In this document: piece by piece, positions 1 through 64,000 of the stretch
How the letters are laid out: each line of letters opens with the position of its first letter
Numbering within the stretch: position 1 is the first letter of the stretch
From: Acanthochlamys bracteata
Lineage: Eukaryota > Streptophyta > Magnoliopsida > Pandanales > Velloziaceae
DNA: 64,000 bases
NCBI GenBank assembly: GCA_019914995.1
Contig: CM034145.1
Coordinates: 3,224,001-3,288,000, forward strand
Reading direction: 5' to 3'
Program-made: the position numbers and the translations under genes
Notes under the pieces: model-generated
Told to the model about the DNA's origin: nothing
The model's database searches: none
What the model saw: only the letters and a program-made list of their open reading frames with translations

Positions 1-131
1 CAGTTGCCAGGCAGTTGAAACTTTAATTCATGTCTCAACAAACTAAATTGCGCACATAGTTTCCAGGCAGTTGAAATTTTAATCTCCCTGTGTTCATTAG
101 TTGAAATTGTAATTCATGTCTCAACAAACTT
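1..131. repeat. Short degenerate direct repeats
   Basis: The motif caggcagttgaaa followed by tttaat occurs near 8-29 and 64-84. A longer copy reading agttgaaa..ttaattcatgtctcaacaaact occurs at about 14-44 and again at about 98-129. This is a small decayed tandem repeat at the window edge. I see no coding content. Confidence 0.5.
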
Positions 132-772
132 ACTGAATGTGTTCGCTAGTTGTCAAATTTGCACCATTACCAACTTGGAACGGCAAGAACAAGATGTATG
201 AGACATTAATTCCACAAAAACAATACCATCTTGCAATAGTTAACTTACTGTATTAAAATAGTAACCATAAGTCAAATACTGTTTGTCTACATTTTGAAGA
301 AATTTCTCAATAATAGAAGTTTACGTAAGGCGTATAAACAAAAGCAGAGCTAACAAACAACAATTAGAACATCAAATCACTATAAGATGAGCTTCTGATT
401 TGTTATACTATAATCATAACCAGTAGCAACGTGCATTTAAGTGCCAAAACTATGGCTATATTTGAATTCATTTGACACAAGGTAAACAGGTAAATGTCAC
501 CAAGTCTGAAGTACAATAACATTAGCAAACAGACTAATTAGCTTGTTAATATTGACGGAGGACAGAACCAAACAGACAGTGAGCCTACAGATATGAGCTT
601 CAGATCCTAGCTAATCAAAAGGGCCTTAGGGTGGGATGACTTGGAGTTTAAATACTTATCTAATGAGCTTAAAGAAACTATGAAACAGGAAATGACAAAT
701 TAACTGGAACAGCAAACAAATAAAACAGAAAAGCCCACAAACATATCCATATCGAAGCAAAGTAAGTCTAAC
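132..772. other. Spacer or intron of the CZIB-like locus, no exon seen
   Basis: AT-rich sequence downstream, in minus-strand sense, of the second CZIB-like exon. I looked on the minus strand for the exon that should carry the second CxxC pair of this family and did not find it. The rest of the gene, if it exists, lies left of the window. Confidence 0.4.
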
Positions 773-1377
773 CTTCTGAACAAGATGTGTAGCCCTTCCT
801 GTTGAGAGTGGGACGAACTCAGACAAGACCACGCATGTCGACTTATCGCTGACTTCACCCCAGTTCTCGCATTTCACCTAAAATCTCAACCAAAAAAAAA
901 AAAAAAAAGAGAAAGAATCAATAATAATTGAAAGTAACAATAGCTCTATGTATAAGAAGTACATACTGCAAGAAACAAATAGTTTCAGATCTATAAATGA
1001 TTAGCATCACAAGTGCTATGGAGCTTCAAAACAAATTCTGTAACTAAATAATCGAAATTCAAGCTTAAACCTAACACAAGCAGCATACCGAGAACGCATA
1101 AGAAATATTCAGCTCAACACTCAAACCACAATCCAAACGACAAATACAAGAATTGTAGAATCAAATTTAATGTGGCAACAGACCCAGAGACAACAGCACC
1201 ACCAATGACTTCTGGAAGAACCAGAAACCCAAGAATCGAAATCTGACGAAGAAAAAAAGAAAAAAGATAAATATCAGAATACCTTAAAGTAGAAGGGATA
1301 GTTGGTATCACCGCAACCGCCGCGGGGCTGGAGGCTAGCGATATCTTCAAGCTCGGCGTCCGATCGAGACCCACCAT
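773..1377 (-). pseudogene. CXXC zinc-binding protein (UPF0587/CZIB-like), decayed or partial
   Basis: Two minus-strand exons match the N-terminal half of the small eukaryotic UPF0587/C1orf123 (CZIB) family of zinc-binding proteins. Exon 1 ends at 1283 with a GT donor and reads AELEDIASLQPRGGC...YPFYFK. Exon 2 is 877-773 (AG acceptor, GT donor) and reads VKCENWGEVSDKSTC...HLVQK; the join is phase 0. Three things look broken. The ATG at 1377-1375, where the family's MV start would be, is out of frame with the conserved residues, and the conserved frame has no ATG upstream. The first zinc CxxC is CENW, a Cys-to-Trp change (TGG codon). The exon with the second CxxC is not visible in the 770 bp left of exon 2. 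Family assignment rests on recognised residues. Pseudogene status is inference; an unseen upstream exon is the alternative. Confidence 0.6.
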
Positions 1378-1589
1378 CTCTTCTCAGGTCAGAGTCGAAA
1401 TTCAAAACTTGAGAAGTAGTAAAAGAAATCGAGAGGAATCGAAGACGAAGAAGGGAGTGATCGATCAGATAGACGATTGCTACAGAGGGAACTGAAAAAT
1501 AGCTGGAAAGCAAAGCGATCGCCAGAGCAGGGAAGCGAACGGGTGGAAGAAGAAAATGAGTAGGACATTCTATCACCGTCTCCGCGCTG

Positions 1590-2400
1590 CTTTTTTTAAA
1601 AAAATATCCGAATCGAAGCTTTTCTTTTTCAGGGGCGTTTGGCGTCGCGTTTCCAGACGTTCAGACGCTCTATTTTATTTTACATTTTTAAAAAATAAAT
1701 TTATAATATTTTATAAAAATTTAAAAAATATATAAAAAAATTATATATTTTTATTACTTATAAAATAAATTTTAATTTTGAAGTAAATAAAATATTTTTT
1801 AAATGCTTCTAAAACATTTTTATCTAAACATCAAAATCATTGTTATGTGTTTTTTTGGAGCTTTAAAAGTTCGAAAAAAGTTCGGCGAAACGGGGTTACA
1901 GTCACATGTGCCAGTTGAGCTACTAGGGTGCCAGGTTTTACTCGTTCCTGATCTCCTAGTTTATTTAATTATCATTTAGCTGATGTGTTCCCTAATTAGT
2001 CTGTGTGCCTTGTGCCACAATTGTACTGGAGTCTGGAGGAGCCATCAGCTGATCAGAAGTAGACATTTGAGAGATGTGATATCTTTTTCGTATATGGCAG
2101 CAGGCTAATTCAAGGAAAAGGAGTAGGATTCTGGAGTAGGAATCAAGTTTCGTATGGGCTTTAGGAAAGGCATTAGATTGCAACGTTACAACTCATAACT
2201 TTGAAGTTTTACCTAAACTGATAAGGACATCTTTGTCAAGTAGTTCCTCACCCAAAAAAAAAAAAAAAAAGACATCTTTGTAAAGTATATTTGTGGCAAA
2301 CTTTACATACAATGTATACTGATAAGCCGATCTTTCATTGAAAGGGGATGTAGACACAAATAGCTCATTCTACTAATTTGAGCGGCGGCAGTTTTCTTGT
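1590..2400. other. AT-rich spacer without a recognised gene
   Basis: Contains a very AT-rich stretch (1660-1850) and a segment at 1992-2183 with a 63-codon minus-strand open frame that I do not recognise. A 17-base A run near 2255 is flanked by two copies of gacatctttgt (about 2226 and 2271), like a small duplication with a poly-A insert. Confidence 0.4.
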
Positions 2401-2406
2401 TCATTC

Positions 2407-2452
2407 AGTTTTTAAGTCTTTTTTGTGTTAAGGTCCAAAAGACTTAAAAACT
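2407..2452. repeat. Perfect 16-bp inverted repeat (hairpin)
   Basis: The arm agtttttaagtctttt at 2407-2422 is the exact reverse complement of 2437-2452, with a 14-base loop. It lies in an AT-rich spacer, possibly a MITE relic or a foldback. Confidence 0.6.
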
Positions 2453-5400
2453 AAATAAAAAAATTGCTTATAAAAACAAAATATAAATAGTTCTATTACA
2501 ATATTTATATACTTATATATTTTGAGTGGTACTTTAAATATTTTTATTTAAAAATAACTCAAAAAGATTATTGTGTCATATCTTCATTATAAGTTATATG
2601 TTGCATCATTTTAGTTGTAAGTTTTCAGTCTTGACGCAATTGCAAGTTGACACCTCAACTATCTCATTCCTTTTTTATATTTTTTGGTATTTAATTATTC
2701 TTCTATATGTGTTAAATGCGAATTTCAAAAATACTGTTCAAACAATAATTATCAAGATATCACATGCTAATTGAGAAAGTATTGAATATCTTCTTAAATT
2801 AGTCTTTCACAAAATCAAAATTTAAAACTTTCTCAATTGCCGTTGTCCTTAATGATGACAATATCTTAATTATTTTAAAATATTTTTTCAAATTCCATGA
2901 ATACTGTATGCTGCTCAATGTCGAAGTTGGTGTTAATTGATCGAAATCAAATATCAATTGGTCATTTTTTCTTCTTAATTTAATGGGTTTGTGGGTTATC
3001 AATTGTTGTTAATTCCTTAGGTTGCCAAACCTAACTTTATAAAAATCATACACTTCACACAACTTGTTACGGATTTAGTAATTTGTTATCACAAATTCAA
3101 ATATAAATATATAAATAAGAGTACTGAAAAATATCAAAATTTGAATCTAAGATCTAATATAAAGGCAAGACAATATAATTAAATAGCTCTAAATATCAAT
3201 ATATTTTTAATTTGTTTATCATTATAAGTATGGCTACAAGTAATGTATCTGTCATATTCAAACGCAACATACTCTCCATATTAAGAATTGAATTTAAGTA
3301 ATGGAGAATTAAGATAGTATAGTAAAAAACTTGTAAAAAAGTACACAAAATTTTCATTGATAATCTAGTAAAAGTCAGTAAATATATTATTACCCATATT
3401 TATATTATAAAAAATCATAAGCATACTTTTATTTATCTAAATTATTATCAGATAATAGAGTTCTATTTTACTGGCATATTAAGGCTAAACTTTTGAAATT
3501 TCAAATGTTCGATTATGAAATATCATTTATATTAAGATAAATGTTGTTTTGAACTAGTTTGACAAGAAGCTTCATACCTAATTGTTTTATTAAGTTGATA
3601 TATGGGAAGCACAATGTTGATATAGTAAGGTTACACTCCTCTATAAGCTTAGCTCTATCTTAAAAAATCGAATCGCGTTTGTATTGGCTGAAGCATTGTT
3701 TCATGTGATGATAATGATGTGATTTTTTATTTCAAATTTTTATTTATTTATAATGTATTCAGAAATATTTTATCATCATGTGTACAATCAATAAGTTTAA
3801 AACCATTTTTTTGTTTGCATAACTCATTACAATCTAAATAATGTGTAACAATATTTAACTAATATTGTTTAGATCCACCACTCCAAATAACAAATATTAA
3901 TATAATATAAAAATATAACGAATTTAACTCAGATTTTAATTCAGTTTGCAACTTAGTATAATAAGCAATAATATTACTTTTATTAGTTACTATAGTAACT
4001 TTTAAAAATTTTTGGATAATATGTTATTTGAATATGCTCTTTATAATAAAATTATTTATCAAAATCAATAAGCAAACATATCACAATTTATACGGAAGAG
4101 AGGTTCCCTAACAATATTAGAGTTACAAGATCTAGTATTTATCAAACCCTTGATATTGAATTGAAGTTGAATTATTAATGCTTTCTATTGATTTCTGTTT
4201 CGCAGCATATCTCTTACTATTGATTATGAAATATTGGGTTCTTGTATTAGGATCAGTAGTTAGAGCTTTGTGTAAAATTATATTTCGTTATTTTTTTTAT
4301 TTAGTACCATAATTTTGCACTGTATATTCCATACTCAAACAGTTTTCAGTCTTAGTAGTTATAATTATTGAACATTTTGTTATAGTTGATGTCGACACTG
4401 AAGTCGAACCTACTTCCAACATTCGGGGTTGGAGAGTTTTGTCGGCTCTGTGTTGGAATTTTTTCTTTTTTTTTTTACATTTGAGAAACTTCTGTGTCTA
4501 TTCTATATAGGCTACATCTATATTATCTAAATATTGATCGTTCATGCTATAGTCATCTATATCAACATTAACAGCATAAAATTTGAATACATTTAAAATA
4601 AGAAATGAGAATATTAAAAAAGTTTTTTATAATGTGAGAAAGAATGAATCTTTCAAAATTTGAAAAAAGAGTCGAGCTGAAAATTTGTGCGAGTACCGTA
4701 AATTTGAATTTTTGAAGAAAGATAGAAAATATTCATAAAAGTGAGTTGTGTTTGAAGGAAAATAGAAGGTATTCATGCTGATGTCAGTCAACAGTAAGCT
4801 GTTATTGCCGGTCAGGCAAGTATTGATTCCGATATTTATCGATTAGGTAACGATAGATTCTGATCGTTGCAAGTCAGAGCTGTTCACCAACGATTAAAAT
4901 AGACAGTTATGGTCTCCTAATGGTCATTTGCTGACGGTTAACAATCAACTTCGACCGCTAAAGATCAAAGTAGACCTTTGTTGGTAATTTTGTTAAAATA
5001 CAACTAACCTAAATATTAATTGGGTCAACTATCAACGTTAATTAAGACAACATGCAATTTTGACCGATCAATAAAACTTATGGTCGGATGGACAAGTCAT
5101 TTTCTGGGCTGACAAAGTCGGCGCTATACTATTTGATAGACAGCACTGAGTGGCCCGTCGTGTCACGGTCAGCGAGCTAGGCATGCCTTTGCCTGGGCCA
5201 CTAATCGAGCGCATGACTCATTTAGTCGACCCTATATTTTTACCTATACTTGTAATACGATCAATCAAATATGTTTTCATGAAGTTTTACCAAAATTCTG
5301 TCATCTCGTTTCTCTTTGTCAAAAGTATTTTTAACAAATTTCTTTTTAAGCAACAACTTTGTTGTAGGTGAAGCTTTCCCTATTGATAGGAATATTCAAA

Positions 5401-5596
5401 GTATATTGGGATGATGAATAGCAAGGATTAATAGATTTTGTTTATGGTCTCCTGCTTCCAGAAGTTGCAAATTCCTTCTCGTTCACTTAGCTCCGGAGGA
5501 AAGGAGCTTTTATAGAGCTAACGTGACAGTTCAAGTCCTACCAACCCAGCCCCCAGCACTATATGAATGAAAGCTGAGAAAACAGAAGAAAGGGGC
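2453..5596. other. Long AT-rich spacer upstream of the glycosylase gene
   Basis: No gene is recognised on either strand. Around 4780-5230 the base composition rises, with repeated motifs around gaccg and cgatta. This resembles transposon debris, but I cannot assign it. The last 150 bases before 5657 are a plausible 5' leader, with an in-frame stop at 5597-5599. Confidence 0.4.
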
Positions 5597-5656
5597 TGAA
5601 GTGCCCAAATCTATTATATCGAAGAAAGCGTGCCACAACCAAGCATAGAGAAAAAT

Positions 5657-7203
5657 ATGTTGGAGAGAAATCCCCGACTGAGAGACGCGGAGAGGAAATC
5701 ATCGCCCCAAAGAAAAAACCCCTCTCCGTCCAAACACCTGCACAGAGTATATCCAGTGAGCTTGCAGAGGAGCAGCTCTAGCTTTAGTAACCTGAGCACC
5801 CTGTCATCACTCTCCCTCTCGCAGAACTCGAACGATTCATCACTTAACTTCTCCATGTCCAGCTGGGATAGGAAATTCTCATCGTCTTTTCAAGGGATCC
5901 TCAGGTCTCTGAGGAGAAGAAGAGAGGTTGTAGATGGTATGAGTCCAGGTAAAGAGAGCAAAGATTGCTCATTTGATGAAGAAGACAGCGGGGGGGCTAT
6001 TAGGAGATGCAACTGGATTACCAAGTACAGTGGTAAGTTACCAATTCATTATTTCTGCTTGCCGCATGTATTGGACCGATTCTTCAAAATTCAAAGCCTC
6101 TAAGTTGAACCAACAAATTGACACCATTGCAGATGGTGTGTATGTCACTTTCCATGATGAATGCTGGGGAGTTCCAGTTTATGATGACAGGTGAAATGTT
6201 GCTACTACTCGTCCACTTCAGCGTGTATTAGAGAAAGTCATGCTAACGCCAGGTTCGTGTCTAATATTATATATGCAGTCAGCTTTTTGAACTCCTAGCA
6301 TTATCAGGAATGCTCATTGATCTCAACTGGACAGAAATTCTAAAGAGAAGAGAGCAGTACAGGTTACCATGTTCAACCATACTCAAAACTGCTTAATTTT
6401 TGGGTCTAAATATCTTATTTTGCGTTAGACATGCAACTGTGCGGCACAAAGGGGCTCCAATGGAACATGTAGCTGCAGGAACTCAAGTCAACCAGCCTAT
6501 GAAGAGATCATCTTAAAATTAAGAAACTCATTTATAATAATGCATGCGAAAACTTGGATTGTGCCACAGCAGTTATCTGTTTGGCATGAAAATTTGTAGT
6601 TAGACTGTTTTTGTATCTAGTTAATTGAACCTGAAAAGATTTTGTGATGCAGGGAGGTTTTTGCCAAATTTGATTACGATATTGTCGCAAAAATGGAGGA
6701 GAAGGACATCCTTGAGATAAGTTTGAACAAGGAACTCATGCTAGTGGAGTGCAGGGTCAGGTGTATTGTAGATAATGCAAAGTGCATACAAAAGGCGAGC
6801 CTTATTTTCATTGAAACGTATAATGAATATCCATGTAAATACTTTAGCATTTGATCTGATAATCGAGTTTTTCCTTAGTCGTTTTTTCGATCTTCTTCTT
6901 CTTCTTATATAGGTTGTGAAAGAATTTGGTTCCTTTAGCGCGTATATATGGGGCCATGTGAATTATAGGCCAATGATCAACAGATACAAGTACCAAAGAA
7001 GTGTCCCTCTGAGGACCCCAAAATCAGAGGCCATAAGCAGGGATATGTTGAAGCGAGGGTTCTGGTTGGTGGGCCCTGTCATCATTTACTCCTTCATGCA
7101 AACTGCAGGAATGGTGATTGATCATCTTGTAGACTGTTTCCGGTTCGGCGAGTGCCTTACACTTGTGGAGAGTAGTGCATGGGACATGAATAACGGTGCT
7201 TGA
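5657..7203 (+). CDS. DNA-3-methyladenine glycosylase I-like protein (TAG family)
   Basis: A base-excision-repair glycosylase homologue of the HhH-GPD TAG family, expected to remove 3-methyladenine from alkylated DNA. Exons are 5657-6032, 6133-6190, 6279-6362, 6653-6794 and 6913-7203; phases join cleanly and give 316 aa. Residues 1-110 are a Ser/Arg-rich, low-complexity N-terminal extension typical of plant members. The catalytic domain follows from about residue 116. The four zinc-site residues of TAG are visible: C118 (RCNW), H133 (FHDECWG), H291 and C295 (DHLVDC). Conserved blocks QLFELLALSGM, RCIVDNAKCI and NRYKYQRSVPLRTPKSEAIS are present. The start is the first ATG after the in-frame stop at 5597-5599. 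Intron 4 uses a GC donor (AAG|GCGAGC at 6794/6795) with an AG acceptor, because no GT donor keeps the conserved CIQK-VVKEFGSF join. I infer an intact nuclear gene. Activity is not proven, since plants have several divergent paralogues. Confidence 0.93.
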
Positions 7204-8130
7204 TGAATCAATGTCCAGACGGTTTATTATTTTTTTGTTTAAACAAGGAGCTCCTCATGTTATGCGAATTATCACATCGAGTAAATCCTTCATGTGAAGA
7301 ACCGGTTGATTTAGGACCTAAAATCTACATCTAGGATGCCTAGTACTGTTGCTGTATGGTTAAACAAATTAATTAAGCCCTGGTGCTTGTTTTATTTAGA
7401 TGGTGTACAGATACTTGTATCCACTAGTTGGAACTAATCCGTAAGGAATGAATACTGATGAACATGGCCGGGGTTCCCACTTTTGCCTTTCACTTGGCAA
7501 GGCTGGTGACTATATGAATGAAGTAGTTACTAAATAAAGGTGTTAGTGAACTTACTGATACCCAACTACTGGTGACTAGTAGTGGTGTTATTTGTTATTG
7601 TTTTGTTAGTAGGATTAGTCTCCAATATTTCCTACTTTTTGCTAAAGTAGTGGGCTAAGTTATATGCTGTCGATGTATTTATAAAGTTTTAAATTTTAAA
7701 TTTTAATTGTATATTTTTTAATCAATTTTTTATTAATATTTTATAAAAAATTTTTAAATTTTAACAATGCAAAAAAAATTGATATAATAAAATTTTATTA
7801 TTATTTATTATTATTATTATTATTTTGAAATAAAAATATAGATTTTATTTAAAATAACATTTAAATATCTTCCTTTTAAATTTTTTTTAAGAAACATTCA
7901 TAAATATTCCATAAATATTTACAATTTTCCAAGTTTCTAAGTGTTCTAGAATAGCGTTACTAAACTTGCCCGCATAAATCTATCTAATATTTTGCAGCCA
8001 TTTCGCTATAGTGAATACACATGCAAAACTCGCCCACGAGTTGTTTGATTAAATGCTTGACCTAATTCTGTCTAATATTTTATAGAACAAATAGTGTTGT
8101 GAAGATCGAATCATGATCCATCGACCTAGA
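7204..8130. other. 3' flank and AT-rich spacer
   Basis: Presumed 3' UTR of the glycosylase gene, then an AT-rich spacer. A (tta)n microsatellite lies at about 7800-7827. No further gene is seen. Confidence 0.45.
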
Positions 8131-9227
8131 TATAGGTCTTGTTTGGCTGTGCTTTGTTGGATATTAAGCTCAAAAAAAAAAAGTACAAACTAGTAAATTA
8201 AGTGTTTAGATATTACAAATTTAAGCTGCTTTAGGGTACTTTCAATAATTGTATTTAAAAAAATATTTTAGAAATGCTTTTAAAGAAAAGCACCGCTGCA
8301 CTTTTTTGGCTACCCTGCGAAAAGATGATAATGGTAATGATAAGTTTGTAAAATTACCATGTTATATAAATTATTTTATTGCATCTAATTCACCACATCT
8401 TCTCATTTCTTCCTCCTTCATTCTGTGCTGCTCCACTCTTCAAACCCTGGCTCTCTCGGTCGACACCAATCTCCGACGCTGATGATCTTTTCGTCTCCGC
8501 CAGCAAATAGAGTCTTATTTTCTCCGTCTCATACAGCTAAAAAGCCAAATATTTTTTCATCCCGACACCGATCTCAATCTCGTTTTCTTGACTTCTTCGT
8601 TCGGCCAATCTCGATCTCGTATGCTTTGGATTTTCTTTACTATAGCTCTTCCCGCCATATCTTCTGTCGATCTAGTATGTTTGGATTTTTTTTTAGTGTG
8701 TTTTTCCTTTTTTGTTTTTGTTTTTGTATTGACGATAATGGTTTAACAGAACGGTATAGTAATTTTTGAGTGTGTATGGCATGTGTATTTGCGCTTTATT
8801 TGTTTCGCGTATATGGCTTAGTATTTTTTTGTTCTCAGTTTACAGTGCAAATGGTGAGTTGTTTTTCATAACAATTTGCAATGCTTGTTGTTTTTTTCTC
8901 AAGTAATGCTTGCAGATGGTGAGTGCTTCTCCATGCAGTTCATATAGTTCTTGCATATGATGAGTGCCTATAGATATTATTGTTCCTCTCTCGGATTTAA
9001 TAGTGAAACTAAAAGTATTATTATTTTAATTCATGTTGTGTTTTTAATTATTTTTTTTTACTTGACATGTTTAGATTGCTCTATGCAAAAGTATTGTATA
9101 TGTAATCTTTCATTGAGCTTCTCTCCCTTGTGGTATAAATGTATTTTACTAGCTTTGCACAGTCATTTTTTTTTTTGTGTATTGCTTTTGAATAATACTA
9201 AAATGAGATGCTTGGTTGTCTTATAAT
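8131..9227. other. Unassigned region, possible left part of a DNA element
   Basis: At 8135-8165 the sequence reads like a plant DNA-transposon end (gtcttgtttggctgtgcttt), followed by motifs such as aatgcttttaaagaaaagcac. A pyrimidine-rich stretch at 8390-8660 resembles a gene leader. Open frames here are short and unrecognised. I could not find a matching inverted end to the right, so the element idea is weak. Confidence 0.25.
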
Positions 9228-10200
9228 CTTGGAGCCCCTTTTGACGGCATGATAGGAATTCTTATATTGAATGAGATGTTTGTCTAATTTAATTGTTAAT
9301 GATATCATGATAGTGGAATGGATGCTACACTTATCTTAACCAAATATATTTGGTTGTTGCCTATATGTATCCTTACTGGCTCTATGATAATTTTTTAGAG
9401 ATTGTTGGTTATCCTTACCGGCAAGTATTGAATTTTAAGATATATTTGCATATGCTTGCCCCAATCGGCCCTATCTTGATTCTTGAGAGATTATCGCCTA
9501 ACCTTGCTGCCCCTATGATGATCTCTGAGGATTTGTTGTCTTAGACATTGCTAAAATGAGATAATTTGTTGCCTTATTATCTTACAGCTCCTTTTGGATG
9601 ATATGATAGAAATTGTTATCTTAAATGAGATGTTTGGCTAGATTTATGATTATTGATATCATGATAGTAGAATGAATGCTACACTTATCTTAACTAAGTA
9701 TATTTGATTGTTGCCTATACTTACCCTTACTATCCCTATAACGATTTTTAATAGATTGTTGAATATCCTTACTAACTTGGCTTAATTTTTCAGATGTTGT
9801 TGCCTATGTTTACACTTGATGCTCTATGATGATTTTTTAGAAATTGTTAGTTATACAATGTTAACATGAGATAATTGGCTATCCTTGCTGGCCTATTTTT
9901 TGAATTATTGTGGTAGTATAGCTTGTTGCTGTATGATGATTTTTTAGAGTTTTTTGTTTTATACAATGCTAAAATAAGATGTTATTCTTGTTGGCATATT
10001 TTTTGAGTTATTATGGTAGTATTGTCTATGGTCAGCCTTGCTGTTCTATGATGATTTTTTAGGGTTTATTTTTGTCTTATATAATGTTAAAATAAGATAC
10101 TATCATTGCTGGTTTTTGGAGTTACTGTGGTAGTGTTGTCTATGCTCAGCCTTGCTCTCCCTATGATCATTCTTTAGAATCTTTTGAGGGATTTGTTTCA
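9228..10200. repeat. Degenerate direct-repeat cluster (about 195-bp pair plus about 110-bp units)
   Basis: A block of about 195 bp at 9228-9420 recurs at about 9580-9777. Shared strings include gatatcatgatagt, gaatg.atgctacacttatcttaac and tttg.ttgttgcctata. To its right a shorter motif, ctatgatgattttttag followed by an aatg.taaaat.agat segment, recurs near 9818, 9926, 10040 and 10155, a spacing of about 110 bp. Related copies lie near 9380, 9512 and 9735. No protein is recognised. Confidence 0.6.
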
Positions 10201-11640
10201 TATGTTTAAATGAAATTTTTAAAATCACGTCGGTTAAGAAAGATGAACCCAATTAGGTGGATAGATGCTGCGCATTTTAAGTGTTTTGAAATTTGTGAAT
10301 AAGAGATATATAAGAAAAATAAGCTGGAAACCCATTTTAATGCAAGGCTAGGCAAATATCAAAATCTCATTTGAAGAATTTTATTGTGATGTTATAAAGA
10401 GTGATTACAATAATTATAAATCGTTGGTTCATGAAGAGTCTGATTTAGAATGTATGATCGTATAATATTTACGTTAAGATTTATTTGATATTGTCAATAA
10501 TTGACTCTATTAGTTGTTCAATATTTATTTAATATTTTTACACTATAAAAATAAAAATCAATTTATAGAGATTTAAATACATATCAAAATTATTTATTAA
10601 TTTATAGTAATAATACTAAATTTACCAAATAATATAGAATACTTTTTGGTAATTATTTAATATATTTTTTAAATTTAATATTATAATAATTATTATACAA
10701 TAAATTTTATTCAAATTTAATTATTGATTTATATCAATAATATGATTTGTTAATAAATTTATAAATATTGATATAAGTAGTTATTTATATAATTTTTACA
10801 TAATAAAATTATTTAATATTAAAAAATAAATAATATATAAAAAAGAATTAAAAATTTTATAATATATCAATTATTATATATTTAGATTATTTCAGTTATT
10901 ATATATTTAATATAGAAATAAACATAAAGTTTATCCAAGCATTTTATTCAGCTTTCAGTAATAAAATATACGATATCGTAAAAATTTATCTAAATATTTT
11001 TTAGTAAATATTTCATAGCTGTTTACAATATTCTAAATCAGCTTTATTTTAAAAATATAAAAGTTTCGGCATATTTCCCAATCCTCGGGGCGGACAACAT
11101 CATTATACAATCAAATGGTAAACGATCTGAACGACCTAGTTTTTTGGTTTACTTTTTTGGGTTAATTCAAAGATAAGTAGTAGCTTTTCTTTTCCTTTTT
11201 TTCAATATGTGTGTTTAACTAAATTGTGGCTTTGTTAATTTCAATCCATATATATTAATATTTCAATAACTTATAGGGGTTGACTTAAATTGTTTAAAAT
11301 AAAGAATTTTTAAAAAAAATTATTTTAGAATTTTTTAATAAAATAAATACTTATTTTGTCTTTATAAGAGTCTGAAAATCGAGTTTGTTTGTTTTTATAT
11401 AAATAATAAAAAATTATTCATGTAAAAGTTTTATAACATATATTTTATTTATTAAAATTTAAAATTTTAAAAATATTGAAAAATATTTATTGAAATTCAA
11501 AAGCTGAAAGTAAATGGAGAAGCACAGCGCCGAGCAAAGATCAATATGACCGGCTTTTAGGTAGCGATCTTTCACATTTAATTAATAATAAATAATTAAT
11601 TAATGTTAACTATTATTATTTAATTATTAAAAAAAGCGCG
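10201..11640. other. AT-rich spacer upstream of the kinase gene
   Basis: Very AT-rich sequence, with 10480-11060 extreme in composition. No gene is recognised. The promoter of the kinase gene must lie within or just after the right end; no clear TATA box could be chosen by eye. Confidence 0.35.
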
Positions 11641-13273
11641 TGCGCAAAGACCTCACTGACCTCTTCTCCGCCTTTTTTTTGTTCTCATTCTTCTTTTTAA
11701 TTCGTTGCTCTCTCCATTGCCTCGCCGGGGAAGAAGAAATCCATTCAAAGACTTGATTGACTCTCTCCCTCTTATTATAGAACAGAAGAGAAAGAAGGAG
11801 ATCTGCTTCTCTTTCTCAACTTATTTCCTCTCTGAATATATGTGAAGGATTGATAAATTAATCAGTTGTAACAAGTAACTGCTTGTAACAGTTCGCCTTA
11901 TCAGCTGCTCTCCGACAGGTCTGTATTCTCTCTCTTTCTTTCTCAGTATTACCATAGTCGTTTCCTTAGACGAGAGTTGATTTCTTGGTGCCTGCGACTT
12001 ACTTCTGTAGCTTCCACATACATAAATTCTTTCTCTACGTTCTGAGTGATTGGTAATCAGCTTCAAAGAGGAATTTTAGAAACCAGATAATATTCATCCC
12101 CTTGTAGTGAGCAGTATCATGTTTTGTTCGCTCCAACTGTTTGTTTATAATCTCGATAAGCAACCGATGATTGGTTGTTTTAAGGTTTCTCGCCTTATCG
12201 TTGATTAAGCAAGTGATTCAACTTGGTTTTGATTAGCTTAAAAAGAATCTTGCTTGAGGTACTTTTCTCTTTTCTTTGTTTTTATGTTTTCTTTCAACAT
12301 AACCGGTATAGCTTTTCGAATTTTGTTTTTATGTGGCATCAATTTTTTCAATGGCGGTTCTCTTTCGTTTTATTGAAGTCCTTGTTACCTTTGAAATGGT
12401 CGAAATACTTCTATTGTAGCTAAAGGTTTAAGATGAATGGTTTAGCTAGCTCAGTTGATTCAAGGTGAGATGGGAGGAGGGTTTATCTGCTAGAGGACCT
12501 CCTACATGCGTGTGGGTTGTTTGGTGTATGAGCTAGACTCTGCAGTCGTCTTAGTTTGCACAATCAATGGCTCAAGAGTGACCTAAGCGAGCATGACTTA
12601 AAAAAATAATAATAAAGTAGAGTCAGGATGAGTAATTGAGCCAGGTGTAGGCTTTCAGGAATGGATGGCTAATTAGTTATAGCCTGAACTTATGTGAAGA
12701 GGGAGAATTGTTGGTTCTCCTTTTTTAGGAGAGTTTGTTGAGGCCCAAGGGTGAATGGTCTCGTCTTACATTGGTCCCTCACTTATTGGCTTATGATTTG
12801 AGATGATCCTTTGAGTGTGATTTTCTTTTTGCTCAACTATCTATATATAGCTACGCTAGTTTGATGCCTGTTTGATGTGTTGTCGCTGATTTTACTTTTG
12901 GATATTGTGGACTAAGTTAAGAGTTGTTAATTGTTTTTCAATGTTTAACACAAGGTTGAAAGACTGGTAGTTTATCTAGTAATTAAAGAGACATGACAAT
13001 AAAGAATTTAATATGCAAATCAGAATCATTGATTTGGTCACTTTTTGAAAGAATGCCTCTTGTAATATTGAATCATGAAGATATTGTTTAAAAACGTATC
13101 CATGGATCATTTACTTTTGCCATTCAAACAGGGCGAATTTGATTATGAACAAAAGCATCATAATTTCTCCAAATCACAGTACTTCTGTACTCGCTTTTCC
13201 CTATGGATACACACATGGCAATAGCAAGATCCAAATATCAGAGAGCTAACTGATTCTTCTCATTCTGTGACAG
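11640..13273 (+). other. Leader exon and leader intron of the CRLK2-like gene
   Basis: The pyrimidine-rich stretch from about 11640 to 11918 reads like a plant 5' UTR. It ends with a good donor (gacag|gtctgt at 11918/11919). The matching acceptor is at 13271-13273 (tgacag), giving a leader intron of about 1.36 kb before the coding exon. The transcription start is not visible. The leader intron is inferred from splice-like sequences and from gene structure. Confidence 0.5.
12427..12560 (+). repeat. Possible tRNA-derived SINE fragment
   Basis: The string tagctagctcagttga resembles a tRNA A-box (TRGCnnAGTnGG). It is followed by gaggacctcctacatgcgtgtggg, wording that is common in plant SINE relics. 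A convincing B-box was not found. It lies within the kinase leader intron. Confidence 0.25.
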
Positions 13274-13332
13274 AGGCTTCCTGTTCGTTAGATTGGACAT
13301 GTCCTCTTATTTCAACCATTGAAAGCAGTAAA

Positions 13333-16300
13333 ATGGGCAGTGGAAGTCAGGTTGTACTTATTGGAGTCACTATTGGTGTGGCCGTCGGGACTCTTATAGC
13401 TTCTTTTGCATTTATTGCAATAAGGTTGTACAGAAGACGTTCTCAAGTGCAGCAACGTCCTAGGGGTTTCAGTGAAGCATCTATTCCCATCCGTGCAAAT
13501 GGCAATGGTACAAGCATTGAGTCTAGTGCATCTCTCTCATATTTGGAAGTCGGTAATGCCCAGCAGGCAAGAAGAAATCCTTACTGGGTCTGGCGAGGAC
13601 ACCAAGTGAAGGATACATTTAACTCCATCTCAGGCATTCCTAGATACCCTTACAAGTACAATTTGCCTTTCCATCCCTTCCTTAAGTTAATATGGTGATT
13701 AAGAAAATATTAATTTCATGGAAGTATGTTAACATATAGGTTTATTTTTGTAGAGTCCTATAATATTCTCAATATGGGTTTGTTATCATTGAATCCTATA
13801 ATGTCCTTTGATGCTTTTCAATAGTTAGGAAAAGCGCTCGTTGCTTAAAGCAGATTATAAAGTAGCTTTTATGTCAACTTACATACTCAAACAATTCAAG
13901 ACTAGCACTTAATAAGAATGAACCAAAAGATACACTGGGCTATGAACTCAATTCTAAGCTCATAATGAACAAAAAAATCATTGTTATGGTACCATTCTAT
14001 TTACTTCGGAGGTTCCTTAAGGTTTGGAGATTTGGAAGCAGAAAGTTATTATACCCTTATTTACTGATATGGAGATAGTATGCTGCAGATTGATCATGTA
14101 TGTTTTGTTAAGCGGATTTTCTTAGTTGGTAGTATATTTCGTTGATTATTCATGCCTCAATCATGATCTGCCTAAAGTTGATTTTTCAGATTATTGGTAA
14201 GTTAGGGTAAGATTGTGGCGGGAGGTGTGTAATTCTTGTTAATGTAATACTTTGCATTGTATACTACTTAACGCTCATCTTGAAATGCTAATATGCGACA
14301 TAAACTGTTATGACTACATTGTTTCCTTTACTCTCTGGATGTCGAAAAAATAGTTTTAAACCATCTGGGTTTGTAGGAATATTCAGAAAGCGACTCAGAA
14401 CTTCACGACTATCTTGGGTGAAGGTTCTTTTGGCCCTGTTTATAAAGCTCTGATGCCCACAGGTGAAGTAGTAGCCGTAAAGGTGCTTGGAGATGATTCA
14501 AGACAAGGGGAGAAAGAATTCCAAACCGAGGTGTTCTTTTTATAACGTGACCTCCTTCAACAGTGTTGCTTTTAGCAATACTTAAAAATGTTTATCATTT
14601 CTTCGTTCAAGTTGTTCAATTTAGCTTTTTTTCTTTTCTTTGTGATTTTGCTGATCATTGAAATTTCCACAATAGATACCTCATAGAGATTAGACCGGCC
14701 CCTTTAAACCAGTTCGGGTGTTAGGTGTTGGTCTAGATTGGGATGTGTTAAGAGAAGAATTCCATAAATTAAGAACTGCATGTGGTAGGAAATTTGTATT
14801 AGAGATAAGGTTTGTTGACCAGGTAACAGAGTAAAAATTGAGGTTGAGAAAGATATGAAAGATATAGGTTTCAGCAGGTAGATTTCATGTAGTTCTTAAG
14901 TGAGATCTTCTTCCCCTGGAAAAAGCTAGAAGGTCCTAGAAATGTGCTTTCATTATTGAACATAGGAAATGATTGACTAGTGTACCTTTGGCTGTTACTT
15001 ACACATTGTATTCGTTTTTGGGGTTGCCATCACAAAATACAGTTATATGAATTTAAAAGACCTGATCAACACCATATTGATATAGATGTTTATTTCTCAA
15101 TGACAAGCAATTTTAATGAATTTTAGCACATTTCAGACACATATTACTAAGTTAATTCTGGTTGGTTCTGGATGCTTTTTCTACTAACTGTTAATTGTGG
15201 TAGTTCCAGTAGTAATCTCTATTGTATACTGTCATATCCATGAAAATGTGGCACGGATTTGATTTAACCTCTCTCTCTTTTTTATTTTTTTTTGTTTTGT
15301 GTGTGTGTGTGTGTAGGTACTCCTCCTTAGTAGGCTGCATCATCGGAATCTTGTCAACCTTGTTGGGTATTGCGTAGATAAGGGCCAACACATGCTCATC
15401 TATGAATTCATGAGTAACGGGAGTTTGGCGAGCCTACTATATGGTATACTAGAATATCGTCAAGCTGGTTTTTAATTTATGATTTTCTAATGTTGGACAT
15501 ATATGCATGCTTCTTAAGTAGTTCTACTTGTTAATGGACTAAAGATACTAAAGATACAAATACACTCTCATGTGGGTACATCATTATGGCAACTCATACT
15601 CAGCTTCTATCCAATTTTCCCTTTTAGGTAACAGTTCACGTAGATTGAGCTGGGAAGAAAGGTTACAAGTTGCTCTTGATGTTTCTCATGGCATTGAATA
15701 TCTTCATGAAGGGGTATTTCCTTATCTTAGTTGTTTTTAACCTTTAGGTGGTGCACTTGCTGTTCTTACGTAGTAATGGTTTTGGAAACAGGCGAATCCA
15801 CCTGTCATTCATAGAGATCTAAAGTCTGCTAATATACTCCTAGACACATCAATGAGAGCTAAGGTAAAGAAGCTAAGTTACTTTATTAGATGAATTGATT
15901 TTGTAGAACAATTTTGCAGTTTTATTCTTAATTCATGGTAGACCATTATATGTTGTCGGCTAATCGAATTAAGTTTAGTCAAAGGCAACCAATTCGAGGT
16001 TTAAATATTCACTTGCATGTCTGCATGTTGTACGCTTAGTACAACTAGATATCAGCCAACTCCTTTTTCACTAGATTTTAGTTGAATGTAGATACTATAA
16101 AGTTGATTTTTGATTAGACAGAACCATAAATATATCTATTTTGATGTTGTATTCTATCAAGAGTCAGCATGCCATGATCATATATCACTAAATGTTAGTT
16201 TCTGAGATTCCATTCTGAGTTTTGAGAATCAATTAGTAATTGTATAAATGGTACGATTTGTGTGCCAAACTGTTTGTTTTGGTTCCATTTCTTTGTGCTA

Positions 16301-19300
16301 ATAAAGGTACCTCAATCATTTTATTTGATCACCACTACAAGTTATTGAAAGTATTACCTAATGGTAATTAGAAACAGAGAGAATAGGTTGGTTCTAAGTT
16401 GAGTTTTCTTAAAGGAATTTAGTGTGGACTCTTTATCCAACTAGTCGACATAAAATACAGAAACTGACGAGTGAATTCACTATCAAAGTTGCATTACAAA
16501 CATTAAAGGGCTTGGTTGGAATAATTTACAAAAGAGGAATCTTTGAAAGTTGATTGATTTTTTAAGTTAAATTCTCTAAGATGAAATAGAAGAACAGGAT
16601 ACAAGCTTTAGTGATTGGAGACAAACTCCTGTTTAAGGACGTAGTTTATAATCACATTAACGAAATCCATGCATGTCTGCGGCCGTGAATTTATTGTACT
16701 CATTGATGTGTGCTAATATTATGTTGACTGCAGTTCATGTTTTACTATTATAGATGTTAGGCATAGTGATTGGTGACTGAACTAAGTATAATTTGCATCT
16801 GAAGCCTCAACTTGTTAGTTTAACAAATTTGGATGTTAAGTTAACTAAATCAGATGCACAATTCATAAATTTGTGACTAATGAATAACCATCTTATTTTC
16901 CCCCTTCGCCCTAAAACTTTAAGCCATGTATATGAAGTAACCTTCCAAGTCTTAATATCAATCGAAATTTGCCTAATAGAATTTGCAATTGTTAAATAAT
17001 AATAGGGGATAAATGACATATACTTGCAAAGCCTTTAGCTTAATTTCGCTTTGGTTTAAATAGTTTCGTTTTGGTCCCATTTGTTTTAAAAGTGGTTCAA
17101 TTATAACCTTCCATTGGTTAGGTTATTTGTACTTAGGTAGCTTTTTTTAATTAAAAAATTATAATTTGATATTTTATGTACACAATGGCAGTGAGGGTCA
17201 CTCAAGTTTAGATGCTTAGAGAGAAAAAAAAAAATCTTAGAGGTTGTTTCTCCTCTTCCTCCATCCATCTGGTGAAATCTTTCATGGCATCCTCCTTAGT
17301 GATAGCAGTTACATGTGAAGCAAGCTTCTCTTCTCCCTTTGTCAAGCAATTGTAAAATTCTTCTTCAACAACTAGTGCTACTGCTACTTTGTTTATTCAC
17401 CTACCCTCAATCTAACTCTATCAACCACTTCAACTTCTCTTCCACTTTGTCAAAGCTGACCCTTTCCTTATCATAGCCCTTTATCTCACCTCAAGCTTGA
17501 CATCTTCAACAAAGAAAATGAGGTGGAGAAGTGCTATAATAAGGAAAGGGTACATGCATACGCTGTACATCAGTATTGCCAACACTAAATTCCACCCATA
17601 GTAATCATGAATCCATGGTTGTCATACGTCCCAGTAGCGCTATCTGGGAAGCCCATGACTTCACCATTAACCCATGATACAAAGTTCGACACGTAAATCA
17701 TTTCTGTAATGTGTCTGAGTCAGACTCCGAGGCTTCCTTCTTTGGACTCTTCATAAAATGGAAACCTCTGCCCTCTTCTTTCTAACCCTTACGTAATCTC
17801 ATATAACTATTCATTTGAGAACCACTAGCATAAACCGAAGTAAAGAAACACAACACTGCTTTGTGGTTGGGCATTCAACCTTGTCCATTTGTTGGATTTA
17901 CAGAACTAACTAGGCAAAATGGGACACCTGGGATAATTATGCCTGAACCCGAGAAGGGAAAAAGAGAAATAAATGTTTCTAGTTTTACTTATTAGAATTT
18001 GAGTGAGTGTACATAAATGCTTAAACTTTAGAGGCCAAAGCAAAACTAAGATAAACACTTAGGGATTACAAATGTCATTTTGCATACAGTGGCCCTTTCT
18101 ACATGCAAATTTAATGTTTTGATTTGATGATTATGATCCAATGTCATTTTTTATAATAAAAAAATAATAGATAAACAAAAGACTTCGAACTGTTGTTCAA
18201 ACTGATAACTAAATCTATTTTGTAAAGTTATCCGCGAATACATGAATAACAGATTATGCAAACAAATGGATGGTAGGAAGGAATTCCATATTCTTTAGTT
18301 ATTGGTATAATAGCATGAGAGCACTACTTGTAGTTGACAAAGTTGAGATGTAAAGAAAGGGGCAGTTTGATCAACTTCGAGACAACATTAAACTGAAAGG
18401 TATTGAACATTTGGAACAGTTGGAAACCTAACTGAACCCAATAATGTTCCATTGTAAAAGTTAGAGGGAAATTGATACACAGGCCAGCCAAGGGGAAAAA
18501 TATTATCATAACTTTTCTTTATTCTAGGAGATTTTTTTTTTTTTTTGTTTTTTTTTGAATAGCTCTATCCAAATAAATAGATCTCATGGAGAAAGGTTAC
18601 AATTTTAACTTTGATGGTTAAGAACTCCTGTCACAGGTTACAAGTAATGATAGCACGCAAGATATGCATGAAATACGTTGCTGCATAAGTTTTGTTGCTA
18701 GTGTTTTTAAGTCAACATTTTCTATTATCTTCGTTGAGGTCAGACCTTTTAAAGTATCCTTTTTATCGCCATCTTTAGATGATCTTTCCTATTTGAACAG
18801 GTTGCTGATTTTGGCTTCTCCAAGGAAGAAGTTTTTGATGGTAGGAAATCAGGTCTTAAAGGAACATATGGTTATATGGATCCACATTATGTGACAACAA
18901 ACAAGTTTACCAAGAAGAGTGATATATATAGTTTTGGCGTCATACTTTTTGAACTTATAACGGCTTTAAATCCACAGCAAGGTCTCATGGAATATATAAA
19001 TCTGGTAAGTAATACGTAATCTTAGGATATATGTTTACAAATTACCAATGATTGGGAAGTTGACACTGCTTTTATTAGGCAATTAAGACTGGTCTTTTGG
19101 TAAATGGTGTGATGGCACATCTTGTCTGAGTGCCATTCGAATATATACTTAATTGCTAGACTATGTACACTACATTTTTGGAGCATGTCCATCTACCGCA
19201 TCAGTGATTTTTTCTGCCACGTTTTGGTTCGATTTCGTGGCTACATGTCTATCATGTATAAAGTTTGTAAAGTATGCTACAGACTGTGCGCACCGAATTT

Positions 19301-19854
19301 TTGGGATCTAGATTTCTGGAAAAGAGACTTTTCAGTTTTAGTATTTTTTATTCTTCTCAATCAAAGATAGAAATTTTAAATACATGCCAACTAATTGTTT
19401 GTATAGGCTTTAGTTGATAATGTTAGTTTTATTGCTGCAAGTATTCTTAACAGTTTGGACTTACTGTGGTCAACGAAAATCTACACCTTATTCATGTTCC
19501 CTTATCATTTGACTTGTTTGGCGTCCCTTTCAGGCAGCAGTTGGTGGGGATGGAAGTTACAATTGGGAGGAAATAATTGACGAAAAGCTTGCAGATACAA
19601 GCTATCTTGAAGAGATGAAGATCCTTGCTGACATTGCTTACAAGTGTTTGAATGAAATTCCTAGGAAACGACCCTCAATAACGGATGTGACGCAAGTCAT
19701 TTTAAGAATTCAACAAAGACATATCGGAAGGTTAGATACATTTGCTTCTTCTGTGGGAGGTGAAAGTTTTCGGGCGTTGGCGCGAATAGAGCTTCAGCAG
19801 ATGGAGCTTAGCAATTTAGCCAGCATAAAAGAGCATCCTTCCTCCATGGCGTGA
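13333..19854 (+). CDS. CRLK2: Calcium/calmodulin-regulated receptor-like kinase, CRLK2-type
   Basis: A membrane-anchored Ser/Thr kinase without an extracellular domain. The CRLK family links Ca2+/calmodulin to stress and cold signalling through MEKK1. Coding exons are 13333-13655, 14377-14530, 15317-15443, 15628-15713, 15792-15863, 18801-19004 and 19534-19854, giving 428 aa, close to the family's length of about 440. Residues 7-30 form one transmembrane helix followed by RLYRRR. The kinase domain shows the P-loop GEGSFGPV (122-129), VAVK lysine K143, HRDLKSAN (catalytic D239), DFG (D257) and GTYGYMDP. The signature [18 protein letters not shown] spans the exon 2/3 join and is closer to CRLK2 than to CRLK1. 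A basic amphipathic segment near the C-terminus ([15 protein letters not shown]) sits where CRLK1 has a calmodulin site. The start is the ATG before the TM helix; the upstream in-frame stretch lacks another ATG. Intron 6 is 2.9 kb. All catalytic residues are present, so it is probably functional. Confidence 0.95.
15299..15316 (+). repeat. (GT)n microsatellite abutting a splice acceptor
   Basis: About eight GT dinucleotides run directly into the TAG acceptor of the fourth exon (starts 15317). The poly-pyrimidine tract, T-rich at 15270-15298, lies upstream of the repeat. Confidence 0.85.
17011..18080. mobile_element. Candidate inverted-end DNA element in kinase intron 6
   Basis: The left end from 17011 (aaatgacata...gctttgg) and the reverse complement of the right end up to 18080 (aaatgacatt...gctttgg) align over about 45 bases with some mismatches. 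This gives an insert of about 1.07 kb with imperfect inverted ends, inside the largest intron of the kinase gene. The interior (17220-17560) is pyrimidine-rich and has no intact frame. I cannot define target-site duplications, so the superfamily (perhaps MULE-like) is open. Confidence 0.4.
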
Positions 19855-21480
19855 GATATGTTTATCAAGAACTGAATCCTCTTCTCTGTACATACTCGTG
19901 GATTCTTCTCATGCTTTGCCAATTTTTGCCTGAGGTTATTAAAGAAATCATATTTCTAGCCGATGGTCATCTGACAAGTTAAAGAGAGCCTTTTTGTGTG
20001 TAATCATCCCGTGAATTTCTTGTGCCCTGTCAAGACGGGGTTACATGGTAGAATGTACAGAAAGCATTAGTTTCAAATCCAGTATAAGTTTGCAGCAAAT
20101 GTACATAGTTTACAAGACTTGTTTTTGTCTTAAAATTCTCATAGTTTTTTTTGTCGTAGGTAGTACTTTGACTTCCACTGAAATCAATGGTTTTGATCTC
20201 AGGTCACACAAGACTTTTGTAATACAGTACTTGATTTGACTTTTGCCCCATGATTTGTATAAAGTATAATTTATTTATACTTCAAAAATAATTTAAAAAT
20301 ATTAAAGTACTATAGAATTTTTTTTTAAATAAAAAGCTGAAAAAGATTAAAGAATATTATAAACAAATGCCAAATGGATCCTTAAGTTGAAACTTAAAGC
20401 TCCAGTTGATGATAAACTTTTACGTTACATGATAGTGGAATAGCTTTTAGGCAAATGTGTATGTGGAAAGTTTCCGACAATTTGCATCACGATATTGCTG
20501 GCGGCTAAAAGATCGCAACATTGGTGGTTTATGTGTAAGCAATTTAGTTTCTGGACAAGTTACATCTATTTCACCAACGATTTTTAAGTAGATTTTGTTC
20601 TGTAACTTCTATGAATTGGTTGATTTTGTGCAGACATGTTACCAGAGAATTTTTTGTTGGCCCTTACGACGATCCTCCCTCTAAAGACAATAGCACCTTG
20701 CTTTCATGTATACCTAAATAGTTTCATCATGGATTTTTTATTAAATCTGTTACCTTAATGATTAACTTTTCTTTTTTTTTTTTAACTCTGAAATATATAA
20801 ATTTTGCGAATTCCAGTAGAAAAAATCTATAAGATACCACTATGTAAAAGACAGGATATTCTATAACAAGATAATGGTGCTTTTTATATGTTGTACTACA
20901 TTATATTAATACCACATTAATAATATTTCTTTTTTGGCTCGGTCTTTTCTTTCAATTACCGATGGAGGTCAAAGGGGTTTTGTTTTTTTCAGGTGAAATA
21001 AACGAGGTCCTGTACTGATAATTACTGTCTCTCTATTGCTAGAACTATTCTTTGTTTCTGAAGTGCATAACAGTAATAAAACCTTTTTTCTTCTAAACCA
21101 ACAGAATTTTATATAATAGATGGCTACGTATGCAATTATCTAAAACATGCTAAATTTCAAAAGTAACAAAGTTTGCATAACTCATCATTGACCGTAATTT
21201 TAGTGGTTGTCTTACTCTATTTAAATAAAAGTTACAAGCATAAAAGTCAATAGATCGTGAATTGTTCTGTCAACTAATTTTTCAGTGGATGCAAAAAGAT
21301 TTGCACATTGTTTTGGAAAACAAGTTTGTACTCGCTCTTCTAGTCGCTCCTAGTCTAGCAATAGTAACCAAAAATGTGGCCACCCAAGATTCAGCATGTT
21401 GATGAAAGAGTTCAAAGAGTAGATTAGATGAAGAAGGTTAGCTAAAGTGATTTCACTATTTAACACAAAATAGAAGAACA
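19855..21480. other. 3' flank of the kinase gene and spacer
   Basis: Presumed 3' UTR to roughly 20.25 kb, then AT-rich spacer. No gene or recognisable element is seen. Confidence 0.4.
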
Positions 21481-21539
21481 CAGTGAACACATTTGACATA
21501 TTAAGTTGTAAAATGTCAAGAGTGACCTTACGATGCTAT

Positions 21540-21845
21540 GATTGCGCTATTCTTCTCTAACACTTTGGGTGTAAACGGTCTAAGAAAAAGTGTCCAACTT
21601 TAGAAGAGTATCTAAAGTCTTGCCTTAACTCTCAAGGCTCAAACCATTCAATCATGCTATCCTTGTCTAACATTTTAAGCTTTTGAATCAATCAGTTTGT
21701 TCAACATTTTGGGCATAAACTGTCTAAGAAAACGAGTCCAACTTTAGAAGAGTCTCTAGATCCTTGCCTTCAACTCCTTCATGGCTCGAACAATTCAATC
21801 ATGCTATCCGTTGTCTAACAATTTAAGCTTTTTGGAGAAAAATAC
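21540..21845. repeat. Tandem pair of about 150 bp
   Basis: The segment starting actttgggtgtaaacggtctaag (about 21558) recurs from about 21703 (attttgggcataaactgtctaag). Both continue through ccaactttagaagagt and ttcaatcatgctatcc. It lies just left of Gypsy remnant A and may be part of that element. Confidence 0.55.
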
Positions 21846-21949
21846 TTCCGTAGTTTCCGCTTGAAGTCCTTCTATGTCTCGAAGGTGTAGATGCCTTTGT
21901 CCATGTCTCCATACTTATGATGCAAGTTCATAACTAGGCTACATTTCGA

Positions 21950-23450
21950 AGATAATAGAGGTCAGTAGCTATCTTGATGGTTTCATCATGTACACTTATG
22001 GTTTTAAAATACCGCTCCTTACCAAAAGGAGTTTTGTACTGAAGTACCGTTACGGATACGATTCTAGGTTGATGATTCAGATACCTCTAACCTCCATGTT
22101 TCAATAGTGGTACTAGAAATAGAACTAGTAACAAATATGCATTTTTGCCGTGCCTAATCTTGGCGAACTTCCCCAACTTTTGTGTGAATAGCGCGCATTT
22201 TATGTTCAACGAAATTGCGTAGAGTGGAGACGTCTTGCATGAGGATGTTAAAGGTTCATCTTGAAAGAGTTGCTAAACTCTTAAATAGATATTTTTACAG
22301 TTTCGGTAATTTTCTCATATTCTACTCAATCACCAAGCCATCTACTGAACTCTTCAATGTTAGAGTACATAATTAACCGGCTTGCTCCAACTTAGCGATA
22401 CGTCGCTTATAGTATCGGTGGATGGGGCCATGGACTTGCCGCAAGTCTTGATTGGTGCCCATAGCTCGTTCTTCGTGAGTTTGCTCTTATAAGACCTCAT
22501 CTACATCAGCAATAACATACAATGTGGCCATCATTATAGGGCGTTCTTAACGGTATACTAACTATTGGAATATTGGCTTTGTTACCAATTATCACGCGAC
22601 TAGAATTTCGATAGTAACCATATACACTTAAATAACTTTTACGCTAATTGCTACATAAGCTTAAAGGATTCCAAAACAATACTATGAGAATGGAGCAAAG
22701 AAGGGTGAAAAAGTATTGATTAAAAGAATGTTAGAGTACATATTTGAACCGGTTTGCTCCAACTCAGCGATGCGTGGCTCTATAGTATCGGTGGTTGGGG
22801 CTTTGGACTTGCCGCAAGTCTTGATTGGTGCGCACTTCTAATTCTCTGAGAGTTCGCTCTTATAACACCTCATCTACAGCGACAATGTCATACGATGTGG
22901 CCATCACTATTTGGCATTGTTAAAGGGATCATAACTGTTGAAATATTAGCTTTGTACCAATTATCATGTGACTAGAATTTTGATAGTACCCATGAGACAC
23001 TTAAATAATCTTTACTCTAAATTGGTACATAAGCTTAAAGGATTCTGAAACGATACTATGGGGAATGGAGCAAAGAAGGGTGTGGAAAAGTATTGATTAA
23101 AGAAAGCTTGATTAGAATGCTTGGAAAGCATATAAGGGGCATGATGATTACAACTTCTCGATGATTCTAAATGAGGAGATTCTTTCGCCTGTTATAGCAC
23201 TCTATCTCTCTAGTAGATGGTGGAGAATGCTTTTTTAGAATGTTCTTACAAGATATGTATAACTTACAAAGTATCATGGCATGCATTACTATGTGAACTA
23301 AATATCTTGTCATACAAACCTATGTGCCAGAATATCTTATAAATATATAAGTATAATAGATAATTCTATAATTCTCTATAATACACTTACTTGTGCTCTT
23401 AATTGGCCTTTTATGTGCCATATTAGTGAGGATTTGGCCTAATCTTACCA
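21950..23450 (-). pseudogene. Ty3/Gypsy remnant A (leader and gag N-terminus), internally duplicated
   Basis: A minus-strand copy of the same sequence as remnant B. Its 5' part at 23267-23450 matches 25805-26000. The gag-start block (ATG complement near 22902-22904) matches 25385-25387, and the following gag segment (22080-22140) matches 24920-25000. The gag-start block is present twice: about 22361-22733 and 22733-23098 are a roughly 370-bp tandem duplication, with the second ATG near 22529-22531. Frames are broken throughout. The pol part is absent. Confidence 0.6.
22361..23098. repeat. Tandem duplication of about 370 bp
   Basis: Both copies share ttgctccaact.agcgat, gacttgccgcaagtcttga, atgtggccatca and aagcttaaaggatt, in the same order and orientation. 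A third, more diverged copy lies at about 25210-25580 in remnant B. Confidence 0.85.
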
Positions 23451-23599
23451 GCCTGTTCACATCCTCTCTCACTTATCTTCGCGACTCTCTCGTTGCGCTT
23501 TTTGAACTTTCTAGATGGGTTGGTCAATTGCTAAGGAGTGTCTTTGCTTTCTTCAAGTTTTTCGTTGCCATATAATAGGGCACCACGATCCACTGCTTA

Positions 23600-26000
23600 G
23601 CTTATAGCTTTTGTTCGACGTGGTGGTCGACTTTGGTGCATTAGTGGTAACTTGTTTGGAGGTTCTTCTAACATCATGTCCTTATACTCCTCAAGAACAT
23701 ATTATGTTGGGGTAGGTGTGGGATCTGGCACCCTCCTTCAAATCATGGAATTTCTTGAGTTAAATGGTGGACAACATTTTTGTCTCTAACTCGAGTGCAT
23801 GTTTTGTTGGACCATAGAAGCCTGGCTCCCATTTGAGATGATGAGAGTTAACAACTATACAAAGAATAGGCATGGGTTTGATTGAAGAACTCTATACCTC
23901 TGACCACCTAAAACGTTATCTATTGGGACAATGAGAAAGTTTAGAGTCCCGCTCCATGCTCCAATATTAACTGAAATGGATTAAGCGAACGCCAATAATT
24001 GGCGTAGCGGCTGAGTTCTTTTTTCACTGCACCGCTATCTTTCGTTCTCTTGAGGCCTAACCTCTTTGCCTCATCTTCGATGATGGTGGCTCCTATGTCA
24101 AATAGGGCATGAGTGGTTTTACCATTGATGGCAGTGAGCACGACATAAGTCCTTTCTTGACAATAGTGCAACTAGTGAGTCATTATGTTTGAGTGCACTA
24201 AACTTTTAAAGGAATCCAATTTGCTGGCGATTACTTAGTTGATGACTCTTCATATTGGGAGGTCTAGGCATTAAGAGCATTGCTTTTTGACAATCTCGTA
24301 TCCGATGCGACCTACGTAGATAAAATTGATACTTCGGTGCTTCGTTGTTGCTTTGGTTTGTTTTGTCATGCTTCTCCTTGTCATAGTAGGATTTTCAGTT
24401 GCCTCCTGTGATGCGACTTTAACTCCCGTTATCTATTTTTTTTACCCTACTTTTACCTTAGCTACTCTTTCTTTCTTTGGACTGAAAAGAGTAATAAGTA
24501 GCGACTTTGCTTCGGTGATAGTAGTATTCAAGTGTTATACAACACGCCTCTTTATCTCAATCCTTGGATAGTCTTTAAGGCCATCCATAATGTAAAACAT
24601 GGAGTCCTTGTTAGACATGTCATCTATTTCCAGCACAAGAGTAGTAAACTCCTTGATGTGGTCGCATATCGATCTTGTTTGTTTGAGTCAGTAGAGAGTA
24701 ATACTTGTTTCATTCTCTGCGTTACTTAGAGGGAAATGCTGAGTTTTTGCTTGAATGCTTTCCGTGTGCATACTTGCTATGTCAGCATAATTAGGTTCAT
24801 CTCGAAGAGAAAAAGATGCAGTATTTATTGGTATGAATTTGTCATGTACACCCATGGCTTTAAAGTGCTGCACTATATCGAAGAAAAAGATCTCCACTAA
24901 AGTGGCATTATGGATGCCATCACAAGTCGATGATTTATTTACCTCTAACCTCCATGTTTCGATAGGGGTATATGAAATAGGACTTGTAGCAAAGTTGCAC
25001 TTTTATCATGGTCGTGCCTAATTTTGGTGAATTATTCTACTTCTATGAAGATAATGCGGATTTCATGTTCTACGAAATTGCACAAAATAGAGACATCTTG
25101 TATGAAGGTATTAAGATCCCTCTTGAAGGAGTTGCTGAACTCTTAAATAAACGTCTTCATAGTTGAATAATTTTCTCATATTCTACCCTAAATCATTAAG
25201 TTGTCTATGAAGCTCTTTAACATGATAGTTTTTACCTGAGATGGTTTTCCAACCCATGCTTTATTGTATTAGTAGATGGGGCCTCGATTTTATTACAAGT
25301 CTTACTTGGTGCGCGCTGCTCGTTTCTCCCGCGAGTTTGCTCTTGCGGCAGATTTTATGTAGCGGCAATATCCTACGACGTGGCCATCTTTATATGAGTG
25401 TTGCTAATGATATCTCAACTGCTAGAATTGTGATTATGATACCAATTATTATGAAAATAGAGTTTTAACAGTCCTTGTGCGACACTTAAATAATTTTTAC
25501 GCTAAGTTGTTAAGTAATTTTAAAAGATTTTCGAAGCAATACCTAGGAATGGAGCAAATTAGGTGAAAGTATGGATGAAAGGAAGCTTCATTATAATGCT
25601 TGAAAACTTTAGAAGGCACTCGATGATTACAACTTTTTGATGATTCCAAATTGGGAGGGGGAATGGTGTTTTGGGAAGGGATGTTTTTTCCTATTTATAG
25701 AATTCCATCTCTTTGAAGTATGAAGGAGATTACTTTAATTATTCGGTAGAGAATGTTACTGTAGAAGGTTATCCCAAACTATTTTATAAAATATTTAAAA
25801 CTTGCAAAATATATTGGCACGCATTCACAAGTGCACTGAATATTTTGGTATTGAAACTAGGTGTCAAAATATGTTATATATTATATAAAATTCTATTATA
25901 GAGAATTCTATAATTTTTTAGGATATAAGATTAATTGAATCTTATGTGAGCCTTTTATGTGCCATCTTAGTGACGATTTTGGCCCAATTATAAGATTAAT
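23600..26000 (-). pseudogene. Ty3/Gypsy remnant B (gag, zinc knuckle, protease, RT linker)
   Basis: Minus-strand relic of a Gypsy retrotransposon polyprotein, read in pieces from right to left. The gag start is near 25387. Gag segments include FFFDIVQHFKAMGVHDKF (24800-24900) and IKEFTTLVLEIDDMSNKDS (24590-24680), which match plant Gypsy gag. A decayed zinc-knuckle tail (RLSKSNALNA) lies near 24270. A retropepsin frame at 23941-24171 reads YVVLTAINGKTTHALFDIGAT; the catalytic DTGA is changed to DIGA. A protease-RT linker reading LEEYKDMMLEEPPNKLP lies near 23640-23700. Frameshifts and stops occur throughout, and no RT core or integrase follows. It lies in the same orientation as remnant A and immediately upstream of it in element sense. 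Confidence 0.75.
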
Positions 26001-27847
26001 TGTTTCCTCGCGTCCGGATCTTCACGCTATCGATCTCTTTCTCCGGTTGCCGATCACTTTTTTCTTCCTCTATTCATCTCTTTCTCTCTACTACTGCTTA
26101 TTATCCTCCAGCCACATTTCAAGAGCTTGAATACATTAGCTACTTCTACCATTAGTAATGGCGTTAGTTTTTGTGTTCGTTTTGGTTGAAATTTTGATTT
26201 AGGTGTTTTTAGATCATTACTTCTGACTGATGTGAGAGATTAGATCGAATTTTGATCTGAACTGAGTTCTTATATTTTTGCTTAGTGTTACTGTCAATTG
26301 TACATATATAGTAAATTTCTAATTTTAAATTTTCCTTTGGTGAGTTTTGAGAGTAATCTCTAAACAGCTCGAATTAGTCTTACAGATGGTTTTCGGAAAC
26401 TACGAGATAGTTAGGAATTAGATGGATATACAAACAAATCTAATAAAATATATAAATTATCACATCACGTTCATTAATTGTAAGAGGTACTAACCAATTT
26501 TATGGCGATTCTAAATGTCTTATAATTATAAATTTTAATTATCCATAATAAAATAAAAATTGAACATAATATCATCTCAATGATAAGCATCACATACTTA
26601 TGGCCAATTGAATATACAAATCACATAATTGAATTTTATAAGTACTTAAATATACCATTTTGGTGACTAATAAACAATCATAATGCAAATTCAAATTATA
26701 AGACAACACATCCTTCGTTTAACGAACAGAAGGAAATAAACTTAAAAGCAAACTCTAAAATTTATGGTTTTCAGTTGCCATCAAAAGAAGAAAAGGTGAT
26801 GACTTAACTTCAATAATGAAGTAACAATATGCATCAGCAACACATCAAACCAAATCAACTATTATGTAAAGTTATATCAATATAGGCATCATAGAATATA
26901 ATGCAAATCATAATGCTAACAACATGATTGGCCAATTCACACATCACTTGATAAAAGCATGTTATCTATTTACAAATACTAACAACAACGGAAAATATAT
27001 GATCTCCAAAATAAATTAGAATTTCATAATTAAGAGACAATAATCTTTATTGAAAAATTATTGGTTTCTAAATTTTACTCTGATACCAGTTGCTAATTTT
27101 TTTTAATTCTATATAACGATCAATTCACATAGATTTTAATTGGCAGGTATAGAAATTTAATAATTTTCATAATAAACTTAAATGAGAGAGGAAAAATACC
27201 TTCATCTATAGTGTGTTTTTTTTTTACCAATTATTTGTCTTTGAAAAACTTCAGATGTAGAACAAAAAAAGAGAGACGACAAGATCCATCTTTGAAAGGA
27301 TTATACTGATTACATATTAACCATCTAACGGATAGAATATGTAACTCGAAATAAAAGACTACATTCACTGTCCACTATCTATAATAATAAATAATATATA
27401 ACTCGTAAAATCAACCGATAGGATTAAGAAATTTTAATTTGTTAACCCAATTAAAATTTAACATATGAACCGTATCCAACATTCAGTTCCAAAAATGGAT
27501 TAAATTAACGTAATATGAAAGTTTTTATCTAGAGTTATGAGTTTAAACAAGAAGATTTATAAAAACTTATATTTTATTTTTTACTAAGTAATGGTTAGTT
27601 TGTAAAACTAGAATGAGTTATTTTTTTATTATTTATACAAGTATAAACTATTTACCAAAATACTAATAAAAATTTTAATTTATTAAATACAAATAAAACT
27701 CTAATATAATAATTTAAATAATTTAATTATTTGATAAATATAAATTAAATATGGTAATATAATATGCCTAAGAATTATGTTATCATGATTCAAAATTTGA
27801 TTCTTAAGGAATGAATCGAACACTCTCTAATATGTAGCAGTTCTGTT
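26001..27847. other. AT-rich spacer
   Basis: A short pyrimidine-rich stretch at 26005-26130 resembles a leader, but no gene follows. The remainder is AT-rich, with no recognised coding or element structure. Confidence 0.4.
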
Positions 27848-27850
27848 TTA

Positions 27851-28146
27851 GGGTGTGTTTTAAATGCCCGTAACTAAGTTTCATGAAAGTGAAAAGTAAA
27901 ATATAAAGTTTCTTGAAAAATAAAGTGGAAGTGAAGTTAACTGTTTGTGTTTCAATAGTTTTTGAAAGTGTGTTAAAAATTGAAAAATATAATTGTATTA
28001 AGAAGTGTGCAAATAAAAAAATTAGAATTGGAGTTCCGTATGTGAAAGTGGAGTTCTAAGTTCCTTGTGTAATTGAAACATATGAATTATTCGGAATTCA
28101 AAATTTGACGAGATAAAATTGAGTTACGGGCGTTTGAAACACGCCC
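27851..28146. mobile_element. Tourist-like MITE (PIF/Harbinger type), 296 bp
   Basis: Terminal inverted repeats of about 25 bp: the left end starts gggtgtgttttaaatgcccg, and the right end, reverse complemented, starts gggcgtgtttcaaacgcccg. Both continue with taact. The flanks carry a 3-bp duplication TTA (27848-27850 and 28147-28149), the target-site size and sequence expected for PIF/Harbinger elements. There is no coding capacity. It sits about 540 bp upstream of the PDI start codon. Confidence 0.85.
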
Positions 28147-28475
28147 TTACAAAGTGGAGAAGATTCGTCTGAAAACTTGTGCATCATCTTTCCAACTATC
28201 CATCCAAAAAGTGCGATTTGAATTTATATATTTTTTAAACCGAAAAATAACTATTAAAAAGTGACTATTTAAAACTTAATTACTGTAAATAATTATTAAG
28301 AGTAAGTTAAATTTTTATATTTTTTATAAAAATATTGTTAGAAGTAATTTTTTTATATTTTTTGTAGCTAAATTAATTGAGAAGTGATCTTTAATTTTAA
28401 AAAATTGAGTTATGGATGAAAAGAATACACAACGACAAAATGACTAGCTACTGCTTCCTTATTACCGCCAGCGCT

Positions 28476-28521
28476 ATTGTCCACGCGTCTTTTGATAATT
28501 GGTCCTAACACGCGTTCCACG
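28476..28521 (+). promoter_or_regulatory. ER-stress-element-like motifs upstream of the PDI gene
   Basis: ATTGTCCACG at 28476-28485 is one base short of the ERSE-II consensus ATTGG-N-CCACG. A second ATTGG (28498-28502) and CCACG (28517-28521) follow, with non-standard spacing. Plant PDIs of this class are known unfolded-protein-response genes, so bZIP28/bZIP60 control is plausible. The match is by eye and imperfect. Confidence 0.4.
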
Positions 28522-28682
28522 TAGTAAGCGCCTGCTCTCGTTCAGTAAACATATTATCATCAAATGAAATGGATCCTCGACCTGATCGATCGAAAGAGTG
28601 AAAAAAACAACAGAACTACTCCCTGCGCCGCGGTCGCTGCGTCTGCTTTTTCTTCTTGATAGCGAAAGAAAGAAAGAAAGGA

Positions 28683-31600
28683 ATGCGAATCCAGATGCAA
28701 TCGGTTCTCTTGATCTTGTTGGTTGCTCTTTTCAGCTGCGCTGCACCGTCGCAAGCTCTCTACTCCGCTTCCTCTCCGGTTGTTCAACTCAATCCTTCCA
28801 ATTTCAAATCCAAGGTTTGTTTATTTGTTTTTCCTATCTAGTTGTCTGCTTTCATTTGAACGAAGAATTCCACGGATCACTAGCTCTCCGGCTGTTAACT
28901 ACTCGAAATCTCTCTCGTATTCATCAAACAATAGATGTAAGGACTAAAGAAGCTTTGATCATTTTGAATTGTGATGGTGCATTCGCTGTCAGGGCCCATA
29001 ATTATCTGATAGCGCAATGAAAGATATGAAGAACATTTTTGGTAAATCAATAGATCTTTTGACAAGTTCTCAGTTATGAATTTTTACAATCAGATAAATT
29101 AATATCATGAAGTCACTGAGGAAATGCAGATTTGACCGGCCATATTTAATATAATCTTTCATACATGGTGGGGATCTTGGGAGTGATGGTTACTGTCATA
29201 AGATAGTTAGTGCTGATTTATTATCAATTTGGATTTTTGGCCATTGCAGGTGCTTAATTCGAATGGTGTTGTTCTAGTGGAGTTTTTTGCGCCATGGTGC
29301 GGCCACTGTCAGAAACTAGCACCTGCTTGGGAAAAGGCTGCTAGTGTTTTGAAGGGTGTAGCCACTGTTGCTGCTGTTGATGCTGATGCCCACCAGACCT
29401 TAGCTCAGGTTTCATGATTGTTTCTTTAATTTTTAAAGTCTGACAGTTTGTCGCTTTGATAATAATGTGTTATCTAGACAAATCCCACTTCTAGGTCAAT
29501 GTTTGCCTTTGCTTGAGATCGTTTATTTATTAAATTTGTGTCTGGTGATCGTTATCTTTTCTTTTCTCCAAGACCATCTAGTATCAGTGTTATTTGACTT
29601 ACTGTATTTCTAGTTGTTATTTGTGAGGTTATTATAGCTATGTTTATGGCCTCCATTTCTCGATGAGAACTGTTGACAGGAAGGAAATTTCTTGCCCTTC
29701 TATTGCCATTTCCCTGTCTGGATCCCATGACTTGCTTGATTCAGCCACCGTCTAATTAATTTTTCATGCAAAAGTTTCTTAAACTTCAATTAATTGAGCA
29801 ACAATTAAATCAGGCTGGGTATATAAGTTGTCTTTGTCAATGACAGTAAGTTGTTGAATGGTCAGGATAGTTTCTCAATGACCAACAGCTCAAGTCACAT
29901 AAATGCATCAACTTCAAAGATCCAATTTCTGGTTGCAGAAAAATTGCTAATGAGTTTCTAACCGCATGCTGTGAAGATTTTGGTTGGCAAAATATGCCGC
30001 TATGATATCAGCAACAGAAACATTTTGGTTGCCATGTATTGCTTTTAGCTACAAAGTTATATTTTGGTTGCTATTTCTTCAATCAATTTGAAGGTCCTGT
30101 GAAGCTAACACCTGGTGTAGCTTTTTAGCCCTACTGCAGAAAAAGCCAACATTAACTACCAAAAAGGAGTTTCAGTTAAAAAATGAAAAAATACAAAAGA
30201 AGAACCCTACTGCAGTAAAAACCAACATTAACTACCAAAAAAGAGTTTCAGTTAAAAAATGAAAAAATAGAAAAGAAGGATAAATTAGCTTCAAGCAACA
30301 AAGTAATATGTCAATGTAGTAAGATATAAGTGATTTTACGCAAAGGTCTAATTTTTTTATTTAATCCCTAGAGCTCCTTGGTGGATAGAAATTTGTGACC
30401 CTTTAACACACCCTCAAATGTTTTTGTTATCCTAAACTACTAATATGTACACTTTTTGGGAGGGACAAGCCATATACTCTCTCATTTAACTAAAAAAGAA
30501 GATGTACAGTCTGTTAAAATATTTCCAAAATTGCCTCCAAAGAGGTCAAAGTTTTTGGTCCAAATCAGGTGGGTATTCAAATCATGTTCTAGGAAGTTAA
30601 CTCCAGGCATATTCTATGGATTTTAATGTTTATTACCAACTAGTACTTGAAAATGCATATTGATCAGATTTGTCATTTCTCAGCCTCCCCACTAATCAAA
30701 TTCCTAACCATTGTGCTACATAACTTTAGAAATTATCTTCTACGCTGGTTGTGTGATTGTTCACAAGTTAGTGGTTTTTAATGACTTTGCTACTTCCTCC
30801 AATATGAAAGATGTCACTTCTATCTTTGTTTGACTTGAAGAGAACTGTCTAACCTGACCTTAGGAAGAGATTGGTGTTTGCTGATCAAGTCTAGCCAAGT
30901 TAAGTGCCTAATTGTGTCTAGTGATTTCAAACTATCACTTGATTATGCATGGTCTTCTTAGATGAAGCCTTATAAACTAAAGTCATCATAAAGATTCTCT
31001 CCCCAAGTACACATTTCTTTCATTTCCATTTCCACTAGAGTGATAATGAGCGTTCCTGCTAACAGTCTACTTCATCTCAGCCGTTTCCTAGTTCTTCTAT
31101 ATGTATTTTTGTATATATTTTTAGCAGGGGTCTCTTTTAACTTTGGAATAAGCTTAGAAAAATATGAACCTTTTTGCCCTCTCTTTACTGGAGTCATTGT
31201 AAACAGTGATGCAATTATGCTCTACTTTCCTATAAACTGCCTGCTTTCCTAAAAGGTTTGTTTGCATACATCTGTAGCTTATGCTTATGTAAATGTCCCA
31301 TTTCCATGGCCCCATATAATGGTACACCATTATATTTTTGTCAAATGAAATGTTTGACATTTTTAGTCATCAAGCCGCTGTTGTTACTGTTGTTTCCTGT
31401 ATTGACTATAGTTGCTGCCTCTCTTTGTTCTTTCTGCAGTGGTGGTTGTTTTTGCTTTCCTTCCCTATGTTATAGGCTTAATGTAAGTTCAAAAGCTTGA
31501 AAGTGGATCCGAATAAAAAGTAGCTTGAATTTGAATCTCTGTTTCTAGTCTTTGCATTTCCATAACTTTGGTAAAAGACAAAAAGTATTGTTCAGGTTAA

Positions 31601-34600
31601 TCCTCTGGAATGTTCTTATTTTGGATGTTCTGTCTTGATAGGAGTATGGAATTCGAGGTTTTCCCACAATTAAAGCTTTTGTACCTGGTAAACTTCCAAT
31701 TGATTATCAAGGTGCAAGAGATACCAAACCAATTGTGGAGTTTGTACTACAACAGGTCTGCTATTACACATCCTACTGCTATTCATTATATTTCATTTGA
31801 GCCATTAACTTCAATGCGAGAAACTAAGGTAGAAAAAGTATGTAGCATGGAAGACTTTCTTGAAGATATAGTTTCTTGTCAATGGCTTGCAATAGATACA
31901 TACAGCTGCACCAACTAGTACATGAGGCTTGCTTGTTGTAGTTTGTTTAATCCTGAAATTTATTAAGTGGTTTTTTTTCACGTTTCAGGTTAAGGCTCTC
32001 CTTAAAGAACGGCTAAATGGCAAAACTGGTGGACATACAAATGAGAAAACTGACAAAAGCGAACCAAGTGGTTCAATAGAGTTGACATCTAAAAACTTTG
32101 ACGAACTTGTCTTGAAAAGCAAGGACCTCTGGGTTGTCGAGTTCTTTGCACCTTGGTAAATTAATTATGCTCTATCTGATTAAATTAGCATGCCAGCTAT
32201 CAAATCTGAACTTACTGTTTTGAGATATAACTACTGTGTGATTTTGAACCATAAGTAGAATTGCAACGACAACCATGATTGTCTACAAATGAAAACATAG
32301 ATTTCACCATATTGAACTCGAACACTTGGCATGTAAATGTAAAAATCACATACAGACACATGTAAAACAGTCGCATTAGTCTTATGTGTGATAGTCGTAG
32401 TAAACAAGTTGATAGTTCATATTACAATCAGATTTTCATTTACTTTGTGGTATATGACCTCTGCGTATGCCGATAAGGAAATATTAGTATGAGAACCTTA
32501 CTAGAAATGGTAAAGGCCTAGCTACCTACGTTATTGATTTTGTATTCAGAGACATAAAAATGCTCTTCTGGAGCCGTTCCCATTTAGTGGGATGAGGATG
32601 CTGTTGTTGTTGTTATAGGTGAAGTACTCTTCTGAATTTCTTGTAGTAGATTGAAAGTTTTGATTCATAATAGAGTTGTTTAGAGGATGTACTTCAGTGG
32701 CAGAGTTCAAACATGAAGGACAAGTTTAGTTATAGTTCTGGAAGGTTAGAAAATCTTTATTCATATGGTGTACAAAGTTTGCTGTTTGTTTTCGTTTGGT
32801 TTTAGTTAATCATGCAAAAGAGTTCAATCATATACTGAGAAACTAAAGTTGGTGTTTGCAGCCATAACATGTCATTTGCCAATGGCATCCTGATTCATTT
32901 AACTTACTCTGGGGAAAAGGTCCTTGTGATAACCCCAAGTGAACTGTTAATTTCGGAAACATGAAACATTAATTTTGAGTCTATTTGCAGGTGTGGACAT
33001 TGTAAAAAGTTGGCACCTGAATGGAAAAAGGCTTCCATCAACTTAAAGGGTCAGGTTAAACTTGGACATGTGAACTGTGATGCAGAAAAGGTTAGTTAGC
33101 TATCAGGGAATTCTGGTCAACTTATTCTAGAAAGTTATTATGTTATAGCCCTTTACCATGTTGTTGATATCTTTTGTACTCAGTCCTTGATGAGCAGGTT
33201 TAATGTGCAAGGATTTCCTACTATTTTGGTTTTCGGTGCTGACAAGGATAGTCCATTCCCTTATGAGGGGCCTAGGACAGCTTCTGGAATTGAGTCATTT
33301 GCTCTTGATCAGCTTGAAAAAAATGCCCTTCCGCCAGAAGTGACTGAACTAACTGGCCCAGTAAGGACCTCTCTTTTACTGACTTGAGTTAGATGTACAG
33401 TCTACCTGTTAGTTAAAGATCCTTCTCACTGTCTGTAGGATGTTATGGATGAAAAATGTGTACCCGCTGCCTTATGTTTTGTAGCTTTTCTCCCTGATAT
33501 CTTGGATTCAAAAGCTGAAGGCAGAAATAAGTATATTCAGCTTCTCTTAACAGTTGCCGAGAAGTTCAACAAGAAGCATTATAGGTATGTGTAAACTAGA
33601 AATGCTTTCCCACTTGTTTATATTTGCATCAAAGGGGATCGACATATGTACTTGTTTTATATCATTGATGTCAGTTGAATTGTGTAGAAGCTGTGTGACA
33701 ACAAATAAGGACGAAGTATCCACTATTTTGGAAACCGTTATAATCATCAAATGTGCAAATGTTTTCTTTCAAACTAATGTCTTCTGTGAACTAATGTTGA
33801 TCTAACTGTCAATTGTCCTCCTAAAAGATTTCTCTGTTGAACCAGCTTGAAAAATTATTTTCATTATATATGAAGTTCAAGTACTACTAATTTCATGCCA
33901 GCATTCCTTTAAGTTGTATATTTGAACAAATAGATTAAGATGAATCCATTTATTTGCATCCAAGGCTAGGGAACTAATAGGTGAAACATTCCATTTATTC
34001 ATGATTTTAAAGTTATCATTCTATGTAGGTAGGAAGGAAAGGTAAGTAAACTAATCTCTTTCTGAAGAAGGTGCACTATTCTGTATCGGTCCTGCCCATA
34101 CCTAGTTCTACCTCCAAAATCTACACCAAGAAGCATGCCATTGCATCGATTTTGTGATTTTTACCGATTTTCAGATCAGATGGTGTTTGTAGATGAAAAC
34201 AGGCTATCTAGTATCTCGAGCAATAAATTTTACTGTTGTGCTTATGTAATGAACAACTTAACATCAGTAGGGTATTTGTTATAGTCATAAAATCGTTCTT
34301 TATGGTGCTGATCAATTTGTTGTTATGCTTTGTCCTATTCTGAGTGTAGTGGCAGATGATAACTTATAAATTTTTTTCCAAATCATCTCTCTTGTTGGCA
34401 ACCTCCAAAAAGTTTGGAATAATTTTCTATATAGCACATGCCTATGCTCTCATGAATGGCAACATTATTAAGTGCATTTCGCTATCAGCCAACTGAATTT
34501 GCTTGCTTTTCTATTCTTGAATTGAGTTTACATTGCAATATGAAGTAATCATGGTCTCGTTCTAATCAGTGAATATGCCTTGCAGCTTTCTATGGGCAGC

Positions 34601-34997
34601 GGCAGGGAACCAACCTGATCTTGAGAAACAGGTTGGTGTCGGTGGGTATGGGTATCCAGCGTTGGTTGCTTTAAATGTTAAGAAGAATGTCTATGCTCCT
34701 CTTAAAAGTGCTTTTCAGCTAGAGCAGATCAGGTAAGACTGTTCATTCTGTCGTTAGTACATCATGGTCTCATCTTGGTTTGTGTTTCATAGCATAAACT
34801 AAAAATGGTGGCATTGTGGCAGCGAATTCGTAAGGGAAGCTGCGCATGGTGGCAAGGGTATTCTCCCTGTAGAGAAGGCTCCTAGTATTGCCAAAACACA
34901 GCCTTGGGATGGTAAAGATGGAAAGATCCTTGAGGAGGATGAGTTCTCACTTGACGAGCTAATGGGAGAAGAAATCCCCTCAAAAGAGGAGCTTTAG
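28683..34997 (+). CDS. Protein disulfide isomerase, PDIL2-2/PDIL2-3 (P5) type
   Basis: An ER-lumen thiol oxidoreductase that forms and shuffles disulfides in secretory proteins. Exons are 28683-28814, 29250-29408, 31642-31755, 31989-32155, 32991-33090, 33184-33360, 33439-33584, 34586-34732 and 34823-34997. All phases close, giving 438 aa (plant PDIL2-3 is about 440). Residues 1-25 are a signal peptide (hydrophobic core LILLVALF, cleavage after SQA). Thioredoxin domain 1 has CGHC at 61-64 with GFPTIK. Domain 2 has CGHC at 192-195 with GFPTIL; the intron at 32156-32990 splits the Trp codon before that site. A redox-inactive C-terminal domain with [11 protein letters not shown] follows. The C-terminus, SKEEL, is a KEEL retrieval signal instead of the usual KDEL. 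The ATG at 28683 is used because it begins the signal peptide. It appears intact. I cannot decide between PDIL2-2 and PDIL2-3 orthology from the sequence alone. Confidence 0.95.
30129..30281. repeat. 76-bp tandem duplication in PDI intron 2
   Basis: The segment from 30129 (ccctactgcag...) recurs at 30205, a 76-base offset, with only a few differences. It lies inside the 2.2-kb second intron and is unlikely to affect splicing. Confidence 0.85.
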
Positions 34998-35900
34998 CAA
35001 ACTGAACAAACAATTAATAGAAGTTCCTTGTTTGGTCAATGCAAATGCATGGATATGTCATGATTGAGATTTACCCAAGTTTCCTTTGGACTAACTTAGA
35101 CTCTTCCAATTAGATGAGAACTGCTCAGTTGCAGAAATAATTTTTGCTAGACCAGAACCTTTTCTAATATATATTTTAGTCTCAACGGCAGCTGTATTCC
35201 TTTTCTTGAAAACGTATGAATATCCCATATGAAACATTGGAGTGGCTTGTCACATGTTGAATGAGTTTTGTTGGGGATGCATCATTAATGGCGGTACAAC
35301 TTCCGTATGTTCATTTCATGGATTGTAAATAGCGATTGATCTACTTTCTATTGTTTAGGTAGTTATGTACAAGCTGAGTTCTTGAAAGAAGAGTATTACA
35401 TGATAATACAAAGTAGCTGGAATTTTTCTCCTTGCAACAATGAAGAAGAGCAAACATATACACGCAGTTAATTCATTTTGCTCATTCCTGGTCTCCAATA
35501 CAATTTTCGTAAATAAACTGTAGTCGGATTCCAACAACATGGCTATTGGTGTAGTTAGAGTTCTCAACAACTGTGCATGGAATTGTCTCTCTTATTTCTT
35601 AGACAAAAATAATTCATGCACGTGTCTCCGATGATTTTCAAACTAAATATTTGACATCACCTCTCCTTGTATATATTGTGACGTTGTCTTATTCAAATGC
35701 AATGTATGAAACCTGATCCTTGTATCAACTTTTTATATACAAGATTCTACCAATCTAATCTAATCTCATCATGATTTCCTACTTTGTACGAGTAGATTGA
35801 AAATAAATTGCTTGAATGTATAATGGATAGAGTCTATTGCATTCTAAAAGCATTCTAATCAAGCTATACATACCATATGTTTTCTATTTCTAGGAATACC
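34998..35900. other. 3' UTR and 3' flank of the PDI gene
   Basis: Presumed 3' UTR of the PDI gene, then spacer. The short minus-strand frame at 35355-35570 is not recognised and I treat it as chance. Confidence 0.4.
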
Positions 35901-35919
35901 AATGTAAGTATTAGATGCA

Positions 35920-36095
35920 TGGGTGTCGATTAAGACAAATGGAGTTGCCCATAGCTTATAAAGCCCTAAAGAGAAAGCTAGGTGGACCATGTGAAAGTAA
36001 AACCTATTTGACAGACGTCCTCACATTGCGCTGTCACATGTGGGATTGAACTTATAGGTTCTAATACCATGCTAGAAATTTGAGTCGCGAATCTA
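35920..36095 (-). repeat. Possible SINE or LTR-derived fragment
   Basis: On the minus strand the text runs catggtattagaacctataag, then gttcaatcccacatgtg. This resembles the tRNA-like head of plant SINEs or a retrotransposon primer-binding region. It may instead lie within the 3' LTR of the neighbouring Copia element. Boundaries are not definable by eye. Confidence 0.3.
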
Positions 36096-36354
36096 AAATC
36101 TTAAAAAAGAGTGGAGGAAAAATTCATGGTTATAAACGCGCAAAAAAATTGTTGGCAGTTTACGTTGTCATGTGTGTAAACGTTCTCTGTGCCTAAGCTT
36201 GTAAATCTAATATCATATTAGAGTCATGGAAATGTCGGACTAAGAGATGAAACTTATTCAACCTTATTATCTTTTCAATATTACTACAAATACATATGTA
36301 TAGTCACCATACATAGCAAATAAAAAATATCAGATATATGTTGATACATACTAA

Positions 36355-38981
36355 CACTCCAATTTAAATTGGTGTAAAGATACACTCGATGTCCAATTTG
36401 CTCAGTGAGTTATAAAAGATTTTACTTTAGACACATTTTGTGAATATATCTGCTAACTATATTTTTGAGCTCACAAAAATACCCAGTCAATTTCGCCTCT
36501 AATTGTCTTTGATAAAGTATCAATCAACTTTAACATGCTTGGTGCGATCATATTGAATTGAATTATAAGTAATATTTATTATAGCCTTATTATCACAATA
36601 TAGCATCATAGAATCTTTTAGAGGAAAATCAAACTTCGTCAACAATATTCGAAGACGTAGAAGTTCACAAACTCCATCTGCCATTTCTCTGTCTTTAGTT
36701 TTAGCAGAAGATCGAGAAACTACCTTATGTTTCCTATTCTTTCATATGACTAAATTATCACTAACAAAAGTAAGTAGGTAGATGTGGAGCGTCTGATGTC
36801 TTATCTCCTATCTAGTCTTCATTAGTAGATCTATCTATATTCAAGGTTATATTTTCTAAATAATAATTCTCTATCTAGTGTTGTTTTCCAATATCTCAAA
36901 ATTCTGTTCATAGCTTCCATATAATACACATTTGGAGAATGTATAAATTGAATAATAACTAATAACACTCATTGCATAGACTATATTAGGGCAAGTATGT
37001 GATAAGTAAATTAATCTACCAACCAATAGTTGATATTTCTGCATAAGTGCTAGCATTTGATCAGGGTGTTGATCTAAATTATGATTCTCAATAATTAGTG
37101 TATCTACTAGTTTGCAATCAGACATTCCTATCTCCATCAATAAATCTAAAACATATTTTCTTTGTGATAAAAAAATACCTTCTTTAGATCTTGTCACTTT
37201 AATGCCTAAAAAATATTCAACCCTCCAAGTTTTTAAATCTCAAATTCAGAGGATGGATACTCCTTTAATCTCTGAATTTTATCATTGCTTCTAATCATCA
37301 TATCATTAATATAATTATTAAATCAGTTATCTTATCATTATGTTTATTCATGAATAATATATGACCATCATTACTCTATCGGTAACTATATTTGCTTGAG
37401 GTTTGGTTAAATCTGTCAAACCATACTTGTAGAGATTGCTTTAGCAGATACAATGTCTTTTTTAACTTGCAAACATTGTCAGTTCTTTCGTTACATCATA
37501 TCCAGATGTAAGCTTGATATACACTAATACACTTCTTCTTCTAATTCACCACGAAGAATTGTGTTTTTTATATCAAACTATTATCAAGGTTAATAAAAAA
37601 TTGCTGTTAGAGAAAGCAATATCCTAATGGTATTAACTTTTGTAACTGTTGCAAAAATATGATGATAATCTACTTCATAGATCTGTGAGTATCTATCTCT
37701 TAACCGTTAACATTGTCTTATACCTCTAGATCATTTCATCTTTTTTGTTTTTAATGTTGTAAAATCAACTTACAACCAACTAATTTCTTCCTTTTCTAGT
37801 AGTGGTACTATCTTCCAAGTTGAATTTATTTGAATAGCCTACATCTCCTTATTCATAGCCAGAGTCAATTTAGAATCGGATAGGTTTTCTTTACTACTAT
37901 CAGGAGTAGTCATAGCTGCTACATAATTAATAAAAGTCTTGTATGACGGTGACAATTTATGTGAAGACACATGATTAGCAATATAATTATTTTAAGACTT
38001 TTTTTTTGGTTAATATCTCTCTGGAGATTTTGCACGATTTTTTCTATGTGTTAATTGGTAACTCCTATTCACAGTTGTGAATTATTTTATAGTTTGTTGT
38101 GAATTTTAGAACTTACCTCAGAGATACTCGCAGAACTTTGAGCGGGTACTGTTGGTTGAGAAAAAGAGAGTTCTTCCACCTGTTCTGTTTCTCTTGGCAC
38201 AGTTTCAATAGTACCAATCTCCTGTTGAACCAACTCATAGCTTTCTGATTGGTTCTGACTGTATTTAGTGTGTGTTGAGATGTTATCAAGCTCAACAATA
38301 AGTAAATTTAGATCTTCACTAATCTCTATTTTTTCCTGAATATTAGAATGAGATGTGGGATCTTTATAGTATATTTCTGACTAAAAAATGTCATGTCTAT
38401 AGTAACAAAAGTATGACATAAAGAAAGATAATAGCATCTACAATATTTCTGATGAGGACCATATCTAATAAATATGCAATATAAAGCACACGGATCTAAT
38501 TTATCCCGTTGCTTATTTTATAGAAGTACAAATGCAATAGATCTAAAAATATGAGGTGGAAGTGAGAGAGTAGATTCTATAGTGACATGCATAGATAAGA
38601 ATTCAAGAGGGGCTTTAAAATTTAAAACTTTAGACAGTGTACGATTTGTTAGATATATTACAAATTGAACTGCATCTATCTATTATTATTTTGGGGCATG
38701 TGCACCAAATAATAAATCAAGAGCTATCTCTAAAATATATTTATTCTTTCTTTCAGCTATTTTTATTGTAGTGTTTGTGAACAAAAGGTTTTAAAAATAA
38801 CACCTTTTTTTTTTAAGATAATGGGCCATAGGTGTATTGACGTATTCTCCCTCATTATCCAAGTGTAATATTCAAATTGGAAGAAAAAATTGAGTCTGTA
38901 CCATTTTATAAAACTGTATAAAATATCTACAAATTTACTTTTACTTATAATATATAACTATTTCATACTAGTGCAATCGTT
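36355..38981 (-). pseudogene. Copia remnant A, 3' part (integrase, RT, RNase H, LTR edge)
   Basis: Minus-strand Ty1/Copia polyprotein, read right to left across many stops and shifts. The integrase core end (DN-like segment, then HYLKKKGVIFK) and the following KAPLEFLSMHVT...PPHIFRSIAF and DPCALYCIFIRYG lie at 38380-38980. The RT palm piece NVCKLKKTLY..KQSLQVWFDRF lies near 37440-37490. The RT C-terminal frame at 36871-37197 reads GIFLSQRKYVLDLLMEIGMS and VGRLIYLSHTCPNIVYAMS. RNase H with SMMLYCDNKA and YDRTKHVKVD lies at 36500-36620. A 3' LTR-like start, TGTTAGTATG, lies near 36355. The YVDD motif is lost. The upstream half of the element continues at 41244-41764 beyond a CACTA-like insert. 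Confidence 0.8.
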
Positions 38982-41243
38982 CACTAATATCATAAATCAT
39001 CTAATTATAGTAAGTGACTATACCTAATTTTAGTCGGTATCTCGATCAAAATTTTTTCGGTAGCTAATTTATCGACTAAAATTACATTTCAGTCGGTAAA
39101 TTTACGGTCTAACTACATGTTGGTCACTAAATAGTAATACTATCTACGGAATAATATTCATTTTTTTCCTCTCTGCTCACGGCTTAGCTCATCTCTTACT
39201 CTCCCGCTCCGGCTTCGAATTCCCCACTTGATTTCAGTTCGTCTCTTCTACCTCCAGTCTCCTCTTTGTCGACCGCCGCTGCCTCCGTCATAGACGTGCC
39301 AGCGATCGAAGCTGCGATCTCGCTGGCGTGTGTGCGAGCCCTACTTTCGCCGTCGTCGATTTCGTCAAAACTATACCACTAGAATCTAAATTTACCTTCT
39401 CCTCATTCTTCTTCTCATTCTTCTATCATTAATTTCTCTTCCTTTCACCGCCACTACCTCCGCTCACGGTTTATTGGATGTTGAGAGGCCATCCGCTCAG
39501 GATCGGCATAGGAGAGTCAAATTGCTCGGGGAAACTTTGCAGTGATGTGGAGAGTCGACGGGCCTCCATCTCTATTGTTAGAGCCGCATCAACACCAAAT
39601 TGCTACTGCTGCTGCTCCTGCCTCAATATTCATGCTAGCCGGCAGGTTGATCTATTACTCTTTTTACTTTTTTTGATTGTGTTTTCTGTTTGACACTGTA
39701 AAAAACAGATTGGATGTTTAGCTTGGAATGTTTATATTGGGTGACATTTATGTGTACATGTGTTTTTATGATTCCATGAATGGTTAAAGGGAATGCTGAA
39801 TCCTAGAAGTTTGGTGTTTGAAGGTCTTTTTTTTCTGGATGAAATTTTCACCTCCGTAGGTAATTTCATGGGAGAAATGGGAGCTTTTAATGATGTTTTA
39901 ACTAGGAAGTGTTTCGTTCCCTTTGTTTTAAAAAAAAGATGCTTTTGTTTCAAGAATCGTTGGGGTCTCATTTCTGGGCGATGCTAGAGAGTATTCCATC
40001 TTAATATCTGTTATTGGAAAAAGGTTGGAAGTTTGGAACATTGATACTGAATCAAAGACAATCAATAGAAACTTAAAATCTGAGAACTAATTTAGCCATG
40101 CATACTATTTATTTTTTGGAGAAAAGAAAGGAAGCTTTATGTTTGCTTGAGTTATCATTGATTAGAAGCTTCTTGAATATTGACTACCAAAGATATGGAT
40201 ATGTTGGTAATTATTTCCTTAATTAATATGCATTAAATGAGTGATACATCTTTGATTAGCTTTTGACGATGTTTAGCAATATTTTTGTGCCTTTACGTGC
40301 TAACTCGTAATAGTTATGCTCCTTAACAGGTAAATAAAATATCTTTGAATTAGACTTTCTCCAAATGAATTCGATTAGTATGATTACTTCATGTAGACTG
40401 AAAAACACTAGTGGCGGTAATGTTTCCAGATGATTGGCTTCCAGATGAAATGAATGAAATGAAATTTAGTGATGTAAGTTGATGTCTTTTGGTTGATTCT
40501 CGTTAAGTGCCATTTGTTTCGTATTTCCCTTCACCTTCGTTCACTCTATTTGTGATCAAATAGTGGGGTTAAAGAAGGTCCTCATCTTCCACAATAATGT
40601 GTCTATGATTGTTTCACTTGTAGGATTGCAATCATGGTTAAGGATCAATGACAGAGCTATAATTTTGAAAATTTATCACTTTATTTGTAATTGTTATTAA
40701 ATTGGTCATTATAAGTTTTGATGAATATTGACGTTGATGAATGTATATACTATAAATAAATTTTTTGACGAATGATGTGTAATTTTGATAAAATATATTG
40801 AATATTATTTATCATTTTAATGAATGTTTTTTGTAATATTGATGCATAATATTGGATATAGCAAAATTTCGTCGATATCTCAAAGTTTCAATCAGTAATT
40901 TCAATTACTCACTGAAGTATTCACTCTGTGATTTGAAATTACCTATTGAAAGATTTAATCGTAAATTTAATTTATCCACTGAAATTTAAATCGGTAAGTG
41001 GAATTTATCCATTGATATTTCAATCGGTAATTTGTTTAAATTATCGACTAAAATGAAACAGTCGGCAATGCATAGTAATTTATCAACTGATTTTGTATGT
41101 AAATCTGTACATGCGTTATCGACGACTCGTTACTGACTGAATACCGACCAAGCTTTTTTTTTTAGTCGGTAATATTCTTTACCGACTAATTTGTTTGTAC
41201 CGACTAAAATTTTCAGTCGGTATAAGGTAAATGTGTGGTAGTG
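38982..41243. mobile_element. CACTA-like (En/Spm) non-autonomous element inside Copia remnant A
   Basis: The right end read inward starts CACTACCACACATTTACC (41243 leftward). The left end has CACTA at 38982 but matches poorly after that. Both ends carry subterminal motifs around TTAGTCGGTA in both orientations: 39030-39100 on the left; 41163-41220 on the right, with weaker copies from 40975. Subterminal arrays of this kind are typical of CACTA elements. There is no transposase frame. The 3-bp flanks (GTT at 38979-38981 and TAA after 41243) do not match, so the left edge or its flank is probably damaged. Copia protein sequence stops at 38981 and resumes at 41244, which supports the insertion. 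Confidence 0.65.
39170..39700 (+). other. GC-richer exon-like segment inside the CACTA-like element
   Basis: This stretch is pyrimidine-rich and clearly higher in G+C than its surroundings, like the leader or first exon of a plant gene. A 71-codon frame at 39478-39693 (MLRGHPLRIGIGESNCSG...) starts here and runs past a possible donor. I do not recognise the protein. It could be a captured host fragment or the element's own leader. Confidence 0.3.
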
Positions 41244-41764
41244 TAATCTCATTTGTCAGGATATTATGATGTAAACAAAAATATGGATACAACAGAATAA
41301 GACAGTTCAATTATTTAGTGATTTACGCAATAGTCAACAGTTTATTTGATAGGTAGGAAAAAGCAAGCAATTCTGTAGAGTTAAAGATGGTGTCAATAGT
41401 ATTGTCATAGCAGTTGTCATTTGCAGATGTCACATTATGTCTAATTGGAGTAGTTGTAGTATGAAAATTTTTCAGATTAAATGTCATACGATCTGCGCCT
41501 TCAGAATCTAGAATCTAGAATCTAGAATTCATCTTGTATTCTTTCGAGAATCTGAAATAATATCTAGAGCATAGATTTTATTACCTAAAGGTAAAACTTC
41601 TGAACTAACTAGTGCTTCTGTATAGAGCTTCTTTTTATTTTACAGCTTCTCTACCCACAAATCATGATAACCAACTAATTTAAAGCATGAAGTATGATTG
41701 TGACCAGTCTTACCATAATCTGTATACATAACCCCATATTAGTTAGACAGTCTTAATCCATCAA
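41244..41764 (-). pseudogene. Copia remnant A, 5' part (zinc knuckle and protease)
   Basis: The minus-strand continuation of the Copia polyprotein on the other side of the CACTA-like element. It reads YGKTGHNHTSCFKLVGYHD (a decayed CCHC zinc knuckle, about 41640-41720). Further on comes GADRMTFNLKNFHTTT (protease region, about 41440-41500), then SYLSNKLLTIA and a tail corresponding to the FCLFQDI block near 41255. Stops are frequent. The element is cut off at about 41765, and no 5' LTR is seen. Confidence 0.75.
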
Positions 41765-41904
41765 GGTTGTATTCGGATCGATTTAAATTGGATTTGATTT
41801 GATCAGAATTGGTTTAAACTAAGCTAGGTTCGGTCTAGTTCGATCTAGTTCAATCTAGTTCAATCAGTATTGGGTCAGGTTAGGTTGGTCGGGCCGATAC
41901 TAGT
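41765..41904. repeat. GATC-rich low-complexity flank
   Basis: Short repeats such as ctagttcgatctagttcaatctagttcaat. Similar text resumes after the hAT element at 42781-42850 (ggttcaattaggccgatcaa), so the hAT element inserted into this repeat. Confidence 0.5.
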
Positions 41905-41912
41905 CATTTGGG

Positions 41913-42772
41913 TAGGGGTGGCAATATGGATTGGTGGATCAGTTTCGGATCGACTCATTTAATAATCGGGTTAAATTCGTTCAACCCTAACCCAATCCAT
42001 AAATTTATACGGGTCAAAATTGTCAACCCTAATCCAATCTACTAATAACCGGATCAAATTCGGGTCGACCCATTTAATAATTAAAATTATTAATTATTAA
42101 TTATATATTTTTAAGCTTCAGCGAAATTATAAAATCAGTTCGAATAAAAGTACACGATATTTTTACTAACGAGATATAATTATGTCTGACAAAATATGCA
42201 TTTCTTAATGTCTTCATCGACCCTTCAAATATCCAAAAAAATTATTATTTTTATTTTTTCAAAATATATGATAACATCTGTAATTTATGATTATAAATAC
42301 ATATTAATAATTTCAATAAAAAATTTGATAAATATATCTATCTAACAAAATTTTCATAAAAATCTTTATACGAAATCTAAATTCGTCATTAAAAATACCT
42401 ATATAGTAATATTTTCGATAAAATTATAATTTTCATTTTACACTATTTTATTAAAATATAAAAATAAAGAATTAATTATAAATACAATATAATTTAATAG
42501 TTTGTAAATAACTATTATCGATTATTTTTATTGTCAATATTTTATTATACGGTAAGAAAAAATCAAGAATTGTTCGTTCAAAAGATGATATTTCGAGTTG
42601 GTAGGTCAATTTCGGATTAATCCGGGTCGACCCATTTAATAACCGGGTCAAATTCGTTCAACCCTAACCTAACCCATATATTTATACGGGTCAAATTTTC
42701 TAACCCTAACCCTGATTAAACAGGTCGGTTTCGGATTGAATTTTCGGGTCGGGTCATATATTGCCACCCCTA
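41913..42772. mobile_element. hAT-type non-autonomous element, 860 bp
   Basis: The ends are inverted repeats: TAGGGGTGGCAATAT on the left, and the exact complement of the same word on the right. The flanks carry a perfect 8-bp duplication, CATTTGGG (41905-41912 and 42773-42780). An 8-bp duplication with TAGGG ends is diagnostic of hAT elements. Inside, near-terminal blocks on the left (41940-42080) and right (42600-42750) repeat phrases such as catttaata.ccgggt, gttcaaccctaac and tttatacgggtcaa in direct orientation. There is no transposase. Confidence 0.92.
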
Positions 42773-42780
42773 CATTTGGG

Positions 42781-44830
42781 TCAGTTCAGGTTAGTTAGGC
42801 TGAGCCGGTTCAATTAGGCCGATCAATTTGGATCGACTTGTTGGACTGGGTTGGATTAGATTAGCCTCCGTCGAGTTTGCCGAGAAGAGTAAGATCAATT
42901 AGGCTGTTGGATTTCACGTCGACTCTTTGGCAGTGAAGCAGCAGTAATCGGGTGGCAAGCAGCAAGATCGATAGGCATGTGAATAAGGCAGCGACGATCT
43001 GGTAGTGAGGTGGCGGCGAAACGGCATTGTCAGTGGTAAGTAGTGCGAAAGCTGGAGTTAATATGAGTTGCAACAACGATCCTGTATTGAGGTAGCACTG
43101 GTGGACAACGTCCTGTCAATATTTTTTTTCTTCCTTTTTTTCCTTATTTTCAAAATTTTAGCAACATACTTCAAGAGTTAATAGCTTCTAACGGTGAACA
43201 ACAATGACAATGATGCACTAAATTCATGGCTACCCAGATCAACACCAGGTGACGTGCTAGAATATTGACAATGACAACTAGTTCTATCGGATCAAGTTCA
43301 TCTAGCAAAAAAACACTTACACTAGATAATGGTACTAGCGACATAGCTAGTGCTCTTCAAATTGAAGCCACACGTATGCATACCTGCGATTCCGTTGAAT
43401 ATCCAACCTTATACTGCCCTAACCCATCTGTCTCACCTCTTGAAGAATAATGGTTACTTTTATTCGAAAGAAAGAAAAAAGAAAGTCGAAAGAAGAAAGA
43501 GTTATCTAAGGACGAGGACCTCCTACATCCTCAAATCCCTGTTCTACTAGTCAGGATGACATAATGAAAGATTCCTTTTAATTCGTACACCATGCACACC
43601 TATCTCTTCTAAACAATTACTTAACCTGAGTGAGTCTTTTTCTAATTTTCTCACAACCCATAATCTCCTTATAAACACTAGTGCTAATCATTCATTCATT
43701 CGATCTACAAGACATGGCAACTGCTCCATTAAGGAGTACTTGGTCATGGAGGCAATATCGTCGAAAGCTAAATTGGAAACATTGTCCATCATGACCCTAC
43801 TAACTATGTTTTGCTGCTCCTAGCTGACAGTTTTCTGTCTCTTGCTTCAACTTCAACGATGCCTATATTATAAACTAACGAAATTAAATTAAAAAGAATT
43901 GAAGTTGTTTTTAATAATATATTCAAAATGGTTAACTTTGTTTTGAAGTAATCGATCGATAGCATTCTTCTTATTTAAAAGGTTAATACATATTCACTTT
44001 CAAAAAAACCTTTTACGACATAAACTTGAATATTACTTGCATTACAATTTGAAATAAGATTTGCAATGTGTTTAGCAATTGTGACTTTTGCATGTGAAGG
44101 ACCATAAGTTTTTTAGTTGTGCATGCTTTCCAATTCGATGTACATCATATAAATACATATAAGAAGGTAATCCGCCTTACACAGATATAATTTTGTAGAT
44201 TAATTTAAAATTTTGAAACATCATATTATGTAGTAAGGCCGTAAGAATAAGCTAGATTGAATATAATAAATAGTAATATTAACATATTTTTGGTATCTAT
44301 TTTTTAATACGAAAAAAATGAATATATCCACTGCAACTCCGTTAAGTTTTCTTAGTGTTATTTTGGTTTGAAATTGAATTCCCATGTCTATATACGTAAT
44401 TAATTCTGTCACTTACTTATCCTATGTTTCTTATATATACTATATATATATCAATGTTTTATTTTAGATACACAACGAATTTATTTCAAAACATAATATA
44501 TCAAATATGTATGGTTAACAAGTTATTACATGCTTATTGAATAACCAATATTCAAAGTAACATATTCGCTTATGTAGAACAAATTTAAGCAGTATTATCT
44601 AGCATGATCTTTACATTCTTAGCATATATCACTAGGTTCACAAATACTACTTCTCCCCAATCGATAACTTTCTGAAAGCCCATAACATTTTTATTTGATG
44701 ACTTTATACTATAAATCTTCTTTTATTAATTTGGTGAGAGGGATGTACATAGTGTATTTCTAATGCAGATTGGTTTTGTCGATAGAGATTGTTGAAATTA
44801 TTTGTGTTGTTCGAAGGAGTATAAAAAATC
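42781..44830. other. Spacer with unassigned repeats
   Basis: 42850-43100 is GC-richer and repetitive (agcagcaa and gtggcg type motifs). Frames at 42861-43076 (minus) and 43265-43450 (plus) are unrecognised. 43550-44830 is AT-rich with no recognised gene. Confidence 0.35.
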
Positions 44831-44839
44831 TATATCAGT

Positions 44840-46432
44840 GGCGATGTTATAAGCAGTGCTGAATTTCTTTGGAAGAAGAGTATAGAGGATCAGAACTTTT
44901 TCTATGTAATACAAATGGACAACTAAGTAAGAGCAATAATTTTTTTTTGGCTAGATAGTCGGTCATGATTCAATATCAGTACTTTGGTAACGTAATATTT
45001 GACACCATCTACCGTAAGAATATGTATGATATGCCATTGCACTATTTATCAGAGTTAATCATCATATGCAGTCAATTCAGTTTCGTTGTACACTAGTTTT
45101 GGATAAGATAGAAAAATATTTTCAATGGCTTTTTGAGACATGGCTTGCAGCTATGGGCGGGCGTGATCCATTTTCAATCATCACCAGATCAATATAGAGC
45201 TATCACTACAGCTGTTATAAAGGTATTTCCAAACACTAGATAGATTTTGTTTATGGCATATTCGCAAGAAATTTGTAGAAAAAGTTTCGCTTGTTTATTT
45301 CAAGAGTTCAAAATTCAAGAAAAATATTAAGAGGTGTATTCGGAAAAGTTATATTCGTAACAGTTTTAAATCAAGGTGGGAGGAATTGATAACTACATAT
45401 GAGTTGTAGGAGAATGAATGGCTTAAAGGATTATATGAGATTTGAAAAAAATGGGCACCAAATTATCATTTGGATACATTTTATGCAAGCATTAACATTA
45501 CTGGACGTTCCGAAAGCATTTTTGCTACTTATAAGAATTTTTTTTCAGCTAACAACTCTTCGAGAGTTTGTATTGAAGAATGATAAGTGTTTCAGTAAAA
45601 TGGTTGAAAAGGAAACAAAATTGTAGTAGAAAATATATACAAAAAATGTGTACAATAGGATCAGAAAAGAATATGAGAAAGCTCAAGCATATGTATTATA
45701 TGATGATGAAAAGAGTAGTGATGACTACACCACTTACATTTACAAGTCTCAAGTGAAAGATGATCAGGGTCAGTGAAAAATGAAGTTTAATCCAGCCACA
45801 AAAGAAGGTAACTGTGAATGTAAATTATTTTAGTTTATTAGAATTCTTTATGTATACCTTATCAAGATTTTTTAAAGTTGTGAGATAGAAACACCAAATT
45901 ACTTCATTATTAAAAGATGGATGAAAATAGCAAACAAATATAGAGTTGAGTACTTTAGTGGACCAATAAGTGGCTATGAATTTTGAGCTACTGAGAACTT
46001 CTCAACTCCATATGGTTTCCAACTAATTGGTTTATGAAGTTGTTGAAATCGATGAGAAATACTAGATATTGTTGCAGGCCTTACAAGAAATATCACAGTG
46101 TCTCAAGGAAGTAAGGAAGAATGATGATCAGAATAAAACTCTAATTGTCGATTCATGTACTATCAGTGAATGTTTACAAGCAACAGTTGATGCCTTTCAA
46201 ATTTTACTTTTTGAATCCTAACATTTTCACAGACAAAGAGAAGAAAATAGAAGGAAAGATTTCTAAGAGCAATAGTAGAATAAAAGGAGGTTTGAAGAAA
46301 GCAATTATAAAAGTGAAAACAAAGACAGATAGGAGATATGCTTTTTGTAACAAGTATGCTTTTAAGCATGACAAGCGAAATTGTCCTAAAAATTCAAATA
46401 AAAAGAAGAAAGTAAGTGTAATTATTTGTTAA
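44840..46432 (+). pseudogene. FAR1/FHY3-like (MULE-transposase-derived) pseudogene
   Basis: Reading the plus strand across frames recovers the FAR1-related/MULE transposase order. YFGNVIFDT..R.NMYDMP lies near 44980-45050. FQWLFETWLAAMGGRDP lies at 45118-45170. The D-Q-D region and FPNTR (with the following HRFCLWHI eroded) lie near 45180-45260. ENEWLKGLYE and HLDTFYASINITGRSES lie near 45410-45520. RKEYEKAQAYVLYDDEKSS lies near 45665-45720. A SWIM-like EGNCECK..FIRILY segment with LPxxYIxKRW-type remains follows near 45805-45930. A terminal zinc knuckle FCNKYAFKHDKRNCPK lies near 46340-46390. Many stops and frameshifts occur, and the second catalytic Asp is altered (DQY). It is a dead copy of a domesticated FAR1 gene or of its transposon relatives; the sequence cannot separate the two. 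Confidence 0.75.
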
Positions 46433-46799
46433 AGTTTTGACTCCTAATTTAGTTTCTTATATATTGGAATTCAATTTGAAATTGACTTTTGTCGTAACTT
46501 CTTTACATTGATAGTGGGACAAAAAAATGATGATAAAGAGAAAAATAGAAATGATGGTGAAAATTTACATAAAAGTGAAGATGAAAGCAGTAATGATGGA
46601 GAGAGCTATTAATTTGGAGTAGCTATTATAGTTTGTATGTACCATCAGCTAGTTATATACTATTTTGGCACTTTTGGATAAACACTTTGATATTGTACTC
46701 GATCTTCTTACAGTGTATAGTCGTGATCCTTTATGTATTTGAAAACGCTTGCAAGAAGTAGCAAAGGCCAGTAAAAACAATTATGAAAAAGGACAGAGA

Positions 46800-47560
46800 A
46801 AAAAATAGTGAAAAGAAAATATTGAAAAAGTTAATCTTCTATATTAACAACAAGTAGCTAAATGACACTGAAAAAAGAAACAACAAATAAAGGACCCTCA
46901 AAAAATACATAAAAATGAATCTTCTTTATTAATAGAAAAACGACAGTGAAAAAATAAAAATAATATAAAAGGAATGAAAAATGAAAATAGGAAAATAATT
47001 TGATTTTACTATTCACAAAAATAATTAACAAAAGTGTAGTGAAATGAAATAGAGCAATGAAAAAAATTCATCTTCTCTATTAACAGCATGAATTAGCAAA
47101 ATGACAGTAAAAAACAAATATAAAGAAATAAAGACACTAAAAAAAAGCAAAAAAATTGGTCTACTTATTAATAGAAAAACGATAGTGAAAAGAAAAACAA
47201 TAAAAAAAGGACTAAAACAATACCGAAAAAATTTAATTTTTGTTATTCATAGCAAGAATTAACAAAATAGTAATGAAAGAACAGTGAAATAAACACTAAA
47301 AAAATAATAAAAAAATTAAACTTCTCCATTAACATCAGGAATTAGCAAAATGACGGTAGAAAAAGAAAAAAAGTAACAATAAAAAAAGGAGACAAAAAAA
47401 GCGAAAAATTGGTTTTCTTTATTAATAGTAAAGCGGCAGTGAATAAAAAAAAGCAATGAAAAAGGGACTGAAAAAAGAAAATAGGGAAAAAAAATAGTCT
47501 TTACTATTCATAGCAAGAATTAACAAAACAGCAGTAAAACAATTAACAGTGGAATAAAGC
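46800..47560. repeat. Higher-order tandem repeat: three about 80-bp subunits per about 240 bp
   Basis: Three related subunits alternate. Type A (ctattaacagcaagaattagc, then aaaatgacagt) lies near 46840, 47072 and 47323. Type B (ttattaatagaaaaacgacagtgaa) lies near 46920, 47160 and 47413. Type C (ttactattcatagcaagaattaac) lies near 47005, 47235 and 47502. The order A-B-C is kept three times. The sequence between is A-rich. There is no coding capacity. Confidence 0.75.
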
Positions 47561-47599
47561 ATTGAAAAAAAAAACTATATACAAAAATAGTGAGAATAA

Positions 47600-48590
47600 T
47601 AATCTTCTTGTTGTATGACATGCCACTTTCAAGCATTTACCAGAATCTTCTAACCAGTGTTATTGACATTCACTTCACAATTCTTAACATTCACATAAAT
47701 TCACAATTATTGACATTCACATCTATTTATAGTTATCGACATTCACATCCATTCATATTTCATTCACAATTATTATCAATCGTATCTATTGACATTCCAA
47801 AAACTCCTTCCGTATTTTTAGAAAAGATACATTGCAAATGTCATCGAATTTAAATACATTGGTAAGTACATGATGGAAGATATTAGTCTCATCCAAGTTT
47901 CAACAACAAGACCATATGAGGCCGAGATTGAATCTAAAACAATAACATACACATTCAATCTAAAACACATAGTTCATGTCTTACAGATAGAAAAGTAAAT
48001 ACATAGCTCATTGTCTTGCAAATGGACAAGTATGGACATTCAAACTATGTCCTAGATTCAATCTGAAACAAACATTCACATTGGAGTTATATTTACCTCA
48101 GCCAACAAACAAGAGTTCTGCATTAACTTGTCTTTACATCAACACAACAGTAGCATGCAAAACAGAACAACACAACACACATCAACCTTCAACATCTCAG
48201 ATTTTGTTGATAAAAAGCAGCAAATCAACATGCTCTTGTAGAAGTTCTACAGTAGTGACAACCTACAAAACAAAAGCAGCAAATAAAAAAGATTTCATCA
48301 GATCACATAATACCATCATCAAAGATTGTTTAATTTCCAAACAGAAATTATTCTATAAGAAAAACTTTACAAACGGAAGAGTAAGTGAGGGACATGGTTG
48401 CTGTTGAATTGGAGAGGTACGAAGAAGAATTTGGTGTTCCTTATGAAACCAATCTCACCTTTGTATAGACCTGCAGCATAACAAGCTCTAACAAGTTCAA
48501 GAGATATAAGAAATCGAACAAAAAGTTATAAACCGCGAGAAAGCTCATCATCACCAGAGCTTATTAATCATCCATTCAAAAGACTGAATG
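47600..48590. other. Spacer with short cacattca-type repeats
   Basis: The words gacattcaca, cacaattatt and acattcacat recur through 47665-47790. The 108-codon plus-strand frame at 48081-48407 is low-complexity and unrecognised; I do not call it a gene. Confidence 0.4.
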
Positions 48591-48591
48591 G

Positions 48592-48808
48592 TGATAAGAA
48601 TATTTGATTCATTCCTATATTTGGAGTGCTTAATTTAGAAAGATTTTATTTACAAAAATTAGATTTTATTTTATTCTGAAAAAATTTGATTTGGCTTGAT
48701 TTTAGAAAGATTTGATTTTAGGAATATTTAACTTTTGAAAACTTTGAGTGTATATATATATGCTTATATCAATAAAGAAAATTGAATCATTGAGTACAAT
48801 TCTTTACA
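48592..48808 (+). repeat. 5' LTR of Copia element B
   Basis: A 217-bp segment starting TGATAAGAATATTTG and ending TTTACA. It matches 53048-53218 at the other end of the element. A primer-binding site follows at 48809-48822 (tagtaccagagcca), one or two changes from the initiator-tRNA-Met complement used by plant Copia elements. Confidence 0.8.
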
Positions 48809-48899
48809 TAGTACCAGAGCCACCATTGCTCTAACGAGCTCTATCTCTTACACTTTTTTCCTTCCTTTCTCCCTAGCTTAGAAGTTTCAAATACCCTCA

Positions 48900-49565
48900 A
48901 TGCCCAATATCTCTATATCATCTAGTACTTCTTCTATCATCACTCAAGACTCTAATCAACAATTGATTGCCATCAACGTTGCCGCTCGAGCTCCATTAAA
49001 ACTCAATGACACAAACTAACTCTCATGGAACTTTCAATTTAACACTCTTCTTATTGGTTTTGATCTCCTTGACTTCATTGATTGATGTAAACCGTATCCA
49101 CCACCCATTATTTCTACAGACAATTCAGTAATTATCAATCCAGTTTATACTCACTAGAAACGTCAAGATCAGTTGATCCTCAATGCATTCATTGGATCTA
49201 TCTCTTCAGATATTATTCCATTCATTGCCGGTGTCACTACCATCCGTGACGCTTGGCATACTCTTGCCAACACCTATACCAAGCCAACACGTGGTCGCCC
49301 ACTACAAATTCGAAGTCATCTAAAAAATCGTCAAAAGGATTCTCAAATTGTCACTGAATACTTACGGAGAATTAAAGGGTATGCCAATAAACTTGCACTA
49401 CTTGGTACTCCTATGGATGCCAAAGGCCTACTTGAGAAAATTTTAGATGGTCTTGGCGATGAATTTCATGATCTTATTGTTGCTCTCCAAGCTCGCGAGA
49501 CTCTAATCTCTCTTGAGGAACTACATGAAAGCTCCTCACTCTTGAAGCCACTCATCGCAATGTAA
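48900..49565 (+). pseudogene. Copia B gag
   Basis: Retrotransposon gag (capsid) frame from the ATG at 48900 (MPNISISSSTSS...). The UBN2-type gag is best preserved at 49173-49565: LNAFIGSISSDI, DAWHTLANTYTKPTRGR and LLEKILDGLGDEFHDLIVAL. In-frame stops interrupt it before 49173. Some fall where the family has Trp (TAG at about 49156, HWKRQDQ). The Ser-rich tail continues, frame-broken, to about 49780. Confidence 0.8.
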
Positions 49566-50193
49566 CATCCAATGCCAACCAATACTAGCGAATGCTAAAT
49601 CCAGCATATAGAAATTCAAGGTCTCGTTCCTCTTTCAAATCTGATCACATAGGCTCTTTTCGTCCCACTATGTCTTCCAACACCGGATCCTCCACGCCAA
49701 CATCTAATGGTGATCGCCCTTCACTAAGACCACATCTTGGTCGTTGTCAAAATCTTTGGCATTCAAAGACACTCAGCTAAGCCGTGCCTATCCTTTAATC
49801 TAGTGCCGATCAATCAAATGCCAACCAACCAAGAGCCAATCAACCGCGGATCCGAAACAAATTATACATCATAGCAGCCATGAGCTAACTTTGCAGCTAA
49901 TACCGGCACATAAATTCTCTCTTAGCTACTTAATGATGGTGCATCCCATCACGTTATCGGTAATCTCAACAATCTCTCACTTCACTCTCCCTACAATAGT
50001 TCCGACGACATTATGATTGGGGATGGCACGGGTTTAGCAATCACCCACCCTAATTCCACTTTCTATTTTACTTTACTCATAATTTTACACTCAATAATAT
50101 TCTTTATGTGCCAAGTATGAAAATTTAATTTCTATTTCTTAATTTTTCCTCACCAATAATATTTCCGTTGAATTCTTACCACATTCTTTTCTT

Positions 50194-51183
50194 ATGAAGG
50201 ATTTTTGTACGGGGGTACAACCTCTTCAAGGGCAAACTAAAGATGGCGTTTATGAGTGGCCAATCATACCAATCCAATCTTCACCATTACTTGCTCTATC
50301 TAGTGTCAAAATCTCTTCATCTAAATGGCATCATAGACTAGGGCATCCATCTCTTCAGATCTTCAAACATATCATATCTAATGGTCAGTTACGATTATCT
50401 ACTTTTATATCAACAATAATTTGTTATAACGATTGTCACTGCAATAAAAGTTACAAGTTACCATTTTCCAAATCAACTCTTACTTTTTTTAAACCTCTTG
50501 AAATTATTTACTCTGATGTTTGGACTTCACCTATTATATCTCATGATGTTTTCAAATATTATGTTATTTTTTTCGATCACTTAACCAAATATATATGCTT
50601 CTACCCACTCAAAATAAAATCTAATGTGCATGACATCCTTATTCGCTTCAAAACTCTTGTAGAAAATTATTTCTCCCACAAAATCATTACTCTTTACACC
50701 GAAATGGTGGAGAATATCAAAGTTTTAAAAATTTTCTCTCTAACAATGGTATTTCTCACCTTATCACTCCCTCATATACTCTAGAACATAATGGATATTC
50801 TGAACGACGTCACCGCCACATTATTGAAACTGATCTCCTTCTTCTTTCTCATGTATCTCTCCCACTTACATATTGGTCTCACGCTTTTGATACCACCGTT
50901 TATCTCATTAATTGTTTACCCACTCCAACACTTCAATTCATTTCTCCCTTTGAAAAAATATTTTTCCATCCACCTAATTATTCCAAACTTCGAGTATTTG
51001 ATTGTTTATGCTCTCCTTGTCTTCGTCCTTATTCATCTCACAAACTTGTCCCTAGATCAAACCATGTGTTTTCTCGACTACTCTATTACACAAAGTGCAT
51101 ATTTTTGTCTTGACACTTCTACCTCCAAAATCTGTCTCGCCACGTTGAATTTATTGAATCTGTTTTTCCTCACTTTAATATAA
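50194..51183 (+). pseudogene. Copia B integrase
   Basis: The frame at 50194-50784 carries the pre-integrase zinc site WHHRLGHPSLQIFKH...CHCN and the start of the catalytic core (IIYSDVWTSPI, VIFFDHLTKYICFYPLK). The second core part is frame-shifted and visible only in fragments to about 51180. The frame change near 50730 and altered residues make it inactive. The protease and nucleocapsid segment between 49780 and 50190 is badly eroded. Confidence 0.75.
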
Positions 51184-51689
51184 TCTTCCCCGTCCTGAGT
51201 CCACCATTGTTGACACATGGGTTTCCTACTCTACTTCTATTTTCACTTTTTCAATTTCCATTGCTTCTTCAGTGGCACTCACAACGTCATCTAACATAGC
51301 ACCACCCACGCACGAAGACCCCTCTAACAATTCAAATTTACCACATACATCACTTGTGCCCCATTCTACCAACACTAAGTATTTTAGTGAACGTCCATAT
51401 TTCAACCAACAACAATCATCCCATGCAAATCAGATCTAAGAACAACATCCATAAGCCTTTTTAAAAAACTCAACTTGACAGCTCAACTATCCGCCTCTGA
51501 TGACTTAGAACCAACAACTACGACCCAACCCTCAAAGATCCTAAATGGCGCCGGGCCATGTCCGAAAAGTTTGATGCTATTGTTCGGAATAGCACTTAGA
51601 AACTTGTTCTATTTGACCGTCACAAAATATTGTGAGATGTAAGTAAATTTTTTGCACTAAACGATTATCTAATGGCTGTATTGATAGGT

Positions 51690-53063
51690 ACAAAACACGT
51701 TTGGTTGCTAAGGAATTTCATCAACGATCCAGAGTGGACTATAATGACATATTTAGTCCAGTTATTAATCCAACAATTGTTCGTCTTGTTCTAAATCTTC
51801 CCATAAGTAGAGGGTGGTCACTTCGCCAGTTTGATGTTAATAATGTATTTCTTCAGGCACACATATATGAAGACGTCTACATGACTCAACCATCAGGATT
51901 TATTGATCCAGACTTTCCCGCTCATGTCTGCAAACTTCGCAAAGCTATTTATGGTCTCAAACAAGCACCACGAGCTTGATATCACGAGCTCAAAACATTT
52001 TTACTTGACTCCGATTTTATCAATTCTTATGCGGATACTTCACTCTTCATTCTTAAGACAGATGTGCATCTCATTTACTTACTTATCTATATTGATGATA
52101 TGATCATTACAAGAGACAGCCACAATATGGTAAAATAATTTGTGGAGCTTCTTGCCCAACGATTCTCATTGAAAAATATTGGGCCATTGTCATTTTTTCT
52201 TAGTGTTGAGATTATTCTACACAACTATGTTCTTTTTCTATCTAAACGATGGTATATTACCGATCTTTTTGTCCGAACTAAAATGATCGATGCCAAACCC
52301 GTCATGACTCTCTTATTCACCAGTCCAACATTAACACTTCATACCGGCACAGTTTTGTCTGATCCAATAGAATTTCGGACTATAGTTGGGAGCTGTCAAT
52401 ATCTGTCTCTCACATGACAGGATATTATATTTGCAGTTAACAAGCTTTCTCAGTTCATGCATCAGCCAACAACTAAGCATTGGATAGCCGTCAAACGCCT
52501 CCTTCTCTATCTATCTGGTACACTGAATCACGGATTACTTTTATATCGTAAATTACCTCTATCTTTGCATGTATTCTCGGATGCTGACTGGGCATGTAAC
52601 AAAGATGATCCATTTCTACTAGTGCCTATGTGGTGTATTTAGGCCGCAATCCAATCTCGTAGAATTTAAAAAAAAAACGGACTATTGCTTGTTCCTCTAC
52701 GAAAGCTGAATATCGTTCTGTTGCCTCTACTACTGCAGAACTCAGTTGGATTTGCTCTCTTCTATCTGAGCTTGGTGTTGAACTTCTAACTACTCTTGTC
52801 ATATATTGTGACAATATTGGTGCTACACATTTGTGCTCCAATCCAGTTTTTCATTGTAGGATAAAACATGTTGTTATTGACTTTCACTTTATTAGGGACA
52901 AAGTTCAAAGTGGTGCTTTGCGCGCTACTCATGTTTCATCACAAGATCAACTGGCTAACGCACTCACCAAACCACTTCCTCAGATACGCTTTCTTCTTCT
53001 TCGGTCCAAGATTGAAATCTCCAATCGGAGCTTCATCTTGCGGCGGCATAATAAGGATATTTG
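51690..53063 (+). pseudogene. Copia B reverse transcriptase and RNase H
   Basis: The RT N-terminal part at 51701-51979 reads [40 protein letters not shown] and [15 protein letters not shown], then TGA where the family has Trp (APRAW). The palm motif YIDDM follows near 52090. FSLKNIGPLSFFLSVE lies at 52160-52210. The SLTRPD block has TGA for Arg near 52416. RNase H shows VFSDADWACNKDD (52570-52610), KAEYRSVASTTAELSW and YCDNIGATHLCSNPVFH (to 52855). The end is DQLANALTKPLPQIRFLLLRSK (52945-53010). Stops are mostly single transitions, so the frame is otherwise long. Confidence 0.85.
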
Positions 53064-53218
53064 ATTCCTTCCTATATTTAGAGTACTTAATTTAGAAAAA
53101 TTATACTTTATTTTATTCTAGAAAGATTTAATTTGGTTTGATTTAAGAAATATTTAACTTTTGGAAACCTTGACTGAATATATATGTGCTCATGCAAATA
53201 AAAAAAAAAATGAATCAT
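53048..53218 (+). repeat. 3' LTR of Copia element B, truncated by the gap
   Basis: Matches 48592-48808 with scattered differences and small deletions. It stops at tgaatcat, where the 5' LTR has about 18 more bases. Confidence 0.8.
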
Positions 53219-53318
53219 NNNNNNNNNNNNNNNNNNNNNNNNNNNNNNNNNNNNNNNNNNNNNNNNNNNNNNNNNNNNNNNNNNNNNNNNNNNNNNNNNN
53301 NNNNNNNNNNNNNNNNNN
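53219..53318. other. Assembly gap (100 N)
   Basis: Exactly 100 N, the usual placeholder for a gap of unknown size. It separates the Copia element from the tandem array, so the distance and the true array start are unknown. Confidence 0.99.
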
Positions 53319-56022
53319 TCTTTTGATTTTCTAATAACTGTTGTGTTACATGATTCTGTTTTTGCTAGAGAATCAAATATGTTATGTTAAGGAGCTTGTT
53401 GCAATTGAGGATGAGTGGATTAATTGCAGTGCTGATTACAAGTGGAGGATATACGCTTAAGGATTTCTCAACTTGCATGTGAAATCATAAATCTCAAAGA
53501 TTTTCTACACGTTGTACAGTTTGCTGTGCGACATTCTCTTTTTTTTTTTAAAAATGAGTTTTATGGAATAACATTTTCAGTTTAAGCCTTGCATGTAAAA
53601 TAGTTTTTTAGAGGATACTTAAACAGGATCGTACTAGCTATAAAAAACTAAGTTTTGATAGAACTTATTTTCTGAACTACTTTGTTTGTCAAATCCTTGC
53701 ATGACTTCGGCTCTTTGAGAATCGTTGAAATGTATTCGTACGTGTTTACTTGTAAAACTTGTGAATCCAACAGAAATTACTACCTTGTAGAGTGAACATT
53801 GATAAATCAATAGAATGTCTTGGTTCATGAACAGATTGAGGAAAGTTTGAATCACGTTCGACAGCTACTAGATGACGTGGGAGGTGGGAGAGGTAGTGCT
53901 AGTGCTAGTGTTGGCTCTAGGAGGTAGTAGTAGTTTAGAGTTATAGCTTGGTTTTTTTGTTCTAATATAGTTCTGTTTTTATTATGCGACTTCTCCAAAT
54001 GCTGTTCTCCTATAGGATGTCTTTTACTGCGCATTCTACTGTATCCAATGCATTAATAAGTTGCTCGAAATTATGCGCCTATCTTGAGTCCATTTTGTTT
54101 AATAATATTAGCAACATTTTGTGACTCCTTCACGCTAATTTGTTCACATTATCAGTTGTAGTAGCGTCTCCGTAAAATGAATACGGAAGGCAAGTTTCAG
54201 AAAAATTGATTATCTTCGAAGATGAATTTTGTCTGAAGTATTTTGGCTAGCTTTCCTTTATTCCTCTCTATAGCTTGTTTTGTTAATTCTTTTTCCTTCC
54301 TTACTCTTTCTTTTTTCGTATGATTTTCTAATAACTGTTGTGTTACATGATTCTGTTTTTGCTAGAGAATCGAATACGTTATGTTAAGGAGCTTATTGCG
54401 TTTGAGGGTGAGTGGATTAATTGCAGTGCTAATTACAAGTGGAGGATATACGTTTAAGGATTTCTCAACTTGCATGTGAAGTCATAAACCTCAAAGATTT
54501 TCTACACGTTGTACAATTTGCTGTGCGACATTCTCCTTTTTTTTTGAAGAATGAGTTTTATGGAATAACATTTTCAGTTTAAACTTTGCATGTGAAATAC
54601 TTTCTAAGAAGATACTTAAACAGGATCGTACTAGCTATAAAAAACTAAGTTTTTTGGTAGAACTTATTTTCTGAACTACTTTGTTTGTCAAATCCTTGAA
54701 TGACTTCAACTCTTTGAGAATCCTTGCAGTTTCTTCCTATGTTTTTGCTTATAAAACTTGTGAATCCAACAGAAATTACTACATTGTAGTGTGAACGTTG
54801 ATAAGTCAATACATTGTCTTGGTTCATGAATAGATTGAGGAAAGTTTCAATCCTGATCGAGAGCTATTCGATGACGTGGGAGGTGGGAGAGGTGGTGCTA
54901 GTGCTAGTGTTGGCTCTACGAGGTGGTAGCAGTTTAGAGTTTTAACTTGGTTTTTTTTGTTCAAATATAGTTCTGTTTTTATTATGCCACTTAACCAAAT
55001 AATGATCTCCTATAGGATGTCTTTTACTGCGGCATTGTACTATATCCAATGCATTAACAAGTTGCCCGAAATTAAGTGCCTATCTTGAGTCCATTTTTTT
55101 AATAATATTAGAAACATTTTGTCACTCCTTCACGCTAATTTGTTCACATTATCAGTTGTAGTGGGGTCTCCGTAAAATGCATACGGAAGGCAAGTTTCAG
55201 AAGAAATGATTATCTTCGAAGATGAATTTTGAAGGAAGTATTTTGGCTAGCTTTCCTTTATTCCTCTCTATAGCTTGTTTTGTTAATTCTTTTCCTTCCT
55301 TACTCTTTCTTTTTTCGTATGATTTTCTAATAACTGTTGTGTTACATGATTCTATTTTTGCTAGAGAATCGAATACGTTATGTTAAGGAGCTTGTTGTGT
55401 TTGAGGGTGAGTGGATTAATTGCAGTGCGGATTACAAGTGGAGGATATACGTTTAAGGATTTCTCAACTTGCATGTGAAGTCATAAATCTCAAAGATTTT
55501 TTGAATTTTTGTACACGTTGTACAGTTTGCTGTGCGACATTCTCTTTTTTTTTTTTGAAAAATAAGTTTTATGGAATAACATTTTCAGTTTAAGCCTTGC
55601 ATGTGAAATAGTTTCTAAGAAGATACTTAAACAGGATCGTACTAGCTATAAAAAACTAAGTTTAGGTAGAACTTATTTTCTGAACTACTTTGTTTGTCAA
55701 ATCCTTGAATGACTTCAGCTCTTTGAGAATCCTTGCAGTTTATTCCTATGTGTTTGCTTGTAAAACTTGTGAATCTAACAGAAATTACTACCTTGTAGTG
55801 TGAACGTTGATAAATCAATACATTGTCTTGGTTCATGAATAGATTGAGGAAAGTTTCAATCCTGATCGAGAGCTATTCGATGACGTGGGAGGTGGGAGAG
55901 GTGGTGCTAGTGCTAGTGTTGGCTTTAGGAGGTAGTAGTAGTTTAGAGTTATAGCTTGGTTTTTTTGCTCTAATATAGTTGTGTTTTTATTATTCCATTA
56001 AACCAAATAATGTTCTCCTATA

Positions 56023-56866
56023 GGATGTCTTTTACTGCGGCATTGTACTGTATACAATGCATTAATAAGTTGCCCGAAATTATGGGCCTATCCTCAGTCC
56101 ATTTTGTTTAATAATATTAGGAACATTTTGTCACTCCTTCACGCTAATTTGTTCACATTATCAGTTGTAGTGGCGTCTCGTAAAGTAAAATGCATACGGA
56201 AGGCAAGTTTGAAAAAATTGATTATCTTGATTATAAATTCATAGTTTTTTGAATAGCTTTCCTTTATTCCTCTCTATAGCTTGTTTTGTTAATTCTTTTT
56301 CCTTACACTCTTTTTTTTTTCGTATGATTTTCTATTTTGTTACATGATTCGACATTCTCGTTTTTTTTTTTTGAAAAATGAGTTTTATGGAATAACATTT
56401 TCAACTTTTAAGCTCATAGATTTTTGAATTTTTGTAAATAGTTTCTTAGAAGATAGTTTTTGGAAAACAGATCATGTGAAATAGTTTCTTATAAAAAACT
56501 AAGTTTTGGTAAAACTTATTTTTACGAACTACTTTGTTTGTCAAATCCTTGCATGACTTCAGCTCTTTGAGAATCGTTGCAGTTTATACCTATGTGTTTA
56601 CTTGTAAAACTTATGAATCAAACAGAAATTACTACCTTGTAGAGTGAACATTGATAAATCAATAGAATGTCTTGGTTCATGAACAGATTGAGGAAAGTTT
56701 CAATCACGATCGAGAGCTACTCGATGACGTGGGAGGTGGGAGAGGTGGTGCTAGTGCTAGTGTTGGCTCTAGGAGGTAGTAGTAGTTTAGAGTTATAGCT
56801 TGGTTTTTTTGTTCTAATATAGTTCTGTTTTTATTATGCCACTAAACCAAATAATGTTCTCCTATA
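56023..56866. repeat. Short, internally deleted unit of the array
   Basis: About 155 bp shorter than its neighbours. Near 56350 the text jumps from tgttacatgattc directly to gacattctc, so the exon-like block present in every other full unit is missing. The segment at 56400-56520 is also scrambled, with atagtttctta present twice. Confidence 0.85.
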
Positions 56867-59800
56867 GGATGTCTTTTACTGCGGCATTGTACTGCATACA
56901 ATGCATTAATAAGTTGCCCGAAATTATGGGCCTATCTTGAGTCCATTTTATTTAATAATATTAGAAACATTTTGTGACTCCTTAAGGCTAATTTGTTCAC
57001 ATTATCAGTTGTAGTGGCGTCTCCGTAAAATGCGTACGGAAGGCAAGTTTCAGAAGGATTGATTATCTTCGAAGATGAATTTTGAAGGAAGTATTTTGGC
57101 TAGCTTTCCCTTATTCGTCTCTATAGCTTGTTTTGTTAATTCTTTTCATTTCTTACTTTTTCTTTTTTTCTTTTGATTTTCTAATAACTGTTGTGTTACA
57201 TGATTCTGTTTTTGCTAGAGAATCAAATACGTTATGTTAAGGAGCTTGTTGCAATTGAGGGTGAGTGGATTAATTGCTTGTGATTGATTAAAGTGGAGGA
57301 TATACGTTTAAAGATTTCTCAACGTGAATGTGAAATCATAAATTTTCAAAGATTTTCTACACGTTATCTGATTTTTTTGTGCGACATTCTCTTTTTTTTT
57401 TTGAAGAATGAGTTTTATGGAATAACATTTTCAGTTTAAGCCTTGCATGTGAAATAGTTTCTAAGAAGATACTTAAACAGGATCGTACTAGCTATAAAAA
57501 ACTAAGTTTAGGTAGAACTTATTTTCTGAACTACTTTGTTTGTCAAATCCTTGAATGACTTCAGCTCTTTGAGAATCCTTGCAGTTTATTCCTATGTGTT
57601 TGCTTGTAAAACTTGTGAATCCAACAGAAATTACTACCTTGTAGTGTGAACGTTGATAAATCAATACATTGTCTTGGTTCACGAACAGATTGAGGAAAGT
57701 TTCAATCACGATCGAGAGCTATTCAATGACGTTGGAAGTGGGAGAGGTGTTGCTAGTGCTAGTGTTGGTTCTACGAGGTGGTAGCAGTTTAGAGTTTTAA
57801 CTTGGTTTTTTTTGTTCAAATATAGTTCTGTTTTTATTATGCCACTTAACCAAATAATGATCTCCTATAGGATGTCTTTTACTGCGGCATTGTACTATAT
57901 CCAATGCATTAACAAGTTGCCCGAAATTAAGTGCCTATCTTGAGTCCATTTTTTTAATAATATTAGAAACATTTTGTCACTCCTTCACGCTAATTTGTTC
58001 ACATTATCAGTTGTAGTGGGGTCTCCGTAAAATGTATACGGGAGCAAGTTTCAGAAGGATTGATTGTCTTCGAAGATGAATTTTGAAGGAAGTATTTTGG
58101 CTAGCTTTCCGTTATTCCTCTCTATAGCTTGTTTTGTTAATTCTATTCATTTCTTACTCTTTCTTTTTTCTTTTGATTTTCTAATAAATATTGTGTTACA
58201 TGATTACATTTTGTTGCTAGAGAATCAAATATGTTATGTTAAAAGCTTATTTGCAATTGAGGGTGAGTGGATTAATTGCAATGCTGATTAGAAGTGGAGG
58301 ATATACGCTTAAAGATTTCTCAACTTGAATGTGAAATCATAAATCTCAAAGATTTTCTACACGTTGTACAGTTTGCTGTGCGACATTCTCCTTTTTTTTT
58401 GAAGAATGAGTTTTATGGAATAACATTTTCAGTTTAAGCCATGCATGTGAAATAGTTTCTAAGAAGATACTTAAACAGGATCGTACTAGCTATAAAAAAC
58501 TAAGTTTTGGTAGAACTTATTTTCTGAACTACTTTGTTTGTCAAATCCTTGAATGACTTCATCTTTTTGAGAATCCTTGCAGTTTATTCCTATGTTTTTG
58601 CTTGTAAAACTTGTGAATCCAACAGAAATTACTACATTGTAGTGTGAACGTTGATAAATCAATACATTGTCTTGGTTCATGAATAGATTGAGGAAAGTTT
58701 CAATCCTGATCGAGAGCTATTCGATGACGTGGGAGGTGGGAGAGGTGGTGCTAGTGCTAGTGTTGGCTTTAGGAGGTAGTAGTAGTTTAGAGTTATAGCT
58801 TGGTTTTTTTGCTCTAATATAGTTGTGTTTTTATTATTCCATTAAACCAAATAATGTTCTCCTATAGGATGTCTTTTACTGCGGCATTGTACTGTATACA
58901 ATGCATTAATAAGTTGCCCAAAATTATGGGCCTATCCTCAGTCCATTTTGTTTAATAATATTAGGAACATTTTGTCACTCCTTCACGCTAATTTGTTCAC
59001 ATTATCAGTTGTAGTGGCGTCTCCGTAAAATGCATACGGAAGGCAAGTTTCAGAAGAATTGATTATCTTCGAAGATGAATTTTGAAGGAAGTATTTTGGC
59101 TAGCTTTCCTTTATTCCTCTCTATAGCTTGTTTTGTTAATTCTTTTCCTTCCTTACTCTTTCTTTTTTCGTATGATTTTCTAATAACTGTTGTGTTACAT
59201 GATTCTGTTTTTGCTAGAGAATCGAATACGTTATGTTAAGGAGCTTGTTGCGTTTGAGGGTGAGTGGATTAATTGCAGTGCCGATTACAAGTGGAGGATA
59301 TACGTTTAAGGATTTCTCAACTTGCATTTGAAGTCATAAATCTCATAGATTTTTTGAATTTTTGTACACCTTGTACAGTTTACTGTGCGACATTCTCTTT
59401 TTTTTTTTTGAAAAATGAGTTTTATGGAATAACATTTTCAGTTTAAGCCTTGCATGTGAAATAGTTTCTTAGAAGATACTTAAACAGGATCGTACTAGCT
59501 ATAAAAAACTAAGTTTTGGTAAAACTTATTTTCTGAACTACTTTGTTTGTCAAATCCTTGCATGACTTCAGCTCTTTGAGAATCGTTGCAGTTTATACCT
59601 ATGTGTTTACTTGTAAAACTTATGAATCAAAATGTAAATTACTACCTTGTAGAGTGAACATTGATAAATCAATAGAATGTCTTGGTTCATGAGCAGTTGA
59701 GAAAGTTTCAATCACGATCGAGAGCTACTCGATGACGTGGGAGGTGGGAGAGGTGGTGCTAGTGCTAGTGTTGGCTCTAGGAGGTAGTAGTAGTTTAGAG

Positions 59801-61880
59801 TTATAGCTTGGTTTTTTTGTTCTAATATAGTTCTTTTTTATTATGCCACTAAACCAAATAATGTTCTCCTATAGGATGTCTTTTACTGCGGCATTGTACT
59901 GCATACAATGCATTAATAAGTTGCCCGAAATTATGGGCCTATCTTGAGTCCATTTTATTTAATAATATTAGAAACATTTTGTGACTCCTTAACGCTAATT
60001 TGTTCACATTATCAGTTGTAGTGGCGTCTCCGTAAAATGCGTACGGAAGGCAAGTTTCAGAAGGATTGATTATCTTCGAAGATGAATTTTGAAGGAAGTA
60101 TTTTGGCTAGCTTTCCCTTATTCGTCTCTATAGCTTGTTTTGTTAATTCTTTTCATTTCTTACTTTTTCTTTTTTTCTTTTGATTTTCTAATAACTGTTG
60201 TGTTACATGATTATGTTTTTGCTAGAGAATCAAATACGTTATGTTAAGGAGCTTGTTGCAATTGAGGGTGAGTGGATTAATTGCACTGCTGATTAGAAGT
60301 GGAGGATATACGCTTAAAGATTTCTCAACGTGAATGTGAAATCATAAATCTCAAAGATTTTCTACACGTTGTACAGTTTGCTGTGCGACATTCTCCTTTT
60401 TTTTTGAAGAATGAGTTTTATGGAATAACATTTTCAGTTTAAGCCTTGCATGTGAAATAGTTTCTAAGAAGATACTTAAACAGGATCGTACTAGCTATAA
60501 AAAACTAAGTTTAGGTAGAACTTATTTTCTGAACTACTTTGTTTGTCAAATCCTTGAATGACTTCTGCTCTTTGAGAATCCTTGCAGTTTATTCCTATGT
60601 GTTTGCTTGTAAAACTTGTGAATCCAACAGAAATTACTACCTTGTAGTGTGAACGTTGATAAATCAATACATTGTCTTGGTTCACGAACAGATTGAGGAA
60701 AGTTTCAATCACGATCGAGAGCTATTCAATGACGTTGGAAGTGGGAGAGGTGTTGCTAGTGCTAGTGTTGGTTCTACGAGGTGGTAGCAGTTTAGAGTTT
60801 TAACTTGGTTTTTTTTGTTCAAATATAGTTCTGTTTTTATTATGCCACTTAACCAAATAATGATCTCCTATAGGATGTCTTTTACTGCGGCATTGTACTA
60901 TATCCAATGCATTAACAAGTTGCCCGAAATTAAGTGCCTATCTTGAGTCCATTTTTTTAATAATATTAGAAACATTTTGTCACTCCTTCACGCTAATTTG
61001 TTCACATTATCAGTTGTAGTGGCGTCTCCGTAAAATGCATACGGAAGGCAAGTTTCAGAAGAATTGATTATCTTCGAAGATGAATTTTGAAGGAAGTATT
61101 TTGGCTAGCTTTCCTTTATTCCTCTCTATAGCTTGTTTTGTTAATTCTTTTCCTTCCTTACTCTTTCTTTTTTCGTATGATTTTCTAATAACTGTTGTGT
61201 TACATGATTCTGTTTTTGCTAGAGAATCGAATACGTTATGTTAAGGAGCTTGTTGCGTTTGAGGGTGAGTGGATTAATTGCAGTGCCGATTACAAGTTGA
61301 GGATATACGTTTAAGGATTTCTCAACTTGCATGTGAAGTCATAAATCTCATAGATTTTTTGAATTTTTGTACACCTTGTACAGTTTACTGTGCGACATTC
61401 TCTTTTTTTTTTTTGAAAAATGAGTTTTATGGAATAACATTTTCAGTTTAAGCCTTGCATGTGAAATAGTTTCTTAGAAGATACTTAAACAGGATCGTAC
61501 TAGCTATAAAAATCTAAGTTTTGGTAAAACTTATTTTCTGAACTACTTTGTTTGTCAAATCCTTGCATGACTTCAGCTCTTTGAGAATCGTTGCAGTTTA
61601 TACCTATGTGTTTACTTGTAAAACTTATGAATCAAACAGAAATTACTACCTTGTAGAGTGAACATTGATAAATCAATAGAATGTCTTGGTTCATGAACAG
61701 ATTGAGGAAAGTTTCAATCACGATCGAGAGCTACTCGATGACGTGGGAGGTGGGAGAGGTGGTGCTAGTGCTAGTGTTGGCTCTAGGAGGTAGTAGTAGT
61801 TTAGAGTTATAGCTTGGTTTTTTTGTTCTAATATAGTTCTGTTTTTATTATGCCACTAAACCAAATAATGTTCTCCTATA

Positions 61881-62893
61881 GGATGTCTTTTACTGCGGCA
61901 TTGTACTGTATACAATGCATTAATAAGTTGCCCGAAATTATGGGCCTATCCTCAGTCCATTTTGTTTAATAATATTAGGAACATTTTGTCACTCCTTCAC
62001 GCTAATTTCTTCACATTATCGGTTGTAGTGGCGTCTCAAGTAAAATGCATCTGAAGGCAAGTTTGTAAGAATTGATTATCTTGAAGATGAATTTTGAAGG
62101 AAGTATTTTGGCTAGCTTTCCTTTATTCCTCTCTATAGCTTGTTTTGTTAATTCTTTTCCTTCCTTACTCTTTCTTTTTTTTTCGTATGATTTTCTAATA
62201 ACTGTTGTGTTACATGATTCTGTTTTTGCTAGAGAATCGAATACGTTATGTTAAGGAGCTTGTTGCGTTTGAGGGTGAGTGGATTAATTGCAGTGCCGAT
62301 TACAAGTTGAGGATATACGTTTAAGGATTTCTCAACTTGCATGTGAAGTCATAAATCTCATAGATTTTTTGAATTTTTTTGTACACCTTGTATGAGCCAC
62401 TGTGCGACATCTCTCTTTTTTTTTTTTGAAAAATGAGTTTTATGGAATAACATTTTCAGTTTAAGCCTTGCATGTGAAATAGTTTCTTAGAAGATACTTA
62501 AACAGGATCGTACTAGCTATAAAAAACTAAGTTTTGGTAAAACTTATTTTCTGAACTACTTTGTTTGTCAAATCCTTGAATGACTTCATCTTTTTGAGAA
62601 TCCTTGCAGTTTATTCCTATGTGTTTGCTTGTAAAACTTGTGAATCCAACAGAAATTACTACCTTGTAGTGTGAACGTTGATAAATCAATACATTGTCTT
62701 GGTTCATGAACAGATTGAGGAAAGTTTCAATCACGATCGAGAGCTATTCGATGACGTGGGAGGTGGGAGAGGTGGTGCTAGTGCTAGTGTTGGTTCTACG
62801 AGGTAGTAGCAGTTTAGAGTTTTAACTTGGTTTTTTTGTTCTAATATAGTTCTGTTTTTATTATGCCACTTAACCGAATAATGTTCTCCTATA
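61881..62893 (+). other. Representative array unit with exon-like segments
   Basis: In this unit a T-rich tract ends in tttttgctag (about 62231). It is followed by an open segment to tttgagg, then a strong donor-like gtgagtgg at about 62275. Downstream, tcatgaacag (about 62713) precedes a segment open in one frame: IEESFNHDRELFDDVGGGR followed by GGASASVG, ending in a stop near 62800 and then UTR-like T-rich text. The same borders occur in the other units. I infer that the unit may descend from the last exons of a gene. I do not recognise the protein family, and no unit carries a full gene. Confidence 0.35.
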
Positions 62894-64000
62894 GGATGTC
62901 TTTTACTGCGGCATTGTACTGTATCCAATGCATTAATAAGTTGCCCGAAATTATGGGCCTATCTTGAGTCCATTTTATTTAATAATATTAGAAACATTTT
63001 GTGACTCCTTCACGCTAATTTGTTCACATTATCAGTTGTAGTGGCGTCTCCGTAAAATGCATACGGAAGGCAAGTTTCAGAAGGATTGATTATCTTCGAA
63101 GATGAATTTTGAAGGAAGTATTTTGGCTAGCTTTCCCTTATTCGTCTCTATAGCTTGTTTTGTTAATTCTTTTCATTTCTTACTCTTTCTTTTTTTCTTT
63201 TGATTTTCTAATAACTGTTGTGTTACATGATTCTGTTTTTGCTAGAGAATCAAATACGTTATGTTAAGGAGCTTGTTGCAATTGAGGGTGAGTGGATTAA
63301 TTGCAGTGCTGATTACAAGTGGAGGATATACGTTTAAGGATTTCTCAACTTGCATGTGAAGTCATAAATCTCAAAGATTTTTTGAATTTTTGTACACGTT
63401 GTACAGTTTGCTGTGCGACATTCTCTTTTTCTTTTTTGAATAACATTTTCAGTTTAAGCCTTGAATGTGAAATAGTTTCTTAGAAGATACTTAAACAGGA
63501 TCGTACTAGCTATAAAAAACTAAGTTTTGGTAGAACTTATTTTCTGAACTACTTTGTTTGTCAACTCCTTGCATGACTTCAGCTCTTTGAGAATCTTTGC
63601 AGTTTATACCTATGTGTTTACTTGTAAAACTTATGAATCAAACAGAAATTACTACCTTGTAGAGTGAACATTGATAAATCAATAGAATGTCTTGGTTAAT
63701 GAACAGATTGAGGAAAGTTTCAATCACGATCGAGAGCTATTCGATGACGTGGGAGGTGGGAGAGGTGGTGCTAGTGCTAGTGTTGGTTCTACGAGGTAGC
63801 AGCAGTTTAGAGTTTTAACTTGATTTTTTTGTTCAAATATAGTTCTGTTTTTATTATGCCACTTAACCGAATAATGTTCTCCTATAGGATGTCTTTTACT
63901 GCGGCATTGTACTGTATCCAATGCATTAAAAAGTTGACCGAAATTTTGTGCCTATCTTGAGTACATTTTGTTTAATAATATTAGAAGCATTTTGTGACTC

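What the first reader, a model, noticed from the sequence alone, without database searches (positions are those of the whole stretch)
53319..64000. 1-kb tandem array with trimeric higher-order structure beside an assembly gap
At least ten full units of about 1.0 kb stand head to tail, and diagnostic variants repeat every third unit over most of the array. Monomers of about 1 kb are much longer than the common 150-180 or 320-370 bp plant satellites. Higher-order organisation implies repeated unequal exchange of 3-unit blocks. The array may be a satellite family specific to this lineage.
Basis: seen in the sequence. Interest (0 to 1): 0.8.

Follow-up and report, generated by a model that had tools for sequence, protein, structure and literature searches.

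The report
Chromosome-specific 1-kb satellite near probable centromere
A plant chromosome carries a tandem array of about 1,000-base DNA units that was found at only one place in its assembled genome, beside what is probably its centromere; it resembles long-unit centromere satellites known from potato, so it is a good example of a known kind rather than something new in principle.

Summary
The array is real. Window 53319-64000 holds nine full ~1.0-kb units, one shortened and two partial ones, right after a 100-N gap. It runs past the window, flips strand, and returns 91 kb further on: at least 76 near-full units between 3.277 and 3.462 Mb of contig C20. A 24-base tag has 68 exact matches in the 195.5-Mb assembly, all there. 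The trimer is genuine but local: units 1-8 show period 3 (27 of 58 informative sites, p=0.002), units 7-11 shift to period 2 at many sites, and the three other blocks long enough to test show no clear lag-3 peak. An older relative nearby, 62-74% alike, has a clearer ~2.2-kb dimeric unit. A pararetrovirus-like reverse transcriptase marks one 500-kb block per contig (76 of 77 listed rows at >=60% identity, 18 contigs); the C20 copy lies inside the satellite complex. Best reading: a non-coding, chromosome-specific, kilobase-unit (peri)centromeric satellite changed by local unequal exchange, like potato's 979-bp to 5.4-kb centromere satellites. CENH3 binding is untested; species unknown.

The parts
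53219..53318 (.). 100-N run (scaffold gap) abutting the array; left extent of the array unknown
53319..53528 (+). partial unit (last 210 bp of the unit) directly after the gap
53529..54525 (+). satellite unit A01 (997 bp)
54526..55534 (+). satellite unit A02 (1009 bp)
55535..56349 (+). satellite unit A03, shortened (815 bp)
56350..57381 (+). satellite unit A04 (1032 bp)
57382..58380 (+). satellite unit A05 (999 bp)
58381..59387 (+). satellite unit A06 (1007 bp)
59388..60385 (+). satellite unit A07 (998 bp), query unit for searches
60386..61392 (+). satellite unit A08 (1007 bp)
61393..62404 (+). satellite unit A09 (1012 bp)
62405..63398 (+). satellite unit A10 (994 bp)
63399..64000 (+). first 602 bp of unit A11; array continues beyond the window to C20:3290965, then on the other strand to C20:3295820
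53529..61392 (+). stretch (units A01-A08) in which diagnostic sites repeat every third unit

Best explanation
It is a non-coding, chromosome-specific satellite DNA with an unusually long unit (~1.0 kb) in the centromeric or pericentromeric block of contig C20. The unit shares an ancestor with an older ~2.2-kb dimeric satellite that still lies beside it. Unequal crossing-over and conversion between neighbouring copies amplify and homogenise blocks locally; now and then three (or two) neighbouring units are copied together, leaving the transient trimer seen in the window, and strand flips split the array into + and - blocks. Shown: array, unit length, local trimer, strand changes in the assembly, older relative, confinement to one place of the assembly, block-wise homogenisation, no sign of coding. 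Inferred: the exchange mechanism and the (peri)centromeric place. That CENH3 binds it is a guess (about 0.4).
For: Layout over 254 kb: young blocks at C20:3277319-3290965 (+), 3290949-3295820 (-), 3387022-3392393 (+), 3392391-3436420 (-, with a 6,779-N run), 3436391-3461856 (+); older relatives at 3296083-3311677 (+) and 3311690-3328639 (-). Confinement: 24-base tag, 68 exact matches in the assembly, all at C20:3280694-3461164, equal to the 68 counted in the fetched region; reversed control 0. Local homogenisation: 92.93% within blocks, 90.63% between, permutation p=0.0005; nearest relative in the same block for 66 of 76 units. Non-coding: conservation along the unit is without an exon-like peak in young units (0.868-0.979 per 50 bp) and older units (0.862-0.958), no frame over 76 aa in the young consensus, no Rfam match in the window at gathering scores, no Pfam match at E 0.001 for the unit frames scanned. 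Place: of 77 listed rows of a reverse-transcriptase family at >=60% identity, 76 lie in one 500-kb block per contig on 18 contigs (three contigs have a single row, which counts trivially), and its C20 copy (3339181) is inside the satellite complex; a Copia frame from the same spot scores 44 of 95 by the same measure.
Against: No CENH3, methylation, Hi-C or FISH data. About 86 kb of young satellite is assembled, small for a centromere core, though gaps remain. CpG observed/expected of the satellites (0.58-0.64) equals that of the left flank (0.62), unlike the neighbouring 1.43-kb satellite (0.33) and a retroelement stretch (0.45); that does not look like old methylated heterochromatin. The marker family is pararetrovirus-like, not a proven centromere element; its 60% cut was chosen after seeing the rows, only 117 of 1180 candidates were scored (Copia 95 of 2489), C20 has only one row at >=60%, C2 and C14 have none, one row (C7:4875223) is off-block, and several of the 42 weaker rows lie elsewhere. 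C19's repeats lie 1.75 Mb from its only marker row. Direct weak relatives of the C20 satellites outside C20 were found only on C8; those on C6, C15, C17 and C19 match another part of the C8 repeat, not the C20 unit.
Confidence: 0.72

Rival explanations
1. A narrower version of the above: pericentromeric satellite only. The array is filler beside the centromere, and the CENH3 domain lies elsewhere (an unassembled or satellite-free stretch).
For: The assembled young array is short (about 86 kb), broken up and mixed with older satellites and retroelements; no pair of 76 near-full units reaches 98%, so recent turnover looks modest.
Against: It is the most homogeneous repeat seen in the 254 kb read; CpG is not depleted, unlike the neighbouring 1.43-kb satellite.
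Confidence: 0.42
2. A chromosome-arm tandem repeat with no link to the centromere, for example a knob or an expanded gene-derived repeat.
For: Position was inferred from a marker element, not measured; CpG level is like that of the flank; the flank has at least one weak gene-like frame (thioredoxin-like, window 33100-33384, E=0.00036, 21 bits against a cut-off of 23.5).
Against: Marker element in one block per contig (76 of 77 listed rows); no coding signal in the unit.
Confidence: 0.18
3. Assembly artefact: a few real units multiplied or misjoined at scaffold gaps.
For: N runs at window 53219-53318, C20:3353005-3353104 and C20:3410483-3417261, the last inside the array.
Against: Near-full units differ pairwise by 2-19% and blocks have their own variants; the array runs without N from 53319 for 18.5 kb across a strand change. 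Exact copy number and joins at gaps remain uncertain.
Confidence: 0.05

Closest known systems
Potato chromosome-specific centromere satellites (Gong et al. 2012, not held; seen through PMC4107277)
   Same: Long units (979 bp to 5.4 kb) and each satellite on one chromosome (PMC4107277, passages).
   Different: Potato arrays are megabase-sized (same passages) and, as I recall, tied to CENH3; here about 86 kb is assembled and CENH3 is untested. The partial retrotransposon similarity reported for potato was not found here: no match of the unit outside satellite arrays in the 254-kb region and none of four primer-binding-site-like motifs in the unit; the rest of the genome was not excluded.
Layered centromere evolution (model cited in PMC10910784 and PMC12046899, passages)
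   Same: Related satellites of different age lie side by side: young ~93% units beside older units 62-74% alike to them.
   Different: Layers are not nested outward: the older block lies between two young stretches, and strand changes occur within both.
Alpha-satellite-type higher-order repeats (features recalled)
   Same: A multi-unit period exists: trimer in units 1-8, dimer in the older satellite.
   Different: Copies three units apart are about 95% alike, little above neighbours (93%), and the period is local. The older dimer fits better: halves 62-65% alike in two aligned pieces, dimers 81-89%, though unit lengths vary from 1.35 to 2.64 kb.

Membership tests
Satellite DNA (long tandem non-coding repeat) | Many head-to-tail copies | tested here: met
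   76 units matching over 890 bp at over 80% identity in the fetched 254 kb
Satellite DNA (long tandem non-coding repeat) | No conserved coding frame | tested here: met
   no exon-like peak of conservation, longest young consensus frame 76 aa; no Pfam match at E 0.001 for the frames scanned. Spliced frames were not modelled.
Satellite DNA (long tandem non-coding repeat) | Concerted evolution (local homogenisation) | tested here: met
   92.93% within blocks against 90.63% between, p=0.0005
Chromosome-specific satellite | Copies on one chromosome only | tested here: met
   24-base tag: 68 of 68 exact matches on C20 in the assembly; weak relatives, 66-75%, on C8. Unassembled copies cannot be excluded.
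Higher-order repeat array (trimeric) | Multi-unit period persisting along the array, with copies of the larger unit much more alike than single units | tested here: not met
   period 3 in units 1-8 only; lag-3 p 0.47, 0.29, 0.055 in three other blocks, two blocks too short to test; maximum pair identity 97.9%
Higher-order repeat array (dimeric, older 2.2-kb units) | Larger unit much more alike than its parts | tested here: met
   halves 62-65% alike, dimers 81-89%; lengths vary
Centromeric satellite | CENH3 nucleosome occupancy | not testable with these tools
   no ChIP data
Centromeric satellite | Location in the chromosome's centromeric block | tested here: inconclusive
   indirect: marker family in one block per contig; position 3.28-3.46 of 6.43 Mb

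The most novel reading that the evidence does not exclude
Each chromosome of this small plant genome has its own kilobase-unit centromere satellite, grown independently from a shared, now badly diverged ancestral set that sits next to a pararetrovirus-rich block; the C20 array catches one such satellite early, with short-lived trimers and dimers and repeated strand flips, and would be the CENH3 site.
Probability: 0.2. Interest if true: 0.6.

Novelty: new member of a known kind. Interest (0 to 1): 0.36.

Why it matters
Long-unit, single-chromosome centromere satellites have been described in some species, potato and chicken among them (PMC4107277, passages). This locus shows young and older related repeats side by side, so the order of events in satellite growth, dimer and trimer formation and strand flipping can be read from sequence. 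If CENH3 sits on the units, it is a compact case for asking why some centromeres do not converge on one short genome-wide satellite.

Tried and rejected
Gene cluster: rejected; the older units looked like a tandem gene family at first, but there is no exon-like conservation and frames are short. RNA gene array: no Rfam match in the window at gathering scores. Origin from an LTR element: none of four primer-binding-site-like motifs in the unit, no match of the unit outside arrays in 254 kb; not excluded elsewhere. Trimer as a general feature: not supported by the three other blocks that could be tested. Relation of the 1-kb and 1.43-kb satellites: no match. Species: one literature search for the assembly size gave nothing. 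One search stopped with a script error after its main outputs; only printed results are used. Genome search by unit found only the far block or none of the young copies, probably because common words are skipped, so the exact tag was used for the count. Literature searches; papers seen as passages: PMC12046899, PMC7004042, PMC5615363, PMC4107277, PMC10910784; all others as listings only; Gong et al. 2012 is not held. I do not claim that this satellite is absent from print. On checking the draft I mended: two of five other blocks had not been tested at lag 3; relatives on C6, C15, C17, C19 match the C8 repeat but not the C20 unit. For the second I lowered the best explanation from 0.74 to 0.72 and the novel case from 0.25 to 0.20, and moved rivals slightly.
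Full report
WHAT WAS CHECKED. The window is C20:3224001-3288000 of a 195.5-Mb genome in 557 contigs; C20 is 6.43 Mb. The plant-type telomere motif TTTAGGG lies near the starts of contigs C2 to C6 in the part of the list shown, so this is very probably a plant and the large contigs look chromosome-scale. After a 100-N run at 53219-53318 the rest of the window is a head-to-tail array of about 1.0-kb units: nine full, one shortened to 815 bp, and partial units at both ends.

THE TRIMER. Over 14 units mean identity at three-unit distance is 94.76%, against 92.89-93.83% at lags 1, 2 and 4-8. Shuffling unit order gives p=0.005 for lag 3 and p=0.03 allowing any lag from 1 to 6. The site-level test is clearer: in units 1-8, 27 of 58 informative sites are exactly period 3, none period 1 or 2, two period 4, p=0.002. 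Results against: with 12 near-full units and lags 1-8, p for any lag is 0.30 (lag 3 alone 0.020), although dropping unit A03 there puts its neighbours out of step; from unit 7 on, many sites follow period 2 (units 7, 9, 11); in three other blocks of the same satellite (17, 14 and 25 units) lag-3 p is 0.47, 0.29 and 0.055, and two blocks of 4 units are too short for lag 3. Different parts of the unit follow different groupings of the copies, a mark of exchange or conversion inside units. So the trimer is real and local, and probably short-lived. It is not a classical higher-order array.

BEYOND THE WINDOW. I fetched C20:3288001-3478000. The array continues to 3290965, changes strand to 3295820, and gives way to an older relative, 62-74% alike in aligned pieces, mostly in ~2.2-kb units (1.35-2.64 kb), + to 3311677 and - to 3328639. 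After 58 kb of other sequence the young satellite returns from 3387022 to 3461856 in +, -, + blocks, with a 6,779-N run. The older unit is a dimer: its halves are 62-65% alike in two aligned pieces, whole dimers 81-89%. Another copy of the older unit is at C20:2863993-2867102. A second satellite, 1.43 kb long and without sequence match to the first, lies at C20:3347-3358 kb, C20:2876-2892 kb and C19:3673-3687 kb.

ONE CHROMOSOME. A 24-base tag present 68 times in the fetched region has 68 exact matches in the whole assembly, all on C20 between 3280694 and 3461164, none for the reversed control. Direct weak relatives outside C20 were found only on C8 (66-75% over pieces). A different part of that C8 repeat, which does not match the young C20 unit, has relatives on C6, C15, C17 and C19 (24 rows in all). 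The link from C20 to those four contigs is therefore a chain, not direct similarity.

WHERE ON THE CHROMOSOME. A reverse-transcriptase frame at C20:3339181, between the older satellite and the second young stretch, matches best a solved 'enzymatic polyprotein' (8r0s, E=2.2e-68; I recall it as cauliflower mosaic virus), ahead of Ty3 (7q5b, E=3e-46), so it looks like an endogenous pararetrovirus. The genome search scored 117 of 1180 candidates and listed 119 rows. At a 60% cut, chosen after seeing the rows, 77 remain and 76 of them lie in one 500-kb block per contig on 18 contigs; three contigs (C6, C19, C20) have one row each, so 73 of 74 rows on the other 15 contigs carry the signal. Several rows can come from one copy. 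Of the 42 weaker rows, some lie in the same blocks and some elsewhere, those at 33-36% being scattered. A Copia frame from the same place (95 of 2489 candidates scored) gives 44 of 95 by the same measure, which includes one row per contig by construction. One block per chromosome is what a centromere or its surroundings would give. Measured to the nearest edge, the repeats named above lie 28, 39, 196 and 213 kb from that block on C6, C8, C15 and C17, around it on C20, and 1.75 Mb from a single row on C19. This is indirect; CENH3 was not testable.

NATURE OF THE UNIT. Conservation has no exon-like peak, the longest frame of the young consensus is 76 aa and of the older one 84 aa, and there is no Pfam match at E 0.001 or Rfam match at gathering scores for what was scanned. 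CpG observed/expected is 0.58-0.64 in young and older satellites, 0.62 in the left flank, 0.45 in a retroelement stretch and 0.33 in the 1.43-kb satellite. Since the older satellite has had time to decay, this fits low methylation, which would suit a centromere core; it is weak evidence.

HOW IT WORKS. Units within a block are 92.93% alike, between blocks 90.63% (p=0.0005), and the closest relative is in the same block for 66 of 76 units. No pair of the 76 reaches 98%; a 592-bp partial unit is 99.0% to A12. This is the expected outcome of unequal exchange and conversion over short distances, with occasional copying of two or three units together and inversions that isolate blocks. The mechanism is inferred.

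COMPARISON. The nearest known case is potato, where six centromeres carry chromosome-specific satellites of 979 bp to 5.4 kb (PMC4107277, passages). [quoted passage not shown] The finding is therefore a new member of a known kind, with an instructive layout.

Noticed in passing
C20:3339181-3340221 (L014:1181-2221, minus): A pararetrovirus-like reverse-transcriptase family is concentrated in one 500-kb block per contig on 18 contigs (76 of 77 listed rows at >=60% identity): a possible centromere marker of this genome.
   Followed up: partly
C20:3347051-3358201, C20:2875897-2892476, C19:3673308-3686822: A second satellite of about 1.43 kb without match to the first; in both orientations around a gap at C20:3353 kb, strongly CpG-depleted there (0.33).
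   Followed up: partly
C20:3296083-3328639: Older dimeric ~2.2-kb satellite in two blocks of opposite strand meeting near 3311680.
   Followed up: yes
window 49158-53064: Copia-type element in broken frames ending near the gap (gag and pre-integrase matches).
   Followed up: partly
C20:3410483-3417261: 6,779 N inside the young array: either a sized gap or a withheld stretch.
   Followed up: no
window 8221-9848 and C20:3474711-3476418: A repeated sequence, 68-76% alike in pieces, lies on both sides of the satellite complex; nature unknown.
   Followed up: no
C20:3329983-3334881 and 3340795-3345763: Two Copia-containing stretches in opposite orientation, 86.5% alike over 5 kb.
   Followed up: no
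window 30129-30278: Two 76-bp tandem copies at 94%.
   Followed up: no
L045 and L046 (C8:5807001-5813000, 5893001-5899000): A 3.6-kb stretch repeated in opposite orientation about 86 kb apart at 95%, containing tandem monomers at 0.8-0.9-kb spacing, in part related to the C20 satellites.
   Followed up: partly
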